DNA of 64,000 nucleotides from contig NZ_LIUF01000001.1 of the NCBI RefSeq assembly GCF_001280425.1, forward strand, positions 186,001 through 250,000. Direction: 5' to 3'. Position 1 is the stretch's first letter. Each line of letters starts with the position of its first letter. The translations under genes were made by a program, and so were the position numbers. Positions 1 through 64,000 of the stretch are shown here, one piece after another. Source of the stretch: Haloarcula rubripromontorii (GTDB lineage: Archaea; Halobacteriota; Halobacteria; Halobacteriales; Haloarculaceae). Below the pieces are notes generated by a model. The model made no database searches and was not told the DNA's origin. It saw nothing but the letters and a program-made list of their open reading frames with translations.

Positions 1-311
1 ACCATATCGCCGATTTCGATGCCTTCCTGAAGCGCGCCGGTCGTTCCGACGCGGATGAGCGTCTCGACGCCGACTGCCTCCAGTTCCTCGACGGCAATGG
101 CCGTCGACGGCGACCCGATACCGGTCGAACAGATGGTTAGCTCGCGGCCGTCGTAGGTCGCGTTGACGAGTTTGTACTCGCGGTTCTCGGCGACGACCTC
201 GTGGTCGTCACAGAGGCCTGCGATGCGGTCGACGCGTCCGGGGTCACCCGGCACGAGCGCGATGTCTGTCAGGTCACCCGGTTCGACGAGTAGATGCGGC
301 TGTTTCGCCAT
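1..311 (-). CDS. Nucleoside (uridine-type) phosphorylase, N-terminal part
   Basis: This is the N-terminal 103 residues of a gene cut by the left edge of the window. It starts MAKQPHLLVEPGDLTDIALV, followed by the phosphate-binding loop PGDPGRVDRIA and the strand CSTGIGSPSTAIAVEEL, then IRVGTTGALQ. These are the hallmarks of the NP-I family (uridine or purine nucleoside phosphorylase), which splits nucleosides with phosphate into base and ribose-1-phosphate in the cytoplasm. The substrate-specifying C-terminal half is outside the window, so uridine versus purine preference is inference from the uridine-phosphorylase-like N-terminus. deoC lies 2.4 kb away, which fits pentose salvage, but the two are not in one operon. 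A TATA-like CTAAATAG lies about 24 bases before the ATG. Confidence 0.88.
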   Translation of the reverse strand, partial: MAKQPHLLVEPGDLTDIALVPGDPGRVDRIAGLCDDHEVVAENREYKLVNATYDGRELTICSTGIGSPSTAIAVEELEAVGVETLIRVGTTGALQEGIEIGDM

Positions 312-397
312 ACCGGCCAGTCGCACGGAACTATTTAGTAGTCAGTGAATTCCCGTCGGTCGCAACAGTGAGGTAGGACGCCCGATAGGGGAGACGT

Positions 398-619
398 ATG
401 GCAGACGATATCTCGCTGTTCGACAGACGGATGCGAGGGCCGGCGGGTATCGCCATCGCCGCCGGAGTCGTCCTCGGACTGCTGACCGGCTACACCGTCG
501 GCGCGGGAACGCCGGACGGCCCCTCGTGGACCCTCGTCGTTCCGTTCGCGCTGCTTGCCACCGTCTTCCTGTATCTCGGGGCCTACAGAAACCTCTCGAA
601 GCGGGCCGGAGACACGTAG
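398..619 (+). CDS. Small two-helix membrane protein, function unknown
   Basis: This 73-residue protein has two hydrophobic segments, roughly residues 15-35 (GPAGIAIAAGVVLGLLTGYT) and 44-62 (WTLVVPFALLATVFLYLGA), with an acidic N-terminus and a basic C-terminal tail. I recognise no family. Third codon positions are almost all G or C, as in neighbouring real genes, which supports it being coding. It ends one base before the stop of the next, convergent gene. The start is the ATG at 398. Confidence 0.6.
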   Translation: MADDISLFDRRMRGPAGIAIAAGVVLGLLTGYTVGAGTPDGPSWTLVVPFALLATVFLYLGAYRNLSKRAGDT

Positions 620-620
620 C

Positions 621-1097
621 TCACATCCAGGCGACGAGCACCGGGATGAACAGCGCGAGCGCCGTCCCGAAAATAAACGCCGTGAGTGCCCACTGTCGAA
701 TGATCTCGTCTGCATCGTTCCGGACGCTGCCGCCGAATCGAGGCATGGCGATCCGCGCGAAAAAGTAGTAGATGAACGCTGAAACGCCTGAGACACCGAC
801 GAGGTGGGGTATCAACGGGACGCCGTTGAGCGAGAGCGCCGCTGGAAGGACAAACGAGAGGCCCGCAACGACCGCGCCGTACAACAGCGCCGCAATCAAG
901 GCAGTACCGTGATGCACAGCGACGGCGAGGGGCCGACTCACCGCGGCCGGGTCGGCGCGAGTCAGTCCGGCCCCAGCGACGTACGCCGGCAGATACCCCC
1001 TGTCCTGTGTCACCATCGGGATGTTCAACAGCAGGCCGACGACCGCGCCGGCGACGACACAGACGGCCGCCCACTGCGTGATGGGGTATTCGAGCAC
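621..1097 (-). CDS. Four-helix membrane protein, function unknown
   Basis: A hydrophobic protein of about 158 residues with probable transmembrane segments near residues 7-24 (WAAVCVVAGAVVGLLLNI), 59-82, 88-107 and 136-156. I chose the GTG at 1097 (VLEYPITQW) because the stretch before it, which an upstream ATG at 1187 would add, is basic and non-hydrophobic and looks like noncoding leader. No family is recognised. Its 3' end abuts the preceding convergent membrane-protein gene. A role in the membrane is all that can be said. Confidence 0.6.
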   Translation of the reverse strand: MLEYPITQWAAVCVVAGAVVGLLLNIPMVTQDRGYLPAYVAGAGLTRADPAAVSRPLAVAVHHGTALIAALLYGAVVAGLSFVLPAALSLNGVPLIPHLVGVSGVSAFIYYFFARIAMPRFGGSVRNDADEIIRQWALTAFIFGTALALFIPVLVAWM

Positions 1098-1201
1098 GTG
1101 TCTCTCTTGCTCGCGATGCCCATGAGGATTGTGCCATCCGGTCAGGGCGGCGCGACCGGAGGTAGATATCCTCCGGGATCGGCTCACCTGACACAGTGCA
1201 T

Positions 1202-1225
1202 CACGATAATATATATGTCGTCGTG
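1202..1225 (+). promoter_or_regulatory. TATA element flanked by inverted repeat
   Basis: An AT-rich core AATATATAT (about 1208-1215) lies 35-40 bases before the ATG at 1250 and is flanked by the 5-base inverted repeat CACGA / TCGTG (1202-1206 and 1221-1225). The gene downstream is a small winged-helix protein, so an autoregulatory operator is possible but is inference. Confidence 0.35.
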
Positions 1226-1249
1226 TGAAAAAATGTTATAAGTTACACC

Positions 1250-1663
1250 ATGACACAGCAACGGTACCAGAACGGAAAGCAGGTGATCAGACGCTGGGAC
1301 GAAGTTTTCAGATCCGTCAGCGCCGAGCCGCGCCGGCAGCTCATCGTCGCATTGTTAGACGCCCACCCTGAGGCGACAGTCCCCCTCCCCGAGAGCGCGG
1401 TAAACCCTAATGTCCCGCAGGATCCGGAAATCCTTCGCCAGGAGCTGTACCACTGCCACCTGCCGCTGCTGTCCGACTATGGGTTCATAACGTGGCAAAA
1501 GGAGCCACTGGTTGCCGGTCGCGGCCCGCGGTTCAGTGAGGTTGCCACTGTGTTCGAATCGCTGCAATCGAATGCGACGGATCTTCCAGACTCACTCGTG
1601 TTCGGGTGTCAGCGGCTTGAACGGGAACGGCAAGAGGGGTTCGGCGATTCGGTTGCGGAGTAG
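1250..1663 (+). CDS. Haloarchaeal winged-helix regulator (DUF7344-like)
   Basis: This 137-residue cytoplasmic protein opens with a segment typical of small haloarchaeal winged-helix proteins: WDEVFRSVSAEPRRQLIVAL (about residues 16-35), followed by an ELYHCHLPLLSDYGFITWQ recognition and wing region (about 65-84). The pattern 'helix, PRR, helix, HCHLPLL, DYGFI' matches the DUF7344-type domain. The rest is an acidic tail. It probably binds DNA, but its target is unknown. It stands alone, converging on the DUF63 gene with a 6-base gap, and a strong TATA element lies just upstream. Confidence 0.65.
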   Translation: MTQQRYQNGKQVIRRWDEVFRSVSAEPRRQLIVALLDAHPEATVPLPESAVNPNVPQDPEILRQELYHCHLPLLSDYGFITWQKEPLVAGRGPRFSEVATVFESLQSNATDLPDSLVFGCQRLERERQEGFGDSVAE

Positions 1664-1669
1664 CCCCAC

Positions 1670-2506
1670 TCAGACCGGGCTGAACAGAAACAGGACGATG
1701 TTGTTCGTGGCCGGGCCGATGCCAACGGCAGTCACAAGCGCGAGCAAGAGACTTGCTTCGACGGGCTCCTCTTCGAGATAGTCGTCCAGCAGGAAGACGA
1801 CCGCAACCGCCACGAGCAGTTTGACGAACACGAACAGCCAGCCTTTGCCGAGATACGACGCTGTGGGGAGCGTGCCAGCGAACTCCATGATGCGGGCCGG
1901 GATCGGTGTTCGCTCCGTGATGCCGATAACGTCGGCGCCGACCGCCGTCGAGACGCCGTCGAGCATATGCGCGAACACGACCGTCGGGGCCGCATAGCGC
2001 ATCCGAACGACCACCGGTGTCCGCCACAGTGCGACTGCAAGCACCGTCACGGCAGTGACGACAGTTGCGACGACGACAGCAACGGTGGGCCAGATGAGTC
2101 CAAGCAGGCCGGACTCCAGTGCCATCACGACGGCGATGACAAGCAACACGGTCAGAAGCCCGATACCGATGTATCCCAGATTGCGCGATATCGTCTCGCT
2201 GTGGCCGCGTCGGACGCTGAACAGCGTCAGCGTGATCCAGACGACACCGAGCGTGACGAATGTCGTGAGATACACCGCCGGCGCGCCAAACAGCGGTGCG
2301 ACCACGGGCCTGTAGGCCTCAATCGGTGGCTGATGGAACGCGTGGAGCGCGCCGCCGAGGGCCATCCACGGCGTCAGGGCGACCACGGTTCGTTGGTCGA
2401 TCGGTGGTTCGAGGGCGTACAACAGCGCGGTCACCACGAGTGTACCCGCAAGAAGCGCCACCGTGTACTCAAGCGGCGGGAGCGCCAACCCCGAAGGCAG
2501 TATCAT
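1670..2506 (-). CDS. DUF63 family polytopic membrane protein
   Basis: A 278-residue, very hydrophobic archaeal membrane protein. The N-terminus MILPSGLALPPLEYTVALLA is characteristic of DUF63, and about eight transmembrane segments follow, with PPIEAYRPVVAPLFG in an early loop and HMLDGVSTAVG near residue 180. I place the start at 2506. An in-frame extension to 2785 would add an Arg/Ser-rich, non-hydrophobic leader that overlaps deoC. DUF63 is of unknown function. It is divergent from deoC. Confidence 0.85.
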   Translation of the reverse strand: MILPSGLALPPLEYTVALLAGTLVVTALLYALEPPIDQRTVVALTPWMALGGALHAFHQPPIEAYRPVVAPLFGAPAVYLTTFVTLGVVWITLTLFSVRRGHSETISRNLGYIGIGLLTVLLVIAVVMALESGLLGLIWPTVAVVVATVVTAVTVLAVALWRTPVVVRMRYAAPTVVFAHMLDGVSTAVGADVIGITERTPIPARIMEFAGTLPTASYLGKGWLFVFVKLLVAVAVVFLLDDYLEEEPVEASLLLALVTAVGIGPATNNIVLFLFSPV

Positions 2507-2667
2507 GTCCCCCACGCCGACTCCGATGAGGGAAAACCTTCCGAACGAGGCCGACGATATCGTCGCAGCCTGAGCGACAATCATCGAACAGCGAGTACGG
2601 GAAGACAGTAGCTCCCACCGCCTGCCGCCCGCCGTCTTTACGTGGGCACCACGTGTCACCCCGCGGT

Positions 2668-3363
2668 ATGGACGAGATACCAGACCGCATCGAGCATACG
2701 GTCCTCGGTCCGACGACGACACCGAACGACGTACGAACCTGCCTCGACGAGGCGCTCCAGTACGGAATGCGGGCGTGCATCCCACCGTGGGCGCTCCCGC
2801 TTGCGACCGAGTACGCGAACGTCCCGCTCACAGCCGTCATCGACTTCCCGCACGGCCAGGGTCAGACCGACAGCGTCTGTCAGGCGGCAAAACTGGCCTG
2901 GGACGCCGGAGCCGACGAACTGGATATGGTGTGCAACGTTGGCTTGCTCAAGGCCGGCGAGGACGATGCCGTCCGGGACCACATCACCGAGATCGTCGCC
3001 AGCGTCCCAGTTCCTGTGAAGGTCATCGTCGAAGCGCCACTGCTCTCCGACGAGGAACTCGAACGGGTCGGGCAACTCGTCGCAGACGCCGACGCGGCCT
3101 ACCTCAAGACCGCGACAGGGTTCAGCGAGGGCGGCGCAACGGTCCACGACGTGGAGATTCTCAGCAAATACCTCCCGGTGAAGGCCAGCGGTGGCGTCGG
3201 GTCGTGGACCGAGGCAAAGGCGATGTTTGAGGCCGGAGCCGAGCGAATCGGGGCCTCCAGCGGCGATACCATCGTTCGGGAGTGGCAGGCCGAAACGGCA
3301 GGCGAAACCGTGACCGAACCGGAAACAGACCCGGACGACACAGACACAGCTGACGGCTACTGA
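2668..3363 (+). CDS. deoC: Deoxyribose-phosphate aldolase
   Basis: A 231-residue class I aldolase that converts 2-deoxy-D-ribose-5-phosphate to acetaldehyde and glyceraldehyde-3-phosphate in deoxynucleoside catabolism. Key residues are visible in family order: Asp in ELDMV (about residue 87), Lys in VKVIVEAPLL (118), the Schiff-base Lys of AYLKTATGF (147) and the Lys of VKASGGVG (172). An acidic, Thr/Asp-rich tail of about 25 residues follows the barrel and is a typical haloarchaeal extension. The ATG at 2668 is preferred over an in-frame GTG at 2653, because MDEIPDRIEHTVLGP matches the family start. Confidence 0.95.
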   Translation: MDEIPDRIEHTVLGPTTTPNDVRTCLDEALQYGMRACIPPWALPLATEYANVPLTAVIDFPHGQGQTDSVCQAAKLAWDAGADELDMVCNVGLLKAGEDDAVRDHITEIVASVPVPVKVIVEAPLLSDEELERVGQLVADADAAYLKTATGFSEGGATVHDVEILSKYLPVKASGGVGSWTEAKAMFEAGAERIGASSGDTIVREWQAETAGETVTEPETDPDDTDTADGY

Positions 3364-3413
3364 CCGGTCCAATCCGTCGCCCTTTTGCCGTCCTGGCGAT
3401 AGTATCTGGATGA

Positions 3414-4697
3414 ATGGCCCGGTATCACATCGAGACGTACGGGTGCACCTCGAACAGAGGTGAGACCCAGCAGATCGAGCAGGCGCTCCGGGAGGGCGGG
3501 CACCACCCCGCTGACGGGCCGGAGTCCGCCGACGTGGCGATCCTCAACACCTGCACGGTGCTTGAAAAGACCGAACGCAACATGCTCGCACGGGCCAAAG
3601 AACTCGATAACGAAACCCCGGCGGACCTCGTCATCACGGGCTGTATGGCGCTCGCACAGGGCGAGGAGTTCCAGCGCGCCGACATCGATGCCGAGGTACT
3701 CCACTGGGACGACGTGCCCCAGTACGTCCTCAACGGCGAGTGCCCGACAATCACACCGGACACGGAGACGGTACTCAACGGCGTCGTCGGTATCCTCCCC
3801 ATCGCCCGGGGGTGTATGTCGGACTGCTCGTACTGTATCACCAAGCAGGCGACCGGTCGCATCGAGTCGCCTTCGGTCGAGGAGAACGTCGAAAAGGCCC
3901 GCGCGCTGGTCCACGCCGGCGCGAAGGAAATCCGCATCACGGGCCAGGACACCGGCGTCTACGGCTGGGACCGGAACCAGGGAACGAGTCTGCTACCGGA
4001 GCTACTCGACCGCATCTGCTCCGACATCGACGGCGAGTTCCGCGTTCGCGTCGGGATGGCGAACCCGAAGGGCCTCCACGGCGTCCGCGAGGAACTCGCG
4101 GCGGTGTTTGCCGAACACGACGAACTGTACAACTTCATCCACGCGCCGGTCCAGTCCGGTAGTGACGACGTACTGGCCGACATGCGCCGCCAGCACGCCG
4201 TCTCGGAGTATCTGGAGGTCGTCGAGACGCTGGACGACAAGCTGGACTACTGGACGCTATCGACGGACTTCATCGTCGGCTTCCCGACCGAGGAGCCGGC
4301 CGACCACGAGCAGTCGATGGCGCTGCTTCGCGAGACCCGCCCCGAGAAAATCAACGTCACGCGCTTCTCGAAGCGGCCCGGCACCGACGCCGACGACATG
4401 AAGGGCCTCGGCGGGCAGGTCAAGAAGGACCGCTCGAAGGAGATGAGCGAGGCGAAGATGGAGCTGATGGCCGAGGCTTACGAGGAGATGGTCGGCCGCA
4501 CCTCGTCGGTGTTGCTCGTCGAGGACGGCACCGACGAGTCGCTGGTGGGCTATGACGAGGCCTACCGGCAGGTCGTCATCGCCGACGCACAGGAGCGCGG
4601 GCTGGCGGTCGGCGACACGGTCGACGTGGAGATTACCAGCCACAACACCGTGTACGCCTTCGGCGAACCGGTCGAACGGGCGCAGGTCGCGGACTGA
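3414..4697 (+). CDS. tRNA t6A37 methylthiotransferase (e-MtaB/CDKAL1 type)
   Basis: A 427-residue radical-SAM enzyme that adds a methylthio group to N6-threonylcarbamoyladenosine at position 37 of ANN-decoding tRNAs. The N-terminal methylthiotransferase domain begins MARYHIETYGCTSNRGE and carries three cluster cysteines (about C11, C47 and C77). The radical-SAM cluster is ARGCMSDCSYCI (C134, C138 and C141). The middle barrel contains IRITGQDTGVYG and HAPVQSGSD, and a C-terminal TRAM domain (about 365-425) ends VDVEITSHNTVYAFGE. The length and order match archaeal e-MtaB. It follows deoC by 50 bases on the same strand, and an independent promoter is likely. Confidence 0.93.
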   Translation: MARYHIETYGCTSNRGETQQIEQALREGGHHPADGPESADVAILNTCTVLEKTERNMLARAKELDNETPADLVITGCMALAQGEEFQRADIDAEVLHWDDVPQYVLNGECPTITPDTETVLNGVVGILPIARGCMSDCSYCITKQATGRIESPSVEENVEKARALVHAGAKEIRITGQDTGVYGWDRNQGTSLLPELLDRICSDIDGEFRVRVGMANPKGLHGVREELAAVFAEHDELYNFIHAPVQSGSDDVLADMRRQHAVSEYLEVVETLDDKLDYWTLSTDFIVGFPTEEPADHEQSMALLRETRPEKINVTRFSKRPGTDADDMKGLGGQVKKDRSKEMSEAKMELMAEAYEEMVGRTSSVLLVEDGTDESLVGYDEAYRQVVIADAQERGLAVGDTVDVEITSHNTVYAFGEPVERAQVAD

Positions 4698-4739
4698 GCG
4701 GGTCGGCAGCCCAGATTTTCAGCCAGAACGACCGGCTGC

Positions 4740-5126
4740 TCAGTCGCCGCTGTAGGCCTCGCGGAGGAACGTCACCGCCGCGCCGAACATTGCGAGATTC
4801 CCGAAGAAGGCCAGGCGTTCGCCGCCACGGTCATCCGGATCGGCGTTCCAGAAGTCGTGCATCGTCGGCGTGACGACGGCCAGAAACGTTGCGACCGCAC
4901 CGGTCGAAACCCGTGGGAGCCGCCAGAATGCCGTCCCCAGCCCGCCGACCAGCATCATCCCCGATGCCAGCGGGGCCAGCAGGTCCGGCGCGGGGACGCC
5001 CGCTGACTCAGCGTACTCGATAGCGTCCTCCATGTCACGGAAGTCCTCGGCTGCCTGCAGAGCGACGCCGAAGCCGAACAACAGTCGTCCAAGAGCGAGC
5101 CAGCTACGTGATGAGTCGTCACCCAT
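4740..5126 (-). CDS. DoxX-like membrane protein
   Basis: A 128-residue membrane protein with about four helices. RLLFGFGVALQAAEDF near the start, LASGMMLVGGLGTAFWRLPR in the middle and PTMHDFWNADP in the second half resemble the DoxX/SURF4-like family, where the Phe-Trp motif is typical. DoxX proteins are small integral membrane subunits linked to quinone or redox functions, but the role here cannot be assigned. It sits between the convergent methylthiotransferase and the CDF transporter, with 33 bases separating it from the latter; the two may be co-transcribed. Confidence 0.7.
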   Translation of the reverse strand: MGDDSSRSWLALGRLLFGFGVALQAAEDFRDMEDAIEYAESAGVPAPDLLAPLASGMMLVGGLGTAFWRLPRVSTGAVATFLAVVTPTMHDFWNADPDDRGGERLAFFGNLAMFGAAVTFLREAYSGD

Positions 5127-5159
5127 ATGCTATCGGATGGCACGGCAACTACTAAAACG

Positions 5160-6074
5160 TCACTCCAGATCGGCAAGCCGCTCTACTTCTTCGTCGTCTT
5201 TCCACTCCCCGAGTTCCTTCGGGTCGACGTGGATGAACGCGTCGTCGACCTCCGGAAGCTCCTCGATGGACTTGATGACTGCCGTCTCGATGTCGTGGGC
5301 CTCGAACAGCGTCAGGTCGCCTTCCACCTCGATGTGGAGGCTCACGTCGATTTCAGGGCCGACGTAGTGGGCGATGACATCGTGTGCGCCGCGGACCTTC
5401 GGGTGGTCGAGCGCGCGGCGGAGGATTTCGCGCCGGAGGTCCTCCGGCGGTGCGCCGCCGACGAGATACGTGACGTTTTCCTGGACGACCTCGATGCCGG
5501 TGTAGATGATGCCGATGGCGACGACGAGTGCGGCCAGCGGGTCGGCGATAGGGTAGCCGACCATCGCACCACCGACGCCGACCAGCGCCGCGCCCGCGGT
5601 GAGGATGTCGTTGCGGTTGTCCTTCGCCGTCGCAATGAGCGCCGGGGAGTTACGGTTCGTGCCCGCGCGGAGACAGTAGCGGTAGAGGGCGTACTTCGCG
5701 ACGGCCGAGAACGCGAGCACGAGTACGGCAGCCGGCCCCTGTGTCACGGCGATGTTGCCAGTCAACAGGGCGGTGCCGGCGTTCCAGAGGACGAACCCGC
5801 CAGCGGCGAAGATACCCGCGGCGACGAACAGGGAGACGAACGGCTCGATACGTTCGTGGCCGTGGGGGTGCTCGAAGTCCGGCGGGCGCGTCGTCAGGTA
5901 CAGCCCAGCAACGATGACAAGCGAGTAGGCGGTGTCGGCGGCGCTGTTGATCGCCTCGGACTGGACGGCGAAGCTTCCGGTGGTGAACCAGACGCCGGCT
6001 TTCAACAGCACGAGGAGAAGGTTGACGCCGAGAACGAGCAGCCCAACCCGCCTGAGCGTCGCGCGGCGTGACAT
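5160..6074 (-). CDS. Cation diffusion facilitator metal exporter, Mn-type site
   Basis: A 304-residue CDF exporter with six transmembrane helices (about residues 10-200) and a cytoplasmic ferredoxin-like domain (about 210-290, DVSLHIEVEGDLTLFEAHDI). Metal-site A residues appear as SEAINSAADTA in helix 2 (Asn and Asp) and AKDNRNDILT in helix 5 (Asp and Asp). The His found in zinc-selective members is absent, and an N-D/D-D site is the pattern associated with manganese-type CDFs. FEHPHGHERIEP is the family's His loop after helix 2. The metal preference is inference from the motif. It probably exports divalent metal against a proton. Confidence 0.9.
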   Translation of the reverse strand: MSRRATLRRVGLLVLGVNLLLVLLKAGVWFTTGSFAVQSEAINSAADTAYSLVIVAGLYLTTRPPDFEHPHGHERIEPFVSLFVAAGIFAAGGFVLWNAGTALLTGNIAVTQGPAAVLVLAFSAVAKYALYRYCLRAGTNRNSPALIATAKDNRNDILTAGAALVGVGGAMVGYPIADPLAALVVAIGIIYTGIEVVQENVTYLVGGAPPEDLRREILRRALDHPKVRGAHDVIAHYVGPEIDVSLHIEVEGDLTLFEAHDIETAVIKSIEELPEVDDAFIHVDPKELGEWKDDEEVERLADLE

Positions 6075-6147
6075 TGCTCCCCCGTTGTCGGGCCGCCGTC
6101 AAAGCCGCTTCGACAGCGGCGCAGTTCCCGGCGGGGGTACGGCCGCC

Positions 6148-6684
6148 TCAGTCGATTCGGACAGCCCCGTTTTCGGGAACGGTTGTTCCGTCCTGTGACG
6201 CAAACGCAGTGTAGAGCCGGTCGTACGTCTCTTCGACGGCTTCGACGATGACTTTCGTGTCACTGATGACCGGCATGAAATTGGTGTCGCCGTTCCACCG
6301 CGGGACGACGTGAGTGTGGAGGTGGTCGTCAATCGAGCCGCCGGCCGCCGAGCCGCCGAGATTCAGCCCGGCGTTAAACCCGTCCGGGGACAGCGCAGTT
6401 TCGAGAGCATCGATGGTCCGCTGTTTCAGTCGGGCGTGGTCGAGCAGGGTTTCGTCGTCGAGGTCACCGTAATCGCCGGTGTGGGTGTGAGGAATGACCA
6501 TCACGTGCCCGGGGTTGTACGGGTAGTTGTTCAGGAGGACAAAGGCGTGGTCGCTTCGCGCCACGAGGTTGTTCGCCCGGTCGTCGTCCTGTGCCTGAAA
6601 CGCACAGAATACGCAGTCGACATCGGAGTCTGGCCCTTCGCGTTCGACCCACTCGATGCGCCACGGCGCAAACACCTTGTCCAT
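6148..6684 (-). CDS. HIT family nucleotide hydrolase or phosphorylase
   Basis: A 178-residue cytoplasmic histidine-triad protein. The triad is HLHTHVVPRW (His at 121, 123 and 125), with the supporting PYNPGHVMVIPH segment at 55-66. An N-terminal CVFC pair (C24 and C27) suggests a structural zinc site, as in the AP4A-phosphorylase-like branch of the HIT family. It starts MDKVFAPWRIEWVE, the usual opening of that branch. It likely acts on dinucleoside polyphosphates or nucleotidyl conjugates; the exact substrate is unknown. A TATA element lies about 60 bases upstream. Confidence 0.9.
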   Translation of the reverse strand: MDKVFAPWRIEWVEREGPDSDVDCVFCAFQAQDDDRANNLVARSDHAFVLLNNYPYNPGHVMVIPHTHTGDYGDLDDETLLDHARLKQRTIDALETALSPDGFNAGLNLGGSAAGGSIDDHLHTHVVPRWNGDTNFMPVISDTKVIVEAVEETYDRLYTAFASQDGTTVPENGAVRID

Positions 6685-6738
6685 ACCCCTGATTGTCGAC
6701 CCACCAGCAAAAACGACAGGACTGATACGCCAAAGGTA

Positions 6739-6749
6739 GTATATAAAAG
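6739..6749 (-). promoter_or_regulatory. TATA box of the HIT gene
   Basis: On the minus strand the sequence reads TTTTATATA, close to the archaeal consensus, about 60 bases before the HIT gene start. It predicts an RNA start near 6715 and a leader of about 30 bases. The element is also a passable TATA box in the plus direction, where 180 bases of noncoding DNA follow. Confidence 0.5.
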
Positions 6750-6891
6750 CGTTGGCCGTTCATGCGGAGAGACCGGTTTCTGTGGCTGTAGGACAGTCGT
6801 TAAACGTTCTCGTCGCATCTGTGGCCGTAATCGACTGAAATCGGTCGCCGTCTGGTGATAAACAGTGCTGAACGGACCAGAACTGAAGGTG

Positions 6892-6900
6892 GTTTTTATA
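6892..6900 (+). promoter_or_regulatory. TATA box of the small zinc-protein gene
   Basis: GTTTTTATA at 6892-6900 is centred about 30 bases before the ATG at 6927, the spacing expected for a leaderless haloarchaeal transcript. This is the main reason for preferring 6927 over the ATG at 6954. Confidence 0.6.
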
Positions 6901-6926
6901 CTCTCTACCCGGCTTGTTTCAGATGG

Positions 6927-7124
6927 ATGGCAGCGATAAACGACGGCGTCGACATGGCTGAACACTGTTCGACGTGTGACCGTGAGACACCACACGCCGT
7001 GCGTGTCCAGATACAGACGGAGTCAAATAAACGCGAGAACGCGGCGTTTTCCCGAGAGCCGTACCGGGTCAGCGAGTGTCAGATCTGTGGCACAACCACG
7101 TCGACGCGGATGAACAACGCCTGA
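6927..7124 (+). CDS. Small zinc-ribbon-like protein (DUF7835-like)
   Basis: A 65-residue protein with two CxxC pairs, CSTC and CQIC, flanking a conserved centre TESNKRENAAFSREPYRV. This combination is typical of a haloarchaeal mini zinc-finger family (DUF7835-like) whose function is not established. The start at 6927 (MAAINDGVD) is chosen from TATA spacing; the ATG at 6954 (MAEHC) is the alternative. It probably binds one zinc ion. The tandem hairpin repeat begins 6 bases after its stop. Confidence 0.75.
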   Translation: MAAINDGVDMAEHCSTCDRETPHAVRVQIQTESNKRENAAFSREPYRVSECQICGTTTSTRMNNA

Positions 7125-7130
7125 CCATCC

Positions 7131-7311
7131 CACACACCCCACCCTTTCCGTACGCCACGCGGTCTCTGGCTGCGTGGCTACACACACCCCCACCCCACCG
7201 TTTCCATACGCCACGTGGTCTCTGACTGCGTGGCCACACACCCCCCACCCACCCGTTTCCATACGCCACGCGGTTTCTGACTGCGTGGCCACACACCCCA
7301 CCTTTCATACG
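7131..7311. repeat. Tandem repeat of hairpin units, about 3.2 copies
   Basis: Units begin at 7145, 7201, 7256 and (partial) 7303, giving unit lengths of 56, 55 and 47 bases. Each full unit reads TTTCCRTACG, then a hairpin CCACGC-loop-GCGTGG, then a CACACACC/CCCACC pyrimidine-rich tail. In the second unit the stem ends in T, which still pairs with G, so the stem survives the change. The array fills the spacer between two convergent genes, the small zinc protein and map. A role as bidirectional terminator, RNA element or replication-slippage relic cannot be decided from sequence. Confidence 0.85.
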
Positions 7312-7384
7312 ATTCTCAGAACGGTAGCACTGCTGCTCGAAAACAGTAGTCCGGTATCACCCGCGGGTTCGAGGTTGGCGTCCG

Positions 7385-8281
7385 CTACCGCGAGCGCGTC
7401 GTCACTTCACAGCCGTCCTCGGTGATGATGACGGTGTGTTCCTTCTGACTGACGTACGCGTCGTCCTGCTCTTTGAGTACTGGGTAGCCGTGGACGATGT
7501 CCTGCTGTTTCAGGCGGCGAAGCGCCATCTCCGCTCGCGGCGAGTCGAGCCACCGGGCGGCAAACGGCAGTGTGCGGTACTCCTCGGTGATCTGTTCGAG
7601 GACCTGTCGGGCCTGTCGGTTCCGGACCGACCCCTCGCGCTCGAGGGCGAAGATCTCCTCGTCAGCCCCTTCCTGTACCTTGCCGCGGCCGTCGGTAGCG
7701 AACGGTTCGATGGCGACAACGTCGCCCACGTCGAGCGTCGCACCCTGTGCCACTTCGCGGTTCGGAATATTCGGCGACGTGTGCTGCTCCCAGTGGCCCA
7801 GTCCGTGGCCGGTGAGGTTCACGACGGGGTTGTAGCCGTACCCCTCGATGACATCCTCGACGGCTGCACCGATCTGCCCCACGTCGACACCCGGGCCAGC
7901 AACGTCCAGCGCGGCGTCTAGGGCTTCCGCGGGGGCTTCGGCGAGTTCGGCCTGTCCGGACAGATCGACCGTCACCGCGGTGTCGGCGAGCCACCCGTCG
8001 ACGTGGACACCGATGTCGAGGTTCACCATCTCCTCGCCGAAGGTGGCGTCGTCGTCGCGCTCCGGCGTGGCGTGGGCCGCCTCCTCGTCGATGGAGATGT
8101 TCACCGGAAACGCCGGCTTGCCGCCCAGTTCCCGGATCTTGTCCTCGGCCCACTCGGCGATTTCGAGATGGGAGACGCCCACCTCGACGCGTTCGGCCGC
8201 CTCGTCGCGCACCTGTGCCAGAATTTCGCCCGCTTCGCGGCATTTCTCGTACTGCTCGGAATCGAAGTCCACGTCAGTCAT
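7385..8281 (-). CDS. map: Type II methionine aminopeptidase
   Basis: A 298-residue dinuclear metallopeptidase that removes the initiator methionine from nascent proteins. Metal ligands are visible in family order: Asp89 (VNLDIGVHVDG), Asp100 (LADTAVTV), His159 (LTGHGLGHWEQH), Glu192 (AIEPFATDG) and Glu288 (HTVIITEDG). The insert typical of type II enzymes lies between His159 and the final Glu, and the length matches archaeal members. It is followed 43 bases upstream by the asparaginase-like gene on the same strand, so the pair may share a transcript. Confidence 0.96.
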   Translation of the reverse strand: MTDVDFDSEQYEKCREAGEILAQVRDEAAERVEVGVSHLEIAEWAEDKIRELGGKPAFPVNISIDEEAAHATPERDDDATFGEEMVNLDIGVHVDGWLADTAVTVDLSGQAELAEAPAEALDAALDVAGPGVDVGQIGAAVEDVIEGYGYNPVVNLTGHGLGHWEQHTSPNIPNREVAQGATLDVGDVVAIEPFATDGRGKVQEGADEEIFALEREGSVRNRQARQVLEQITEEYRTLPFAARWLDSPRAEMALRRLKQQDIVHGYPVLKEQDDAYVSQKEHTVIITEDGCEVTTRSR

Positions 8282-8324
8282 GCACGCCGGTTAGTCGGTG
8301 GCGGGCAAAGGGGTTTCCCTCTGG

Positions 8325-9167
8325 CTATCTCCGCGCGGTCTGCATTGCGGCGGTGTTCCGTTCAGCCCCGGTATGGCCAGCACGGTCGAGAACGATCACG
8401 CCAGCACGCCCGCCGGTCGCGTCCTCGAACTCGGCGATAGCTTCTTCAGCAGCCTGCCGCGGGCCGTACGTGTCAAGCAGTTCGACGGCGCGGCGAGCCA
8501 GCCCGAATCGGGCGATGGCCTCTCCTTCGCCGGTCGCGCTCGCACCACCGCGGTCGTCCGCATAGAAGCCAGCCCCGATCTGGGGAACGTCACCGACCCG
8601 ACCCGCCAGCGCAAACCAGCGCCCGGCGGTCGAGGTCGCCGCCGCAAGCCGATCCCCGTCTGTCGCAACCGCGCCGACAGTGTCAGTGCCGCTGAAATGC
8701 TCGCGGACCCAGTCGAGATGGTCGGCAGGGCCACCGTCGGGCGGGTTCGCACGCTCGTATCGCTGTCGGGTCTCTGCGGTCGTGAGGTCGCGACCGGTTT
8801 CGACGCCGGAGCCCGCCGCAAACTCGACAGCCTCGTCGCCGGCAAGGAGGACGTGTGGCGTCTCAGTTGCCACAGCACGGGCCACGTCCGTAGCGTGTAC
8901 AACGCCAGACATTGCACACGCTGCCCCGGTCTGACCGTCGCGGGTCATCAATCCGGCGTCAGTCCGGACTTCGCCGTCACTCTGGACGGCCCCACCGACG
9001 CCAGCGTTGAACGCCGGGTCGGATTCGAGGGGCCGAAGCGCGGCCAGCACCGCATTCATCGGATGCTCCGCCTCCGCTGCCTGTTCAGCGGCGTCTGTGA
9101 GGGTTTCCTGCCGAGTCGCCGGTGACTCCGGTGGACTGCCCGCGCCGCCGTGGACAATGACGTGCAT
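8325..9167 (-). CDS. Isoaspartyl peptidase / L-asparaginase (Ntn hydrolase, T2)
   Basis: A 280-residue Ntn-hydrolase proenzyme. It opens MHVIVHGGAGSPPE, the family's HGGAG oxyanion element, and has NAGVGG at about 55-59. The autocleavage site precedes Thr163 in TDTVGAVATD, which becomes the N-terminal nucleophile of the beta chain. The family hydrolyses isoaspartyl dipeptides and asparagine. An in-frame extension to 9305 would add a Cys/Arg-rich leader without family similarity, so the ATG at 9167 is used. It lies next to map, and both act in protein and peptide turnover. Confidence 0.9.
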   Translation of the reverse strand: MHVIVHGGAGSPPESPATRQETLTDAAEQAAEAEHPMNAVLAALRPLESDPAFNAGVGGAVQSDGEVRTDAGLMTRDGQTGAACAMSGVVHATDVARAVATETPHVLLAGDEAVEFAAGSGVETGRDLTTAETRQRYERANPPDGGPADHLDWVREHFSGTDTVGAVATDGDRLAAATSTAGRWFALAGRVGDVPQIGAGFYADDRGGASATGEGEAIARFGLARRAVELLDTYGPRQAAEEAIAEFEDATGGRAGVIVLDRAGHTGAERNTAAMQTARR

Positions 9168-9315
9168 ATAGCCCCGTTGACACACGAACGGCATATCACC
9201 TCCGCATGGCGATAGTGACGTGCCGGCGTGCGGTCGTGACCTTTCTTTACGCACTGTGTTACCACGTCTGAGGCAAAGCGGCACGCCTTTAGGGGCGACT
9301 GTCAATTGGCGGAAT

Positions 9316-10578
<1,263 letters not shown>

Positions 10579-10607
10579 CCGAGTCACGCAGACTACCCGA
10601 AATCTAC

Positions 10608-10613
10608 TTTTTT
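10608..10613 (+). terminator. T-tract terminator after icd
   Basis: Six consecutive T residues (CTACTTTTTTATC) lie 30 bases after the icd stop, matching the oligo-T type of archaeal terminator. A second T6 tract occurs at 10689-10694, and between them is a perfect hairpin CCAGTC-CGA-GACTGG (10623-10637). Confidence 0.5.
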
Positions 10614-10719
10614 ATCACGCCCCCAGTCCGAGACTGGCAAGACGGGCAGAGATACTGTCAGGAGAACGGGGCCGTAGCTCGGGAGTCGTTTTTTATCTGG
10701 GGATCCGGTCCGAGAAGCG

Positions 10720-10947
10720 TTACTCGGTCAGCGGCAGGACCACGCCGAACACGAGCGGCGCGAGGAGTCCGACGAGAATACCGAGCAGTTCCATGTCGAC
10801 CAGCAGCGTGTCGCCCCAGGCGGGAAGGGTCCCGAGCACGGCGCTTCCAGCGATCTCCCCCGCAATGCCGAGGAGGAACAGCCCTGCCCCGAGCATGAAC
10901 CCGCGCTTTGCGAGGGTCGCGTAGTCCGCGTTCCAGTTCTGGCTCAT
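10720..10947 (-). CDS. Small two- or three-helix membrane protein
   Basis: A 75-residue haloarchaeal membrane protein that starts MSQNWNADYATLAKRGFMLG. Two hydrophobic segments follow (GLFLLGIAGEIAGSAVLG and LLGILVGLLAPLVFGVVLPL). The polar 'YATLAKRGF' opening recurs in small haloarchaeal membrane proteins of unknown function (DUF7860-like; assignment tentative). It is divergent from the next small membrane-protein gene, with 80 bases between the two starts. Confidence 0.65.
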   Translation of the reverse strand: MSQNWNADYATLAKRGFMLGAGLFLLGIAGEIAGSAVLGTLPAWGDTLLVDMELLGILVGLLAPLVFGVVLPLTE

Positions 10948-11027
10948 ACAGGTCCGTTCTCGTGGGCCTACTAAGCTCTCTCGGATCGAAAGAGCTACAA
11001 GCGGTTTGCAGTGATATCCGGGCACAC

Positions 11028-11252
11028 ATGGCTACAGAATCGATTCCGGAGCTACTGGAACTCCTGCTCTCGACGCTTCTCGCAGTCGGACTAACCGTCG
11101 GCGGGGCACTCACCGAACAGGCCGCCCTCGCCGACCTGTCCGGCGGCATCTCGGCGTTCGCTGCCTGGGAGGTGTACATGGGGCTGGTCCTCCTGTACGC
11201 CGGCTATACGCTCACCTCGCGCCGAGTCCTGCCCGCATTCGGTAGCGCCTGA
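11028..11252 (+). CDS. Small membrane protein, function unknown
   Basis: A 74-residue protein with one N-terminal hydrophobic helix (LLELLLSTLLAVGLTVGGAL) and a second (FAAWEVYMGLVLLYAGYTL). MATESIPELLELL is the chosen start at 11028; the longer in-frame upstream reading is Ser/Arg-rich and overlaps the divergent gene. I assign no function. It converges on the lipoprotein gene with a 23-base gap. Confidence 0.6.
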   Translation: MATESIPELLELLLSTLLAVGLTVGGALTEQAALADLSGGISAFAAWEVYMGLVLLYAGYTLTSRRVLPAFGSA

Positions 11253-11275
11253 GCGTGGTCTTTGCGGGCGGCCGG

Positions 11276-12070
11276 TCATTCCCGAAGCGACCGCTGGGTC
11301 GTATTTGCGACCCACTCCGGCTGTGCTACTGTCGTTGACCCCACATTTTGTAGCCGCATCTCCTGTGTGACACGGACCAGCTGGTCGCTTCGTTGAGCGT
11401 CGAAAACCAGCCGAAACGCCGAAACGGTGCCGTCGTGATTGACGCGGAGCCGGACGGAGACGTTGTGAGGCTCACTCACGAACAGCGGCGTGCGGAGTCT
11501 GTCGGGGTTCGTGAAACGAGTCCCGACGAGGGCGACGCCGGCGTCACTCCGGTCGGCAACGGAGAGATCGACGGCTCCCCCGATCCCACGGATCGTCCGA
11601 CGCTCCGAGAGGTCCGAGACCGGGCCGTCGTCGCGGACTGGCCACGTGACCTGATTCCGCCGGTTCGCTCGATTGTCGTACCGGGCCGCAACGATGGAGC
11701 CGTTGGTCCAGTAGTCGATGCGGGTCGTGAACGTGTTCAGTTCCGTGCCGTTCTGCCGGAACTGCCCTGCATACGTCTTGTTCGCCGCGACGTAGCGCGT
11801 GTGGTTGGTTCGCCGGAGCACCGTTCCGTTGCTGTCGGTGACTCGCTGTCGAGTGACCAGCGTGTAGTTCGTCGTCGCAAGCGTCCGCGCGTGGGCGCTG
11901 GCCAGCGTTGATGGAACCACTGCGTCGTCGCTCACGCCCGGCGGATAGCCGGCCCCATCGGTCGGCACCGCTACCGGCGTGACCGTCTCGGGGCTGTCCG
12001 GCTGGACGAACCCCGAGCAGCCGGCGAGTACGAGCGCGAGCGCCACAGCGGCAGCCATTGCCCGCGTCAT
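11276..12070 (-). CDS. Haloarchaeal lipoprotein (DUF7537-like)
   Basis: A 264-residue exported lipoprotein. The signal peptide MTRAMAAAVALALVLAGCSG carries a lipobox LAGC, so it should be lipidated on the Cys and anchored to the outer face of the membrane. The mature part begins with a Pro/Val/Thr-rich linker, then ASAHARTLATTNYTLVTRQR and many NxT/NxS sequons that could be N-glycosylated. The fold 'DA..LA.AH...L...SYT' followed by beta-rich sequence is shared with the lipoprotein at 62619-63398 in this window. Function is unknown. GTG at 12076 is an alternative start. Confidence 0.75.
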   Translation of the reverse strand: MTRAMAAAVALALVLAGCSGFVQPDSPETVTPVAVPTDGAGYPPGVSDDAVVPSTLASAHARTLATTNYTLVTRQRVTDSNGTVLRRTNHTRYVAANKTYAGQFRQNGTELNTFTTRIDYWTNGSIVAARYDNRANRRNQVTWPVRDDGPVSDLSERRTIRGIGGAVDLSVADRSDAGVALVGTRFTNPDRLRTPLFVSEPHNVSVRLRVNHDGTVSAFRLVFDAQRSDQLVRVTQEMRLQNVGSTTVAQPEWVANTTQRSLRE

Positions 12071-12107
12071 TGGCACTCATACGGATGCAGGAGTCAAACA
12101 GTTGTGG

Positions 12108-12446
12108 TTAGTTTTGCCAGTCCGGGTTCGGTCTGGGCGGACTGAACACGTCGATGCCGCGGACGGGCTCCTCACCGTCGTTGCGCGCCTCGTGTGGTTC
12201 CTCGCTCGGGACCACGTAGGAGTCTCCGGGGCCGATGACGTACTCCTCCCCGTTGACGTGGAAGGTAAAGGTCCCTTTCACGACGTAGCCGACCTGCTCG
12301 TGGCGGTGGCTGTGTTCCGGGACAGCCGCGCCGGGCTCGATATGGAACTGCTGGACGCTCATCTGTTCTCCGACGGCCAGCTGTGTCAGGTGCACGCCGT
12401 CGACTGCTTCGACTGTCTCACAGGCCGCCTGTGGCACTTCTTCCAT
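12108..12446 (-). CDS. Single-domain cupin protein
   Basis: A 112-residue cytoplasmic cupin. Motif 1 is PEHSHRHEQVGYVVKGTFTF (two His and one Glu metal ligands) and motif 2 is PGDSYVVPSEEPHEARN (last His ligand). This small one-barrel cupin most resembles a metal-binding sensor or isomerase-like protein, but no substrate can be deduced. It starts MEEVPQAACETVEAVDG. It stands upstream of the lipoprotein gene, 37 bases away on the same strand, so co-transcription is possible. Confidence 0.85.
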   Translation of the reverse strand: MEEVPQAACETVEAVDGVHLTQLAVGEQMSVQQFHIEPGAAVPEHSHRHEQVGYVVKGTFTFHVNGEEYVIGPGDSYVVPSEEPHEARNDGEEPVRGIDVFSPPRPNPDWQN

Positions 12447-12538
12447 GCTCGGCTATGTCTGGTCCACCGCACCTAAGCCTTCGTCCCCCGGCATCGAACG
12501 TCGGTGGATTCAGTACCGTCCGGCCCTGACAGAGAGGT

Positions 12539-13063
12539 ATGTACGCGGTCGTCGGGTGTAGCGATTGCAGCGCGCTGTGGGTCACCGAGGGGCGGCCGGA
12601 GACGACGCAGTGCCCGCGGTGTGGCACGCGCCGGAAACACGAAAAGCGCCGGAAGTTCGTCGAGACGGACGACGAGGCCCACGCCCGCGAGGTCCGGGCG
12701 TCGATGCTGGCGAACCGGCAGGGGGAGGGCGACGCCTTCGCGGAGCTGGATTCCTACGCCGAGATGGAGCGACAGGTCGACGACGCGGGTGTGGACGACA
12801 AGACGTATCTCGAAGATTCGGGGGTCGACACTGACGCCGTGTCGGCGGCCGCCGACCGCGCCGAACAGGGGGCGGCCAGCGGGTCGAGCCGCAAGGAGAC
12901 CGTCCTGAGCGCGTTGCGGAACCTTGACCAGCCGACCGAGGCCGATGTCGTGGCTTACGCCGAGGAGCGTGGCGTCCCGGCGTCGTACACCCGGAAAGCA
13001 CTGCAGAAACTGGTTCGGGCGGGCGAGGCATCGGAAAGCCGGGGGCAGTACCGGCTCCTATGA
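12539..13063 (+). CDS. Zinc-ribbon/winged-helix protein (DUF5817-like)
   Basis: A 174-residue protein with an N-terminal zinc ribbon (CSDC at about 7-10 and CPRCGTRRKHEKRRKF at about 25-40), an acidic linker with a coiled-coil-like stretch, and a C-terminal winged helix (about 115-174: VLSALRNLDQPTEADVVAYA, then YTRKALQKLVRAGE). The ribbon plus wHTH arrangement matches the haloarchaeal DUF5817 family and suggests a nucleic-acid-binding role. Its stop overlaps the next gene's start (ATGA), so the two are translationally coupled. Confidence 0.8.
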   Translation: MYAVVGCSDCSALWVTEGRPETTQCPRCGTRRKHEKRRKFVETDDEAHAREVRASMLANRQGEGDAFAELDSYAEMERQVDDAGVDDKTYLEDSGVDTDAVSAAADRAEQGAASGSSRKETVLSALRNLDQPTEADVVAYAEERGVPASYTRKALQKLVRAGEASESRGQYRLL

Positions 13064-13410
13064 CCGCGACACTGGATTTCGAGCCTGGCCCGGTCGCCGT
13101 CGGGACACTCGTTGGCCTCTCGGGATTGCTGTTCTTGCTCACGCCGGTCGTCGAACCCGTCGCTGTCGGCTCGTTGCAGGTGAGTCCCGTCGCGCTGTCG
13201 GCGGTCGTCCTCACACTCGGGTTCGCGCTGGGCACGGTCGTGTTCGCTCGCCGGGGCCGGCGACTGTTCGCTATCGCCCACGGTATCTTTGCCGTGGCGT
13301 GGGCCTTGCTTGTGCTGGGTCCACTACTCGGACAGGAGGCGCTCCTGCTCGCCGGCGTCGTCGTACTCGTCGCGGGGGCCGGCTTTCTGGTGAGTCAGCG
13401 TCGGCAGTGA
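13060..13410 (+). CDS. Four-helix membrane protein coupled to the zinc-ribbon gene
   Basis: A 116-residue integral membrane protein with four evenly spaced hydrophobic helices (about 12-30, 38-58, 66-86 and 90-110). It starts within the stop of the preceding gene (ATGA overlap), so both should be made from one message. The pairing of a DNA-binding-like protein with a membrane protein could reflect membrane-linked regulation, but this is inference. No family is recognised. Confidence 0.7.
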   Translation: MTATLDFEPGPVAVGTLVGLSGLLFLLTPVVEPVAVGSLQVSPVALSAVVLTLGFALGTVVFARRGRRLFAIAHGIFAVAWALLVLGPLLGQEALLLAGVVVLVAGAGFLVSQRRQ

Positions 13411-13434
13411 GAGTGTCCCGCCGGGAAGCCGATC

Positions 13435-14652
13435 CTACCGCCCGAGGTCGGCGTGGGCCGAGGAGAGGTGGCGCGAGGACAGCGCCGCAAGCAAAGAGAG
13501 TTCACCGGCTAGCGCACCGGCGGCGATGACCTCCGCAAGCGCGTCGGCGTTGCTCCCGGCAGGGTCGCCGCCGCCGCTGTACCCCAGTACATCCAGCGCC
13601 TCGGACTGGGTCGGGAGCCCCGTCCCGCCGCCGACGGTGCCGACCTCCAGCGACGCGATGGTGACCGAGGCGTACAGCCCGTCCTCGCGGGCGTCGACCG
13701 TCGTGATGGCGTTGCTCCCCTCGACGACCTGCGCGATGTCCTGCCCGAGCGCGAGGAAGGCCGCGGCGACGACGTTGGCGGCGTGGGCGTTGAACCCCAG
13801 CGCGCCAGCTTTGGCGGAGCCGACGAGGTTCTTTCGGGTGTTCGCTTCGACGATGGCGTCGGAGGTCGTATCGAGTCGGTCCTCGACTTGCTCGTGCGGG
13901 ATGAGAACGTCGGCGGCGACAGTGCGGCCCCGCCCCTCGACAGCGTTGATCGCGGCAGGCTTCTTGTCCGAACAGAGGTTGCCCGAGAGCGCCACGAGGT
14001 CGGCCGGCGTCTCAGACTCGACAACGTCGCAGGCCGCCTCCGTGGCGATGGTGGCCATGTTCATCCCCATCGCGTCCTTGGTGTCGTAGGAAAAGCGCAG
14101 GAAGACGCTGTCGCCGACAACATACGGCGTCACGTCTTGCAGTTCGCCGTGGCTCGTCGTCTCTTCGGCGGCCTCGGCGAGCGTGTCGACGTGTTCGCGA
14201 ACCCAGGCCGACACCTCGCCGGCCTCGGCCACGTCTTCCACGCGAAACACCGGCGCGCGCGTCATCCCTGATTTGAGGACGCGAGCGGTCGCGCCGCCAG
14301 CGTTTCGGATGGTCGAGACGCCGCGGTTGACCGAGGCCAGCAGCGCGCCCTCGCTGGTCGCCAGCGGGAGATGGTGGTCGCCGGAGGCGGCCCCGCCGTC
14401 GACGGGCAGCGGGCCGACGACGCCCATCGGGACCTGCGCCGCGCCGACCATGTTCTCGATGTTGCTCTCGGCGTCGGCGGCGTCGAAGGTGTAGTCGCCG
14501 ACCGCAGAGAGGTCCGCGCCGGTCTCCTCGGCCAGCAGATGCCTGCGGGCCGCCGCTGCAGTGTCGGGGTCGGCGTGGTCTTCCAGTTCGTAGCGCCGCA
14601 ACTCACCGTCACGAACGCGCTCTGCGAGCGCGATAACGTCGGAGTCGGTCAT
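13435..14652 (-). CDS. hmgA: 3-hydroxy-3-methylglutaryl-CoA reductase (NADPH, class I)
   Basis: A 405-residue enzyme that reduces HMG-CoA to mevalonate, the committed step towards archaeal isoprenoid lipids, carotenoids and quinone tails. Class I motifs are present: ENMVGAAQVPMGVVGPLPVD (about residues 63-82), DAMGMNMA (the catalytic Asp region), LSGNLCSDKKPAAIN (catalytic Lys) and EVGTVGGGTGLPTQ (NADPH site). The catalytic His is supplied near the C-terminus (SRHLSSAHADL). The start at 14652 (MTDSDVIALAERVRD) is preferred to longer readings. It is divergent from the amidohydrolase, with an 81-base spacer. In other haloarchaea this enzyme is the target of mevinolin. Confidence 0.96.
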   Translation of the reverse strand: MTDSDVIALAERVRDGELRRYELEDHADPDTAAAARRHLLAEETGADLSAVGDYTFDAADAESNIENMVGAAQVPMGVVGPLPVDGGAASGDHHLPLATSEGALLASVNRGVSTIRNAGGATARVLKSGMTRAPVFRVEDVAEAGEVSAWVREHVDTLAEAAEETTSHGELQDVTPYVVGDSVFLRFSYDTKDAMGMNMATIATEAACDVVESETPADLVALSGNLCSDKKPAAINAVEGRGRTVAADVLIPHEQVEDRLDTTSDAIVEANTRKNLVGSAKAGALGFNAHAANVVAAAFLALGQDIAQVVEGSNAITTVDAREDGLYASVTIASLEVGTVGGGTGLPTQSEALDVLGYSGGGDPAGSNADALAEVIAAGALAGELSLLAALSSRHLSSAHADLGR

Positions 14653-14733
14653 ACTGACCGGTGTGGCTTCGGGACTCCTAACAGTTGCTCTTGGCGGGCC
14701 AAGGGTTTTGCAGTCGCCGTTCGGGGGTTCCAT

Positions 14734-16230
14734 ATGGTCGACCGCGTATTCACGAACTGTGAGGTGCGACCGCTGTCCGGCGACGAGCCGGCGTCTGCGG
14801 TCGCAGTACAGGACGGCACGGTTACCGCCGTCGGCGACCCGGACGAACTCTCGACGGCGGGTGCCGAGACCGTCGACTGTCGCGGTGGGGTCCTGTTGCC
14901 CGGCTTCGTCGACGCCCACACGCATCTGGACATCGTCGGCCGGCGTGCAGTCGAGGCAGACCTCGCCGGGGCGGACGGCCCGGCCGACTGCATCGACCGG
15001 CTGCTGGCGGCCGACGACGGCGAGGGGTGGATACTCGGCTTTGGCTACGACGAGAGCGACTGGGACGGGGACTTGCTGCGGGCGGCGACGCTGGACCGGG
15101 TGAGCGCTGAGCGCCCGGTTGCGGCCGCGCGCGAGGACATCCACACGGTGTCGGTAAACCACGCCGCGCTAGACGTACTGGACCTGCCCGACGACGGCGT
15201 TCGGACCGAGGACGGAGCCCCGACTGGCGTGCTCGTCGAGGAAGCCGCCGAGGCCGTCTTCGACGCTATCGCGCCCGACTACACACAGACCCGGGAGTAC
15301 CTGCTGGCCGCACAGGAGGTGGCGCTCTCAGAGGGGATCACCGCCGTCCACGACATGGTGCGGCAGTCACACGCCCCGCGGGTGTACCGCGACCTAGACA
15401 CCGAGGGCACACTCTCGCTGCGGGTCCGACTCAACTACTGGGTTGATCACCTCGATGCGGTCAGGGAACTCGGACTGGTAACGAACCACGGGAGCGACCG
15501 GGTCCGGACAGGCGCAATCAAGACGTACATCGACGGGTCACTCGGGGCCGGAACCGCGCGGCTCCGGGACCCCTACGCCGACGGTGACGGCGTCGGCGAG
15601 TGGCGGACGGATCCGGACGCCCTCCGGAGACTCGTGTCAGAAGTCGACGACGCGGGCCTCCAGTTCGCCGCCCACGCCATCGGCGACGCGGCCATCGACG
15701 CCCTGCTTTCGGCTATCGAGTCAGTCGACGCCGCGGACGAGCGCCATCGCGTCGAACACGCCGAAGTCCTCACAGGCGAGTTAGTGGAGCGATTGGCTGC
15801 GTCGCCGCTGGTCGTCTCGGCCCAGCCGAACTTCCATCGCTGGGCAACATCGGGCGGCCTGTACGACGAGCGCCTCGGCGAGCGTCGCGGGCTTACGAAC
15901 CGCTTCCGCGACCTCGTTGATGCCGGCGCACAACTGGCCTTCGGGAGCGACTGTATGCCGCTCTCACCGCTGTATGGCGTCCAGCAGGCCGTGACCGCGC
16001 CGGAACCGAGGCAGCGCCTGACAGTCGACGAGGCGCTCCGGGCGTACACCAGCGGTGCTGCGTACGCGGGCTTCGACGAGGATCGGATGGGTACGATTAC
16101 GCCGGGCTCGGTCGCGGATTTCACCGTGCTATCGGCCTCTCCGTGGGCGGTGCCTGACGGCGAAATTTCGGATATCGCAGTTGCGTTGACCGTCAGCGAC
16201 GGCGACGTAGTGTTCGACGCCAGCGACTGA
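14734..16230 (+). CDS. YtcJ-type amidohydrolase
   Basis: A 498-residue metal-dependent hydrolase of the amidohydrolase superfamily, subfamily YtcJ/NfdA. The metal motif LLPGFVDAHTHLD lies at about residues 53-65. IKTYIDGSLGAGTARLRDPY (about 264-283) contains the carbamylated-Lys-type region. HAIGDAAIDALL, RVEHAEVL and FGSDCMPLSPLYGVQQAV provide the remaining ligands. Such enzymes hydrolyse amide or N-formyl bonds; the substrate is unknown. The protein is cytoplasmic. The ATG at 14734 (MVDRVFTNCEVRPL) fits the family start. The 298 bases after it contain no gene but do hold the 30-base repeat. Confidence 0.9.
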   Translation: MVDRVFTNCEVRPLSGDEPASAVAVQDGTVTAVGDPDELSTAGAETVDCRGGVLLPGFVDAHTHLDIVGRRAVEADLAGADGPADCIDRLLAADDGEGWILGFGYDESDWDGDLLRAATLDRVSAERPVAAAREDIHTVSVNHAALDVLDLPDDGVRTEDGAPTGVLVEEAAEAVFDAIAPDYTQTREYLLAAQEVALSEGITAVHDMVRQSHAPRVYRDLDTEGTLSLRVRLNYWVDHLDAVRELGLVTNHGSDRVRTGAIKTYIDGSLGAGTARLRDPYADGDGVGEWRTDPDALRRLVSEVDDAGLQFAAHAIGDAAIDALLSAIESVDAADERHRVEHAEVLTGELVERLAASPLVVSAQPNFHRWATSGGLYDERLGERRGLTNRFRDLVDAGAQLAFGSDCMPLSPLYGVQQAVTAPEPRQRLTVDEALRAYTSGAAYAGFDEDRMGTITPGSVADFTVLSASPWAVPDGEISDIAVALTVSDGDVVFDASD

Positions 16231-16290
16231 TTCGAACAGACAGCGGTATCGAATCAGCCTATTTTTGCCACTTAATAACATACAACATGA

Positions 16291-16470
16291 TTCGACAATA
16301 CGGAATATAGAACCGGAATGGTCGCCAAATCCGGATATCCAAATCGATACACCACCAATCCCGGAAACAGAATTGTAGTTGCCACCAATTTTGCCAACAG
16401 AACTTAGTCGGCCACCAATACTCCCTATACAATTTTCTTTACCACCAACTTGCTTCTTTGAAGATAAAAT
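16291..16470. repeat. Six diverged tandem units of exactly 30 bases before nadA
   Basis: Units begin at 16291, 16321, 16351, 16381, 16411 and 16441, with no insertions or deletions. Every unit has C at position 3, CAA at 6-8 and AA at 21-22. Units 3-6 (from 16351) begin RCCACCAA, and units 1-2 are degenerate versions. A is also favoured at positions 17 and 19. The region is AT-rich compared with the flanking genes. On the minus strand the same phase gives a 10-residue pattern ending in Ile/Val-Gly-Gly. The spacing fits a phased protein-binding or curved-DNA element controlling nadABC, or a relic of repetitive coding DNA. Confidence 0.8.
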
Positions 16471-16528
16471 CTTTTCACGAAGTAGTTCCGAAGTGTGAGT
16501 ACCCACAGGTGGATACATCGTGCCCGAA

Positions 16529-17650
16529 ATGGAAACCGCCGCGTTCGAGACGGACCTCAGCCTCTTCAAGTACGACAACCTCGAGCAGCTCCCGCCGGCG
16601 TACCGGGACCTCGAAGCAGCCGAGCGGACTGAGCGCATCGAGAGCGCGCTCGCCGAACTCGGTGACGACGTGGTCATCCTCGGCCACAACTACCAGCGCC
16701 AGGAGATCGTCGAACACGCCGACTTCATCGGTGACTCCTACCAGCTCTCGAAGGAGGCCGCCCAGTCCGACGCCGACTACGTGGTTTTCGGCGGTGTGAC
16801 GTTCATGGCCGAGTCGGCGGATATCATCACGGATGACGACCAGTCCGTGATTCTCCCGTCGATGGAAGCATCCTGTCCGATGGCTGGCATGGCTGAAGCG
16901 CTGCAGGTCGACGCCGCGTGGGCGGAACTGACCGCGGCGACCGACGAGGAGATCATCCCGATCACGTACATGAACAGCTACGCCGACCTGAAGGCATTCT
17001 GTGCCGAGCAGGGCGGGCTGGTCTGTACGTCCTCGAACGCGCACAAGGCCTTCGAGTACGCCTTCGAGAAGGGCGATAAAGTCCTGTTCCTCCCCGACAA
17101 GCACCTCGGCGAGAACACGGCCCACCGGCTCGGCATGGCCGACGAGACGGTCGAGTGGGACCCCTGGGACGTCGAAGGGACTGACGCCGCCGACGCCGTC
17201 GAAAACGACATTATTCTCTGGGAAGGGTACTGCCAGGTCCACGAACGCTTCCGCGAACACCACATCGAGTCCATCCGCGAGGACTACCCCGACGCGAACG
17301 TCATCGTCCACCCCGAATGTCGTCGCGAGGTCGTCGAGGCCGCCGACGTGGCCGGCTCTACCTCGACTATCTGTGAGTCCGTCGCCGAGGCCGACACCGG
17401 CGAGACGTGGGCCATCGGCACCGAGATTCACCTCACGCACCACCTCCAGCGGTGGCACCCCGAGGTGAACGTCGTGCCGCTGTGTGGCGACGCCTGCATG
17501 GACTGTAACGCCATGCGCCAGATCGACCCGAACTACCTCGCGTGGGTGCTGGAGGAACTGGTCGAAGGCCGCGAGCGCAACGTCATCGAAGTCGCGCCCG
17601 AGGAGAAGGAGCTGGCACAGGTCGCGATGGACCGAATGCTGGAGATCTAA
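16529..17650 (+). CDS. nadA: Quinolinate synthase
   Basis: A 373-residue 4Fe-4S enzyme that condenses iminoaspartate with dihydroxyacetone phosphate to form quinolinate, the second step of de novo NAD synthesis. The three cluster cysteines lie in SMEASCPMAGMAE, IVHPECRREV and CGDACMDCNAMRQ. VVILGHNYQRQEIVEHADF and FIGDSYQLSKEA are substrate-site motifs. GTG at 16520 (adding MPE) is an equally possible start. An AT-rich GATAAAATC stretch about 60 bases upstream, inside the last 30-base unit, could be the TATA box. It is the first gene of nadABC, with 2 bases to nadB. Confidence 0.96.
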   Translation: METAAFETDLSLFKYDNLEQLPPAYRDLEAAERTERIESALAELGDDVVILGHNYQRQEIVEHADFIGDSYQLSKEAAQSDADYVVFGGVTFMAESADIITDDDQSVILPSMEASCPMAGMAEALQVDAAWAELTAATDEEIIPITYMNSYADLKAFCAEQGGLVCTSSNAHKAFEYAFEKGDKVLFLPDKHLGENTAHRLGMADETVEWDPWDVEGTDAADAVENDIILWEGYCQVHERFREHHIESIREDYPDANVIVHPECRREVVEAADVAGSTSTICESVAEADTGETWAIGTEIHLTHHLQRWHPEVNVVPLCGDACMDCNAMRQIDPNYLAWVLEELVEGRERNVIEVAPEEKELAQVAMDRMLEI

Positions 17651-17652
17651 CC

Positions 17653-19212
17653 ATGACAGGAGACCCGATTACGACTGACGTACTCGTCATTGGTTCCGGT
17701 ATCGCCGGACTGGCGGCAGCGCTCGCTGCGGCCCGTGAAGACGACGACGTGACGCTCGCCACGAAGGCGACTCGCCCGGAAGGGTCCTCTTCATGGTGGG
17801 CACAGGGCGGTATCGCCGTCTCCCGAGATACCCCAGAAGAGTTCAAAGCGGACATCATGGCCGCTTCGGACGGTACCGCCGACCCCGACGCCGTCGACGT
17901 GCTGGTCGAGAACGCCAACGGGGCCGTCGAAGACGTGCTGCTGGAGACGCTAGACGTGGAGTTCGACCAGAACGGCTCGGGCCACGACTTCACCCGCGAA
18001 GCCGCCCACAGCGAGGACCGCATCCTCCACGTGGACGCCTCGACGGGCAAGCACATCCACGTCCCCTTCCTGAACTACATCGACGACCACGACGGCGTGG
18101 AGATTCTGGACGATACCGCCGCGCTCGAACTCATCCGTCACGAGGGCCGGGTCCACGGCGCGATGCTCGAATCCGACGGCGAAGTGGACCCGTATTTCGC
18201 CGGCAGCGTTGTACTGGCGACCGGCGGCATCGGCGACCTCTACCCGCGGACGACCAACCCCGAGAACACGACCGGGGACGGCATCGGGATGGCCGCCCTC
18301 GCCGGAGCCGAGGTCGAGGACATGGAGTACGTGCAGTTCCACCCGACAGCCTGTACGCTCGATGGCGAGCCACCCCGTGGCTCGGACGGAGGCGGTGGAA
18401 CCGCCGGAGCGGGCGATATCGCGTTCCTCGTCAGCGAGGCCGTTCGCGGCGAGGGTGGCCTGCTGCGCAACGGCGAGGGCGAGCGGTTCATGCCAGACTA
18501 CCACGCCGACGCCGAACTCGCGCCCCGCGACGTAGTGGCCCGGGCGGTCAAAGCCGAGCGCGAGGCCACCGGCGAGGTCATGTTGGACGTCTCGCCGCTG
18601 GATTTCGACGCGGAGTTCCCCAGCCTCGCGGACCGCTGCGAGGAGCACGGTATCGACTGGGAAACCGGCATCCCGGTCGCACCCGCCGAGCACTTCCTCT
18701 GTGGCGGCATCAGCGTCGACGACCGCGGCCGGACGACGCTTGACCGACTGTACGCCGTCGGCGAGTGCTCCCGGACCGGCGTCCACGGCGCAAACCGACT
18801 CGCCAGCACGTCCCTGCTTGAGGGGCTGGTCTGGGGTCTGCGTGCCGGCGAAGACGCCGCCGGGGCCGAACCGGAGCCGATCGAAGCGCCGGAGCTACTC
18901 GAACGGGACCCGGACCTGCCCGAGCGGTTCGCCCGCGACAAGTTCCAGCGGCTGACCCGCGTGATGGACGAGAACGTCGGCGTCGAGCGCGACCCTGCGG
19001 ACCTCCAGCGCGCGATGGCTGTCCTCCGCCGGCTCAAGGGCGAAGTGGACGCGTACGTCCGCACTCGAACCAGCCGGTCCCTGTACGAACTCCGCCACGC
19101 GAGCGTCACCGCCCTGTTGATCGCGCGCCACGCCGCCGAAAACGAGGAAAGCGTCGGCACGCACAACCTCGTGGGCGCGGGCGAGGACCCGCGGGAGTCC
19201 ACGGCTGACTGA
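17653..19212 (+). CDS. nadB: L-aspartate oxidase
   Basis: A 519-residue flavoprotein that oxidises L-aspartate to iminoaspartate for NadA. The FAD-binding start DVLVIGSGIAGLAAALAAA (about residues 9-27) is followed by SSSWWAQGGIAV, TGGIGDLYPRTTNPENTTGDG, the substrate-site MEYVQFHPTA, and GGISVDDRGRTTL with YAVGECSRTGVHGANRLAS near the C-terminal part of the FAD domain. The last 100 residues form the fumarate-reductase-like helical domain. An SD-like GGAG lies before the ATG. It overlaps nadC by one base (TGATG), giving tight operon coupling. Confidence 0.96.
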   Translation: MTGDPITTDVLVIGSGIAGLAAALAAAREDDDVTLATKATRPEGSSSWWAQGGIAVSRDTPEEFKADIMAASDGTADPDAVDVLVENANGAVEDVLLETLDVEFDQNGSGHDFTREAAHSEDRILHVDASTGKHIHVPFLNYIDDHDGVEILDDTAALELIRHEGRVHGAMLESDGEVDPYFAGSVVLATGGIGDLYPRTTNPENTTGDGIGMAALAGAEVEDMEYVQFHPTACTLDGEPPRGSDGGGGTAGAGDIAFLVSEAVRGEGGLLRNGEGERFMPDYHADAELAPRDVVARAVKAEREATGEVMLDVSPLDFDAEFPSLADRCEEHGIDWETGIPVAPAEHFLCGGISVDDRGRTTLDRLYAVGECSRTGVHGANRLASTSLLEGLVWGLRAGEDAAGAEPEPIEAPELLERDPDLPERFARDKFQRLTRVMDENVGVERDPADLQRAMAVLRRLKGEVDAYVRTRTSRSLYELRHASVTALLIARHAAENEESVGTHNLVGAGEDPRESTAD

Positions 19213-20033
19213 TGCTCACCGACAGCGACATCGAGCGGTGGCTCCGCGAGGACGTAGGCCACCACGACGTGACCAACGACGTGCCCGGCACGACCAAGGG
19301 GCGTCTGGTGGCCAAGGAAGCCGGCGTGGTAGCGGGTCTCGACGCCGCCACCGCAGTGTTCGAGTATCTTGGCTGTGCGGTGGAGACACCGGTCGACTCC
19401 GGGGCTACCGTCGACGCCGGCGACGTAGTGCTTCGCGTCGACGGCCCCGCGCAGTCGGTGCTACGCGGCGAGCGCGTCGCAGTGAACGTCACCGGCCACG
19501 CTGCAGGCGTGGCGACGAAGACCCGGGCCGCCGTCGATGCGGCGGAATCGGCTGCGACGGACTCCACGCCCCGCATCGCCGGCACGCGAAAGACGACCCC
19601 CGGCCTGCGTGGCGTCGAGAAGCGGGCGGTAGTGGCCGGCGGCGGCGACACACACCGGCTTGACCTCTCGCACATGGTGATGGTCAAGGACAACCACATC
19701 GCGGAGATGGGACTTGTCGAGGCCGTCCAACACTTCCGCGAACGGGCCTCCTTCGCGACGAAACTCGACGTAGAGGTCGAAGCTCCGGCGGATGCGCCGC
19801 GGGCCGCAGAAGCCGGCGCAGACATCGTCTTGCTGGACAATATGACCCCCGCCGAGACCGAGCGCGCGGTCGACCTCGTGGCGGCGGCAGACGCCGATGC
19901 ACTCACGGAGGCCAGCGGCGGCATCACAGTCGAGGACGTGCCGGCGTACGCCGAAACGGGCGTGGACATCATCTCGATGGGGTCGCTGACCCACTCTGCG
20001 CCAACGCTCGATTTCTCGTTCCGGACGGGCTGA
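19212..20033 (+). CDS. nadC: Nicotinate-nucleotide pyrophosphorylase (carboxylating)
   Basis: A 273-residue quinolinate phosphoribosyltransferase that makes nicotinate mononucleotide from quinolinate and PRPP. Motifs follow the family: REDVGHHDVTNDV at the N-terminus, NVTGHAAGVATKTR (about 92-105), TRKTTPGLRGVEKRAV (about 125-140), HRLDLSHMVMVKDNHI (about 150-165), and LDVEVEAPAD and LLDNMTPAET in the PRPP and product site. EASGGITVEDVPAYAETGVD closes the barrel. It is the last gene of the nadABC operon and completes the aspartate route to NAD precursors. Confidence 0.96.
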   Translation: MLTDSDIERWLREDVGHHDVTNDVPGTTKGRLVAKEAGVVAGLDAATAVFEYLGCAVETPVDSGATVDAGDVVLRVDGPAQSVLRGERVAVNVTGHAAGVATKTRAAVDAAESAATDSTPRIAGTRKTTPGLRGVEKRAVVAGGGDTHRLDLSHMVMVKDNHIAEMGLVEAVQHFRERASFATKLDVEVEAPADAPRAAEAGADIVLLDNMTPAETERAVDLVAAADADALTEASGGITVEDVPAYAETGVDIISMGSLTHSAPTLDFSFRTG

Positions 20034-20039
20034 AGCTGA

Positions 20040-20531
20040 TCAGTCCGGCCGACTCGACGACGAGTCGGTCCTGAGTTCGGGCGGGAGTTCGAGTTGCTTG
20101 ATACCGGCGCGGTCGTCGATTCGGAACCGGTACAGCGCCGTGGCCTCCGTCTCGGCCGCGCGTTCAAATACGTCTGGCTTCCAGGAGGTGTCGATCTGCG
20201 CTTCGATTGCCCTGCGTTCGTCGTCGGTGACTCGCTCGATTGTCCCCGTCAGCAGGACGCTGCGCCAGTTGAACGTCGTCTCGATGTCGTAGACGAGAAA
20301 TCGGGCAATAGCAGCGTCGTCGCTCGCCGTCACTTTCCGGCTGTCGGTACCGAGGACGTAGACGAAGTAGAGCGCGGCGTCGCCGTCGTACCAGAAACTG
20401 AGCGGGCGCAGTAGCGGCGCGGAGTCGGTCGGGACACCGAGCACGCCGACGCTTTTCCGTTCGAGGGTCTTTTCGATGTCTTCGCTGTCCATCTGGAGCA
20501 TCCCGAAGTCTTCCAGTTCGGCAACTGTCAT
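20040..20531 (-). CDS. Pyridoxamine 5'-phosphate oxidase-like flavin-binding protein
   Basis: A 163-residue split-barrel protein. GVLGVPTDSAPLLRPLSFWY, ALYFVYVLGTDSRKVTA and VYDIETTFNWRSVLLTGTIE follow the PNPOx-like fold of haloarchaeal FMN- or F420-binding proteins of about this length. It is not a true PdxH, since the family's substrate-binding C-terminal motif is missing. It may be a flavin- or deazaflavin-dependent reductase. It converges on nadC with a 6-base gap, so it is not part of that operon. Confidence 0.82.
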   Translation of the reverse strand: MTVAELEDFGMLQMDSEDIEKTLERKSVGVLGVPTDSAPLLRPLSFWYDGDAALYFVYVLGTDSRKVTASDDAAIARFLVYDIETTFNWRSVLLTGTIERVTDDERRAIEAQIDTSWKPDVFERAAETEATALYRFRIDDRAGIKQLELPPELRTDSSSSRPD

Positions 20532-20648
20532 GTCTCAGATTGTCGGCAAATAATCATAAATACACAGGGGATTGGCGCAAGCTTCCGATACCGGGGCGTC
20601 GCGTCCGTCCACCCGGCGCTTTTGTGTGGGCACAACGCATCCTTACCC

Positions 20649-21317
20649 ATGCCAGACGCAGTCCGTCGGTGTCCCGAGGACGGCTTCTTCGAGGGGAACA
20701 CATGCCCGGTCTGTGACGGAGCGGGAACCCAAGTTCTCGACGGTGGACGGCGACGACAGCTCTCGAAGTTCGTCTCGGGCGCGCTCAGGCATTTCCCCGA
20801 AGATGCAGGCATCGAGGTAGACGAAGCGGGGTGGACGGACTTCGCGTCCCTGCGCGATGCAGTCAAGCGACGGTACGGCTGGGCCGATGGTGAGGCACTG
20901 GCCAGCGTCATCGCCACGGACCCGAAAGGGCGATTTGAGCGGGTGGAAGCCAGTGACAAATCGAGCGCAGCGGCCGCTGGCGACCGTGTCCGGGCGGCGT
21001 ACGGACACTCTGTCGACGTAACGCTCGACGGGACCGATGACCCCGTTCCGTCGACGCTGTACCACGGAACCGCCCCGCAGAACGCCGATTCGATACGCGA
21101 AGCCGGGCTGAAGCCGATGAACCGCCAGACGGTCCACCTCTCGGACTCCGTCGCGGCGGCCCGCGAGGTAGGCCGTCGCCACGCTGACGACCCCGTCGTG
21201 TTCGTCGTCGACGCCGCAGCGATGCAGGCCGACGACCGCCGGATTGTCAAGCGCGGGACCGAGACGTACACGACTGCCCGCGTGCCACCGCAGTATCTCT
21301 CACTGCCCGAAAACTAG
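20649..21317 (+). CDS. kptA: RNA 2'-phosphotransferase with zinc-ribbon extension
   Basis: A 222-residue Tpt1/KptA enzyme that moves a 2'-phosphate from RNA to NAD, releasing nicotinamide and ADP-ribose 1''-2''-cyclic phosphate. Core motifs are LSKFVSGALRHFPEDAGIEV, the RYGW and RFE region, STLYHGTA, KPMNRQTVHLSDS and PPQYLSLPE. The N-terminal 30 residues add CPEDGFFEGNTCPVC, a likely zinc site that bacterial Tpt1 lacks. The ATG at 20649 is used instead of an upstream GTG. Its use of NAD is notable next to nadABC, but the genes are not co-transcribed in an obvious way. Confidence 0.9.
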   Translation: MPDAVRRCPEDGFFEGNTCPVCDGAGTQVLDGGRRRQLSKFVSGALRHFPEDAGIEVDEAGWTDFASLRDAVKRRYGWADGEALASVIATDPKGRFERVEASDKSSAAAAGDRVRAAYGHSVDVTLDGTDDPVPSTLYHGTAPQNADSIREAGLKPMNRQTVHLSDSVAAAREVGRRHADDPVVFVVDAAAMQADDRRIVKRGTETYTTARVPPQYLSLPEN

Positions 21318-21334
21318 CGTGGTTGCGCCGCCCG

Positions 21335-22894
21335 CTACTCGACCAGCGGCGTCCCGGTCATCGCGTCCGGCTGGTCGATGCCCATGAGCATGAGCATCGT
21401 CGGCGCGAGGTCGGCCAGCGTCCCGCCGTCGCGTGCAGTCCGTCCGCCAGCGGTCCCGTCGGGCGACAGATAGATGAACGGGACGGGGTTGGTCGTGTGG
21501 GCCGTGTGGGGGTCCTCGACGGTCCCCATGTCGTCAGCGTTGCCGTGGTCGGCACAGATGAGGGCGTGGCCGCCGGCGGCTTGAATGGCCGCTACGAGTC
21601 GGCCCAACTGCTCATCGACGGCCTCGACGGCGGTCACCGCCGCGTCAAAGTCGCCGGTGTGGCCGACCATATCGGGGTTGGCGAAGTTCAGGACCAGCGC
21701 GTCGGGATTATCAGTTTCGATGAAATCGATGGCGGTGTCAGCCAGTTCCGGCGCGCTCATCTCCGGTTGGAGGTCGTAGGTCGCCACGTCGGGGCTGTCG
21801 ACGATCTCGCGGCTCTCACCCTCGAACGCGACCTCACGGCCGCCGTTGAGGAAGTACGTGACGTGGGGGTACTTCTCCGTCTCGGCCAGCCGAATCTGGG
21901 TCTGTCCGGCTTCGGAAAGTACCTCGCCGAGCACGTCCTCGGGCTGGTTCGGCGGGAAGGCGACCGGCAGATCGAACGTCTCGTCGTACTGCGTCATCGT
22001 CACCAGCCGGGTGTCGGGCGGCTCGGTGTCGGCCCCCCAGTCCTCGGGGCGGATGTCGCCGAGCATCCGGGTGAGCTGTCGGGCGCGGTCCGAGCGGAAG
22101 TTGAAGAATATCACCGCGTCGCCGTCTTCGAGGCCGGCGTGGTCGCCCACCGTTGTCGGCTCGATGAACTCGTCGGTGGTGTCGCGGGCGTAGGATTCGG
22201 TGGCTGCCGTGACGGCATCGTCGGCGTGGTGGTCGCCCTCGCGGTGGACGATGGCGTCGTAGGCCCGGCGGGTCCGCTCCCAGTTTTCGTCGCGGTCCAT
22301 CGCGTAGTACCGGCCGCAGACAGTGGCTACGTGGCCCGTACCGTGTGCCTCGGCGTGGGCTTCGAGGTCGGCGAGGTAGTCCTCGCCGCCGGTCGGCGAG
22401 GTGTCACGACCGTCGGTGAAAGCATGGGAGACGGCGTCGGTCCCGCGCTCGCCGGCGAGTTCGATGAGCGCGTGAAGGTGGTCCTGATACGAGTGGACGC
22501 CGCCGTCCGACACGAGACCCATGAAGTGGACCCGGCCGCCGTGGTCCTCGGCGTACTCGAAGGCCGACAGAATCGTTTCGTTCTCGAAGAAGGGGGGGTC
22601 CTGTGCGGCGTCGTCGGGCGGCGATTCGCCACGCGAGCGAGCAATACTGTCGCTGACGCGGGCAGAGTCCTGCTTGACGACGCGGCCGGCCCCGATGTTG
22701 AGGTGGCCGACCTCGGAGTTGCCCATCTGCCCCTCAGGGAGGCCGACGCGGCGGCCGTGCGTGGTAAGCGTCGACGCTGCGCCTGCGTCTCGGTAGCGGT
22801 CGAAGTTCGGCGTGTCGGCGGCGGCGACGGCGTCCCGCACATCGTCGTCCGGGTTTAGTCCCCAACCGTCCAGAATGATGAGTCCGACGTCCAT
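21335..22894 (-). CDS. gpmI: 2,3-bisphosphoglycerate-independent phosphoglycerate mutase
   Basis: A 519-residue dinuclear metal enzyme that interconverts 3- and 2-phosphoglycerate in glycolysis and gluconeogenesis. MDVGLIILDGWGLNPD opens the phosphatase-like domain. The catalytic Ser60 is in GQMGNSEVGHLNIGAG. The phosphotransferase domain has FTDGRDTSP, and the C-terminal metal motif is LICADHGNADDM with HTTNPVPFIY. The length matches the bacterial-type iPGM rather than the shorter archaeal ApgM. It converges on kptA with an 18-base gap. Confidence 0.96.
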   Translation of the reverse strand: MDVGLIILDGWGLNPDDDVRDAVAAADTPNFDRYRDAGAASTLTTHGRRVGLPEGQMGNSEVGHLNIGAGRVVKQDSARVSDSIARSRGESPPDDAAQDPPFFENETILSAFEYAEDHGGRVHFMGLVSDGGVHSYQDHLHALIELAGERGTDAVSHAFTDGRDTSPTGGEDYLADLEAHAEAHGTGHVATVCGRYYAMDRDENWERTRRAYDAIVHREGDHHADDAVTAATESYARDTTDEFIEPTTVGDHAGLEDGDAVIFFNFRSDRARQLTRMLGDIRPEDWGADTEPPDTRLVTMTQYDETFDLPVAFPPNQPEDVLGEVLSEAGQTQIRLAETEKYPHVTYFLNGGREVAFEGESREIVDSPDVATYDLQPEMSAPELADTAIDFIETDNPDALVLNFANPDMVGHTGDFDAAVTAVEAVDEQLGRLVAAIQAAGGHALICADHGNADDMGTVEDPHTAHTTNPVPFIYLSPDGTAGGRTARDGGTLADLAPTMLMLMGIDQPDAMTGTPLVE

Positions 22895-23054
22895 ACCCGG
22901 TGGGTCACGCGACCGGCGTAATACACTGTCGGTCAGCGCCGAACGTGACGGTCGATAATGCGAAATACGGCAGTACTGGTGGTGCTATACCCCTGCTATC
23001 GTTGCTGGTATCGGGAACCCTGAAATTAAGAGGGTGGCCCGCCTTCGGTCGGGC

Positions 23055-23447
23055 ATGACTCGGAACATTCTCTCGGACGATCTGGCCGACGCAATCGTTA
23101 CGACAGCCCGGACGGCGACGGGCGACTCGCTCCGGTCGGTGACGTATTTCACACGTGCGAACTTCGAGCAACTCTACCTGCGGGACGACCTCGAACAGGA
23201 CGCCGACCTCAACGACTTCGTCGGCCACGAGTGGCAGGGGTACAAACAGACCAAGAACGCCTACCAGGAGTCCGAGCTGGGGGACTACCGCTTTACCGTC
23301 CGCGCGTTCTCGAATGGCTACCTCCTCCGGGCGACGACCGAGCGCCAGGGCGTTCTCATCACCACGGACGGCCTGACGATGCAGTCCTACGAGGAGATCG
23401 CCGAGGCTATCGAGCGACTGCTCCGCGAGGAATCGGGCAAAGAGTAA
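23055..23447 (+). CDS. Haloarchaeal conserved protein (DUF7522-like)
   Basis: A 130-residue soluble protein. MTRNILSDDLADAIVTTART, SVTYFTRANFEQLYLRDDLE and YRFTVRAFSNGYLLRATTER form an alpha/beta pattern seen in a haloarchaeal family of unknown function (DUF7522-like; assignment tentative). There are no catalytic motifs. It is 55 bases ahead of nurA on the same strand and could be co-transcribed with it. An upstream AT-rich AAATTAAG about 31 bases before the ATG is a plausible promoter. Confidence 0.65.
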   Translation: MTRNILSDDLADAIVTTARTATGDSLRSVTYFTRANFEQLYLRDDLEQDADLNDFVGHEWQGYKQTKNAYQESELGDYRFTVRAFSNGYLLRATTERQGVLITTDGLTMQSYEEIAEAIERLLREESGKE

Positions 23448-23502
23448 CCGCCGAATCGACGGGTGACCAAAGTGTTATGCCCCTCCCGGCGAACCCACGG
23501 GC

Positions 23503-24753
23503 ATGACGCTGGACCCGGTGCACGTCGACGGCATCGCCAAGCTCGCCGGGCAGGTACGCGAGACCGTCGAGACGAGCGATCAGGAGGCGGCCGCCGAGGC
23601 GGTGTGGGACAGTTTCCTCGACCCGCTGTGGCAGGACGGAACGAAGATTCTGGAGCCACTGGACGAGCAACGCCGCCGGAAGGTTCCGATTGAAGACATC
23701 GCGCTGGTGGACCCGCCGTTCCCGACCCAGCACGGCCTGGATTCGGGCACCATCAACCCCACGACGTTCAAGAACGGGCTGGTGCTTGACGTGGCACAGG
23801 CGGCGATGGGCAGCGTGCCCTCGGACGTGGAACTGCATCGCGGCCGGACCATCATCATGGCCGTCCACTCCAACGACGCGACGCTGGGATTCGACGGCGA
23901 CTGGCAGGGCGGGGACCGCGGTTACGCCAAGCGACGAGTCCTCGACGTGCCACAGGTCGACCGCTACGAACAGCGGGTCGTCCACGCGCTGGCGCTGTAC
24001 CTCGCAGAGAGCCAGCACGCGCTGACCAACGCCGACGTGGTCGAGGACCTGTTCATCCTCGACGGCCCCATCTACCCGACCGGCGTGCTCCGGTGGGCCG
24101 ACCGCGACACCGAACTGGCCGACCTGCTCGCCGAGGACGACCGGCCCAAGACGGTGGTGAACAACTACGTCGACCTCGTCGAGCGGTTCGTCGAGCGGGA
24201 CGTGCCGATGGTGGGGTTCATCAAAAACTCCTCGACGAAGGCCCTCACGCGGGCGCTGCGGCGCAAGACCAACGCCCCGTGGGTGAACGATACCGCCTTC
24301 TTCCGCCGGATTCTGGAACGGCGCGATGATGAGGGCGAGCGACAGACCGACTGTCTCACTGCGACAAACTGGTTCCGGTCGCGGGGCGGCACCGACGGTA
24401 TCATGGCCGCCGACGGCGACGCGCTGGGCATCGAACGGTCGCTCGACCCCGAGGCCTACGAGGTGACGTTCTTCGTCCTCTACGACCCGCGTTCGGACCT
24501 CGTGTTCCGCGTCGAGGCCCCGTACGCGTTCACCAAAGAGCCAGAGTGCCGGGCCAAGCTCACACGGCAGATACTCCACGACGTGGCCCGAGAACAGGGG
24601 CCGCCACTGGCTATCGGGAAGGCCGACGAACTCGCCAAAATAGACCGGCAGGGCAGCGAGGAACTCACCCGCCGCATCGAGCGGACGTTCGAGACTGACC
24701 GCGAGCGAGAGTACAACGATATCCGGTGGGGAGCCGTCGAGGAATCGTTCTGA
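23503..24753 (+). CDS. nurA: NurA-domain DNA end-resection nuclease
   Basis: A 416-residue NurA-family 5'-3' nuclease. HGLDSGTINP (Asp80) and LFILDGPIYPTG (Asp187) match the RNase-H-like metal motifs, and the C-terminal AYAFTKEPECRAKLTRQILH region gives the last conserved stretch. NurA works with the HerA helicase to resect DNA double-strand breaks for recombination. Here herA lies 2.0 kb downstream on the same strand, separated by four minus-strand genes, rather than adjacent as in Sulfolobus or Pyrococcus. Motif assignment is from memory of the family. Confidence 0.88.
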   Translation: MTLDPVHVDGIAKLAGQVRETVETSDQEAAAEAVWDSFLDPLWQDGTKILEPLDEQRRRKVPIEDIALVDPPFPTQHGLDSGTINPTTFKNGLVLDVAQAAMGSVPSDVELHRGRTIIMAVHSNDATLGFDGDWQGGDRGYAKRRVLDVPQVDRYEQRVVHALALYLAESQHALTNADVVEDLFILDGPIYPTGVLRWADRDTELADLLAEDDRPKTVVNNYVDLVERFVERDVPMVGFIKNSSTKALTRALRRKTNAPWVNDTAFFRRILERRDDEGERQTDCLTATNWFRSRGGTDGIMAADGDALGIERSLDPEAYEVTFFVLYDPRSDLVFRVEAPYAFTKEPECRAKLTRQILHDVAREQGPPLAIGKADELAKIDRQGSEELTRRIERTFETDREREYNDIRWGAVEESF

Positions 24754-24755
24754 GG

Positions 24756-25058
24756 CTATCCACGGCGGGCGAGGACGATAGCATAGAGGAGGACGAGCAG
24801 CCCAGCGAGTTCCGTGATGGTACTGGGGATCGGAAAGACCACTCGCGGGACGACTTGCACGGCACCGAGAGTGACGAGATACGAGACGAAGGTGAGGAGG
24901 CTGATACCGACGGCGAGTGCGAGCATGGAGCGGGTCCGCTGGCGACGGTAGCCGACGAGCGCCAACGCGGCGATTAACAGCCCTACGCCCATCTGTGCGA
25001 AGTGTATGGCAAATTTCACGGAGACCCACATCTCGTCGGCGAGTCCGAGGAACTCCAT
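24756..25058 (-). CDS. DUF7521-like membrane protein
   Basis: A 100-residue protein with three hydrophobic helices (FAIHFAQMGVGLLIAALAL, SMLALAVGISLLTFVSYLV and ITELAGLLVLLYAIVLA). It resembles the small haloarchaeal DUF7521 membrane proteins that are regularly encoded next to a winged-helix regulator. Its ATG overlaps the stop of the upstream regulator gene (TGATG), so the two are translationally coupled. It converges on nurA with a 2-base gap. Function is unknown. Confidence 0.72.
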   Translation of the reverse strand: MEFLGLADEMWVSVKFAIHFAQMGVGLLIAALALVGYRRQRTRSMLALAVGISLLTFVSYLVTLGAVQVVPRVVFPIPSTITELAGLLVLLYAIVLARRG

Positions 25059-25408
25059 CAGAGTCCCTCCCAGAGGTCGACTAGGGCGTCGGCGAACTCG
25101 TGTGTCGAGGACTCGACGGAGAGGCTGACGTCGAAGGCCCCGTCGGTAAGACACACGGTGAGTTCATCCATCTGTGCCTCGTACACGTCGGGGTGATGGC
25201 CGTCGTCCGCAAGTTGCGTTCGAGCGGCGACGAGGCCGCAGTCTTCGAGGGCGTCGAGGCGGCGGTACACGGTCGAGAGGGACATATCGCAGTCGTTGCT
25301 GAGTTCAGTTGCTGTCATCGGTCTGTGACTCGTGGCTGCAAGGAGCGCGCGAGCGTATTCGTCGTCGAGGAGGGCGAACACCTCGGTCGGGGACAGGTCC
25401 TCGGCCAC
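25058..25408 (-). CDS. Winged-helix transcriptional regulator (ArsR-like)
   Basis: A 116-residue protein with a clear winged-helix domain: LSPTEVFALLDDEYARALLA, ATSHRPMTATELSNDCDMS, and the recognition helix STVYRRLDALEDCGLVAART (about residues 43-62). The C-terminal half, ending HEFADALVDLWEG, is acidic. It is the first gene of a two-gene unit with the DUF7521-like membrane protein. The membrane partner may modulate DNA binding, which is inference from conserved gene pairing. Confidence 0.82.
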   Translation of the reverse strand: MAEDLSPTEVFALLDDEYARALLAATSHRPMTATELSNDCDMSLSTVYRRLDALEDCGLVAARTQLADDGHHPDVYEAQMDELTVCLTDGAFDVSLSVESSTHEFADALVDLWEGL

Positions 25409-25497
25409 GCGCAGTGGGTTCGCCCGTCACCGTGGTATAACTCACCGGTCGTTCGCTGACCCAGAAAACGGACGGTCGGTTACAGCGGACTATGTAT

Positions 25498-25833
25498 CTA
25501 CGCCGTCTCAGCCTGCTGAACCGTCACGTCGACCGTCTCGCCGGCCACGCCGAGCCGGGCGAACTGCGTGCGGACGTGTTCCTTGGCCGCCTCGATGGCC
25601 GCATCGCGCGTCTCGAAGCCCCGCGGCATCGGGGATTCGAAGGCGATGCGTATCTCGCGGCCGCCGATGGACTGGACCTGCCCGCCGCTCTCGACCTCGT
25701 AGAAGGCGTCACAGACCCACACGTAGGGCGTCCCCTCGTCCGGCGCGCCGTTGAACTCGGGTGGCTCCTCGCCCGGTTCGTACAGCGTCCCGGTCAGCGC
25801 CGTCCCGCCTGCCGTCCCCCGAATAAGCAACAT
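25498..25833 (-). CDS. Haloarchaeal conserved protein (DUF7113-like)
   Basis: A 111-residue protein that starts MLLIRGTAGGTALTGTLYEP. It contains TPYVWVCDAFYEVESGG, an IRIAFESPMPRGF strand and the helix AAIEAAKEHVRTQFARLGV. This matches a haloarchaeal family of unknown function (DUF7113-like; tentative). The compact alpha/beta make-up suggests a soluble protein. The ATG at 25833 is preferred over upstream starts that read into noncoding sequence. It stands alone, 43 bases from the EEP gene on the same strand. Confidence 0.65.
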   Translation of the reverse strand: MLLIRGTAGGTALTGTLYEPGEEPPEFNGAPDEGTPYVWVCDAFYEVESGGQVQSIGGREIRIAFESPMPRGFETRDAAIEAAKEHVRTQFARLGVAGETVDVTVQQAETA

Positions 25834-25876
25834 ACTCACGTGTAGGGGTCCCAGCGGCAAAAGATTCTCCCCCGGG

Positions 25877-26668
25877 TCAGGGCCGGCAGTCGACCACGAC
25901 AGGCAGGTGGTCGGACCCGTAGTGGTCGTCGTCGCGGTCGGCGATGACCGCCCTGGTGTCGACAGCTACGTCCTCGCTGACGAACACGTGGTCGATGCCC
26001 ATCTCGGGGAGCAGGTCGTGGAAGTCGGTTCGGCTTGTCGTCGGGCCGTGGGTGACGGTCGCTGTGTCGCGGGCGTCAACGAGCGTGCGGCCGTCCGGGA
26101 GTTCGTGTCCCGCGGCGCGCTCGTAGGCCGGTTCACCGACCACGCAGTTGAAGTCACCCATCAGCACCGCGGGCGCGTCCCGAGCGACGGAGTCGAGATG
26201 GTCGAGCGCCAGTTCGATGCCCTCAGTTCGCGCGGCGGTTCCCTGATGGTCCAGATGCGTGTTCAGACACAGCAAGTCCTCATCGGTGTCGCGGTCGCGG
26301 AGACGCGCCCAGGTCGCCACGCGAGGATAGGCGGCGTCCCAGCCGACGCTGCTCGGCTCGGCCGGCTGTTCGGAGAGCCAGAACGTGTTCGTGGCGACAC
26401 AGTCGAAGCGCTCGGTCCGGTAGCCGATAGCCGTGTGCTCCCCGCCGGCGTCGACGGGGTCACGTGGGTCACCGACCCACTCGTAGCCGTCCAGCAACAC
26501 CTCTAGCTCCCGAAGCTGGTGGGCCATCGCCTCCTGAAGCCCGATAATAGCGGGGTTGTGATACTGAATTATCCCCGCGACCAGCCGCCGCCTGTGAGGC
26601 CACCCGTCTACCCCATCCCCAGCGGTGTCGTACCGCACATTGAAAGACATCACCCGCGTCGGCTTCAT
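25877..26668 (-). CDS. Endonuclease/exonuclease/phosphatase family protein
   Basis: A 263-residue EEP-superfamily hydrolase. Motifs are RVMSFNVRYD (Asn), IIGLQEAMAHQ (the metal-binding Glu), NTHLDHQG, VLMGDFNCVVGEP (Asp and Asn) and YGSDHLPVVVD (the catalytic His at the end). MKPTRVMSFNVRYDTAGDG resembles secreted or cytosolic EEP phosphodiesterases with sphingomyelinase-like or nocturnin-like architecture, but it has no signal peptide. It probably cleaves a phosphodiester or phosphomonoester; the substrate is unknown. It lies between nurA and herA and points away from herA. Confidence 0.88.
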   Translation of the reverse strand: MKPTRVMSFNVRYDTAGDGVDGWPHRRRLVAGIIQYHNPAIIGLQEAMAHQLRELEVLLDGYEWVGDPRDPVDAGGEHTAIGYRTERFDCVATNTFWLSEQPAEPSSVGWDAAYPRVATWARLRDRDTDEDLLCLNTHLDHQGTAARTEGIELALDHLDSVARDAPAVLMGDFNCVVGEPAYERAAGHELPDGRTLVDARDTATVTHGPTTSRTDFHDLLPEMGIDHVFVSEDVAVDTRAVIADRDDDHYGSDHLPVVVDCRP

Positions 26669-26755
26669 ATGCGTTCGTTGACAGCCACCCGGGTAAGGTT
26701 TCACATTCATACTGCTGGGGAAAGGTGTTAATCCCCGGCTACCCTGAACTGGAGT

Positions 26756-28606
26756 ATGTCCGACCTCGGGGATTTCACTGATTTCGACGGCGACGACGCG
26801 GCGGCCGACGACGAGGCCGCACCGTCGTCAGAGGCGACCGACGACGGCGACCGGGCTGTCGACGCGGCAGGGGGCACCGACCCGACAGCACCAGCCGCGG
26901 ATGATGACTTTGAAGATATGGACGTGACGCCGGCGGGAACAGACACCGGCCTCGGCGTCCTCTCGGCGGCGAACGGGCTCCGGATCAGCGAGGAAGCGGA
27001 GGAAACGGTCCTGCGGGCGTACGTCACCGCGCGGAACCGCTCACGCCTCCGTATCGGAACGTATCTGCTCGTCCCATATCCAGGGGGAGAACGCCTGTTC
27101 TGTCGTATCAAGGCGCTGGAGTACGCACAGGAGTTTCACGCCGACGACGCGACCGAAATACACGCCCGGCGGGCGATGCGCGAGCGCGGCATCGACGAGC
27201 GGGACTTCAAGTTCATCGCGGAACTGGAGCCGGTCGCGGTGCTGTACAGCGACGGCGGCGAACTCAAACGGCGGATGACCGACCGGGTCCCCAAACCCGA
27301 AACTGTCGTTCGAGAGGCCACCGACAAGTCCGAAATCAAGACCGGCCTGAAGATTCCCGAGGACGGCGTCTTTCTGGGCCACCTCGCCGTCGGTGGCGAA
27401 AAGGTCCGCACCGCCGCCGAGCCGCCGACCATCGACTACCGGCTGAAAGACGACTACGTGGCCGGCGACCCGCTCGTGTTCCGGCACACCCTCGTCGCCG
27501 GCGGCACCGGGTCAGGGAAGACCCACAGTTCGAAGAACGTCCTGCGGCAGTATCTGGGCCGGACCTACGAGATGGGCGACGGGCGCACGCCCGAACTCGC
27601 CGTCGTCCAGTTCGACCCGCAGGACGAGTACGCCCAGATGCACGACGACAACCCCGCGATGACCGACGAGTTCGAGCGGCGCTGCGAGCGCGAGGGCGTC
27701 GCCTACGGCGGCCACGACGACACCGTCGCCTTCGTCCCGAAGGTCGCGGGGGCCGACTACAACGCCAGCCACCACCGCGCCGAGCAGGTGGAGTTCACCA
27801 TCCCGTTCTCGCTGGTCCACGACAACCCCTGGCTCATCGCCGGGTCCAGTCTGAACGACAACCAGTACGGCGCGCTAGTGAACACGCTCCTCCCGCGGTT
27901 TGAGCGCGAGTACGGGGACAACGGCACGTACAGCGACTTCCGGACCTTCCTCGGGGACCCCGCGCTCAAGGAGGAACTGGACGAGGCCGGCGACGTCCAC
28001 GAGGCCACGTTCGACGCCGTCAAGCGCCGCGTCCAGGGCTTCGGCGCGGTGTTCGATCAGGACGCCCGCCCCATCACCGACCAGATTTCGCAGTTCGTCC
28101 GCGACGGCGGGCTGACGGTCATCCCGACGTACCATATCACTGACTCCCGGACTGCATCGACCATCGTGCTGGCCGTCTCCAGCCTGCTCATCGACCAGAA
28201 GCTCTCGAACGACCCGGACTACGACCGCATCAAGGAGACGCCGCTCGTCCTGGGGATGGACGAGGCCCACAACTTCCTCACCGACGCCGACAGCGTGCAG
28301 GGCCGCAAGGTCATCGGGAAGTTCACCGAAGCCGCCAAACAGGGCCGCAAGGAGCGTCTGGGCCTGTACCTCATTACGCAGGACCCACAGGACATCGCCG
28401 ACCCGGTGTTCAAGCAGATCAACACGACGATGGTACTCAACCTCGGCGACGAGGACGCCATCTCGGCGGTGAACATCCCGAGCAACCTCGAATCGAAGGT
28501 CCCCTACATGGAGAAAGGCCAGCGGGTCGTCTACTCGCCCGACAACTCCGAGCCGGTGGAACTCATCGGCCTCTCGACGTGTGTGACTCGCCACGGACGG
28601 GACTGA
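26756..28606 (+). CDS. herA: HerA-like ATP-dependent DNA translocase
   Basis: A 616-residue HerA/FtsK-type ATPase. The first 60 residues are very acidic and Ala-rich (Asp/Glu/Ala), a haloarchaeal extension. A HAS-barrel-like beta domain follows (about 65-240). The Walker A motif is LVAGGTGSGKT (249-256), Walker B is LVLGMDEAHNF (about 497-507), and FTEAAKQGRKERLGLYLITQ precedes the sensor region. HerA hexamers pump DNA to NurA during end resection, so with nurA at 23503 this is a complete resection pair. Confidence 0.9.
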   Translation: MSDLGDFTDFDGDDAAADDEAAPSSEATDDGDRAVDAAGGTDPTAPAADDDFEDMDVTPAGTDTGLGVLSAANGLRISEEAEETVLRAYVTARNRSRLRIGTYLLVPYPGGERLFCRIKALEYAQEFHADDATEIHARRAMRERGIDERDFKFIAELEPVAVLYSDGGELKRRMTDRVPKPETVVREATDKSEIKTGLKIPEDGVFLGHLAVGGEKVRTAAEPPTIDYRLKDDYVAGDPLVFRHTLVAGGTGSGKTHSSKNVLRQYLGRTYEMGDGRTPELAVVQFDPQDEYAQMHDDNPAMTDEFERRCEREGVAYGGHDDTVAFVPKVAGADYNASHHRAEQVEFTIPFSLVHDNPWLIAGSSLNDNQYGALVNTLLPRFEREYGDNGTYSDFRTFLGDPALKEELDEAGDVHEATFDAVKRRVQGFGAVFDQDARPITDQISQFVRDGGLTVIPTYHITDSRTASTIVLAVSSLLIDQKLSNDPDYDRIKETPLVLGMDEAHNFLTDADSVQGRKVIGKFTEAAKQGRKERLGLYLITQDPQDIADPVFKQINTTMVLNLGDEDAISAVNIPSNLESKVPYMEKGQRVVYSPDNSEPVELIGLSTCVTRHGRD

Positions 28607-28675
28607 CAGACCGCAGACCAGCGCACCGATTGCAGCGGGCCGAAGATTCAAATCGGCCCCAGCGGAAGTGGTCGT

Positions 28676-29107
28676 ATGGCGAAGCGAATCCTCGTTCCGG
28701 TCGACAGCTCAGACCAAGCATCGGTAGCCTGTGAGTTCGCAGCCGAGGAACATCCGGACGCGACCATCGTTCTCTTACACGTCATCAACCCCGCAGAGGC
28801 CGGCTACAGCGCGGAGGCATCGATCCCCTCCTTCTCTGAGGAGTGGTACGAAAAACAGAAAGCCACAGCAGAGACCCTGCTCGACGAGCTTGAATCGGAA
28901 GTGACCGAAGCCGGTGTCGAGTCTGTCGAACACGTCATCGAGGTCGGGCGACCGACGAAGGTCATCGTGGAGTACGCGGACGACCACGACATCGATCAGA
29001 TCATCATGGGGAGCCACGGCCGCTCGGGGATGTCCCGTATCCTGCTGGGCAGCGTTGCCGAAATCGTCGTCAGACGGGCATCTATTCCTGTAACCGTCGT
29101 CAGATAG
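28676..29107 (+). CDS. Universal stress protein (UspA family)
   Basis: A 143-residue single-domain UspA protein. It starts MAKRILVPVDSSDQASVACE. The ATP-binding motif IIMGSHGRSGMSRILLGSVA (G-2x-G-9x-G-S pattern) indicates the ATP-binding subclass, and it ends VVRRASIPVTVVR. Such proteins act in the cytoplasm in stress responses. It converges tail to tail (2-base gap) on a second UspA gene. Confidence 0.93.
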   Translation: MAKRILVPVDSSDQASVACEFAAEEHPDATIVLLHVINPAEAGYSAEASIPSFSEEWYEKQKATAETLLDELESEVTEAGVESVEHVIEVGRPTKVIVEYADDHDIDQIIMGSHGRSGMSRILLGSVAEIVVRRASIPVTVVR

Positions 29108-29109
29108 CA

Positions 29110-29553
29110 CTACGAGTGCCGGACGATATGGACGTCGTACTGCGGGTCTTCGGACACCGGTGAGCCGACACTACAGACCGGCGTCGACACCCGTCCAGCG
29201 TTCTCACTGCCGATGAACACGACTGAGGCCCCTTCCTCGTGAGCGACTTCTCTGATCGTCCGGGTGATATCTGTCGTCGTCGATGCCATCGAACTCACGT
29301 CGTCTGGGACCTCGTAGCGGAACGACGCCGTCGGGGCGACCGACTCGGCTTGCTCTCGCATCCGGTCAGCGATAGCTTCGATGTCGAACTCTTCGGCATC
29401 GTCGACCCAGCCTCGTTCACGCGCGTACGCCGCATTGTCCGGGATAACAGCTAATGCAGTGACATCCTCATCGCGGTAGCCCGCGAACTCCATCGCCCGC
29501 GTTAGCGCGGCTTTCGACAGGGCCGAGCCGTCGAAGGGCACGAGTAGTACCAT
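29110..29553 (-). CDS. UspA-like protein, diverged nucleotide motif
   Basis: A 147-residue UspA-fold protein starting MVLLVPFDGSALSKAALTRA. In place of the G-2x-G-9x-G-S loop it has VVFIGSENAGRVSTPVCSVG, a shortened, altered version that may not bind ATP. It ends VSEDPQYDVHIVRHS. The start at 29553 is chosen over an in-frame extension of 49 residues, because MVLLVPFDGS is the canonical opening. It is convergent with the ATP-binding type UspA gene. Confidence 0.85.
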   Translation of the reverse strand: MVLLVPFDGSALSKAALTRAMEFAGYRDEDVTALAVIPDNAAYARERGWVDDAEEFDIEAIADRMREQAESVAPTASFRYEVPDDVSSMASTTTDITRTIREVAHEEGASVVFIGSENAGRVSTPVCSVGSPVSEDPQYDVHIVRHS

Positions 29554-29705
29554 ATCCCACCTGTCGCCCGGTTGTGATTTATTGGTTCCGCAAGCCGACA
29601 ATATACGGGCGAAACCGCGTCTGGGGGAGTGGAGTCCATCGGTAAGCCGAGCGAACAGGTCGGCAAGGTGTCTGTAACTAACTGTGTGGAATGTGGTCAA
29701 CTACC

Positions 29706-30419
29706 ATGGAGTCCCTCGAAGACACGCTCAGGTATCCCATGGAAGACGACGACTGGACTACGACAGTACTCATCGGCGGCGTCCTCAGCCTCCTCTCGTT
29801 CCTCGTCGTTCCAGTCATACTCGTGTACGGCTATCTCGTTCAGGCAGTCCGTGAACGTGCCGACGGAGCAACACAGCCACCGGCCTTCGAAGACTGGGGC
29901 GAACTGCTCGTCGACGGACTCAAGGCATGGGTCATCAGCATCGTGTACATGCTCGTCCCGCTCGTCGTGTTCGGGGTGACCGTTGGCGGCAGCCTGTTCG
30001 CGATAGCGACTGGGACCCGTGCCGGAGCGGGCGCGGGCCTGGCCGGCCTCTTCGGCGGGCTGGTGATATCGTTCGTCCTGTCGCTGGTATTTGGCTACGT
30101 GGCGACGGCAGCCATCATCCACTTCGCCTGTACCGGCAATCTCGGAGCCGGGTTCGATTTCGGAACGTTGCGGACGCTGGTCCTGTCCCCGGAGTACGCG
30201 ACACCGTGGCTGGTCTCGATTGCACTGTTCATCGCCGTCAACGTCGTAGTGAACTTGCTCAACGTGATTCCGTTCATCGGTTCGCTCGTCGCCGTACTTC
30301 TCAGTCCGTTCGCCACGTTCTACGTGCTGGTCGTGGCGACGGACCTCTGGGCCGGCGGCTACAACGCGGCTCTCGATGAACGTGACGAGCCGGAGTCGGT
30401 CGGGACGGCGACGGCTTAG
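29706..30419 (+). CDS. DUF4013 membrane protein
   Basis: A 237-residue polytopic membrane protein. MESLEDTLRYPMEDDDWTTT followed by a hydrophobic segment IGGVLSLLSFLVVPVILVYG is the DUF4013 signature, and about five or six helices follow, with RERADGATQPPAFEDWGELL in the first loop. DUF4013 proteins are widespread in archaea and their function is unknown. The ATG at 29706 is preferred to 29691 on family grounds. Its stop TAG interlocks with the stop of the convergent KaiC-like gene. Confidence 0.85.
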   Translation: MESLEDTLRYPMEDDDWTTTVLIGGVLSLLSFLVVPVILVYGYLVQAVRERADGATQPPAFEDWGELLVDGLKAWVISIVYMLVPLVVFGVTVGGSLFAIATGTRAGAGAGLAGLFGGLVISFVLSLVFGYVATAAIIHFACTGNLGAGFDFGTLRTLVLSPEYATPWLVSIALFIAVNVVVNLLNVIPFIGSLVAVLLSPFATFYVLVVATDLWAGGYNAALDERDEPESVGTATA

Positions 30420-31525
30420 AAGATGTTTGCCTGCTGGTAGACCGAGATTCCGTCGTTCGTTATCTCGTAGGGTTTCGTCTCCCGCGAGTGGTTCGCGTTC
30501 CGGATTTTCTGGATTTCGACAGCGAGTCGCGTCTCACCGGTGTCTGACCGGACGTACTGCAGGATGAACACGGCGTCGGTCAGGTATTCGATGATACCGT
30601 GTCTGGACGCGAAAGGGTTACTCTCGCTGGCCTCGGAGACGAGCATCGTCGTCACGCCAGCCTGTTTCAGCGACCGAGTGAAATCGAACACTTCAGTTCG
30701 TCTCCGGGATTGATCGTCGTACATCATCTCCAGCAGGGAGACGGAGTCAAGTACCAGCCGGTCAGCGCCGAACTTCTCGATGAGCGCCGGCAGCTCACCA
30801 CGAATGTTGTCAAGGCTATTTGCCATCTCGACCGGGTCAAGGTCAACGATCGCTAGCTGGCCCTGTTCTTCGTACTCCTCGAACCCCCAGCCGCGGTCGC
30901 CGGCGGTGTCCAGTATCGCGTCGTGAGACTGTTCAAGCGTCAGAAACACCGCGTTCTCCCCGTTCTGGAGGCCGTGATGAAGGAACTGCAGCCCGAACGT
31001 CGTCTTCCCGGTTCCGGCCGAACCGATGGTGACGATGAGGTGGCGCTGTGGAACGCCGCCCTGAATCATCTGGTCGAGACCCTCGATACCGATGTCGACC
31101 CGCGGGATGTCAGACTCGAACTCCTCCTCGAAGTCGCTGCCGCTGTCACCGCCACCGCTGCCGGCAGACTCGAACGCGGTGGCGAAGTCGTCGTCGAAGA
31201 GCCCGCCGCCGTTGTCGCCGGCGGATTCGGCATCGGCAGACCCAGCCTCACTGTCGAAGGGGTCACCGCTGTTGTCGTCGAACGGGCTGTCTTCCCTGCC
31301 AGACGCGGCGCTGCCGTCGTCAGCAAACGGACTGCTATCACCACTGCGCTCGCCATCGTCGCTATCGCCCTCAAACGGCCCGGTGTCGGTAGACGCCGAT
31401 TCCGCGGCGTCGCTCCCGGGTGGTGTCGCCGAAGCGTCGTCGGCCTCCACCGGTCTGCTGTCGCCGTCCTCGTCGTCAAGCGCGCTTTCGAACCAGTCGT
31501 CGTCGGACTTGTCGTCCTCGCTCAT
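30416..31525 (-). CDS. KaiC-like RecA-fold ATPase with acidic N-terminal region
   Basis: A 369-residue protein with one KaiC/RadA-like ATPase domain (about 140-369). RVDIGIEGLDQMIQGGVPQ leads to the Walker A motif GSAGTGKT (168-175), ADRLVLDSVSLLEMMYDD is the Walker B region, and it ends ISVYQQANIF. The first 139 residues are Ser/Asp/Gly/Glu-rich, probably disordered, and contain repeated PF[D/E/A]-acid motifs at about residues 50, 66, 81, 89 and 109. Single-domain KaiC proteins in archaea act as regulatory ATPases. It is divergent from NAD kinase. Confidence 0.88.
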   Translation of the reverse strand: MSEDDKSDDDWFESALDDEDGDSRPVEADDASATPPGSDAAESASTDTGPFEGDSDDGERSGDSSPFADDGSAASGREDSPFDDNSGDPFDSEAGSADAESAGDNGGGLFDDDFATAFESAGSGGGDSGSDFEEEFESDIPRVDIGIEGLDQMIQGGVPQRHLIVTIGSAGTGKTTFGLQFLHHGLQNGENAVFLTLEQSHDAILDTAGDRGWGFEEYEEQGQLAIVDLDPVEMANSLDNIRGELPALIEKFGADRLVLDSVSLLEMMYDDQSRRRTEVFDFTRSLKQAGVTTMLVSEASESNPFASRHGIIEYLTDAVFILQYVRSDTGETRLAVEIQKIRNANHSRETKPYEITNDGISVYQQANIF

Positions 31526-31581
31526 ACGCACGACCACCAGCCACACGAACGGCTCATGGAAGGGGATACGCGTCGGGACGG

Positions 31582-31588
31582 ATATAAG
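31582..31588 (-). promoter_or_regulatory. TATA box of the KaiC-like gene
   Basis: The minus strand reads ACTTATATC about 60 bases before the ATG at 31525, which predicts a leader of about 30 bases. Confidence 0.45.
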
Positions 31589-31603
31589 TGCCGTCGTAGA
31601 GGG

Positions 31604-31611
31604 TTTATATA
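31604..31611 (+). promoter_or_regulatory. TATA box of NAD kinase
   Basis: TTTATATA, a perfect archaeal TATA box, is centred 26 bases before the ATG at 31634, so the transcript should be leaderless. Confidence 0.7.
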
Positions 31612-31633
31612 CGGTCGGCGGGAACGTCCGGCA

Positions 31634-32485
31634 ATGACTGTCGGGATCGTCGCACAGCGGGACAACGACCGGGCCATGTCGCTTGCGAGTACACTGTGTG
31701 ACCGACTGCGCGCCACGTCGGCGGCCGTCGTCGTAGACGAAACGACCGCCGGTGCGCTGGGTGACCACGACGCGTGGGAGGCCGCTGTGCCGGATTCGGC
31801 CCCAGTCGAGGAGATGTCCGCCTGTGACCTCGTCGTGAGCATCGGCGGCGACGGAACCTTCCTGTACGCGGCCCGCGGCGCGGGGTCGACGCCGATACTG
31901 GGCGTCAATCTCGGTGAAGTCGGCTTTCTGAACGCTATCGCACCCGAAGAAGCCGTCGAGACGGTTGTCGCGGAAGTCGAACACATCCAGAAGACCGGGA
32001 GCGCGCGGACGCGGGCCAAGCCGCGGCTACAGGCCAGTGGCGACGACTGGGAGCTTTCGCCGGCGCTGAACGAGGTCGTCGTGCAGGGCGAGCGCCGCGG
32101 TCACGGCGGCGGGGCGACCCTCGACGTGTACGTCGACGACTCGCTGTACACGTCCGGCCACGCCGACGGTGTACTGGTGGCGACACCGACCGGCTCGACG
32201 GCGTACAACCTCAGCGAACGCGGCCCGCTCGTCCACCCTGATGTGGCCGGCCTCATCATCACGGGGATGGCGGACGAGATGGGGACGCCGCCGCTGGTCG
32301 TCGACGTTGATAGCGAGATCGCCATCGAACTCACGGACGCCGACAGCGGCGTCGTCGTCAGTGACGGACGAGTGAGAAAGGACGTGGTGCCGCCGGAGCG
32401 AATCACAATCTCGCGTGCGGGCGAACCGGTCCGGCTTGCCGGACCCCCGCTTGACTTTTTCACCGCACTGGACAAGCTGGCCTAA
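31634..32485 (+). CDS. nadK: NAD kinase
   Basis: A 283-residue cytoplasmic kinase that phosphorylates NAD to NADP. The catalytic GGDGT motif is at about residues 71-75 (VVSIGGDGTFLYAAR). LSPALNEVVVQ holds the NE/D substrate motif, and VLVATPTGSTAYNLSERGPL is the conserved glycine-rich C-domain loop. The start at the ATG in GGCAATGACTGTC is fixed by the TATA spacing. It supplies NADP for the NADP-type isocitrate dehydrogenase and HMG-CoA reductase also encoded here. It is divergent from the KaiC-like gene. Confidence 0.95.
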   Translation: MTVGIVAQRDNDRAMSLASTLCDRLRATSAAVVVDETTAGALGDHDAWEAAVPDSAPVEEMSACDLVVSIGGDGTFLYAARGAGSTPILGVNLGEVGFLNAIAPEEAVETVVAEVEHIQKTGSARTRAKPRLQASGDDWELSPALNEVVVQGERRGHGGGATLDVYVDDSLYTSGHADGVLVATPTGSTAYNLSERGPLVHPDVAGLIITGMADEMGTPPLVVDVDSEIAIELTDADSGVVVSDGRVRKDVVPPERITISRAGEPVRLAGPPLDFFTALDKLA

Positions 32486-32769
32486 CGCCGACCGACGGCG
32501 TACAGCACCGGCGCGAGGACGAGCAACACCAGCCCGAACAGTTTGTACTGGAACGCCGACGCAAGGACGCTCCCGCTGTTTGGTTCCATCGCCGACGCCG
32601 GCGTAATCACGAGTAGTGCGCCCAGCGCAATCGTATGTAGTCCCAGCATCCGGAGCGACCGTTGCGGGAGAATTGCGACGAGCCCACCGACAAAGCCGAG
32701 CAGCAGGACATCACCGATGGTGTAGTTCAGCAGGAAACTATCGATGAGTTGCAGCGGTGACGCGAGCAT
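32482..32769 (-). CDS. Small three-helix membrane protein
   Basis: A 95-residue hydrophobic protein with three helices (YTIGDVLLLGFVGGLVAIL, LGLHTIALGALLVITPASA and FQYKLFGLVLLVLAPVLYAV). No signal peptide or lipobox is seen. It belongs to a set of small haloarchaeal membrane proteins of unknown function. Its stop codon interlocks with the NAD kinase stop (CTAA). Confidence 0.68.
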   Translation of the reverse strand: MLASPLQLIDSFLLNYTIGDVLLLGFVGGLVAILPQRSLRMLGLHTIALGALLVITPASAMEPNSGSVLASAFQYKLFGLVLLVLAPVLYAVGRR

Positions 32770-32845
32770 TCCTATCCAGAATCTCGCCGGGATGGAATCT
32801 TTAAAGTTCCGTTACGCCGCCGACGTGCGGGCGGCGTTCGGCCGT

Positions 32846-33454
32846 TCAATCGCCCGCTGTCCCCAGCGGTGTAAGCAGGAGGTAGCCGCTGGATGGGGCC
32901 CCAGCCGTTCGCAGCCGAAACTGCCTCGGCTCGTCGGGTGCCGTCGAGAGAGCGACGACATCGAGGTCAGCTGTGCTGACCGTCTCGGCGTCTACTTCAT
33001 CGATACCAGCCACGAGCAGTGCTTCCGAAAGGGCTGTCCCGTTGAGCCGGTCGGACGGCACGTCGAACGCGGTCCCGAACGCGTCGTTTGCCGCTCGCAC
33101 GACCGGGCCGTGGCCGTCATCGGCGAAGTACAACACCGGGTCCGGATGCCCGTCGAAGAGGTCGACCGGCTGTGGCTCCGGTGTTTGCTCGGCATCTGCT
33201 GACACTGTCATCGTCTCGTCGGTCGTCTCGCCGGGCGAGTCAGTCACCAGAAGGTAGGAGACGCCGCCCAGTCCGCCGCCAAGCGCCAGACCGAGGCCGA
33301 CAGTGACCTGCTCCGAGAGTCCGTGTGAGAACACTGACTGCACCACCAGCGCGACGGTGGCGAGCACGACCGCACCTGCCCCTATCCAACCGACCACGGC
33401 CGCGAGGCTGCCAAGACGGTGTCGACCGCCTGTGTCCGCCGACGACTTACTCAT
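32846..33454 (-). CDS. Membrane-anchored PAS-like protein
   Basis: A 202-residue protein with two N-terminal transmembrane helices (about 15-37 and 48-68) followed by an acidic linker and a PAS-like segment: LFDGHPDPVLYFADDGHGPV, RAANDAFGTAFDVPSDRLNG, then strands ending YLLLTPLG. The segment resembles sensor domains of haloarchaeal histidine kinases, but there is no kinase or output domain. It is divergent from the HalX response regulator, 94 bases away, which hints at a functional link. PAS assignment is moderate. Confidence 0.65.
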   Translation of the reverse strand: MSKSSADTGGRHRLGSLAAVVGWIGAGAVVLATVALVVQSVFSHGLSEQVTVGLGLALGGGLGGVSYLLVTDSPGETTDETMTVSADAEQTPEPQPVDLFDGHPDPVLYFADDGHGPVVRAANDAFGTAFDVPSDRLNGTALSEALLVAGIDEVDAETVSTADLDVVALSTAPDEPRQFRLRTAGAPSSGYLLLTPLGTAGD

Positions 33455-33548
33455 CAGTGTACACTCACTGGGCCATCGGTTAACGCTTTTCGAGAGGCGG
33501 TTGCCGATAAGACATATACAGTTGCCAGCTCTAGGGGTGTTCAGTACT

Positions 33549-34121
33549 GTGTCCAGAATTACAGGCGGCCCACCGCGGGTGCTCATCGTCGACGACGAAC
33601 ACGATGTCGCCGACACGCAGGCTCTGAAACTCGGCGAGCGCTACGAGGCGACTGTCGTGTACAGTGGCCAAGCGGCGCTCGACACTGCCGGTCCGAAGTT
33701 CGACGCTGTGTTGCTCGACCGACGAATGCCCGACGTACACGGTGACGATGTGCTGTCACAGTTGCGCGAGCGGGGCTACGACGGCGTCATCATTATGCTG
33801 ACCGCGGTCGATGCCGACCTGAACATTCTGGAGATGCCCTTCGACGACTACCTTCAGAAGCCGGTCGACCAGTCGACGCTCCTGTCGGCGCTCGGGCAAC
33901 ATCTCGACAGGCCCCAGGAAGACGACAGACTCGACGAGTACTTCCGGATTTCTTCGAAGCTCTCCGTGCTGGAACGCGAAAAGTCGGCGTCACAACTGGA
34001 ATCAAGCACCGAGTACACGGAGCTGAAAGAGCGTGCCAGAGAACTTGAGTGGGTGCTGCAAGCCGAGAACGATGATTTCGAGGAGTTGAAAGCGACGTAT
34101 CAGTCTATCAGCCGAAGTTAG
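33549..34121 (+). CDS. HalX-domain response regulator
   Basis: A 190-residue protein. The receiver domain spans about 8-115: acidic pair in LIVDDEHDV (Asp15 and Asp16), phospho-acceptor Asp57 in FDAVLLDRRMPDVHG, Thr85 in IIMLTA and Lys104 in YLQKPVD. The HalX domain follows as a helical, coiled-coil-like region (about 120-188, LDEYFRISSKLSVLEREKSA and ELEWVLQAENDDFEELKATY). HalX is a haloarchaeal output or dimerisation domain without known DNA binding. A GTG at 33549 is the likely start; a GTG at 33537 is the alternative. Confidence 0.88.
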   Translation: MSRITGGPPRVLIVDDEHDVADTQALKLGERYEATVVYSGQAALDTAGPKFDAVLLDRRMPDVHGDDVLSQLRERGYDGVIIMLTAVDADLNILEMPFDDYLQKPVDQSTLLSALGQHLDRPQEDDRLDEYFRISSKLSVLEREKSASQLESSTEYTELKERARELEWVLQAENDDFEELKATYQSISRS

Positions 34122-34738
34122 GTGTCGAGAAGCAGTGTTTCTTCGATGTACTCGTCGATAGTGTCCCGGATATCGGCGACAGGGTTGTCGTTGCGTGTCG
34201 CGCTCTGAAGAATCACGCCGTCGAGTATCGTGATCATGAACCGCGAGACCGTCTCGGGATTGACATCGGCGAAGACACCCTGTTCGATGCCGTCCTCGAT
34301 TATGTGTACGAGTTGTCGGGTGAACAGTTCGTCCGTCTCGGTGAACTTTTCACGGAACTCCGGATTCTGGACTGCCTGAGCACGCATCTCGATGTACGAC
34401 CCGAGTACGGCGTTCTTTTCGGGCGTCTCGACGCAGTCGGGAAAGTCATCGAGAACGAGACTGACAAACGTCTGGATGTCCTGTTCGGGGTCGCCGGTCG
34501 ATTCGACTTGAAAGATGCGGTTAAACTCTGTGAGGATGAACTCCTGAAACGACAGCAGGAGGTCCTCCTTGCCATCGAAGTGGTGATAGAACGTCGATTT
34601 ACTGAGGTCGGCCTCGTCCGCGATTCGCTGTATCGAAAGTCCGGCGTACCCGTATTCCCGGAGGGCACGGAACGTGGCTCGCATTATCGCCTCGTGCGAG
34701 TCCGCCGGCTCCCCGGCAAACGGAATTCCATCACTCAT
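34118..34738 (-). CDS. TetR/AcrR family transcriptional regulator
   Basis: A 206-residue repressor. The N-terminal HTH spans about 15-60: HEAIMRATFRALREYGYAGL, then SIQRIADEADLSKSTFYHHF with the family's STFYHHF recognition helix and GKEDLLLSF. The C-terminal ligand domain ends EYIEETLLLDT. A palindrome lies between its TATA element and start codon and a second one sits 60 bases further on, so autorepression and control of the divergent secreted-protein/RND operon are likely (inference). Its stop interlocks with the HalX gene stop. Confidence 0.92.
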   Translation of the reverse strand: MSDGIPFAGEPADSHEAIMRATFRALREYGYAGLSIQRIADEADLSKSTFYHHFDGKEDLLLSFQEFILTEFNRIFQVESTGDPEQDIQTFVSLVLDDFPDCVETPEKNAVLGSYIEMRAQAVQNPEFREKFTETDELFTRQLVHIIEDGIEQGVFADVNPETVSRFMITILDGVILQSATRNDNPVADIRDTIDEYIEETLLLDT

Positions 34739-34742
34739 CCCG

Positions 34743-34760
34743 ACCGAATATTCGTTCGGG
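34743..34760. promoter_or_regulatory. Palindromic operator 1 at the TetR start
   Basis: ACCGAATATTCGTTCGGG contains the perfect 10-base palindrome CGAATATTCG (34745-34754) immediately upstream of the tetR ATG. A TATA-like ATATTTAC (minus strand, about 34763-34770) sits just beyond it. A repressor here would block transcription initiation of tetR. Confidence 0.6.
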
Positions 34761-34804
34761 CTGTAAATATCTTCCCACTGTTACTGAACCACAACGTTGA
34801 TAGG

Positions 34805-34822
34805 CGACCGAACGTTCGTTCG
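34805..34822. promoter_or_regulatory. Palindromic operator 2
   Basis: CGACCGAACGTTCGTTCG holds the perfect palindrome CGAACGTTCG (34809-34818). It shares GACCGAA-xx-TTCGTTCG with operator 1, 64 bases away, so both are probably bound by the same TetR dimer. Confidence 0.6.
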
Positions 34823-34942
34823 ATGTACACGGTTCGGGCGGGAGTCTGCACAGACGTATGTGGGTACATATCCCGACTTCCCAGACACGACGTCCGCTCC
34901 GGACAGAAACAACGACAAGAAATGTCCGAAGTGTCCCTACGT

Positions 34943-36868
34943 ATGAAACCACGAACATTACTGACGCTGGCCGTTGTCGCATTGCTCATGGCGTCCGGAA
35001 CGGCAATCGGTGCCGTAACCGGGAGCCCAGACTTCGACGCAACGTTCGTCGATAACACTGTTACGCCCGGTGAAGAAACAACACTCGACGTTGTGCTCGT
35101 CAACAGCGGGACGGTCGACTCCGGTCCGACGACGCAGGCCGTTCGGAGCAGCGAGGTAACGACCGCTCGCGGAACCACGGTCAAAGTCAACAGCGGAGAC
35201 GCTCCAATCACGGTGACAACGAGCAAGCAAGCCGTCGGGTCCGTCCCGGAAGGCAAGACGAGTCCGATTTCCTTCGAAGTGAGCGTCGATGACGACGCAA
35301 GTCCCGGCGACTACACCGTCCCTGTCATCGTCGAATACGAGTACACGAGCTATATCTCCGAAAACGACGGGGCACGAGACGAAGAGACAGCGACGAAACG
35401 GATCGAACTCGAACTCGAAATCGACGACGACGCGGCTTTCGACGTGGTGGACGTCGACTCCGGCGCGCGCGTCGACTCGGTCGGGACGGTCGCAATCACC
35501 GTCGAGAACACTGGTGACGAACCGGCCCGAGAAGCCTCGGTAACGCTGGAATCGACGAATCCTGAACTCACAGTCGGTAGCGACACCAGCAGCTCCCGGT
35601 TCATCGACACCTGGGAGGCTGGTGAACAGCGGACGCTCCGGTACCGCGTCGGTGCGAGCGGTGACGCCAGAGCCGAACCGTACCAGTTCGACCTTCAGGT
35701 CGACTTCGACGACACGGACGGAGTGCGAAAGAGTACGTCCGCCTCCTCGCTCGGTATTACACCTGCACGCGAGCAGACGTTCAGCGTCCGGGGCGTCGAC
35801 AGCGACGTTGCCGTCGGCGATTCGGGGACGTACAACGTCACGCTCCACAACGACGGGCCAGTGGCTGTCAGAGATGCCACGGTTTCCCTGCGCTCACAGA
35901 GCAGCGAAATCGCATTCGGCGAGTCTGACTCCGCCGAGCAGTACATCGGGACGTGGAAACCCGGAGAAACTCGCACTGTTAGCGTCGACGCGTCCGCGAG
36001 TGAGGACGCGTCCGTCAGAGGGTATGCGATCTCAGCCACGGTCGGCTACAAGGATCCGGAAGGTGACAGCGGCGCTGACGACGATATCGCACTCGGAATC
36101 CGGCCAGAGCCTGAACAGTCCTTCGAGCTAGGGGACGTTGAATCGACACTCCAGGCGGGCGACGACGGGACCATCGAAGCGTCACTCACCAATACTGGCG
36201 ACCGAACGGTTCGGAACGTCGTCCTGAACTGGGCCAGCGACAACGACAACATCTCGCCGAAGGAGACCCAGTACGCGGTCGGCGATCTCGGACCAGGTGA
36301 GTCAGCGACCGTCTCGTTCGACGCCGAAGTGTCGGATAACGCAAACGCCGGCCCGCGGCAGTTCGACTTCGTCGCCAACTACCGTAACAGCGAGGGCGAC
36401 AGCCGCGAGAGCGACACACTCGAAATCCGGCAGAGCGTCGGCGGCAGCGCCGACGAGTTCATCGTCGAGACGACGAACGCGTCGGTCAACGTCGGCGGGT
36501 CGAACACGCTCGAAGTGACGATCACCAACGACGCGGGCGAACGGCTAACCGACATCGAAGCGAAGCTGTTCACTGAAGACCCCATCTCAGTGTCGGATGA
36601 CCAAGCGTACGTCGAGAGCCTCGACCAGGGCGAGTCAGCGACCATCGAGTTCGGTATCAGCGCGAGCGGTGCCGCGATGACGAAGAACTATCCCGTCTCG
36701 CTTGACTTCCAGTACGAGGAGCCAGACGGAGATACGCCGGTGTCCGACACGTACCGACTTCCCGTCTCTGTGACCAACTCCGGCGGTGGCAGTTCGCCAC
36801 TGACCACGATTATCGGCGTCGCGCTCGTGGCCGCCCTGGCCATCGGCGGCTACTTCAGATTCCGCTAA
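34943..36868 (+). CDS. Secreted Ig-like repeat protein with C-terminal anchor (COG1361 type)
   Basis: A 641-residue exported protein. A Sec signal peptide MKPRTLLTLAVVALLMASGT is followed by about five beta-sandwich repeats of roughly 110 residues, each with 'V.V....LTNTGD..V..V', 'W.PGE..T..' and an acidic edge. Late in the chain comes a Gly/Ser linker, then one transmembrane helix (TTIIGVALVAALAIGGYF) and a basic tail. This is the COG1361/S-layer-like architecture, with the body outside the cell. It is followed after 3 bases by an RND exporter. An ATG at 34922 (MSEVSLRMKPR) is an alternative start. Confidence 0.82.
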   Translation: MKPRTLLTLAVVALLMASGTAIGAVTGSPDFDATFVDNTVTPGEETTLDVVLVNSGTVDSGPTTQAVRSSEVTTARGTTVKVNSGDAPITVTTSKQAVGSVPEGKTSPISFEVSVDDDASPGDYTVPVIVEYEYTSYISENDGARDEETATKRIELELEIDDDAAFDVVDVDSGARVDSVGTVAITVENTGDEPAREASVTLESTNPELTVGSDTSSSRFIDTWEAGEQRTLRYRVGASGDARAEPYQFDLQVDFDDTDGVRKSTSASSLGITPAREQTFSVRGVDSDVAVGDSGTYNVTLHNDGPVAVRDATVSLRSQSSEIAFGESDSAEQYIGTWKPGETRTVSVDASASEDASVRGYAISATVGYKDPEGDSGADDDIALGIRPEPEQSFELGDVESTLQAGDDGTIEASLTNTGDRTVRNVVLNWASDNDNISPKETQYAVGDLGPGESATVSFDAEVSDNANAGPRQFDFVANYRNSEGDSRESDTLEIRQSVGGSADEFIVETTNASVNVGGSNTLEVTITNDAGERLTDIEAKLFTEDPISVSDDQAYVESLDQGESATIEFGISASGAAMTKNYPVSLDFQYEEPDGDTPVSDTYRLPVSVTNSGGGSSPLTTIIGVALVAALAIGGYFRFR

Positions 36869-36871
36869 CGC

Positions 36872-39388
36872 ATGGATTACCAGCGCTACATCGACTGGGC
36901 GGACGACCGCATCGTCCACGATTCACGGAAGGTGGTTCTCCTCTTCCTGGTCGTGACGGTGGTCTTCAGCGCCGGGCTCGGGAGCGTCTCGACTAACTCC
37001 GGGACGTCGCAGTTTACGACCGGACTTCCGGCCGAAGAGGCACTGCAGGAAGTCAACGACAAGTTCTCGCCGGCCTTCTCTCCGGATACGGGGAGTACGC
37101 AGTTGATCCAGCGGGAGAACAACGTGCTCGCGAAGCCGGCGCTGCTACGGATGCTCAGATCACAGCATCGGTTGGAAGAACACGGAGCGCTCCGTGTCAC
37201 GTCGACCTCAAGCGCCGCCACCATCGTCGCCCAGCAGCTAGATCCAGCGGCGAAGACGACCGAACAGCAGATCTATGCTGTCGAAGCCGCAACACCGGGA
37301 GAAATCGACGCTGCCGTCGGGCGCGCGGCCGAGCGGAACTCGCGGTTCAAGTCGCTGCTGAGCAAGGATTTCAACCGCAAGTCCGCCTCAGCGTCGGCGA
37401 CGATCGGCGTCGTCACGCACGAGGTTCCGGCCGGAATCTCGTCCGGGTCAGGTCAGGGCGGATCGAGTCCGCTGACGAGCATCCAGAAACAGGCCGGGTT
37501 CACTGTCTCCAGCGCTGACAACGGTGGTATCACCCTGTTCGGCAGTGGCATCATCGCTGACGAGTTCTCGAACGTCGTCAGTGACTCGCTCATCCTGACC
37601 GTGCCCGCAGCGGTGCTGTTCATCCTGTTTTTCCTGACGATTGCCTACCGCGACCTCGCAGATATGGCGCTTGGCCTTATCGCGCTGTTTATGGCCGTCG
37701 TCTGGACGTTCGGCTTCATGGGGCTTGCCGGTATCCCCTTCTCGCAGATGCTCATCGCCGTGCCGCCGCTGTTGTTGGCGGTCGGTATCGACTTCGGAAT
37801 TCACGCCGTCAACCGGTATCGGGAGGAGCGCGAAACCGGAGCGTCTATCCAGAAGTCGATGCGGATCACGACTGACCAGTTGCTCGTCGCCTTCTTCATC
37901 GTGACGGGGACGACAGTCATCGGGTTCGCCGCGAATCTCACCAGCGCACTGCCGCCGATTCAGGACTTCGGCTACGTGGCCTCTGTCGGTATCACGTTTA
38001 CCTTCCTCATCTTCGGGGTGTTCCTACCCGCCGCGAAGGTAGAATTGGACCGGCTCCGTCAGCGCTTCCCCATTCCGACGTTCAGTGAGACGCCGCTGGG
38101 CGCGGAAGACTCAGCACTCAGCGGCGTGTTGCGCGGCGGTGTCGTCATCGCGAACCGCGCCCCGATCATCTTCCTCGTGCTTATCCTCATATCCACGGTC
38201 GGTGCCAGCTACTACGCCACCGGCGTCTCGACTTCGTTCAGTCAGGAGGACTTCCTACCGCCCGAGGAGAACCCAGACTTCGTCGAAGCCCTGCCGGAAC
38301 CGTTCGCTCCGAGCGAATACACCGTAACGGAGGTGACGAACTTCCTCGATGACCGGTTCGATACGACCCAGTCCAGTCAGGCGACGGTGTACGTAGAGGG
38401 GCCAATGCGGAACGATGCGGCGCTTGAGCAGATGTATCGGGCGGGTGACAACCCGCCGGACTCGTTCGTCCGAGAGGACGGGCGCGCTGAGTCGACGTCT
38501 ATCGTCACGGTCATTCAGGACCGAGCAGCAGAGGACCCCGAGTTCCGTCGGATGGTCGAGCGCAACGACCAGAACGACAACGGTGTCCCGGACGATAACC
38601 TCGAGGAGATATACGAGTATCTGCTTGACTCGTCGGACCGTAGTACGGCGCTAGAGTACATCACCGAAGATTACCGGAGCGCGCGCGTTGTCTACACGGT
38701 CGAATCGGACGCGACTGACGCCGAGGTGACCGCCGATACGCGAACCGTTGCCGAGGACTTCCGATACGAGGCGACGGCAACCGGCTCGATAATCGTGTTC
38801 CAGGCCGTCTCAGACCTTATTCTGGAGTCAGCCATCCAGTCGCTGGCGATTGCACTGGTCGGGTCAGCGCTGTTCCTCATCCTCATGTACAATATGCTGG
38901 AGGGGCGGCCGTCACTCGGCCTCGTGAACATCATCCCCGTCGTCGTCACGGTAGCGTGGCTCGGCGGCACGATGCGGGTGCTTAGCATCCCGTTCAACGC
39001 GCTCACAGCGACAATGCTGGCAATAACTATCGGGCTAGGGGTCGACTACTCGGTCCACGTCACCCACCGGTTCGCCGACGAGTTCGAGGAAAACGACCTC
39101 GAAACGGCGCTGGACCGGACTGTTCGCGGGACCGGCGGGGCGCTGTTCGGGAGTATGCTCACCACGACGTTCGGAATCGGTGTGCTCGGGCTGGCTGTGT
39201 TCCCTGCAATCGGCCAGTTCGGCATCCTGACGGCGTTGTCGATCGGGTACGCGTTCCTTGCCTCCCTACTGGTGATCCCCTCCGCGCTCGTCGTCTGGAA
39301 CCGGGTGTTCAACGCTGATTGGTCGGTCCGTGGCAAACTCGGGTTCGGGCGGTCGCGGCCACCCGCACCCGTCGAAGGCGACGACTGA
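36872..39388 (+). CDS. RND superfamily (MMPL-type) exporter
   Basis: An 838-residue transporter with the twofold RND layout: an N-terminal helix (about 21-38), a large extracellular loop, a six-helix bundle (about 240-400), a second single helix (about 430-450), a second loop and a six-helix bundle (about 660-820). GIDFGIHAVNRYREE and GLGVDYSVHVTHRFADEFEE are the two proton-relay-type helix-4 motifs. Substrate is unknown; RND/MMPL proteins move lipids, drugs or signals. It shares an operon with the secreted repeat protein, a pairing that suggests an export apparatus under TetR control. Confidence 0.9.
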   Translation: MDYQRYIDWADDRIVHDSRKVVLLFLVVTVVFSAGLGSVSTNSGTSQFTTGLPAEEALQEVNDKFSPAFSPDTGSTQLIQRENNVLAKPALLRMLRSQHRLEEHGALRVTSTSSAATIVAQQLDPAAKTTEQQIYAVEAATPGEIDAAVGRAAERNSRFKSLLSKDFNRKSASASATIGVVTHEVPAGISSGSGQGGSSPLTSIQKQAGFTVSSADNGGITLFGSGIIADEFSNVVSDSLILTVPAAVLFILFFLTIAYRDLADMALGLIALFMAVVWTFGFMGLAGIPFSQMLIAVPPLLLAVGIDFGIHAVNRYREERETGASIQKSMRITTDQLLVAFFIVTGTTVIGFAANLTSALPPIQDFGYVASVGITFTFLIFGVFLPAAKVELDRLRQRFPIPTFSETPLGAEDSALSGVLRGGVVIANRAPIIFLVLILISTVGASYYATGVSTSFSQEDFLPPEENPDFVEALPEPFAPSEYTVTEVTNFLDDRFDTTQSSQATVYVEGPMRNDAALEQMYRAGDNPPDSFVREDGRAESTSIVTVIQDRAAEDPEFRRMVERNDQNDNGVPDDNLEEIYEYLLDSSDRSTALEYITEDYRSARVVYTVESDATDAEVTADTRTVAEDFRYEATATGSIIVFQAVSDLILESAIQSLAIALVGSALFLILMYNMLEGRPSLGLVNIIPVVVTVAWLGGTMRVLSIPFNALTATMLAITIGLGVDYSVHVTHRFADEFEENDLETALDRTVRGTGGALFGSMLTTTFGIGVLGLAVFPAIGQFGILTALSIGYAFLASLLVIPSALVVWNRVFNADWSVRGKLGFGRSRPPAPVEGDD

Positions 39389-39450
39389 CCGGGTCGGTAG
39401 GACAGACGACCACACGTCGGTCGTGTCCGGGCGAAACACGCCACTGAAGC

Positions 39451-39460
39451 CTTTATTTAA
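39451..39460 (+). promoter_or_regulatory. TATA box of the disulfide reductase gene
   Basis: CTTTATTTAA is centred 26 bases before the ATG at 39482, which predicts a leaderless transcript independent of the RND operon. Confidence 0.65.
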
Positions 39461-39481
39461 CGCCGTCGCTCTAGCACTCGT

Positions 39482-40882
39482 ATGACTCACGTCGTTATCA
39501 TCGGCGCGTATGGGAGTGCCGGGGCCGCAGTCGCCGGCGACCTTGTCGAGGAGGAGGACATCGAACTCACGCTCATCGACAACGGCGAGCCCGGCGGTGG
39601 CCTCTGTATCCTTCGTGGCTGTATGCCGTCTAAGGAAGTGCTCTCCGCAGGTGCCCACCGCTTCCAGGCACGCCACGACGACCGTCTCGTCGGCGACGTG
39701 CCCGAAGTCGATCTGGAAGCCGTCGTCGAACGCAAGGACGACCACGTCCTCGACTGGGCCGGACACCGCCGGGATTCTATCCACGAAATGGCTGAGCGCG
39801 ACGACGTGACGTTCATCCACGACACCGCCACGTTCGTCGACGAGCACACGGTCCGGGCCGGGGGCGAAGAACACGAAGCCGACTACGTCGTCATCGCGAC
39901 CGGCTCCAGCGTGAACGTCCCGGACACACCCGGCATCGACGAGGTCGACTTCATGACGAGCGACCAGGTACTCGATGCCACCGAGTTCCCCGACTCTGGA
40001 ATCGTGATGGGCTTCGGGTACATCGGCATGGAGATGGTCCCGTATCTCGCCGAAGCCGGTGGGATGGAACTCACGGTTATCGAGCACGACGACCGGCCTA
40101 TCGACGAGGGCGATCCGGAGTTCGGCGACGAGGCGCTCGACATCTACGAGAACAACTGGGACGTGACCATTCCGACAAACTGCTACGAGAAGGAACTGGA
40201 AGCGACCGAGGACGGCGGCGTCCGGCTTACCGTCGAGTACGACGACGGCGGCGAGGAAACCTTCGAGGCCGACCAGCTGTTCCTGTTTACCGGTCGTCGT
40301 CCGACCGTCGAGGGACTCGGCCTGGAGAACACGCCCGTCTCTGTCGAGGGAGACTGGGCGAAAGACACGATGCAGACCCGCGACGCCGACCACATCTATG
40401 CCGTCGGAGATGTCAACGGCAAGGAGCCGATTCTCCACGTCGCCAAGGAGCAGGGCTTCACCGCCGCCGAGAACATCATCCGGCAAGAGTCCGGTGGGTC
40501 GCTCGAAAAATACCGGAACGTCCACCATCACGTCATCTTCTCCGGGCTGGGCGTCTATCCGTTCGCCCGCGTCGGCCACAACGAGGAGACTGCAAGGGAA
40601 GCGGGCTACGATATCGTCACGGCGACGCGACAGGCCAGCGACGATGGCGTGTTCAAATCGAAAGACGTGCCCGAGGGACTTGCGAAGCTCGTCGTCGACG
40701 CGGAGGACGGGACGGTGCTGGGCTGGCAGGGGATGCACTACCATGCGGACAGTTTCGCCAAGACCTTCCAGACCATCGTCGAGCTCGGCCTTGACGTGCG
40801 TGACCTGCCGGATCGGGCCTACCATCCGACACTCCCGGAGAACGTCGACGGGCTCATCCGGGACTGCGTCGACCAGCTATAG
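39482..40882 (+). CDS. Class I pyridine nucleotide-disulfide oxidoreductase
   Basis: A 466-residue flavoprotein of the dihydrolipoamide dehydrogenase/mercuric reductase group. The FAD motif is HVVIIGAYGSAGAA, the redox-active disulfide is CILRGCMPSK (about residues 42-51), the NAD(P) motif is GIVMGFGYIGMEM, the second FAD motif is HIYAVGDVNG, and the C-terminal catalytic His is in AYHPTLPE. The usual GXGXXG of the first motif is GAYGSAG. It is not next to 2-oxoacid dehydrogenase genes, so the substrate is uncertain. Its stop overlaps that of the convergent kinase. Confidence 0.9.
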   Translation: MTHVVIIGAYGSAGAAVAGDLVEEEDIELTLIDNGEPGGGLCILRGCMPSKEVLSAGAHRFQARHDDRLVGDVPEVDLEAVVERKDDHVLDWAGHRRDSIHEMAERDDVTFIHDTATFVDEHTVRAGGEEHEADYVVIATGSSVNVPDTPGIDEVDFMTSDQVLDATEFPDSGIVMGFGYIGMEMVPYLAEAGGMELTVIEHDDRPIDEGDPEFGDEALDIYENNWDVTIPTNCYEKELEATEDGGVRLTVEYDDGGEETFEADQLFLFTGRRPTVEGLGLENTPVSVEGDWAKDTMQTRDADHIYAVGDVNGKEPILHVAKEQGFTAAENIIRQESGGSLEKYRNVHHHVIFSGLGVYPFARVGHNEETAREAGYDIVTATRQASDDGVFKSKDVPEGLAKLVVDAEDGTVLGWQGMHYHADSFAKTFQTIVELGLDVRDLPDRAYHPTLPENVDGLIRDCVDQL

Positions 40883-42802
40883 GCGGTCGACCTGAATCCC
40901 AGTCACATCGAATCGCACCCCGCCGCCCTCGCTTTCTGCGATAGTTATCCGCCCACCGTGTGCGTCGACGATTTCAGAGACAATAGCTAGCCCGAATCCG
41001 GTCCCTTCGTCGCTCGTGGTGTAGCCGCGCTCGAACACCTGCTCACGCTCGTCCTCGGGAATCCCGGGGCCGTCGTCGGCCACGTAGAACCCCCGCCCAC
41101 CCGGGAGCGTCCCGACGCTGACGGTCACGGGGTCGGCGCTGTGCTCCACACTGTTTCGGAAGAGGTTCTCGAATAGCTGCTGGAGGCGCGTCTGGTCGCC
41201 CGTGATTTCCGCGTCCGTCTCAATCCGTTCGAGCGTCGCGTCTGAGCTTTCGACAGTGTCCCAGGCGGCGGTGATGATATCGTCTAACGACGTTTCGTTC
41301 GCGTCGATGACCTTGTGGCCGCCGCGAGCGAGCGCGAGCACGTCGTCGATGAGTTCGTCCATCCGTTCGAGTGACCGGTGGAGCGATTCGATGTGCTCCG
41401 GGTCCCCGTCGTATTCCTCGTCGACAAGCGTAAGCCGGCCGAACGCGACGCTGAGCGGGTTCCGGAGGTCGTGGCTGACGACGCTGGCGAAGTCCTCCAG
41501 ACGGTTCCGCTCGCGGGTGAGTTCCTGCTCGCGGCGTTCGCGCTCCTGTTCGTAGCTGACCCAGTTCCCCATCAACTCGACGAGTGTGACTTCCCACTCC
41601 GAGAAGGAATCTCGGGGGTCAGTGCCGTAGAAGCAGAACGTGCCGTACACCGAGCCGTCGACGATAACAGGAGTTCCAAGGTAACAAGAGATGCCCATCT
41701 CGGTGTAGCCAGCCCGTTCGGCCAGGTCTGGCCGGTCTTCGGCGATATCAGCGAGAACAAGCGTCTGCTCCTCGATGACGGCCCGCTCGCAGTTCGTTGC
41801 CTCCAGCGGGACCGTATCGCCCGCCTCGGTAGTGCCCGTCCGGTCGGTTACGATTTCGAAGACGTATCTGTCACCGTCGATGCGTGAGAGCGCGGCCGTT
41901 TCGGTCCCGAGGGCGTTCTGTCCGATTTCGAGCAAGCGTTCGACCTTCGCCTCGAAATCCATGTCTTTGCGCGAGATGACGGCATAGATCTCTCTGAGCG
42001 TTCGCTCTCTACCTCTGAGCTTCTCCTCGTGTTCCTGGCGCTCCGTGATGTCACGGAAATACACGGAGATACCGGTCGACGACGGGTAGACGGACACTTC
42101 GAACCACGTCTGTAGCGGCTCGAAGTACGCCTCGAACGATACCGGCTCCTGCTGTGTCATCGCCCGCCGGTACTGCTTGCTGAACTCCGTCCCCTCCAGC
42201 GACGGAACCGTTTCCCAGATATTGCGTCCCATCAGGTCCGCCGTCGCTCCGTTGCCTTCCATCGCGCGACCCATAACACGTCTGCCACGCTCGTTGGCGT
42301 ACGTGAACTCCCAGTTCTCGTCAACAGCGAAGAACGCGTCGGTCATCCGATCGAGGATGTCCGACTCTTCCCGGTAGCGAGTAACGGCAGCGGTGATCCG
42401 CTGTCGAAGCAGGTCCGTCTGCTCCGAGAGGGGCGTCTTCGTCACGTAGTCCGTGACACCGGCCGAGATGGCTGTGCTGGCCACGCTCTCGTCCCCGTCA
42501 TCAGTGAACAGCAGAAACGGGAGGTCAAATGACTGGTCCCGAACAGCGCCCAACAGTTCGATCCCGTTCCGGTCCGGCAGTCGGTACTCGCTGACAATGC
42601 AGTCGTAGAAGGCGTCTTCGAGGGCATTAAGGGCGTCTGTGGCCGTCTCACATACCGTCACAGTGAAGTCGTCGGCGCTACCAGTCAGCGTCTCTTTGAC
42701 CGCTGTGATGTCGTCACAGTCCTCGTCGACATAGAGGACGCGGACTTGTCCAGCGGTTCCATCGGCCCCGTGACGGTCCGGCGTGGCCACGGGTGTATCC
42801 AT
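40877..42802 (-). CDS. Hybrid histidine kinase: receiver-PAS-GAF-HisKA-HATPase
   Basis: A 641-residue cytoplasmic sensor kinase. Residues 20-140 form a receiver (VLYVDEDCDD, FTDDGDE, YVTKTP) in which the phospho-acceptor Asp is replaced by Glu72 (CIVSEYRLPD). A PAS domain follows (about 147-260, MTDAFFAVDENWEFTYANER), then GAF (about 285-430, ALSRIDGDRYVFEIV), HisKA with the phospho-His in VVSHDLRNPLSVA, and HATPase (LFRNSVEHS, DDGPGIP, GTGFGLAIV). There is no transmembrane segment. A TATA-like ACTTTATCCCC lies 25 bases before the ATG. Confidence 0.9.
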   Translation of the reverse strand: MDTPVATPDRHGADGTAGQVRVLYVDEDCDDITAVKETLTGSADDFTVTVCETATDALNALEDAFYDCIVSEYRLPDRNGIELLGAVRDQSFDLPFLLFTDDGDESVASTAISAGVTDYVTKTPLSEQTDLLRQRITAAVTRYREESDILDRMTDAFFAVDENWEFTYANERGRRVMGRAMEGNGATADLMGRNIWETVPSLEGTEFSKQYRRAMTQQEPVSFEAYFEPLQTWFEVSVYPSSTGISVYFRDITERQEHEEKLRGRERTLREIYAVISRKDMDFEAKVERLLEIGQNALGTETAALSRIDGDRYVFEIVTDRTGTTEAGDTVPLEATNCERAVIEEQTLVLADIAEDRPDLAERAGYTEMGISCYLGTPVIVDGSVYGTFCFYGTDPRDSFSEWEVTLVELMGNWVSYEQERERREQELTRERNRLEDFASVVSHDLRNPLSVAFGRLTLVDEEYDGDPEHIESLHRSLERMDELIDDVLALARGGHKVIDANETSLDDIITAAWDTVESSDATLERIETDAEITGDQTRLQQLFENLFRNSVEHSADPVTVSVGTLPGGRGFYVADDGPGIPEDEREQVFERGYTTSDEGTGFGLAIVSEIVDAHGGRITIAESEGGGVRFDVTGIQVDRL

Positions 42803-42820
42803 ACACCTTTCAGGGAATGT

Positions 42821-42832
42821 GGGGATAAAGTT
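42821..42832 (-). promoter_or_regulatory. TATA-like box of the hybrid kinase
   Basis: The minus strand reads AACTTTATCCCC, centred about 25 bases before the ATG at 42802. Confidence 0.4.
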
Positions 42833-42887
42833 GTACCGCCGGTAAGCTTTCATTACCAGGGTCGTACCCGGTACAGCGGCTGGGAGG

Positions 42888-43616
42888 TCAGTCGGGCCGG
42901 CGCGAGGACAGCACCGGAATCTCGTCGATTCGATCCGCGGACAGCGCGTCCCAATCGACGCCCGTTGGCGTCGTGTGCGTGGTCGCCGTCTCGACAGTTC
43001 GGTCCGGTGTCACGATCCAGTCCATCGGCACGTCGTGGTCTGCGGCGGGAACAGTCGCGTCGACGACGCCCTCCGGACCGCTTACAATCTGGAGTTCGTG
43101 GACCGTCGTCACGACCGGCGTCGTCTCGTCGACCAGCCCCAGTTCCCGGAGGACGGCGTATTCGAGGTCACTGTACCCCTCGCCCTTGCCGATTCGCGCG
43201 CCGTCTTCGGTGACGGCGACGGAGCCTGACACGACGAGGTCGACGCTCCCGACCGCCTCGGGGCCGACCTGTCGCGCATGGTCCGCGACGTTCGAAATCG
43301 CTGGCGCGGCCTCGATGTCGTCGAGGTCGGCGGGGTCGAGTTCGTAGAAACACCGCTCGTCCCGAAGCCGTGGCACGGCCATATACACCGTCTTGCCCGT
43401 CCGCAGCGCCGCCCGTCGGACCGGAAGCTGTGGCGAGTCCGGGTTCACCTTGACCGTCTCGGCGGCGTCCCAGACTGCGGTCTCTGTCAGGCGCTGTGCG
43501 GCCTCGCTTGCGCCCTCGAAGTTCGGAATCCGGTCGTGGGGCGGGAACGGAAACCGGGCGACACCCCGTTCTTCCAGCGCGTCCCAGACCGTCTCGCGGA
43601 TGCGTTGTTTGTCCAT
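42888..43616 (-). CDS. 5-formyltetrahydrofolate cyclo-ligase family protein
   Basis: A 242-residue protein of the 5-FTHF cyclo-ligase fold, which converts 5-formyl-THF to 5,10-methenyl-THF using ATP. MDKQRIRETVWDALEERGVA opens the helical N-terminus. KVNPDSPQLPVRRAALRTGK is the substrate region, and ARIGKGEGYSDLEYAVLREL is the ATP-binding GKGxGYxD motif. It then has VTTVHELQIV and PMDWIVTPDR. Archaeal members are sometimes considered C1-metabolism enzymes of uncertain exact activity. The gene is 3 bases from btuF on the same strand, so it may be read through from it. Confidence 0.88.
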   Translation of the reverse strand: MDKQRIRETVWDALEERGVARFPFPPHDRIPNFEGASEAAQRLTETAVWDAAETVKVNPDSPQLPVRRAALRTGKTVYMAVPRLRDERCFYELDPADLDDIEAAPAISNVADHARQVGPEAVGSVDLVVSGSVAVTEDGARIGKGEGYSDLEYAVLRELGLVDETTPVVTTVHELQIVSGPEGVVDATVPAADHDVPMDWIVTPDRTVETATTHTTPTGVDWDALSADRIDEIPVLSSRRPD

Positions 43617-43619
43617 GCG

Positions 43620-44732
43620 CTATGACCCCCGGCGGCGGACCTGCTGTACACAGACCAGCGCTAGCAGTGCGACAAGTGCCCCGACGGCCGTGAATCCGGG
43701 ACCACTGGCGTCGGTGGTCCGTTCCTGCGTCCCCATCGTGTCCGTGGCTGTCGACGGCTCGGTCTGTGTCGTCGCTGTCTCGGCTGGCGTCATCGTCACG
43801 GCCGACCGCGGCACGTAGCTGTCGGCGTCGTAGCGATCCGGATAGAGCTGTGCAGTAGCGTTGTGGGCGAACGAGACCACGCTCCGTGGCGCAGGCTGGT
43901 TGATATTTCGCACTCGGACAGAGACCGTCGTGTTGGTCTCGCCTGCAGTCGTGCTGGCGTATGGTTCCGTCTGCGCGATGGTCGCCGTGTTCTCGGTGAC
44001 GAAGAGGACATCCGGGTTGAGCTTGAGGATGACCTCGTTGCTGAGCTGTGGGTATTGCGTATGGTTGCGTGCGGCGACGTTCTCCGCGCCGGCAAGCCCG
44101 ATGAGCGACGTGACGAAGGTGTTGCCCGCCGCCACGTATCCTCCGCCCAGCGGGTACAGCGCCGTCGGTCGGTCCGCAACGCCCGCGATGACCTGCCGAA
44201 CAGCGTCGACGTTCGCGTCCATCCAGGCGTTCGCTTCGCTCGCGCCCTCGCAGTTGCCGGTCAGTCGACCGATGGTCGTTGTCTTTGCCCGTATGTCCTC
44301 GATAGTCGTCGCGGCGGGGAGGTGATACACTGTGAGTCCGGCCTGCCGGAGCGGAGCCACGTCACCGGCGCTGGCGTTCGGTGCGAGTATGAGGTCCGGG
44401 TTCGTACTGACGACGCGCTCGACGCTGACACCGAAGCTTGCGGAGACGTTTGTTCGGCTCTCAGCGCCGTCCAGATAGCCAGCGTACTGCGTCAGGCCGA
44501 CGACCTGCGACCGGCCCCCGATTTCCCACATCGTCTGTGCGGCCGAGGGGTTGGTCGTCGTCACCCGCTCTGGACGCTCCTCGATAGTAACCTCAGTCCC
44601 GGTCGCGTCGGTCACCGTAACCGGGAACGAACAGCCCTCCGCCTGCGTGTCAGCTGCTGCTGACGCCGGAGTGATACCCGCGAAGGAGCCGATGAGCAAG
44701 ACAAAGACACAGACGAGAGCACGTCGTCGCAT
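43620..44732 (-). CDS. btuF: Cobalamin/corrinoid ABC transporter substrate-binding protein
   Basis: A 370-residue exported binding protein. The signal peptide spans about residues 1-28 (MRRRALVCVFVLLIGSFAGI). The periplasmic-binding fold of BtuF/FepB type includes TDATGTEVTIEERPERVTTT, VVGLTQYAGYLDG and VVSTNPDLILAP. A Thr/Ser-rich linker and a PGF-CTERM tail follow (SGPGFTAVGALVALLALV, then basic residues), which should be cut and lipid-anchored by an archaeosortase rather than a lipobox. It is divergent from btuC and shares its promoter region. Confidence 0.9.
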   Translation of the reverse strand: MRRRALVCVFVLLIGSFAGITPASAAADTQAEGCSFPVTVTDATGTEVTIEERPERVTTTNPSAAQTMWEIGGRSQVVGLTQYAGYLDGAESRTNVSASFGVSVERVVSTNPDLILAPNASAGDVAPLRQAGLTVYHLPAATTIEDIRAKTTTIGRLTGNCEGASEANAWMDANVDAVRQVIAGVADRPTALYPLGGGYVAAGNTFVTSLIGLAGAENVAARNHTQYPQLSNEVILKLNPDVLFVTENTATIAQTEPYASTTAGETNTTVSVRVRNINQPAPRSVVSFAHNATAQLYPDRYDADSYVPRSAVTMTPAETATTQTEPSTATDTMGTQERTTDASGPGFTAVGALVALLALVCVQQVRRRGS

Positions 44733-44754
44733 ACCCTATGCGGGTGTCAGGAGC

Positions 44755-44767
44755 AATAAATACTTAT
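44755..44767. promoter_or_regulatory. Shared bidirectional TATA element, btuF/btuC
   Basis: AATAAATACTTAT reads as a TATA box in both directions. It is about 28 bases before the btuF ATG and about 29 before the btuC ATG, so both leaderless promoters use the same 13 bases. Confidence 0.55.
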
Positions 44768-44790
44768 CTACTGCAAGTGGGCTTTCATAC

Positions 44791-45861
44791 ATGCGTTTCG
44801 CGGGTCGGACTGTCGGGTGGTCGGCTGGGCTCGTCGCCGTCCTCTGTGCCGTGGTGACGACGAGCGCCGGCATCGGTCCAGTGTGGATTCCGCCCGCCGT
44901 GGTCGGGAAAGTGCTGCTCAACGCCGTCGTCGTTCCGACTGGCATCTCTATCTCAGGCCCTACAGTCGACGTGACCACGGCCCACGTGTTTTCCTACGCC
45001 GTGAGCGACCTTCGGACACAGATCGTGATGCAGGTCCGGCTCCCCCGAATACTGCTCGGTGCGGTCGTCGGCTTCTCGCTTGCCGCCGCGGGGACGATCA
45101 TGCAGGGGATTTTCCGGAATCCGATGGCTGACCCCTCTATCATCGGTGTTTCCTCCGGCGCGGCCGTCGGCGCGGTCGGCTTCATTGTCGCACCGGTCGT
45201 CATCCCGTTCGGGCTCGGGCTCCGCGGCGCGGCCTTCGCGGGGGCGCTGGTCGCGGCCTTCGGCGTCTATCTCATCGCTACGCGGAACGGTCGGACACCG
45301 GTCGCGACGCTGTTGCTGGCCGGCGTCGCGGTACAGACGTTTCTTGGCGCAGTTGTCTCCTTCCTACTGCTCCACAGCGGCGAGAGCATCCGCCGGGCGT
45401 TGTACTGGCTGATGGGCCATCTCAAGGGCGCGTCCTGGCCAGAAGTGACCACCAGTGTCGTACTCGTTGCGATCCCGTTCGCCGTGTTACTGGCGTACGC
45501 ACGCGACCTGAACGTGATGCTGCTCGGCGAAGAAGACGCACAGAGTCTCGGTATCGAAGTCGAACGGACCAAGCGAGTCCTGCTCGCGCTGTCGGCGGTC
45601 ATCACGGCGGCGGGCGTCGCCGTCGCTGGCATCGTCGGCTTCGTCGGCCTCATTGTCCCCCACGTGATGCGGTTGCTCGTCGGGCCGGACCACCGGATAC
45701 TGCTTCCGACGGCGGCCCTCGCCGGGGCGTCGTTCCTCGTCGCGACGGACACGCTGGCACGCTCTGGCAGCGCCGAGGTCCCGGTCGGCATCGTCACCGC
45801 CGTCCTCGGCGCGCCGTTTTTCCTGTATTTGCTCCGGCAGCGGGAGGTGCATGAACTGTGA
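44791..45861 (+). CDS. btuC: Cobalamin ABC transporter permease
   Basis: A 356-residue permease of the FecCD/BtuC family with about ten transmembrane helices. RLPRILLGAVVGFSLAAAGT, MQGIFRNPMADPSIIGVSSG and VGFVGLIVPHVMRLLVGPDH are family signatures, the last being the cytoplasmic coupling loop. It forms the membrane channel of a corrinoid (possibly siderophore) importer with BtuD and BtuF. The ATG at 44791 is preferred over a long upstream in-frame reading antisense to btuF. It overlaps btuD by 4 bases (GTGA). Confidence 0.93.
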   Translation: MRFAGRTVGWSAGLVAVLCAVVTTSAGIGPVWIPPAVVGKVLLNAVVVPTGISISGPTVDVTTAHVFSYAVSDLRTQIVMQVRLPRILLGAVVGFSLAAAGTIMQGIFRNPMADPSIIGVSSGAAVGAVGFIVAPVVIPFGLGLRGAAFAGALVAAFGVYLIATRNGRTPVATLLLAGVAVQTFLGAVVSFLLLHSGESIRRALYWLMGHLKGASWPEVTTSVVLVAIPFAVLLAYARDLNVMLLGEEDAQSLGIEVERTKRVLLALSAVITAAGVAVAGIVGFVGLIVPHVMRLLVGPDHRILLPTAALAGASFLVATDTLARSGSAEVPVGIVTAVLGAPFFLYLLRQREVHEL

Positions 45862-47129
45862 ACGGCAGAACTGGGTCCACCAGAGCCGATCCAGAACGGG
45901 GCCGCTCCGGGCCGATACTCGACGTGTCCGACCTCGCGGTATCCTTCGGCGAGCAGTCGGTTGTCTCGGACGTCGATTTCAGCGTCGACCGTGGGTCGCT
46001 CGTCGGCCTCGTCGGCCCCAACGGCGCGGGCAAGACGACCGTCCTGCGAACGGTGAAGGGGACGCTCGACCCGGACCGCGGGACGGTTCGCGTCGACGGC
46101 AAACCGATTGCGGACCGCTCGGCGAAGGCAGTGAGCCGCCTCGTCGCGAGCACGCCACAGGGCACCGCGCTGTCGTTCGATTTCAGCGTCAGGCAGACCG
46201 TTGAGATGGGGCGGACACCGCATCTCGGCCGGTTCGACCGGATTGACGAGGCAGACCGCCAAGCCGTCGAGCGAGCGATGGAGCGCGCAAGCGTCGCCCA
46301 GTTCGCCGACCGGCCGTTCACCTCGCTCTCGGGCGGGGAGCGCCAGCGGGTCCTCCTCGCTCGGGCGCTGGCACAGGAAACCCCAGTGCTCCTGCTGGAC
46401 GAACCGACGGCGAGCCTCGACATCAACCACGCTGTCCGGACGCTCGAACTCGTCCGGACGTTGGTCGAGGACGGAAAGACAGCCGTCGCCGCGATTCACG
46501 ACCTCAATCTCGCCGCCCGGTACTGCGACGAACTGGTGTTGCTCGCCGGCGGCGGCATCCGCGCCGCGGGCCGTCCCGTCGACGTGCTCACGAGCGACAC
46601 GCTCCGTGACGCCTTCGCTGCAGAGACGCTGGTGACGACCCAGCCCGGTACCGACGCGCCGCTCGTGACACCGCTTCCCGAACAGGAGGCGGTCGACCGC
46701 CGCGTCCACGTTGTCGGGACCGGTAAGCCGGCGGCATCCGCCGTCTCGACGCTCGATGGAGCCGGCTGTCAGGTTAGTGTCGGGGTCGTGCCCGCGGGCG
46801 ATATAGCCGCCGAGCGGGCGCAGGACTTCGACTGTGTGACGGTCACGGTCCCGGCCTTCGCGGGCATCGACGACGTGACCCGCGAGCGTGCGGTCGAACT
46901 CGCCCGGGCCGCAGATGCCGTCGTGACGGCGGGCGAAACCGGTGACGGCAACAGCCCGGTCGTCGAGGCTGCCGGGACCTGCCTCGCTGTCGAGTCGGAC
47001 GAGAGCACCTACACAGGCAACACTCAGGACACCGTCCCACTGGCTGCGCTCCCCGCAGCGGTTGCGTCCTTGCCACCCGCACCGGAACGCGATGCGACAC
47101 CGACGCGCAGTCAATCGACCACTGACTGA
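45858..47129 (+). CDS. btuD: Cobalamin ABC transporter ATP-binding protein with C-terminal extra domain
   Basis: A 423-residue protein. The ATPase domain (about 20-265) has Walker A LVGPNGAGKTTV (53-60), signature LSGGERQRV (about 157-165), Walker B VLLLDEPTASLD and HDLNLAARYCDELVLLAGG. Beyond it lie about 150 extra residues with a glycine-rich turn RVHVVGTGKPAASAV and alternating strand/helix segments (VGVVPAGDIAAERA and AVELARAADAVVTAG), an alpha/beta domain not needed for transport ATPases. It starts with GTG overlapping the btuC stop. Confidence 0.92.
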   Translation: MNGRTGSTRADPERGRSGPILDVSDLAVSFGEQSVVSDVDFSVDRGSLVGLVGPNGAGKTTVLRTVKGTLDPDRGTVRVDGKPIADRSAKAVSRLVASTPQGTALSFDFSVRQTVEMGRTPHLGRFDRIDEADRQAVERAMERASVAQFADRPFTSLSGGERQRVLLARALAQETPVLLLDEPTASLDINHAVRTLELVRTLVEDGKTAVAAIHDLNLAARYCDELVLLAGGGIRAAGRPVDVLTSDTLRDAFAAETLVTTQPGTDAPLVTPLPEQEAVDRRVHVVGTGKPAASAVSTLDGAGCQVSVGVVPAGDIAAERAQDFDCVTVTVPAFAGIDDVTRERAVELARAADAVVTAGETGDGNSPVVEAAGTCLAVESDESTYTGNTQDTVPLAALPAAVASLPPAPERDATPTRSQSTTD

Positions 47130-47185
47130 GTCTACCGCTGACTGAGAACAGCAACACCGATACCCCTCGTCCACGTACACCGCCC

Positions 47186-49597
47186 GTGGACGATACGATT
47201 TCGTGGCTCCGGGACCGGCCGTACTACGAAGGACAGATCGTCGACCAGCGGACGGTGCCCGGCCGGGACGCGCGGACCGCGGACTGCGACGTGCCGGACC
47301 GACTCACCGGCGTCCTCGAAGACCGCGGCATCACGGACCTCTACGCACACCAGGTGGACGCTATCGAGGCCGTCCGCGGCGGCGAGAACGTCGTCCTCGC
47401 GACCGAGACGGCCAGCGGCAAGAGCCTCGCATACACCGTCCCCGCGTTCGAGCGGGCACTCGACCGCCGGGCAACGACGCTGTATGTCGCCCCGCAGGTC
47501 GCGCTCATCAACGACCAGACCGAGACGCTCTCGGAGCTAGCGCAGGGACTGGGCTTTGCCTCCGGCGTCTCTGTCGCCCAGTACACCGGCCGCCAGTCCA
47601 AATCCGAGAAGGAGGCCATCCGCGAGCGCCAGCCGACCGTGTTGCTGACGACGCCAGATATGCTCCACTACGGCATCCTCCCCCACGCCCACCGACTGTG
47701 GGACTGGTTCTTCCAGCGGCTCGAAACTGTCGTCATCGACGAGGTCCACGGCTACCGCGGCGTGTTCGGCAGCCACGTCTCGCTCGTGATGCGCCGCCTC
47801 CAGCGGGTCGCCGAGCGGTTCGATGCCGGCAGCAGCAGTGCGGGAGGCGACAGCGGGACAGCAGGCGGCCCGGAGTGGGTCTGTTGCTCGGCGACCATCG
47901 GGAATCCCGTGGAACACGCCGCGGCCGTCACCGGCCAGCCCGAGCCGTCGTTCGCGCTGGTCGACGAGGACGCGAGCGCCAGCGGGCCGCGTCACTGGCT
48001 GCTGTGGAACCCCCCCGAGTACGAGGGCGAGGGCTGGGGGAGCGGCCGCCGGAAATCGAACCACGTCGAGACGAAACAGCTGTTCGTGGACCTCGTCGAG
48101 CGGGGCCTCCAGACGGTCGTGTTCGCCGGGTCGCGCCAGACCGCCGAACGGTACGCCAGCGACAGCGCCGACGAACTCCGGGACCGCGGCGAACACGACC
48201 TCGCCGACAGCATCGGCGCGTACCAGGCCGCACTGACCGACGACCGACGGCGCGAACTGGAGCAGGGACTGCAGTCCGGGGACCTCCGGGGCGTCTGGTC
48301 GACCAGCGCGCTGGAACTCGGCGTCGACGTAGGCGGGCTGGACGCCGTGTTGCTCGACGGGTACCCCGGCACGCGGATGCGAGCCTTCCAGCAGGCCGGG
48401 CGGGCCGGCCGCGGGACCGACCCGGCGCTGGTCGCGCTCGTCGGCGGCGAGGACCAGCTCGACCAGTACGTCCTTCGCAACCCCGACGCGCTGTTCGATA
48501 CCGGGGCAGAGCAGGCCGTGACCAACCCCGAGAACGAGCAGTTGCTCCCCGACCACGTCCACGCGGCCGCCTGCGAGAACTGGCTCTCACCGGACGACGA
48601 CCGCCACTTCGGTGAGACGTTTCCCGACGTGGTTTCCGGCCTCGAATCAGCCGGGAAACTCGACCGCCGACAGACCGACGGAGGGATGCGCTGGCTCGGT
48701 ACCGGCAGCCCGCATCACGAGATGAACCTGCGGACCGTCGACGACGGCGAGGTGAAACTCGTGGCCAACGGCGACGTGATAGCGACACTCTCCGTGGAAG
48801 ACGCGCTACGCGATGCCCACCCCGGCGCGATTTACCACCATCAGGGCCGGCGCTACGAGGTGACGGACCTCGACCTCGATACGGGCGTGGCCGAACTCGA
48901 CCGGACGTGGGCCGATTACTTCACTCGCGTCCTGCACGACAAGACCATCACCGTCGAGGCGGATCTGGCGGAGCGACGACTGCCGACCCGGGAGGACGTT
49001 CCGGTCCGGTTCGCGTCCGTGACGATGCGCAAGCAAATCACCGGCTACGAGCGCCGTGACGGGTCCTCTGGAGAAGTACTTGGCCAGCGTTCGCTCGATT
49101 TGCCAGAGGCGACGCTGGAGACGAAGGCGCTGTACCACACTGTGCCGTCGGAACTGGAAGCGCAGATTCGCCGCGGCGAGTACGGACCCGATAGTGGCGA
49201 CGGCGGCTCTCACTCCGGCGACGCGGTCCCGGACGGGGGCGAGGCCGGCGACTTCCCCGGCGCGATTCACGCCGCCGAGCACGCGATGATATCGATGTTC
49301 CCCTTCGAGTACCTCTGTGACCGCGGCGACATCGGCGGGCTGTCGACGCCCCGGCACCCCCACACCGGCGAGCCAACCATCTTCATTTACGACGGGTACC
49401 CCGGTGGGATCGGTCTGACGCGGGCCGGCTACGGTGACATCGGGCCGCTGATGAACACGACGCTGTCGATGCTGCGCTCCTGTGACTGCGCCGACGGCTG
49501 CCCGGCCTGCGTGCAGTCGCCCCACTGCGGGAACGCGAACGACCCGCTGGACAAACACGGCGCGAGACACCTGCTGAACGGGCTGCTGGAGCAGTAA
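47186..49597 (+). CDS. DEAD-box DNA helicase with DUF1998 domain (MrfA/Hrq1 type)
   Basis: An 803-residue superfamily 2 helicase. An N-terminal extension precedes LYAHQVDAIEAV (Q-motif region), ATETASGKSLAYTVP (motif I), VVIDEVHGYRGVFGSH (motif II) and CCSATIGNP (motif III). The second RecA domain has VWSTSALELGVDVGG and AFQQAGRAGRG (motif VI). The C-terminal DUF1998 region carries a cysteine cluster CDCADGCPACVQSPHCGN. This is the architecture of Bacillus MrfA and yeast Hrq1, 3'-5' helicases in cross-link repair. GTG at 47186 is the start. It may be read with btuCD but is functionally unrelated. Confidence 0.88.
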   Translation: MDDTISWLRDRPYYEGQIVDQRTVPGRDARTADCDVPDRLTGVLEDRGITDLYAHQVDAIEAVRGGENVVLATETASGKSLAYTVPAFERALDRRATTLYVAPQVALINDQTETLSELAQGLGFASGVSVAQYTGRQSKSEKEAIRERQPTVLLTTPDMLHYGILPHAHRLWDWFFQRLETVVIDEVHGYRGVFGSHVSLVMRRLQRVAERFDAGSSSAGGDSGTAGGPEWVCCSATIGNPVEHAAAVTGQPEPSFALVDEDASASGPRHWLLWNPPEYEGEGWGSGRRKSNHVETKQLFVDLVERGLQTVVFAGSRQTAERYASDSADELRDRGEHDLADSIGAYQAALTDDRRRELEQGLQSGDLRGVWSTSALELGVDVGGLDAVLLDGYPGTRMRAFQQAGRAGRGTDPALVALVGGEDQLDQYVLRNPDALFDTGAEQAVTNPENEQLLPDHVHAAACENWLSPDDDRHFGETFPDVVSGLESAGKLDRRQTDGGMRWLGTGSPHHEMNLRTVDDGEVKLVANGDVIATLSVEDALRDAHPGAIYHHQGRRYEVTDLDLDTGVAELDRTWADYFTRVLHDKTITVEADLAERRLPTREDVPVRFASVTMRKQITGYERRDGSSGEVLGQRSLDLPEATLETKALYHTVPSELEAQIRRGEYGPDSGDGGSHSGDAVPDGGEAGDFPGAIHAAEHAMISMFPFEYLCDRGDIGGLSTPRHPHTGEPTIFIYDGYPGGIGLTRAGYGDIGPLMNTTLSMLRSCDCADGCPACVQSPHCGNANDPLDKHGARHLLNGLLEQ

Positions 49598-49622
49598 CGG
49601 GCCACCCAGTTCTGGAGGCGAC

Positions 49623-50810
49623 TCAGGCGTCGTCCGCCGCTTTTGGTAGCGTGAGTCCGACGATGGCCCCCCGCGGCTCGTTATCTTCGACCCATACGTC
49701 ACCGCCGTACGCGTCGACCAGCGTCTGAACGAGATAGAGGCCGATGCCGGTCCCCGCACTGTCTGGTCGCTTCTCCCCACGTTCGAACACCGCCCGTTTC
49801 TGCTCGTCCGGAATTCCCGGGCCATTGTCGGCGACAGTGACCTGAAGCATGTCACCGTCGTCGGTCACGTCGACGACGACCGACGGCGTTGCCGAGTCGT
49901 TGTGCTGTATTGCGTTAGTGAGAACGTTCCGGAACACCGAGGACAGGAGTTCGTCGGCTTGCACCTGTACCGACGGGAACTCGTCCGGGACGGTGACCTG
50001 TGCGTCGGTGTACGTCGCTGTGATGTCCTCGACCACCGAGGACAGGACTGGCCCGAGGGCGACCGGCTCAGTCTCCCAGTCCGTCTGTCGCAATATCGTC
50101 GCGAGGTTTCTGGCTGTCTCAAGCAGTTCCATCGCCGACTGGCTACTCTCCTGTATCCCGTCGACGTGGTCTAGGGCGTCGCCGCTGCAGTGGTCCCGGA
50201 GCAGTTCCGCCCGGCCGCTGATGATCTGCAGGTGGTTCGTGAGGTCGTGACGGACGATCTGGTTCAGTAGGTCGAGGTTGTCGCGCTGCCGTTTCAGCTC
50301 CCGCTCACGCTCGATCCGTTCGAGGGTCGAGAGCACGTTCTTCCCGAGTATATCAGCCAACTGCATCTCACGCTCGGTCGGTTCGGCTCGCTCGTCCGTC
50401 CCGGCAGTCAAAAGCCCGTATTCTGCGAGCGGGACGCTGATACCCCCGTGCAGCGGTGCATCCGATGCGGCTTTCTCTGTCGAAACGAGGACTCGCTGTG
50501 TCTCGTCGGACTCATACTGTTCCCACAGCCAACTCCCACGCTCGTGACGCATTACCTGCCCCGGGTCAGCAGGGGCCTCGACGTACTGCCGGAGTGGGTC
50601 AGAGATGGTTACAGCTTTGAGTTCGTCGTCGGTAGCCTCCCAGAAGACGCTGAACGGGAAATCGAGAATCGCAGTTGCAGTCTCGACCGCGATGACCGCG
50701 ACCTCGGACTGGTCTTCGGCGGCCATCAGTCGGCGCATCGCCGCATGCAACTCCCCAATCTGGTCCGCTGGAGGCGTCTGGGAGGGAGCGGAGTCGGAGT
50801 TTGACCCCAT
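49623..50810 (-). CDS. GAF-domain histidine kinase
   Basis: A 395-residue cytoplasmic kinase. The N-terminal GAF domain (about 20-170) has ILDFPFSVFWEATDDELKAV, the HisKA-type region has LLNQIVRHDLTNHLQIISGR with the phospho-His, and the HATPase ends DNGPGIPDEQKRAVFERG and GTGIGLYLVQTLVDAYGG. The H-box HDLTNHL differs from the HDLRNPL of the two hybrid kinases, so it belongs to a different haloarchaeal HK group. There are no transmembrane helices or receiver. No response regulator is adjacent. Confidence 0.9.
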   Translation of the reverse strand: MGSNSDSAPSQTPPADQIGELHAAMRRLMAAEDQSEVAVIAVETATAILDFPFSVFWEATDDELKAVTISDPLRQYVEAPADPGQVMRHERGSWLWEQYESDETQRVLVSTEKAASDAPLHGGISVPLAEYGLLTAGTDERAEPTEREMQLADILGKNVLSTLERIERERELKRQRDNLDLLNQIVRHDLTNHLQIISGRAELLRDHCSGDALDHVDGIQESSQSAMELLETARNLATILRQTDWETEPVALGPVLSSVVEDITATYTDAQVTVPDEFPSVQVQADELLSSVFRNVLTNAIQHNDSATPSVVVDVTDDGDMLQVTVADNGPGIPDEQKRAVFERGEKRPDSAGTGIGLYLVQTLVDAYGGDVWVEDNEPRGAIVGLTLPKAADDA

Positions 50811-50832
50811 TTTTAGTTTCTTATTTTGACCT

Positions 50833-50842
50833 GAATATAAAT
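50833..50842 (-). promoter_or_regulatory. TATA box of the GAF kinase
   Basis: The minus strand reads TTTATATTC within AT-rich DNA, centred 28 bases before the ATG at 50810. Confidence 0.55.
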
Positions 50843-50942
50843 GTTCTTTTTGTATGTCACAAGCACACACTCGACGTGGCCGTCAATCACTGCACGCTCG
50901 CGAACGCGACCGACGTTCGACTGTTGTTCACCGCTGTGGCGG

Positions 50943-52043
50943 CTAGCTGAAGTCTTCCAGTCGCAACTGGTCGGGGTGGATACCGTCCGGTTCGCTCGCA
51001 CCGAGTAAACGCGGTAGTGCCGTGTTCGCGAACGTCATGCCGACGACAAGCAGTATGGGGGCAAAGAAGAGCCCGTAGAACCCCAGCACGACCGGTCCCA
51101 GCGTGTACGCCAGCATCAGAAGCCCGACGTGCGTACTCTCGCCGCTGAGAAGTGGCCGGAGCAGCAGGTCCGGAATCGTGTCGACGACGACCACTGCGAC
51201 GAGGAGGAACCCAAGGACGTACACAAGCAGCGAAGACTGACCGTCAAGGGCCACCGGGAGTGCGGTGATACCGGTCAGCGGGAGGTAGATTATTTTCATC
51301 CCGACGACGGGAATCAAGCTCGCGATACCGGTCAGCGCGCCGGCGAGTGTCGGATACGGGACCTCGACAGCCGCCGGCGCGACGACGTTATAGCCGGTGA
51401 ATGCAGCGATAGCGATAAGCGAAATCGCCAACACGTTCAGGAGATTGCCGAACAGCACCGCTTCCAGTTCCTCGTCGACAGCTTCGAGGTACTCACGGAT
51501 GATGGCCCCGTCGTCAAACCGGAGCAGCCACTCGCGGATACGCCGCCCGTCTACCAGCAGGTAGTACGTGACGATGGTCGTGATGAACAGATTGAGGACG
51601 AACTGGGAGGCGACCGACGTAAGCACCATCGCGTTTTCGCTGAGGAAATCAACGAACGGCGTGAGCTGTCCCGACTGATAGGCGCTATACAGCCCCTCGA
51701 CGGTGAGGTCCGGCACAGACTCTGCCCCGTCTAACCAACTGATGTGCGTTGCGGCCACGTCGACGAGCGCGTACTGGATCACGAACTGTCGGGCTTCGAT
51801 AACGAGGAGGACAGCCGCATAGCTCACGAGCAACAGGAGGGGGATCGCCAACGAAGCCATGACGACGACCGCACGCACCCGCGCCGGAAGGCGGAGCCTG
51901 CGCAAGGAACTGTAGTACCGTCGCGTCGAATAATAGAGGAACACGGAGACAGTCAACGCCGCGATGAACTGATATGCGAGGACACTGACCACCACCGCAA
52001 CAGCGAGACCAAAGAGGGCGACGACGAATCGCTTCTCGTCCAT
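50943..52043 (-). CDS. AI-2E family (PerM/YdbO-like) membrane transporter
   Basis: A 366-residue permease-like protein with about eight helices. LFITTIVTYYLLVDGRRIRE, PTLAGALTGIASLIPVVGMKI, VDTIPDLLLRPLLSGESTHV and GPVVLGFYGLFFAPILLVVG match the UPF0118/AI-2E family. Members have been linked to signal or Na+/H+ transport, and the actual substrate is not known. A strong TATA element lies 26 bases upstream. Confidence 0.88.
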   Translation of the reverse strand: MDEKRFVVALFGLAVAVVVSVLAYQFIAALTVSVFLYYSTRRYYSSLRRLRLPARVRAVVVMASLAIPLLLLVSYAAVLLVIEARQFVIQYALVDVAATHISWLDGAESVPDLTVEGLYSAYQSGQLTPFVDFLSENAMVLTSVASQFVLNLFITTIVTYYLLVDGRRIREWLLRFDDGAIIREYLEAVDEELEAVLFGNLLNVLAISLIAIAAFTGYNVVAPAAVEVPYPTLAGALTGIASLIPVVGMKIIYLPLTGITALPVALDGQSSLLVYVLGFLLVAVVVVDTIPDLLLRPLLSGESTHVGLLMLAYTLGPVVLGFYGLFFAPILLVVGMTFANTALPRLLGASEPDGIHPDQLRLEDFS

Positions 52044-52064
52044 ATACGTACCATTTTGTGAATA

Positions 52065-52074
52065 AGTATAAACG
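52065..52074 (-). promoter_or_regulatory. TATA box of the AI-2E family gene
   Basis: The minus strand reads GTTTATACTT, centred 26 bases before the ATG at 52043, which predicts a leaderless transcript. Confidence 0.6.
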
Positions 52075-52130
52075 TACGGGCGCCGGGAATCCCGCAGACG
52101 ACGCGGGTCGAACGCCGTTCGGACTGGTGG

Positions 52131-53006
52131 CTATTCGGATCGCTCGCGCGTCGGCCCAGCGCTGTCGTGGACGCCGATGTCGCCGGAGAGTTCGTGCCGG
52201 TTCGTTTCGCTGAGGTCGATGCCCTCCGCGTGGCAGTCCTCCGTCACCTGCCGGATAAACGCGGCCCTGACTGACGCGAGTCGGTTCCGCCGTTCGTTGG
52301 GAATCCAGATCCGGCCTGTCAGGATAATCGCCGTCGACGCGAGGTCTGTGACCCTGACTGTCGGGGCCGGCTTCTCCGAGACGTGGTCGAGGTCGCGGGC
52401 GGCGTTTTCGATGATGGCCTGTACCGTTTCGATATCGTCCTCGTAGCCGATACCGAACTGGTAAGAAATCCCGACGGGGCCGGTCGATGTCTGGTTCGTC
52501 ACCGCGCTCGTTGCCAGTGCCGTGTTCGGGACGATGATACGTTCGTTGTCCGGCGTCCGAATCCGGGTCACACGCAGGTCGATATCGACCACCGTCCCCT
52601 GCATCCCGTTCCAGGCGATGACGTCACCGACGTTCAGGTCCGGGTCAGTCACGATGAACGCGCCGGCGACGAAGTTCCCGAGCACGTCCTGTGCCGCCAG
52701 GCCCACTGCCAGTGTAATGCCTGCCGCCAGCAGGGTCGACCCCGCAAGCGCGCCCTGAAAGCCCGCAACGCTAGCACCGATTACCACCGCAACGACGACC
52801 GACAGCAGGTGGACGGCGCTGGCCAGCGCACTGGCAACTGTCTTGTTAGTCTCCATCCGTGTCAGCAGCCATCGGGCCACCGGCACGGCGATCAGCCGGC
52901 CGATGGCGTAGAGGAGCGCCGCGACGGCGAGGAACTGCGCCCCGTCGGTCGCGAGTTGGCCGTACGTCGAGGCGATGTCGATGTCTAGACCCGGCGGGAA
53001 CTGCAT
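52131..53006 (-). CDS. MscS family mechanosensitive channel
   Basis: A 291-residue small-conductance mechanosensitive channel. Three transmembrane helices (about 20-45, 60-82 and 85-110) are followed by the pore helix segment AAGITLAVGLAAQDVLGNFVA. The beta domain then shows FIVTDPDLNVGDVIAWNGMQ, VTRIRTPDNERIIVPNTALA and a C-terminal alpha/beta part ending acidic. It releases osmolytes under turgor, which fits a halophile. It is 87 bases upstream of the AI-2E gene. Confidence 0.92.
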   Translation of the reverse strand: MQFPPGLDIDIASTYGQLATDGAQFLAVAALLYAIGRLIAVPVARWLLTRMETNKTVASALASAVHLLSVVVAVVIGASVAGFQGALAGSTLLAAGITLAVGLAAQDVLGNFVAGAFIVTDPDLNVGDVIAWNGMQGTVVDIDLRVTRIRTPDNERIIVPNTALATSAVTNQTSTGPVGISYQFGIGYEDDIETVQAIIENAARDLDHVSEKPAPTVRVTDLASTAIILTGRIWIPNERRNRLASVRAAFIRQVTEDCHAEGIDLSETNRHELSGDIGVHDSAGPTRERSE

Positions 53007-53074
53007 ACCGGTTTTCGTAGCCCAGCGGATATGAAATCAGGGTGTCACGTCCGCCCTCGTAGCGACCTCGATTC

Positions 53075-53488
53075 TCACCCGACGCGCTCGTTTAAAATCA
53101 ACCTCGTCTTCGTCCCCACAACCTCCTCCAGCTCGCGCGCCTGCGTGATGAGCCCGTTAACGGCGTCGGTATCAGCAGCGTCAACGACGACGACGATATC
53201 CTCCTCGCCGGAGACTTGCCAGACAAAATCTACCTCCTGCCAATCGGCGATACGGTCCGAGACCTCGGCCGTGTCGACGTTTACGTCGACGCTAACCTCG
53301 ATCATCGCTTTCACGTTGCCGGTCCGCGTCGCAACGGTGAAACGTTCGATAACGCCGTCGTCGACCAGTCGTTCGACGCGGTTTCGCACGGTCCCTTCCG
53401 ACGTGCCGACCCGGTCCGCGATTTCCGTATACGGGGTTCGGGCGTCCCGGCGGAGTATCGAAAGTATCTCTCTGTCGAGGTCGTCCAT
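53075..53488 (-). CDS. Lrp/AsnC family transcriptional regulator
   Basis: A 137-residue regulator. The N-terminal HTH is MDDLDREILSILRRDARTPYT, with recognition helix TSEGTVRNRVERLVDDGVIE (about residues 29-48). The C-terminal RAM ligand domain has AMIEVSVDVN, WQVSGEEDIVVVVDAADTDA and EEVVGTKTRLIL. These proteins bind amino acids and form octamers. It is divergent from carA (103 bases), so control of carbamoyl phosphate synthesis by an amino acid such as glutamine or arginine is plausible but inferred. Confidence 0.93.
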   Translation of the reverse strand: MDDLDREILSILRRDARTPYTEIADRVGTSEGTVRNRVERLVDDGVIERFTVATRTGNVKAMIEVSVDVNVDTAEVSDRIADWQEVDFVWQVSGEEDIVVVVDAADTDAVNGLITQARELEEVVGTKTRLILNERVG

Positions 53489-53532
53489 CGAGATGAAATA
53501 GTATCACCGGTCGTGACTTGAGGATTGCGAAA

Positions 53533-53551
53533 TTCGAAACTCGTCTTCGAA
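53533..53551. promoter_or_regulatory. Paired TTCGAA motifs between lrp and carA
   Basis: Two palindromic TTCGAA hexamers (53533-53538 and 53546-53551) are spaced 13 bases apart, just upstream of carA. They are candidate sites for the divergent Lrp-type regulator, though that assignment is inferred. Confidence 0.35.
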
Positions 53552-53590
53552 AGCAACCCTTATGACCGACTATAGTATACGCATCTCGTA

Positions 53591-54637
53591 ATGGCTGACG
53601 CATACGTGGCAATCGAAGGCGACCGCGTCATCGAGGCGCGCGCTCGCGCTCCGGGGACGGCCCGCGGCGAACTGGTCTTTACAACAGCGTACACCGGGTA
53701 CGAGGAGAGTCTCACCGATCCGTCCTACGAGGAGCAGGTCCTGACGTTCTCCTATCCGCTCATCGGGAACTACGGCGTCCGAGAGGAGCGCTTCGAGTCC
53801 GACCGCGTCCACCCGCGCGCGGCAGTCGCCCGCGAGATGACCGACGACGTGGCCGAGTGGCTGGAATCCGAGGGCGTGCCCGCCGTCGACCACCTCGACA
53901 CGCGCGACATCGTGACCGAAATCCGCGACGAAGGGGCGATGAAATGCGGTATCGCCGCCGGTCCGGACGTGACTGAGCAGGACGCGCTCGACGAACTCCA
54001 CGAGTGCAAGCACATGTCCGACCACACCGATATCGGCGCGCAGGTCTCCGTCGACGAGGTGACGGTCCACAACGAGGGCGGCGACGGCGCGACGGTCGCG
54101 CTGGTCGACTGCGGTGCGAAGGGGTCCATCACCGAGTCGCTTGTCGAACGCGACGCCGAGGTTCACGTCTTCCCGTACGACGCCAGCGAAGACGACGTAG
54201 CGGCTATCGACCCGGACCTGCTGTTCATCTCGAACGGCCCCGGCGACCCCGAGAACTTCGAGCAGGCCGGCGAACTCGTCGAGACCTACGTCGGCGACGT
54301 GCCGCTTGCCGGCATCTGTCTCGGCCAGCAGGTCGTCGCCAACGCCCTGGGCGGCGAAACCGAGAAGATGGAGTTCGGCCACCGCGGCGTCAATCAGCCG
54401 GTCCGTGATCTGCGCTCCAATCAGGTCGTGATGACGACCCAGAACCACGGCTACACCGTCGCCGACCCCGGCGACAAGCTCGACGTGACCCAGGTCAACG
54501 TCAACGACGACACGCCGGAAGGGCTGGAAAACGACGACCTGAACATCATCACGCGGCAGTACCACCCCGAGGCCAACCCCGGCCCGCACGATTCGCTCGG
54601 CTTCTTCGATGATGTGCTGGGGATGGCGGGGGAGTAG
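53591..54637 (+). CDS. carA: Carbamoyl-phosphate synthase small subunit
   Basis: A 348-residue glutaminase subunit. The N-terminal domain has ELVFTTAYTGYEESLTDPSY and FSYPLIGNYGV. The class I glutamine amidotransferase domain has nucleophile Cys in LAGICLGQQVVANALGG and the His/Glu dyad in QYHPEANPGPHDSL. It hydrolyses glutamine and channels ammonia to CarB for pyrimidine and arginine synthesis. Unusually, carB is not adjacent: it lies 4.3 kb away on the opposite strand. The gene is divergent from an Lrp regulator. Confidence 0.96.
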   Translation: MADAYVAIEGDRVIEARARAPGTARGELVFTTAYTGYEESLTDPSYEEQVLTFSYPLIGNYGVREERFESDRVHPRAAVAREMTDDVAEWLESEGVPAVDHLDTRDIVTEIRDEGAMKCGIAAGPDVTEQDALDELHECKHMSDHTDIGAQVSVDEVTVHNEGGDGATVALVDCGAKGSITESLVERDAEVHVFPYDASEDDVAAIDPDLLFISNGPGDPENFEQAGELVETYVGDVPLAGICLGQQVVANALGGETEKMEFGHRGVNQPVRDLRSNQVVMTTQNHGYTVADPGDKLDVTQVNVNDDTPEGLENDDLNIITRQYHPEANPGPHDSLGFFDDVLGMAGE

Positions 54638-54912
54638 GGAGAGCCCGACCGCAGGGAGGGGTCTCCAAATACCGAACGGTGAGCGTCAGCGAACCGTGAG
54701 GAGTAGCGAGGGCGCGAACGAAGTGAGCGGCCTCGGAATTGCGAGCGGGGAACAACGTGACCCGCGAGCAGTAGCGCGGTTCGGAGCGAGCAACGCAAGT
54801 GAGAACCGGGAGACGCGAACGGCGCAGCCGTGAGCGGGGAGAGCCCGACCGTCGGAGGGGTCTCCAAATACCGAACGGGGACCGAGGCGCTCCGCGAACA
54901 GTAACGCGGTTT
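54637..54912. repeat. Nested direct repeats and hairpins after carA
   Basis: A GGGAGAGCCCGACC...CTCCAAATACCGAACGG segment of about 43 bases starts at 54637 and again at 54837, exactly 200 bases apart with one small indel. Within it, two perfect hairpins CCGCG-AGCAGTAG-CGCGG (54762-54779) and CCGCG-AACAGTAA-CGCGG (54892-54909) recur 130 bases apart with only loop changes. The 297-base spacer holds no credible gene. It may be a 3'UTR structure or a mobile miniature repeat. Confidence 0.8.
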
Positions 54913-54934
54913 GCACGCGCCTGAGCCACGTCTT

Positions 54935-55561
54935 TCAGTCGCTGTCGTCGTCGATTGGCTGCCCGCGATAGTACGTCGTCTGGTCGCTGTCGTTACTTTT
55001 GTCTGTGCTGTCTTGTGGTGCGACGGGGCGGCCGCGATACATCACCCGGTTGGCGGTGTCGTCGCCGTCGATTGCGTCCGGGCTGTCCTGCTGGTGGGTC
55101 TCGATGAACTCGGCGGCCGCGTTGAGTGTCGCCTTGTCGGTCTTGCGGTGTACCCAGCAGTGGTACATTTTCCGTGGGGTGCGGAGCGCGAGGCGGTGCG
55201 CTCGAAACCCGGACTTGGTGGTGACGTCAGCAACCGCCTCGTGTGGAATCTCGATGACAGCGTCGTCCTCGTCTTTCCCGATGAGGCAGAGGGTCCGGCG
55301 ACCGGTGACCAGAATCACCGTCCGGCGGTCGCCGACCGGTGAGTCGGTCTTGCGTTTCGTCCCGCGTCCGATGCCGCGCTTCCCGTTGGTCAGGAGATAC
55401 GCCGGGGCTTCAGCACCGTCGAGGTACGTCAGCGGTGGACTGTTCAGCGGCGGTGACTCGGAGAAACGACTCTTGTATCCAGCGAGGACTCCCGCCGTTA
55501 CCGAGTCACCGGGAGCCATCTCAGCGACTGTCTCCGCTCGCTTGATGACGTCCTCTCTCAT
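54935..55561 (-). CDS. Haloarchaeal PH-like protein, function unknown
   Basis: A 208-residue soluble protein. The N-terminal third, MREDVIKRAETVAEMAPGDS, precedes a beta-rich core (TVILVTGRRTLCLIGKDEDD, VIEIPHEAVADVTTKSGFRA, LALRTPRKMYHCWVHR) that resembles a short bacterial PH-like domain, then a helix (ATLNAAAEFIETH). The last 50 residues are acidic and contain two similar motifs, YRGRPV and YRGQPI. Function is unknown. The 221 bases before it hold AT-rich sequence and no convincing gene. Confidence 0.65.
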   Translation of the reverse strand: MREDVIKRAETVAEMAPGDSVTAGVLAGYKSRFSESPPLNSPPLTYLDGAEAPAYLLTNGKRGIGRGTKRKTDSPVGDRRTVILVTGRRTLCLIGKDEDDAVIEIPHEAVADVTTKSGFRAHRLALRTPRKMYHCWVHRKTDKATLNAAAEFIETHQQDSPDAIDGDDTANRVMYRGRPVAPQDSTDKSNDSDQTTYYRGQPIDDDSD

Positions 55562-55782
55562 CGACTTCCCGGAGCAGCGACAGCGATTGCAACGCGATCC
55601 ATACAGCTAGTGTCACAGCCCCGGAGATGAGTGTTACGAACGTGCCATTATTGGCGCAGAACAGGACATGCAGTCATCGATATGTCCCTGACTACTATCT
55701 ATGGCCAGCATATCGGCTCAGCAGTTATGATATATAATACTTCTTTTGGTACGCAGAGGAAAGCTGTTAGAACACGGCCGGT
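55562..55782. other. AT-rich intergenic spacer without a gene
   Basis: This 221-base gap between the PH-like gene and the large hybrid kinase includes GATATATAATAC near 55729-55741, a TATA-rich run not at a canonical distance from either gene. I see no RNA gene or conserved ORF in it. Confidence 0.5.
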
Positions 55783-58700
55783 CTATGACTCCTGTCTGAC
55801 GCCTCTGAACTCGAACCGTGCGCCGCCGTCGTCGCTCTCGGTCACGGACACCGACCAGTCGTGTGCCGCCGCGATCTCCTTAACGATAGCGAGCCCGAAC
55901 CCGGTGCCACCGTCAGTGGTGGTGTAGCCGCTCTCAAACACCGTTTCGTGTTTTTCTGGCGAGATACCATCGCCATCATCGGCAACATAAAACCCTGAGC
56001 CATCGAGGTCACCGATTTTGACAGTGACGGCCGAGCCGCCGTGTGTCACGGCGTTGTTGATGAGGTTTTCGAGGAGTTGGCGAACGCGGCTCTCGTCTGC
56101 TTGGATCGTGCTTTCAGCCGGGATTTCGAGGCTAGCTTCGTCAGTCTCGACGGCCTGCCAGCAGGACCGCACAGTCGATTCGAGGTCAAGCGGCTCCGTC
56201 TCCGACACTGTATCTCCCTTCTGGGCCAGGGTTAGCAGGTCCTCGATGAGTTCCTTCATGCGGTCGATTGCGCGGAAACAGCGGTCGAACTGCTCGTCGT
56301 CGCCGGTGTCTCTGGCAAGGGTGAGCGAACCTTCGAGGACGCCGAGCGGGTTCCGGAGGTCGTGACTGACGATGCTCGCGAACTCTTCGAGCCGGTCGTT
56401 CTGTCGCTCCAGTTCTTCGCGGTACTCGATCCGGTCGGAGATATCTCGTGAAATGACGACGAGGCGGGTTATCTCTCCGTCAGCGAAGATTGGTGTTACC
56501 TGTGTTTCCCAGACGCCGGCGGGGTGGAGGTCCCGCTCCTCGAAGGTAATAGTTTCACCGGCCGAGACACACCGCTCGTAGTGGTCAGCGATTCGCCGAC
56601 CGATGTCCGGGCCGGCAGCCTCGACCGGGGTCTGCCCGGTCAGCGAGTTGGTGTCGAATCCGGTCTGTCGTTCGTAGGCCTCGTTCGTCCGGACGTAGCG
56701 GAACGTCAGCTCGTCAGCTGACCCCTCTATGTCGACAAGCGCGATAGCGTCGTTCGTGTTCTCGAACACCGCCTCGTACTCGTCAGTGAGTCGGGCCAGC
56801 TCCTGTTCGCGCCGTTTCTGGTCGGTGATGTCGGTCGCAACGACACAGAGGGCGTACGGCTCGCCGTCCTCGTCGAGTATCGGGGTCTTCCGCGTCAGAT
56901 GCGTCCGATCTGTCCCGTCGACAGGAATCACCGTTTCGACTTCGACGGTCTCTTTCTGTTCGAGGGCGCGCTGGTCGTCGGCGTGGGTCTGCTCCGCGAT
57001 GTGGTCCGGAAGAATATCGTAATCGGACATCCCGACGACGGACTCGTCGTCGTCGATTCCGTAGAGGTCACGGGCCGCGCTGTTGATGAAGAGAAATCGA
57101 CTATCGGTGTCTTTCATCAGGATGTAGGTCGGCGCTGTGTCGAGAATGACCTGCAGTTTGCGACTCGTGTCTTCGAGTTTCTGTTTCCGCTCTTTGTGGT
57201 CGGTCACGTCCTGATGGATCCCCACCGCACGGACCGGGTCGCCGTTCTCGTCGCGTTCGAAAACCTTGCCGATGTCGCGGATCCACCGGTACTCACCGGT
57301 GGCCGTCCTGAGCCGGTGGTCACATTCGTATATCTCCGTCTCGCCGTCGAGATGGGCGTTCAGCGCCTCGTAAGTTCGCTCGCGGTCCTCCGGGTGTATC
57401 AGTTCGTCCCAAGTGTCGACCGTGGGTTCGAGTTCGTCCAGCGAGTACCCGAGCATGTCGGCCCACCGCTCGTCGAAGGTGACCGCATCCGTCTTGACGT
57501 TCCAGTCCCAGACGCCGAGTTCGGCACCTTCGAGCGCGAGTTCGTGCCGCTCGGTTAGCGTTCTGAGTTCTTGCTGCCGGTCGAGTCTGGAAAGCGCTTC
57601 CTCGGTGTTCGCAGCGAGGGTTCGCATCAGCGAGACCGATGCGTCCTCGAACGCGGCAGCGTCGGTCGAACTGGCGACCAGCACGCCGTGGTCGCCCAGC
57701 GGGAGCAGTATCTCGCTGCTGACGTCGGTGTCGGGGTTGTAGCGGTCAGGGTGAGTAGAGATATCGTCGAAGACGCGCTGTTCACCGGAGTCGAACACCT
57801 CCCAGACAAGACTGTCACCCCCGCTAAACGTCGGGTGCTCGTCGATAATCACCCGGGCCTGGTCGGTCACTGCGGCCGGGCTGAGACGGTCGGCTGACTC
57901 GTCGGCGAGAAAGACAGCGCTGAGCGGCAGTCCGAGCAGGTCGCGCGCGGTTTCGACGACCAGTTCGGCGACATCCTCGCGTGATTGGGCATGCATCAGT
58001 TCTCGGGTTGTGTCATGCAACGCCTCGATACGCTGCTGTCGCCGCCGGCGCTCCGTTATCTCCTGAAACTGCGAGAATATCGCGACAGTCTCTCCGTTCT
58101 CTCTGATGATGCGGTTGTGCCACTCACAGACGATCTGCTCACCGTCGCCGGTCTCGATATCGAGCACCGTGTAGTAGCCGCCGCTGCCTTCCTGCAGGGC
58201 CGTGATCGTCTCGTCGACCGCATCCCGCGACGAGTCCGAGACAAGCGTCTCAAACCCAGTACCGACGAGCGCTGACTCGTCTCGCTGTAGGATTTCCTCA
58301 CCTTTCTCGTTGACCTGTGCCACCTCAAAGCTCTCGTCCCATTCGATGACGCCGAGCGGCGACTTATCGATAAACAGCGAGAGTCGCTTCCGGCTCGCGT
58401 CCAGTGCTTGCTGTGATCGGTACTGCTCGACCGCGTTAGTGATGCGGTTGGCGAGAATCGTGTACTGGTCAGTGCCCTGCTGCTTCTGGAGATAGTCAGT
58501 CACACCGGCCGAAATCGCCTCACTGGCCACTTCCTCGGAGCCTTTCCCAGTAAAGAGAATGAACGGGAGGTCGTCATCGACAGCCCGGACCGATTCCAGA
58601 AATTCGATTCCGTCCTGCCCGGGCATATCGAAATCAGAGACGACACAGTCGATTGGTTCTTCGCTGAGCCGGGTGAGTCCCTCGTTCGCCGACGTTGCCG

Positions 58701-58803
58701 AAATCACGTCGAACCGGTCGTCGGTACGGGTGAGAAACGCCGCCGTCATCGACGCGAACTCGGGGTCGTCCTCAACGTGGAGGACACGTACGGCATCGGC
58801 CAT
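55783..58803 (-). CDS. Hybrid multi-sensor histidine kinase (REC-PAS-GAF-PAS3-HisKA-HATPase)
   Basis: A 1006-residue cytoplasmic kinase. An N-terminal receiver (VLHVEDDPEF, acceptor Asp in VVSDFDMPGQDGIEFL, FTGKGSEE, YLQKQQ) is followed by PAS (about 140-260), GAF (about 263-410), three more PAS/PAC modules (about 415-780: VWDWNVKTDAVTFDERWADM, ILMKDTDSRFLFINSAARDL and FENTNDAIALVDIEG), then HisKA (SIVSHDLRNPLGVLEGSLTL) and HATPase (ENLINNAVTHGGS, DDGDGIS, GTGFGLAIV). It resembles the kinase at 40877-42802, but here the receiver Asp is intact. A TATA-like CAAATACTTA lies about 30 bases upstream. Confidence 0.93.
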   Translation of the reverse strand: MADAVRVLHVEDDPEFASMTAAFLTRTDDRFDVISATSANEGLTRLSEEPIDCVVSDFDMPGQDGIEFLESVRAVDDDLPFILFTGKGSEEVASEAISAGVTDYLQKQQGTDQYTILANRITNAVEQYRSQQALDASRKRLSLFIDKSPLGVIEWDESFEVAQVNEKGEEILQRDESALVGTGFETLVSDSSRDAVDETITALQEGSGGYYTVLDIETGDGEQIVCEWHNRIIRENGETVAIFSQFQEITERRRRQQRIEALHDTTRELMHAQSREDVAELVVETARDLLGLPLSAVFLADESADRLSPAAVTDQARVIIDEHPTFSGGDSLVWEVFDSGEQRVFDDISTHPDRYNPDTDVSSEILLPLGDHGVLVASSTDAAAFEDASVSLMRTLAANTEEALSRLDRQQELRTLTERHELALEGAELGVWDWNVKTDAVTFDERWADMLGYSLDELEPTVDTWDELIHPEDRERTYEALNAHLDGETEIYECDHRLRTATGEYRWIRDIGKVFERDENGDPVRAVGIHQDVTDHKERKQKLEDTSRKLQVILDTAPTYILMKDTDSRFLFINSAARDLYGIDDDESVVGMSDYDILPDHIAEQTHADDQRALEQKETVEVETVIPVDGTDRTHLTRKTPILDEDGEPYALCVVATDITDQKRREQELARLTDEYEAVFENTNDAIALVDIEGSADELTFRYVRTNEAYERQTGFDTNSLTGQTPVEAAGPDIGRRIADHYERCVSAGETITFEERDLHPAGVWETQVTPIFADGEITRLVVISRDISDRIEYREELERQNDRLEEFASIVSHDLRNPLGVLEGSLTLARDTGDDEQFDRCFRAIDRMKELIEDLLTLAQKGDTVSETEPLDLESTVRSCWQAVETDEASLEIPAESTIQADESRVRQLLENLINNAVTHGGSAVTVKIGDLDGSGFYVADDGDGISPEKHETVFESGYTTTDGGTGFGLAIVKEIAAAHDWSVSVTESDDGGARFEFRGVRQES

Positions 58804-58830
58804 GAATGATACATGGGCGTGTCCAACGAA

Positions 58831-58840
58831 TAAGTATTTG
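58831..58840 (-). promoter_or_regulatory. TATA box of the large hybrid kinase
   Basis: The minus strand reads CAAATACTTA, centred about 32 bases before the ATG at 58803. Confidence 0.5.
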
Positions 58841-58910
58841 TGCCCGTCTGTTCGAGCGAGAGGAATCAGTGCTACCGCAGTGACCGGTCCGCTTCCGCGG
58901 CTAGCCGGCG

Positions 58911-61900
58911 TTACTCAGCGCCCCACTCGCGCTGGGTCTTTGGCCGCTCGTCAATGGCCTGCACAGCGAGTGGCTGGTCGGCGGAGTTGATCGCTTCAAG
59001 CGCCGCCTCGGCGCTCTCGTGGGTCGAGAAGTACGTCACCGTCTCCTCGACACAGGCTTCCAGCACGTCGCGGTTGCGGGAGAGGACGAGGTCGACCTCA
59101 CCGCTCTGGATGGCGTCGATGATGGCGTCGGTATCCTCGTAGTCGTCGAAGTCCTGCACGTCGAAGTGCTCCTCGAAGCCGAGAATCGGCAGGTCGACGA
59201 TGGCTGTCCCCTCAAGCGGGATTGCCTTACCCACGGCCATCTGGGCCTTCTGGTAGGCCTTGCCGAATGAGCCAGCCGTGCCCATGACCTCGCCGGTGGA
59301 TTTCATCTCCGGACCGAGGCGCGGGTCCGAACCCGGCAGGCGGTCGAACGGCAGGACGACCTCCTTGACAGAGACCTGCTCGGGAATCTGCTCCTCTACG
59401 TCGAGGTCGGACAGCGACGCGCCGGACATCACCTTCGCGGCGATTTTGGCTATCGGGACGCCGGCGGTCTTGGAGATGAACGGGACGGTCCGGGACGAGC
59501 GCGGGTTCGCTTCGAGGACGAACACCTCGCCGTCACGCACCGCCAGCTGGACGTTCAACAGGCCGACCGTGTCGAGCGCGTCGGCAATGTCCTCGACGAC
59601 CTCGCGGATACGGGGCATCACGTCCTTGATTTCCTGGGAGCGGGGCGGAATCATACAGGCGGAGTCGCCCGAGTGGATGCCCGCCGTCTCGACGTGTTCC
59701 ATCACGCCGCCGATGAGGACATCGTCCTCGTCGGCCACGGCGTCGACGTCCAGTTCGACGGCGTCGGCGAGGAACTCGTCGACGAGAATCGGCTTGTCCG
59801 GGCTGACGCGGACAGCCTCTTCGATGTACGTTTCGAGGTCCTCGTCGTTGTACACCACGTCCATCGCGCGGCCGCCGAGCACGTAGCTCGGGCGCACGAG
59901 GACGGGATAGCCGATGTCGTGGGCCAGGTCCAGCGCCTCCTCCTTCGAGGTCGCGGAGCCACCCTCGGCCTGAGAGATGCCGAGTTCGGCCATCAGCTTG
60001 TTGAAGCGGTCGCGGTCCTCGGCGAGGTCCATCGCGTCGACGGACGTGCCCATGATCTCACAGTCGAGGTCGCGGCGCTTGAGCTCCTGTTCGAGCGGGT
60101 GGCCGATGTCGACGGAGGTCTGGCCGCCGAACTGGACCATCACGCCGTCGGCGTTGGTCGCCTCGATGACGTCGGCGACCTCCTCGGCGGTGACCGGCTC
60201 GAAGAACAGGCCGTCGGAGGTGTCGTAGTCGGTCGACACCGTCTCGGGGTTGTTGTTGACGACGTGGGCGTCGATACCCAGTTCCTCCAGCGCGCGGACG
60301 GCGTGAACCGAGCAGTAGTCGAACTCCACGCCCTGCCCGATGCGGATGGGGCCGCCGCCGACGACCACGACGCTCTCAAGGTCGGGGTCGATCTGGAGTT
60401 CGTTGCGGTCGATACCCGACAGCGGGTCCCGCGTCGAGTAGTAGTACGGCGTCGTCGCCTCGAACTCGCCGGCACAGGTGTCGACGAGCTTGAAGTCGCG
60501 GTCGGTGGTGTCGGTCTCAACAGTGTCGACAGTCACACCGGACCCGTCTGTTGCCGCTTCGACCTCCGGCTCGTCGCCGCCGTCCTCGTCCAGATCAGCC
60601 GGGAGCCAGGAGACGTGTGTGTCGTTGAACTCGCCGCCGGCCAGCGCGGTAATCTCCTGGTCGGTGAAGCCGGCCTGTGCGGCCGTCTCGTAGTCGCCAT
60701 CGCGGGCGGCCGCGGCGGCGTCGGCGACCTCCTTGAACCGCTCGACGTACCACTCCTTGATGTCGGTGATGTCGACAACCTCGTCGACGGTGTAGCCGCG
60801 GCAGAACGCCTCGAACATCGCGTAGGGGCGGTCCGGCGTCGGCTTTTCGAGGTACTCCGTCTCCAGTTCCGCGTCGTCGATTTCGTCGAAGTCGGCGGCC
60901 GGGTTGTACTCCGAGGACCGGAGCGCCTTCAGCAGGCTCTCGGGGAAGGTCCGCCCGATGGACATCGCCTCGCCGGTCGATTTCATCGCCGTCGAGAGCT
61001 CGAACTCGGTGTCCTGGAACTTGTCGATGGGCCACCGCGGGACCTTCGTCACGACGTAGTCGATAGCCGGCTCGAAGGCGGCGGTCGTCTCGCCGGTGAT
61101 TTCGTTCTCGATTTCGTGGAGGCGCTTGCCGAGCGCGACCTTCGCGGTGACACGGGCGATGGGGTAGCCGGTCGCCTTCGAGGCCAGCGCCGAGGACCGG
61201 GAGACGCGCGGGTTCACTTCGACCACGCGGTACTCGCCGCCCGGCGTGCCGTCGTCGTGCCAGGCGAACTGGATGTTACAGCCGCCCTGGATGCCGAGGT
61301 CGCGGATGACCTTCAGCGCGGAGTCGCGCATCTCCTGGTGGCCCTCGTCGGGGATGACCTGCGAGGGCGTGACGACGGTGGACTCCCCGGTGTGGATGCC
61401 CATCGGGTCGATGTTCTCCATGTTGCAGATGATGATACACGAGTCGTCGGCGTCGCGCATCACCTCGTATTCGAGTTCGACCCAGCCGGAGATTGACTCT
61501 GTGATGAGGACCTCGTTGTTGCGCGAGAGGCGCAGACCCTTCCGGACGCGTTCGATGAGTTCGTCCATCTCGTCGACGACGCCGGAGCCGGAGCCACCCA
61601 GCGTGTACGTCGTGCGTGCGATGACCGGGAGCCCGCCGACCTCGTCGACGGCTGCTTCGACGCGGTCCACGAGCGATTCCTCGTCTAAGTCAGTGACCGA
61701 CTCGCCCTCGTCGAGCGTGATGGTCGTCGAACGCGGCACCGGTTCGCCGATGTCTTCCATCCGCTGTTTGAACAGGTCGCGGTCCTCCGTCGCGTAGATG
61801 GTGTCCAGTGGCGTCCCCATCACGTCCACGTCGTACTCGTCGAGGACACCTTCCTCAGCGAGTTCGGCCGTGACGTTCAGGCCGGTCTGGCCGCCAAGAC

Positions 61901-62162
61901 CGGCGATGACGCCGTCGGGGTCTTCCTTCCGGATAATCTCAGAAATCGCCTCGGTGTTGATGGGTTCGAGATACACCTTGTCCGCCATCTCCGGGTCAGT
62001 CATAATCGTCGCCGGGTTCGAGTTCACGAGCACGACGCGGGCACCCTCTTCTTGAAGGGCGCGACACGCCTGTGCGCCGGAGTAATCGAACTCGGCCGCC
62101 TGTCCGATCTTGATCGGGCCGCTGCCGATGAGCAGGATTGTACGGTCCTCGTCCGCTGTCAT
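58911..62162 (-). CDS. carB: Carbamoyl-phosphate synthase large subunit
   Basis: A 1083-residue synthase with two homologous ATP-grasp halves. The first opens ILLIGSGPIKIGQAAEFDYS, and the second is marked by VVVVGGGPIRIGQGVEFDYC and NPETVSTDYDTSDGLFFEP. It has the family's duplicated SRSSALASKATGYP / SSRTVPFISKTAGVP motifs and a C-terminal MGS-like allosteric domain (about 945-1083, ILGFEEHFDVQDF). It uses ammonia from CarA, bicarbonate and two ATP. An acidic insertion near residues 525-555 is a haloarchaeal feature. It converges towards carA rather than following it. Confidence 0.97.
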   Translation of the reverse strand: MTADEDRTILLIGSGPIKIGQAAEFDYSGAQACRALQEEGARVVLVNSNPATIMTDPEMADKVYLEPINTEAISEIIRKEDPDGVIAGLGGQTGLNVTAELAEEGVLDEYDVDVMGTPLDTIYATEDRDLFKQRMEDIGEPVPRSTTITLDEGESVTDLDEESLVDRVEAAVDEVGGLPVIARTTYTLGGSGSGVVDEMDELIERVRKGLRLSRNNEVLITESISGWVELEYEVMRDADDSCIIICNMENIDPMGIHTGESTVVTPSQVIPDEGHQEMRDSALKVIRDLGIQGGCNIQFAWHDDGTPGGEYRVVEVNPRVSRSSALASKATGYPIARVTAKVALGKRLHEIENEITGETTAAFEPAIDYVVTKVPRWPIDKFQDTEFELSTAMKSTGEAMSIGRTFPESLLKALRSSEYNPAADFDEIDDAELETEYLEKPTPDRPYAMFEAFCRGYTVDEVVDITDIKEWYVERFKEVADAAAAARDGDYETAAQAGFTDQEITALAGGEFNDTHVSWLPADLDEDGGDEPEVEAATDGSGVTVDTVETDTTDRDFKLVDTCAGEFEATTPYYYSTRDPLSGIDRNELQIDPDLESVVVVGGGPIRIGQGVEFDYCSVHAVRALEELGIDAHVVNNNPETVSTDYDTSDGLFFEPVTAEEVADVIEATNADGVMVQFGGQTSVDIGHPLEQELKRRDLDCEIMGTSVDAMDLAEDRDRFNKLMAELGISQAEGGSATSKEEALDLAHDIGYPVLVRPSYVLGGRAMDVVYNDEDLETYIEEAVRVSPDKPILVDEFLADAVELDVDAVADEDDVLIGGVMEHVETAGIHSGDSACMIPPRSQEIKDVMPRIREVVEDIADALDTVGLLNVQLAVRDGEVFVLEANPRSSRTVPFISKTAGVPIAKIAAKVMSGASLSDLDVEEQIPEQVSVKEVVLPFDRLPGSDPRLGPEMKSTGEVMGTAGSFGKAYQKAQMAVGKAIPLEGTAIVDLPILGFEEHFDVQDFDDYEDTDAIIDAIQSGEVDLVLSRNRDVLEACVEETVTYFSTHESAEAALEAINSADQPLAVQAIDERPKTQREWGAE

Positions 62163-62318
62163 TGTACGAGCGGAGTCTACACATCGTAATAAGCCCGGCG
62201 AAACAATGCGAAGCTCGAAGTCTAATTTCGAATATCGTAATGCCTGCCCGTCACATAGGAGACGCTGTTAGAGAGAAGCACCAGGAGAGGATTCGGGCGG
62301 TAGCGATGCTGAACCCGG

Positions 62319-62549
62319 TCAGCTGTCGCGGTCGGGAACACGATACCGATAGGGCTGGCCCTGAATGACCTCGACCTCGCCGGACTGGGCACGACGGCCA
62401 AGGACTGTCGCAACGCGGTGAGCGCTCCCGAAGGCTTCGTCGTGTTCTTCGAGCAGGTCACAGATCTCTCGGGCCGTCAGGGTGCCGTCGGTGTCGGCTT
62501 CTTCGAGTACTGTCAGGATGCGCTCGAACTCCCCCTCACGCATAGCCAT
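62319..62549 (-). CDS. Small winged-helix protein
   Basis: A 76-residue protein almost entirely made of one winged helix: EFERILTVLEEADTDGTLTA, REICDLLEEHDEAFGSAHRV and ATVLGRRAQSGEVEVIQGQP, ending in a wing YRYRVPDRDS. It would bind DNA as a dimer; the target is unknown. MAMREG at 62549 is chosen because a TATA element (TTATATGG) sits 28 bases upstream, and an ATG at 62543 is the alternative. It is a typical orphan haloarchaeal HTH. Confidence 0.72.
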   Translation of the reverse strand: MAMREGEFERILTVLEEADTDGTLTAREICDLLEEHDEAFGSAHRVATVLGRRAQSGEVEVIQGQPYRYRVPDRDS

Positions 62550-62572
62550 ACACAGTTACAACACCGCAACAA

Positions 62573-62581
62573 CCATATAAC
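62573..62581 (-). promoter_or_regulatory. TATA box of the small winged-helix gene
   Basis: The minus strand reads GTTATATGG, centred 28 bases before the ATG at 62549. Confidence 0.55.
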
Positions 62582-62618
62582 ACCGTCAGACAACAGTCAG
62601 ACGGCGGATTTCGGGAAA

Positions 62619-63398
62619 TCAGCCGACGGCGTCGCGTCGGTGGCTGTCGGACAGTACAGGGTCGTTGTCTGTCGCGTTCCCCCAGCGCTTTCGGACCCAC
62701 GTCGGTCTGGAGACGGCGGTCTCGCCGATTGCAGAGTACCGGATCTCGTAACTGACCCGAGCCTTTCTGGAACGATCCCAGTACGAGACAGTGAACGACT
62801 GGACGAGTCCATCCGGCCGGACAGTCGCCTGCACGCTGTAATTGTCGGCCGGTTCGAACGCCGCAGGGGGCTCCGTAGCCGTGAGTATCACGGGACAGGT
62901 GTCACAGCCGTCCCTCGGCCGCTCGACGCTGACGTTCGTTGCGAGGTATGCTTCGATGAGTCGAGTGGGATCAGGGTCGAGTACCTCGCTGACCGGGGTT
63001 GGCCGCCTCGTTGCGCTCCATGCCCCCTGTGCGCGTTCGTCGTGGACATAGCGCCGATTCCGGTTATTGTACACTCGCTTGGTGTAATTTTTGTTGATGA
63101 TTTCGGTCCGGTACTGGTAGCGGTACCGGTCCTCGACGACGAAACTGACGATTTGGGTCCCCCATTCGAGCGAGAGCCGCATCCCCAGCACGTACGAGCG
63201 GTTCCGTGTCGCGCGCCGGTGGCCCGCCGCGAGTCGCCTAGCGTCGACAGCGCTCTCGGTCACAGCGGGGACGGCCCGGTCGTCCTGTGACTGCTCTGGG
63301 ACCGGGACCGGGGTCACCGTCTGTCGTTCCGCCCCGCCGAAGGCTCCACAGCCCGCGAAAAGCACGAGTACGAGCAGGACCGCGAGCCGACCTGCCAT
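62619..63398 (-). CDS. Haloarchaeal lipoprotein (DUF7537-like)
   Basis: A 259-residue exported lipoprotein. The signal peptide MAGRLAVLLVLVLFAGCGAF has lipobox FAGC. The mature region has a PVPVPEQSQ linker, DARRLAAGHRRATRNRSYVL and a beta-rich body with NxT/NxS sequons. It also holds the pair CDTC, which may be a disulfide. The layout parallels the lipoprotein at 11276-12070, and both seem to be members of one family with low sequence identity. Function is unknown. Confidence 0.75.
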   Translation of the reverse strand: MAGRLAVLLVLVLFAGCGAFGGAERQTVTPVPVPEQSQDDRAVPAVTESAVDARRLAAGHRRATRNRSYVLGMRLSLEWGTQIVSFVVEDRYRYQYRTEIINKNYTKRVYNNRNRRYVHDERAQGAWSATRRPTPVSEVLDPDPTRLIEAYLATNVSVERPRDGCDTCPVILTATEPPAAFEPADNYSVQATVRPDGLVQSFTVSYWDRSRKARVSYEIRYSAIGETAVSRPTWVRKRWGNATDNDPVLSDSHRRDAVG

Positions 63399-63447
63399 AC
63401 GTGGGTGTGTGAGCGCACCACACTAAGTACTCAGGTCGGAGTCTGTT

Positions 63448-63981
63448 TCAGATAGCGGTGTCCGACCGGCCGTCGAAGTCACGCTCGTCGCGGTACTGCT
63501 CGACGAACGCGTCGACGTCGAACTGGAGCATCTGCTCCTCGAACTCCGCCATCACGTCGTCGTCCTCCGCGTGGCTGATCGCGTGTTCCATCAGTTCCAC
63601 GAGCAGCTCGACGACGATTTCGTGCAGGCGACGGGAGTCGAAGTCGCTTACCCACGCCAGCGAGAACCCGACCGACCCGTCTTCGCTGGTGTCGGCGGCG
63701 ACGACCTTTTCGGGGAACTCCTCCATCACGACACCCATCAGGTGAACGGTGGTGAACTCGTCGTAGTCGTCGTTGGTCTCGATGGTTGCGTGTAGCACCT
63801 CGGTGAGAAACTCCGGCACGAACCGGGCCAGCGGGTGGGGGTCGAGGACGACAGCATGCGTGTTTCCGCAGTCACACGCGAACTCCCGCATGCCCAGATG
63901 GAGGTCATGCGTGTCGACAAGCTCGCCACAGGCCAGTTCGAGTTCGGACTCGCGCCCGCCGGGCACGCGCGGTTCAGCCAT
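63448..63981 (-). CDS. Haloarchaeal DUF5815-like protein
   Basis: A 177-residue cytoplasmic, very acidic protein. ELELACGELVDTHDLHLGMRE, then FACDCGNTHAVVLDPHPLARF with a CxC pair, and the helical middle TEVLHATIETNDDYDEFTTV suggest a zinc-associated fold. The C-terminal half contains paired Glu/Asp-rich helices (ELLVELMEHAISHAEDDDVM). It matches haloarchaeal DUF5815-type proteins of unknown function. Its MAEPRVPGGRE start is at 63981; only 19 bases remain before the window edge. Confidence 0.7.
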   Translation of the reverse strand: MAEPRVPGGRESELELACGELVDTHDLHLGMREFACDCGNTHAVVLDPHPLARFVPEFLTEVLHATIETNDDYDEFTTVHLMGVVMEEFPEKVVAADTSEDGSVGFSLAWVSDFDSRRLHEIVVELLVELMEHAISHAEDDDVMAEFEEQMLQFDVDAFVEQYRDERDFDGRSDTAI

Positions 63982-64000
63982 TACCTGAGATTGGTCGTTC

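Follow-up and report, generated by a model that had tools for sequence, protein, structure and literature searches.

An array of diverged 30-base units upstream of nadABC in Haloarcula as a putative operator array

The nadABC locus and its upstream array

The window analysed here, a stretch of 64,000 nucleotides from Haloarcula rubripromontorii, carries genes for de novo NAD synthesis on the forward strand. These are nadA, which encodes quinolinate synthase (16520-17650; Pfam NadA, 1.1e-96), nadB, a probable L-aspartate oxidase gene assigned from its FAD_binding_2 match (8.9e-77) and its position in the operon (17641-19212), and nadC, which encodes quinolinate phosphoribosyltransferase (19212-20033; QRPTase_C, 1.1e-58). 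The nadA gene starts with GTG, at a place where relatives have either ATG or GTG, and is preceded by a Shine-Dalgarno-like AGGTGG (16507-16512) that is present in 13 of 13 genomes with the array described below. Further upstream lies an imperfect palindrome, TTGAAGATAAAATCTTTTCAC (16458-16478), 42-62 bases before the nadA start, and ahead of it, reaching back towards an amidohydrolase gene on the same strand, is the repeat that is the subject of this report.

The repeat comprises six units of exactly 30 bases each (16291-16470), beginning at 16291, 16321, 16351, 16381, 16411 and 16441, the last of which overlaps the palindrome. As the initial annotation had described, all six share C at position 3, CAA at positions 6-8 and AA at positions 21-22, and four of the six open with RCCACCAA. 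Mean pairwise identity among the units is 0.484, and we found no 15-base sub-repeats within a unit. In a local scan of periods from 20 to 44, period 30 alone stands out (all others reach 0.33 at most), and when periods of 20-60 were scanned across the 64 kb window the array gave the top six-copy score. The copies are too diverged for Tandem Repeats Finder, which does not report the array. We compared its column conservation, expressed as the number of invariant columns (six), the number of columns with at least five of six identical bases (eight) and a summed column score, with that of dinucleotide shuffles of the spacer in which the offset was left free and the period was free within 25-35. 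None of 3000 shuffles equalled it, so that random-sequence simulation, which had been named as a possible refutation, never produced similar column conservation. A second repeat in the window, at 7135-7299, consists of three tandem 55-base units in which C-rich stretches flank a GC-rich hairpin (CCACGCGGTCTCTGACTGCGTGG), and occurs only here in the genome.

Distribution and conservation of the array in Haloarcula

We searched 32 Haloarcula genomes and found the nadA region in 29 of them; the other three (G013, G018 and G024) gave no upstream match and were left out. Orthologous arrays with conserved phase are present in 13 of the 29, as had been anticipated for a regulatory array, and a nadA tree groups these 13 genomes in a single clade (support 0.82). 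Six units are found in four genomes, H. rubripromontorii, H. sebkhae, H. argentinensis and G047 (the first three correspond to G000, G003 and G042 in some order), five units in eight genomes and four units in one, H. mannanilytica. Copy number changes in whole units only. Six-unit and five-unit arrays differ by exactly unit 4 (16381-16410), an exact 30-base presence or absence between orthologues that is confined to the four six-unit genomes. Since these genomes are scattered on the tree, units have been gained or lost, or have recombined, more than once. Unit 1 (16291-16320; TTCGACAATACGGAATATAGAACCGGAATG) can be aligned in 12 genomes and has a homologous unit in G023. Upstream of it, at 16274-16286, is the probable second half of a further unit, AATAACATACAAC (GGTAACAAAYAAC in relatives), which by inspection resembles phases 13-22 of a unit, including the second conserved block described below; a GGTAACA-like sequence occupies the matching position in many Haloarcula genomes without the array.

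The distance between successive units is exactly 30 bases in 53 of 55 intervals and 31 bases in the other two, one in G047 and one in G023, so the spacing is not absolute. The initial annotation's remark that no indel occurs thus holds in H. rubripromontorii but not in these two relatives. As the main test of function we computed the diversity between orthologues within each of units 1-5, which include units 2 (16321-16350), 3 (16351-16380) and 5 (16411-16440), each aligned with its orthologues. Diversity between species is low at two blocks that recur in every unit, phases 2-8 (YCRCCAA) and phases 16-22 (TAYAGAA), and the second of these blocks qualifies the earlier statement that the remainder of the unit varies freely. 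Averaged over units 1-5, pairwise diversity comes to about 0.11 for phases 2-8 and 0.15 for phases 15-22, with values of 0.07-0.15 for the core, about 0.30 outside the tested blocks and 0.21 at fourfold-degenerate sites of nadA; the non-core phases therefore drift at or above the rate of the fourfold-degenerate sites. When units were rotated independently, the low diversity was significant for phases 2-8 (p = 0.0005), for phases 15-22 (p = 0.004) and for the positions listed in the initial annotation (p = 0.0001), which had been picked on one of the compared sequences and were assessed here by diversity between species. A variance test for phase structure in general, which uses no picked positions, gave p = 0.0009.

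Within single genomes, identity among units is 64-73% at core phases and 28-42% elsewhere, and across the 64 units C6, A21 and A22 are invariant or nearly so. These figures show an old array whose intervening bases have become nearly random by drift and in which each unit has retained its two blocks. Selection acts on distance, as originally suggested, with a nearly fixed spacing, and on the two sequence blocks as well. The near-identical copies and even diversity of a minisatellite are not what we observe, as mean identity is 48% and diversity is concentrated outside the two blocks.

The promoter palindrome and the proximal element

Every Haloarcula nadA locus examined has the palindrome (16458-16478) at this location, and other haloarchaeal families have it in a variant form; a search of the H. 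rubripromontorii genome with up to two mismatches returned no match besides nadA. From its position and the haloarchaeal consensus (PMC4983044), it probably contains the BRE and TATA elements of the core promoter and may serve in addition as an operator. The palindrome, conserved across several haloarchaeal families, is itself a candidate NAD-specific operator.

Unit 6, the promoter-proximal unit (16441-16470), has ACCACCAAC as its first block, and its second block runs into the palindrome's left arm, where TATTGAA corresponds to the TAYAGAA of the other units. Most Haloarculaceae carry a comparable proximal element, CCACCRRT followed by 6-7 bases and TATTGAAG, directly upstream of the nadA palindrome. 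We built a weight matrix from units 1-5 only and slid it over the 150 bases upstream of the palindrome in array-less genomes, including 22 other Haloarculaceae (Halomicrobium, Halorientalis, Halosimplex, Halovenus, Halapricum and others). In these 22 genomes the mean score peaks at the element abutting the palindrome (offset 0), about 7 SD above the offset mean; offset 0 is the maximum among 151 offsets in 12 of the 22, and each half of the matrix, taken alone, has its peak there too. The two highest-scoring offsets in array-less Haloarcula are 0 and -30, and the unit at -30 resembles unit 1. Among 31 lags, lag 30 comes out strongest, though weakly, in array-less Haloarcula as well as in the remaining Haloarculaceae except Halosimplex; these values are descriptive because the genomes are related.

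Because a matrix from units 1-5 peaks at the proximal element, the array seems to repeat an ancient promoter-proximal element in series, and on this basis we infer an origin by duplication. What speaks against this reading is that two short blocks carry the case for descent of units 1-5 and the proximal element from a common source. In Halosimplex (L084, L086, L088 and L089), three diverged units can seemingly be made out by eye at about -61, -31 and 0 before nadA (CAACAAT..CGGAAACTGTC, GTCGAA and CCACCGGT), and lag 30 is not the strongest there. Natrialbales nadA loci (L092, L101, L134 and other Natrinema-type loci) have a different conserved upstream block, GTATNNNYCGRTGGTATTCC, with lag 30 weakly at the top.

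Candidate functions of the array

Several explanations other than an operator array have to be weighed against these observations. A functionless tandem duplication that arose by replication slippage and is now decaying neutrally would account for the whole-unit differences in copy number and for the restriction of unit 4 to four genomes. Under neutral decay, however, one would not expect identical phases to be spared in every unit and every species, nor the core to stay at 64-73% identity when the non-core is already at 28-42%, and the proximal unit is conserved across genera. Block-specific conservation between species thus argues for selection on sites and not for an old tandem repeat in decay, which makes this explanation decidedly unlikely. 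We also think it very unlikely that the array is transcribed as a structured 5' leader, one of the options originally raised, or as a small RNA controlling nadABC. The flanking genes are on the same strand, so that read-through from the amidohydrolase gene is possible, but the RNA fold is no more stable than that of shuffles (z = -0.98), there is no Rfam match up to E = 1, the array lies upstream of both the conserved palindrome and the AGGTGG sequence, and long leaders are rare in haloarchaea (PMC4983044). The minus strand holds a 186-codon open frame across the array (16129-16689), with IGG repeats, that could encode a ten-residue-repeat protein and is free of stops in 8 of the 13 array genomes. 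This candidate was rejected, and its chances appear minimal, as stops occur in the other 5 of 13 genomes, 1-base insertions shift the frame in two, and conservation follows 7-base blocks, not codon positions.

Structural roles of the DNA itself form another group of explanations. The DNA might have been selected for shape alone, as intrinsic curvature produced by A-tracts in step with the helix. Curved DNA was among the options originally raised, A-tracts had been noted roughly every 10 bases, and AA and TA steps do recur in phase. Even so, the bend predicted by a wedge model is not significantly above that of shuffles in any of the 13 genomes (lowest p 0.06), and the conserved C at phases 3, 5 and 6 is not obviously needed for shape, so that curvature seems a highly improbable target of selection. 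The array might instead position chromatin, with histone dimers (30 bp each) phased in 30-bp steps so that the promoter is covered or kept clear. In this it resembles archaeal histone hypernucleosomes, since its step matches the 30-bp footprint of an archaeal histone dimer (PMC10516927), the AA/TT/TA signal of the arrays is strongest at 9.9-10.0 bp, in keeping with A/T steps about every 10 bp, and the genome has a two-domain histone gene. However, any 30-base repeat can produce a harmonic at exactly 10.0 bp, and with the repeat kept, by permuting phases alike in all units, the 10-bp component has p = 0.08; the recurrence of A-tracts is therefore visible but not significant given the repeat. 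Moreover, histone positioning expects no strict motif, whereas the nadA array has sequence-specific conserved blocks and occurs at one locus only, and halophile histones are sparse binders that occupy a small number of sites and are not believed to organise chromatin across the genome (PMC10128011). Taken together, these points leave histone positioning unlikely.

The explanation that we favour, and that we regard as probable though well short of certain, is that the array is a tandem, asymmetric operator array with three-turn spacing that would be bound cooperatively by a putative regulator of nadABC. The 13 orthologous arrays, the shuffles and the conservation of the blocks support the regulatory reading put forward in the initial annotation; protein binding and its cooperativity, like any direction of control and any effector, are inferred. 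According to this model, the proximal element would have been multiplied upstream in the ancestor of Haloarcula sensu stricto, and an oligomeric, sequence-specific regulator would occupy neighbouring units on one face of the DNA, at a spacing of about three helical turns. The resulting cooperative nucleoprotein complex could extend into the core promoter and set the transcriptional response of nadABC, with the palindrome over the TATA region acting as a separate repressor site. Activation from upstream, next to the BRE, is slightly favoured over repression, as the majority of units stand well ahead of the core promoter.

A two-unit profile used across the genus and a single-unit pattern used in the H. 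rubripromontorii genome both found only nadA, so there is no regulon that would support a shared factor. The regulator may therefore act on something close to a single target, or its other targets may lack tandem units. More tentatively, and with considerable doubt on our part, we consider that a locus-specific NAD regulator might form a filament or a DNA-wrapping complex on asymmetric 30-bp operators, with nadABC tuned by the gain and loss of whole units. If so, this would be a dedicated archaeal NAD system not yet described, possibly with a histone-like 30-bp step.

We found neither a haloarchaeal nad regulator nor a 30-base promoter array, nor any regulation of de novo haloarchaeal NAD synthesis, in the openly accessible literature searched, and the array offers a defined and testable candidate control element for this pathway. 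Natural variants with 4, 5 and 6 units, together with array-less sister species, are available in a group with usable genetics. The locus may also illustrate clearly how an operator array has grown by whole units from a seemingly ancient promoter-proximal site with the bases between the blocks drifting.

Among known systems, the bacterial regulators NrtR, NiaR and NadR likewise control de novo NAD genes through short operators, and the titles and abstracts examined for them describe no array like that of nadA. A closer likeness is with the archaeal Lrp/AsnC (FFRP) arrays of Ss-LrpB, Ptr2 and FL11, in which several imperfect sites are clustered with centres two or three helical turns apart, binding is cooperative and clusters reach the promoter (PMC2995911), features that the nadA array shares, with cooperative binding as our supposition and the promoter as a probable one. 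Lrp sites, however, are palindromic or semi-palindromic, whereas the nadA array consists of four to six asymmetric units; the best dyad in the unit matrix is no better than in column-permuted matrices (p = 0.16), which sets the units apart from the sites that most dimeric regulators recognise. We do not class the array as an Lrp array because its units are not palindromic. Lrp-like genes exist in the H. rubripromontorii genome, none of them beside nadABC, and the neighbourhood of nadA in several genera contains no consistent HTH gene. Among the loci examined, an AsnC-type gene lies near nadA only in the array-less H. rara (L067:2876-3391), where this HTH gene adjoins an HMG-CoA reductase gene two genes from nadA. 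It has an 88% identical orthologue in H. rubripromontorii, on another contig, and a weak paralogue in the window itself, an Lrp/AsnC-like frame on the minus strand at 53174-53491.

Follow-up and report, generated by a model that had tools for sequence, protein, structure and literature searches.

Two near-identical imperfect palindromes of 18–20 bp, their centres 64 bp apart, lie between a tetR gene and a divergently transcribed exporter operon of Haloarcula rubripromontorii, and we consider it highly likely that they are the operators of the adjacent TetR, whose dimers would repress both promoters until a hydrophobic ligand releases them. From comparison of the sequences, the regulator very probably sits at these palindromes and switches off tetR together with the exporter operon; what we infer is that the protein binds, that it represses and does not activate, where the operon starts and which kind of ligand acts. 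Bound to site 1, between the tetR TATA box and the predicted leaderless start, a TetR dimer would turn off its own gene; bound to site 2, at the same place in the divergent promoter, it would turn off the operon for a secreted protein and an MMPL exporter. A hydrophobic ligand, perhaps an exporter substrate or a lipid or acyl compound, would free the repressor and turn both promoters on. The features of the locus are as follows (positions are those of the window, the whole 64,000-nucleotide stretch that was analysed).

34118–34738, minus strand: tetR, encoding a TetR-family regulator of 206 aa with TetR_N (PF00440) and BetI-type C-terminal (PF13977) domains
Residues 47–53 of TetR: recognition helix (KSTFYHH) in an AlphaFold model
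34740–34759, unstranded: site 1, candidate operator in the tetR promoter, CCGACCGAATATTCGTTCGG; one mispaired position; centre 34749.5 (TA)
34764–34770, minus strand: TATA-like ATATTTA of tetR, −32 to −26 relative to the ATG
34793–34802, plus strand: AACGTTGATA, putative BRE/TATA box for the exporter operon; 9 of its 10 alignment columns do not vary among 25 loci
34805–34822, unstranded: site 2, candidate operator in the exporter-operon promoter, CGACCGAACGTTCGTTCG; one mispaired position; centre 34813.5 (CG)
34825–34942, plus strand: predicted 5′ leader of the exporter operon, about 118 nt from a putative start; not conserved
34943–36868, plus strand: 641-aa secreted protein, its Ig-like domains of CARDB/NEW3 type assigned from domain matches
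36872–39388, plus strand: MMPL/RND-superfamily exporter (HAE3-like) of 838 aa

The 206-aa protein has the helix-turn-helix of the TetR family (PF00440, 54 bits against a cut-off of 24) and an all-helical ligand and dimerization domain of the BetI type (PF13977, 47.3 bits against 27). Its best 50 Foldseek matches are TetR-type regulators, and its AlphaFold model (mean pLDDT 79) places the helix-turn-helix at residues 36–42 and 47–53. It scores below the equivalog cut-offs of both FadR (NF053878, 47.5 of 200 bits) and BetI (TIGR03384, 44.6 of 201.3 bits). The 3′ end of tetR overlaps a convergent HalX response-regulator ORF (33303–34121) by four bases, 34118–34121. We take the secreted protein to be of the kind usually annotated COG1361; a start for it further upstream, at 34823, was rejected because the ATG is missing in relatives (L008, L010). 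Some exporter matches had been flagged for an in-frame TGA; at the six loci followed up, a stop was seen in one alignment only, near the start and ahead of the next ATG.

The palindromic cores, CGAATATTCG at 34745–34754 and CGAACGTTCG at 34809–34818, are offset by 64 bases and embedded in a shared frame, GACCGAANNTTCGTTCG, as an earlier note on this DNA had described; the frame is indeed present twice, beginning at 34742 (one base before the 34743 given there) and at 34806. Exact frame matches in the window are two, sites 1 and 2, and loose matches with up to three mismatches are uninformative, since there are 7 of them compared with 4.72 in shuffles. Across the whole 3.97-Mb genome, the exact 17-base frame occurs twice, both times here, with 0 control matches. 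The fuller motif CGAMCGAANNTTCGKTCG is likewise exact at these two sites only, and one mismatch adds a single match elsewhere, inside an ABC-permease ORF. The genome scan that the note had proposed for defining a regulon thus retrieved both sites and, at the exact level, no others, so the regulon looks local.

Both sites occupy an equivalent place in what appear to be two divergent core promoters, each between a TATA-like box and a predicted start. At tetR, whose ATG is at 34738–34736 on the minus strand, a single base (34739) separates the start codon from the 20-mer of site 1, and the site 1 core spans −16 to −7. Together with ATATTTA at −32 to −26, this one-base gap bears out the claim that site 1 lies at the tetR start and inside its core promoter. 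The tetR transcript would be leaderless, starting at 34738. In Haloferax volcanii, leaderless transcripts are reported to make up 72% of those for proteins, and the promoter boxes of haloarchaea are given as TTWT, CGAAA and a −10 WW (PMC4983044). On the other side, which the earlier note missed along with the predicted 118-nt leader, the exporter-operon promoter is most likely at AACGTTGATA. In other genera, a TTGATA-like box, read by eye, precedes the centre of site 2 by 17–18 bp, and the position of this box predicts a transcription start near 34825, which would put the site 2 centre at about −11.5. From these positions, a bound dimer should block initiation at either promoter. A divergent exporter operon with palindromes in both promoters is the layout of a TetR autorepressor/efflux switch.

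Conservation among relatives picks out the same elements. Across 25 orthologous loci of the same genus, mean identity is 0.973 for site 1 (14 of 18 columns of the 18-mer invariant), 0.971 for site 2 (15 of 18) and 0.98 for AACGTTGATA; identity is 0.80 for the stretch between the two sites, and the leader after site 2 (34823–34942) has a mean identity of 0.635 with 1 of 120 columns invariant. The sites persist in these loci despite TetR identity falling to about 60%, and they are retained in a second genus with TetR identity of 52–54% and in another family (G333 and G406, two genomes that came to notice through the operator pattern itself). Frame orientation flips among relatives, some carrying the mirror form and some a perfect palindrome, so the asymmetric frame proposed earlier is not the motif.

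A family-wide TetR search, from which the 25 aligned loci come, returned some match in 137 of 146 genomes. A separate search of genome_contigs gave 27 TetR loci, with both sites visible before tetR in 11 named Haloarcula/Halomicroarcula genomes; five more loci, from Halonotius, Halohasta and one haloarchaeal MAG, are without sites in front of tetR, and the remaining 11 of the 27 are distant bacterial TetR genes, inspection for sites having covered the haloarchaeal loci. A scan of the class for GAATATTC, a gap of 46–76 bases and GAACGTTC found matches in 39 of 391 genomes and 0 in controls; matches within the family mostly represent this locus, and, judged by sequence, several of those outside the family appear to be due to chance. 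Among 20 exporter-operon regions chosen by hand from the list of exporter matches, TGA-type sites (up to one mismatch) were found in all four with a divergent TetR adjoining the operon, and no site of any type within one mismatch was found in the 15 lacking a TetR match or the one with only a weak match (L184). At 2 mismatches, matches do appear in five of these 16 regions (L171, L176, L177, L179 and L184).

The letters of the operator follow the recognition helix of the TetR beside it. Palindromes of the form CGAnCGAAnnTTCGnTCG go with helices LSKS[T/S], and those of the form TGAnTGAAnnTTCAnTCA with KSKSL. We compared 90 TetR loci, comprising 30 from the family-wide search and sets of 20 and 40 regions hand-picked from best-ranked search matches. 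A C- or T-form site within one mismatch lies upstream of tetR in 59 of the 90, compared with 5 of 9,000 dinucleotide shuffles. At that threshold, the 47 LSKS[TS] loci divide into 36 C-type (CGA), 0 T-type and 11 with none; the 34 KSKSL loci into 22 T-type (TGA), 1 C-type and 11 with none; the nine loci with other helices have no site. Exporter operons of genus g10 (exporter 66–70% identical) pair KSKSL regulators with T-type sites. Residues 45 (L/I or K) and 49 (T/S or L) of TetR tell the two classes apart; they fall within the recognition helix or immediately ahead of it. Most of the agreement between helix and letters traces back to a single deep split in the TetR tree, which has a few intermediates (the tree uses 78 of the 90 loci, the other 12 being near-identical and left out), so the 59 site-bearing loci are far from independent and the agreement is suggestive rather than a count of independent events. 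Mixed-letter sites occur at the intermediates L135, L137 and L162, the first two being KSKSL loci. Three of the 11 site-less LSKS loci (L079, L147 and L148) have a weaker C-type site elsewhere in the locus, so the 11 are not all counter-examples.

TetR relatives in Halonotius/Halohasta (L014–L018) and in Haloarcula-genus genomes (L177, L179) have no site at their own start and carry a C-type site (1–2 mismatches) elsewhere in the locus. Two of these loci, L017 and L177 (in G015), have the C-type site before a membrane-protein gene, followed in L017 by the TetR gene, and TetR may act there.

Elsewhere in the H. rubripromontorii genome there is another divergent TetR/secreted-protein pair, at G000:C1 near 537.9–540.5 kb (L185). 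Its TetR, near 539.8 kb, has a helix of the K type, KSQSLIYHHY, and its secreted protein is 52% identical to that of the window. The T-type operator TGACTAAACGTTCAATCA, the sole T-type site within one mismatch in the genome, lies directly upstream of the second secreted-protein gene and has a CG centre, like site 2. At the start of the second tetR itself, no clear T-type site was seen (the best has 3 mismatches), so the two-operator layout is not fully duplicated at this pair.

The centres of paired sites are asymmetric. In 38 exporter-linked loci with at least two sites, their order is TA-CG in 33, TA-CG-CG in four and CG-CG in one (L088), so that in 37 of 38 the centre is TA on the tetR side and CG on the operon side. 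Four more loci have TA at tetR followed by CG or, in two of them, CA, with one third site TA. Unlinked tetR genes follow no TA/CG rule; they have CG, TA, TG or CA at the centre, which makes it less likely that TA acts there as the −10 WW element in all tetR promoters. Common descent alone is a possible source of the rule. The distance between the two centres ranges from 63 to 99 bp across relatives with no constant helical phase, which argues against looping between the sites, and that mechanism was rejected. A further operator 25–29 bp downstream of the operon-side one is seen in L070, L088, L126, L128, L159 and L165–L168. Helix, letters and centres could together describe two ‘spellings’ of one switch, insulated by residues 45/49 and the C/T letters, with an opening order set by the centres; we advance this joint reading tentatively, as somewhat doubtful. 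It would have LSKS TetR with CGA operators and KSKSL TetR with TGA operators standing before related secreted-protein/MMPL operons, even side by side in one genome, and the TA (tetR) and, usually, CG (operon) centres of either spelling would be a built-in difference in affinity or promoter strength.

Several other accounts of the palindromes can be set against this evidence. TetR could bind both sites and activate the exporter operon, or repress only itself while site 2 tunes expression. Some TetR-family proteins are activators, and one abstract terms FasR an activator. We nevertheless regard this account as unlikely: an activator would be expected to bind upstream of the TATA box, whereas both sites lie between a TATA-like box and a predicted start, where a bound protein is expected to block polymerase. 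The palindromes might also be bound by another regulator, for instance a different TetR or some general promoter factor, with the neighbouring TetR acting elsewhere. At least eight TetR matches in the genome make cross-binding possible, but the motif is restricted to this intergenic region in its own genome, is not found within one mismatch at exporter operons without TetR, and varies in its letters along with the helix of the TetR next to it, and we judge this very improbable.

Chance palindromes, or the remains of repeats in CG-rich promoter DNA, would fit the finding that loose matches are no commoner than in shuffles. They are contradicted by conservation across genera, and exact matches confined to this locus, the footprint conservation and the excess of real loci with sites over shuffles (59/90 compared with 5/9,000) leave this explanation a negligible chance. 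The reading of the palindromes as operators of the adjacent TetR, which the earlier note had put forward as a prediction, draws support from footprinting by conservation, absence of the motif at TetR-less operons and letters that track the helix.

Divergent TetR-family autorepressors with an efflux operon are a known kind of system, represented by TetR/tetA, AcrR/acrAB and QacR. Like them, the present locus has a regulator and an exporter that diverge, a palindromic candidate operator in each core promoter and the TetR fold; it differs in its archaeal TATA/BRE promoters, its predicted leaderless tetR, and its combination of an MMPL exporter with a secreted Ig-like-domain protein. The NCBIfam FadR model is the best match of the window TetR, yet the score is far below the cut-off. 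The T-type sites of haloarchaea resemble the palindromic box of Bacillus FadR; unlike that system, the window TetR has C-type sites and an acyl-CoA gene is absent next door. The closest solved structure, and top Foldseek match, is the TetR regulator 3crj of Haloarcula marismortui (E 4.9e-32, about 36% identity, TM about 0.8), a paralogue whose PDB title gives neither operator nor function. FadR of Sulfolobus acidocaldarius, also of the TetR family, is reported to have few genomic sites with semi-palindromic operators, one at its own gene, to regulate fatty-acid genes and to bind with two stoichiometries depending on the operator (PMC6449355). It shares with the window TetR being archaeal, having few sites and having a site at its own gene; it differs in regulating fatty-acid genes.

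In the literature searched, which lies mostly outside subscription journals, we found no haloarchaeal TetR with a known operator, and nothing directly on this system or on helix/operator co-variation in haloarchaeal TetR proteins. In layout the locus is ordinary, a well-supported example of the known divergent switch, and its predicted operator is absent from the papers searched. To our knowledge, operators have been established for few TetR regulators of haloarchaea. The locus provides a candidate operator together with its place in an archaeal core promoter. Two operator versions with different letters in one genome offer a ready-made test of specificity, and, if orthogonal, the two versions could be put to use as insulated switches in genetic work on haloarchaea.
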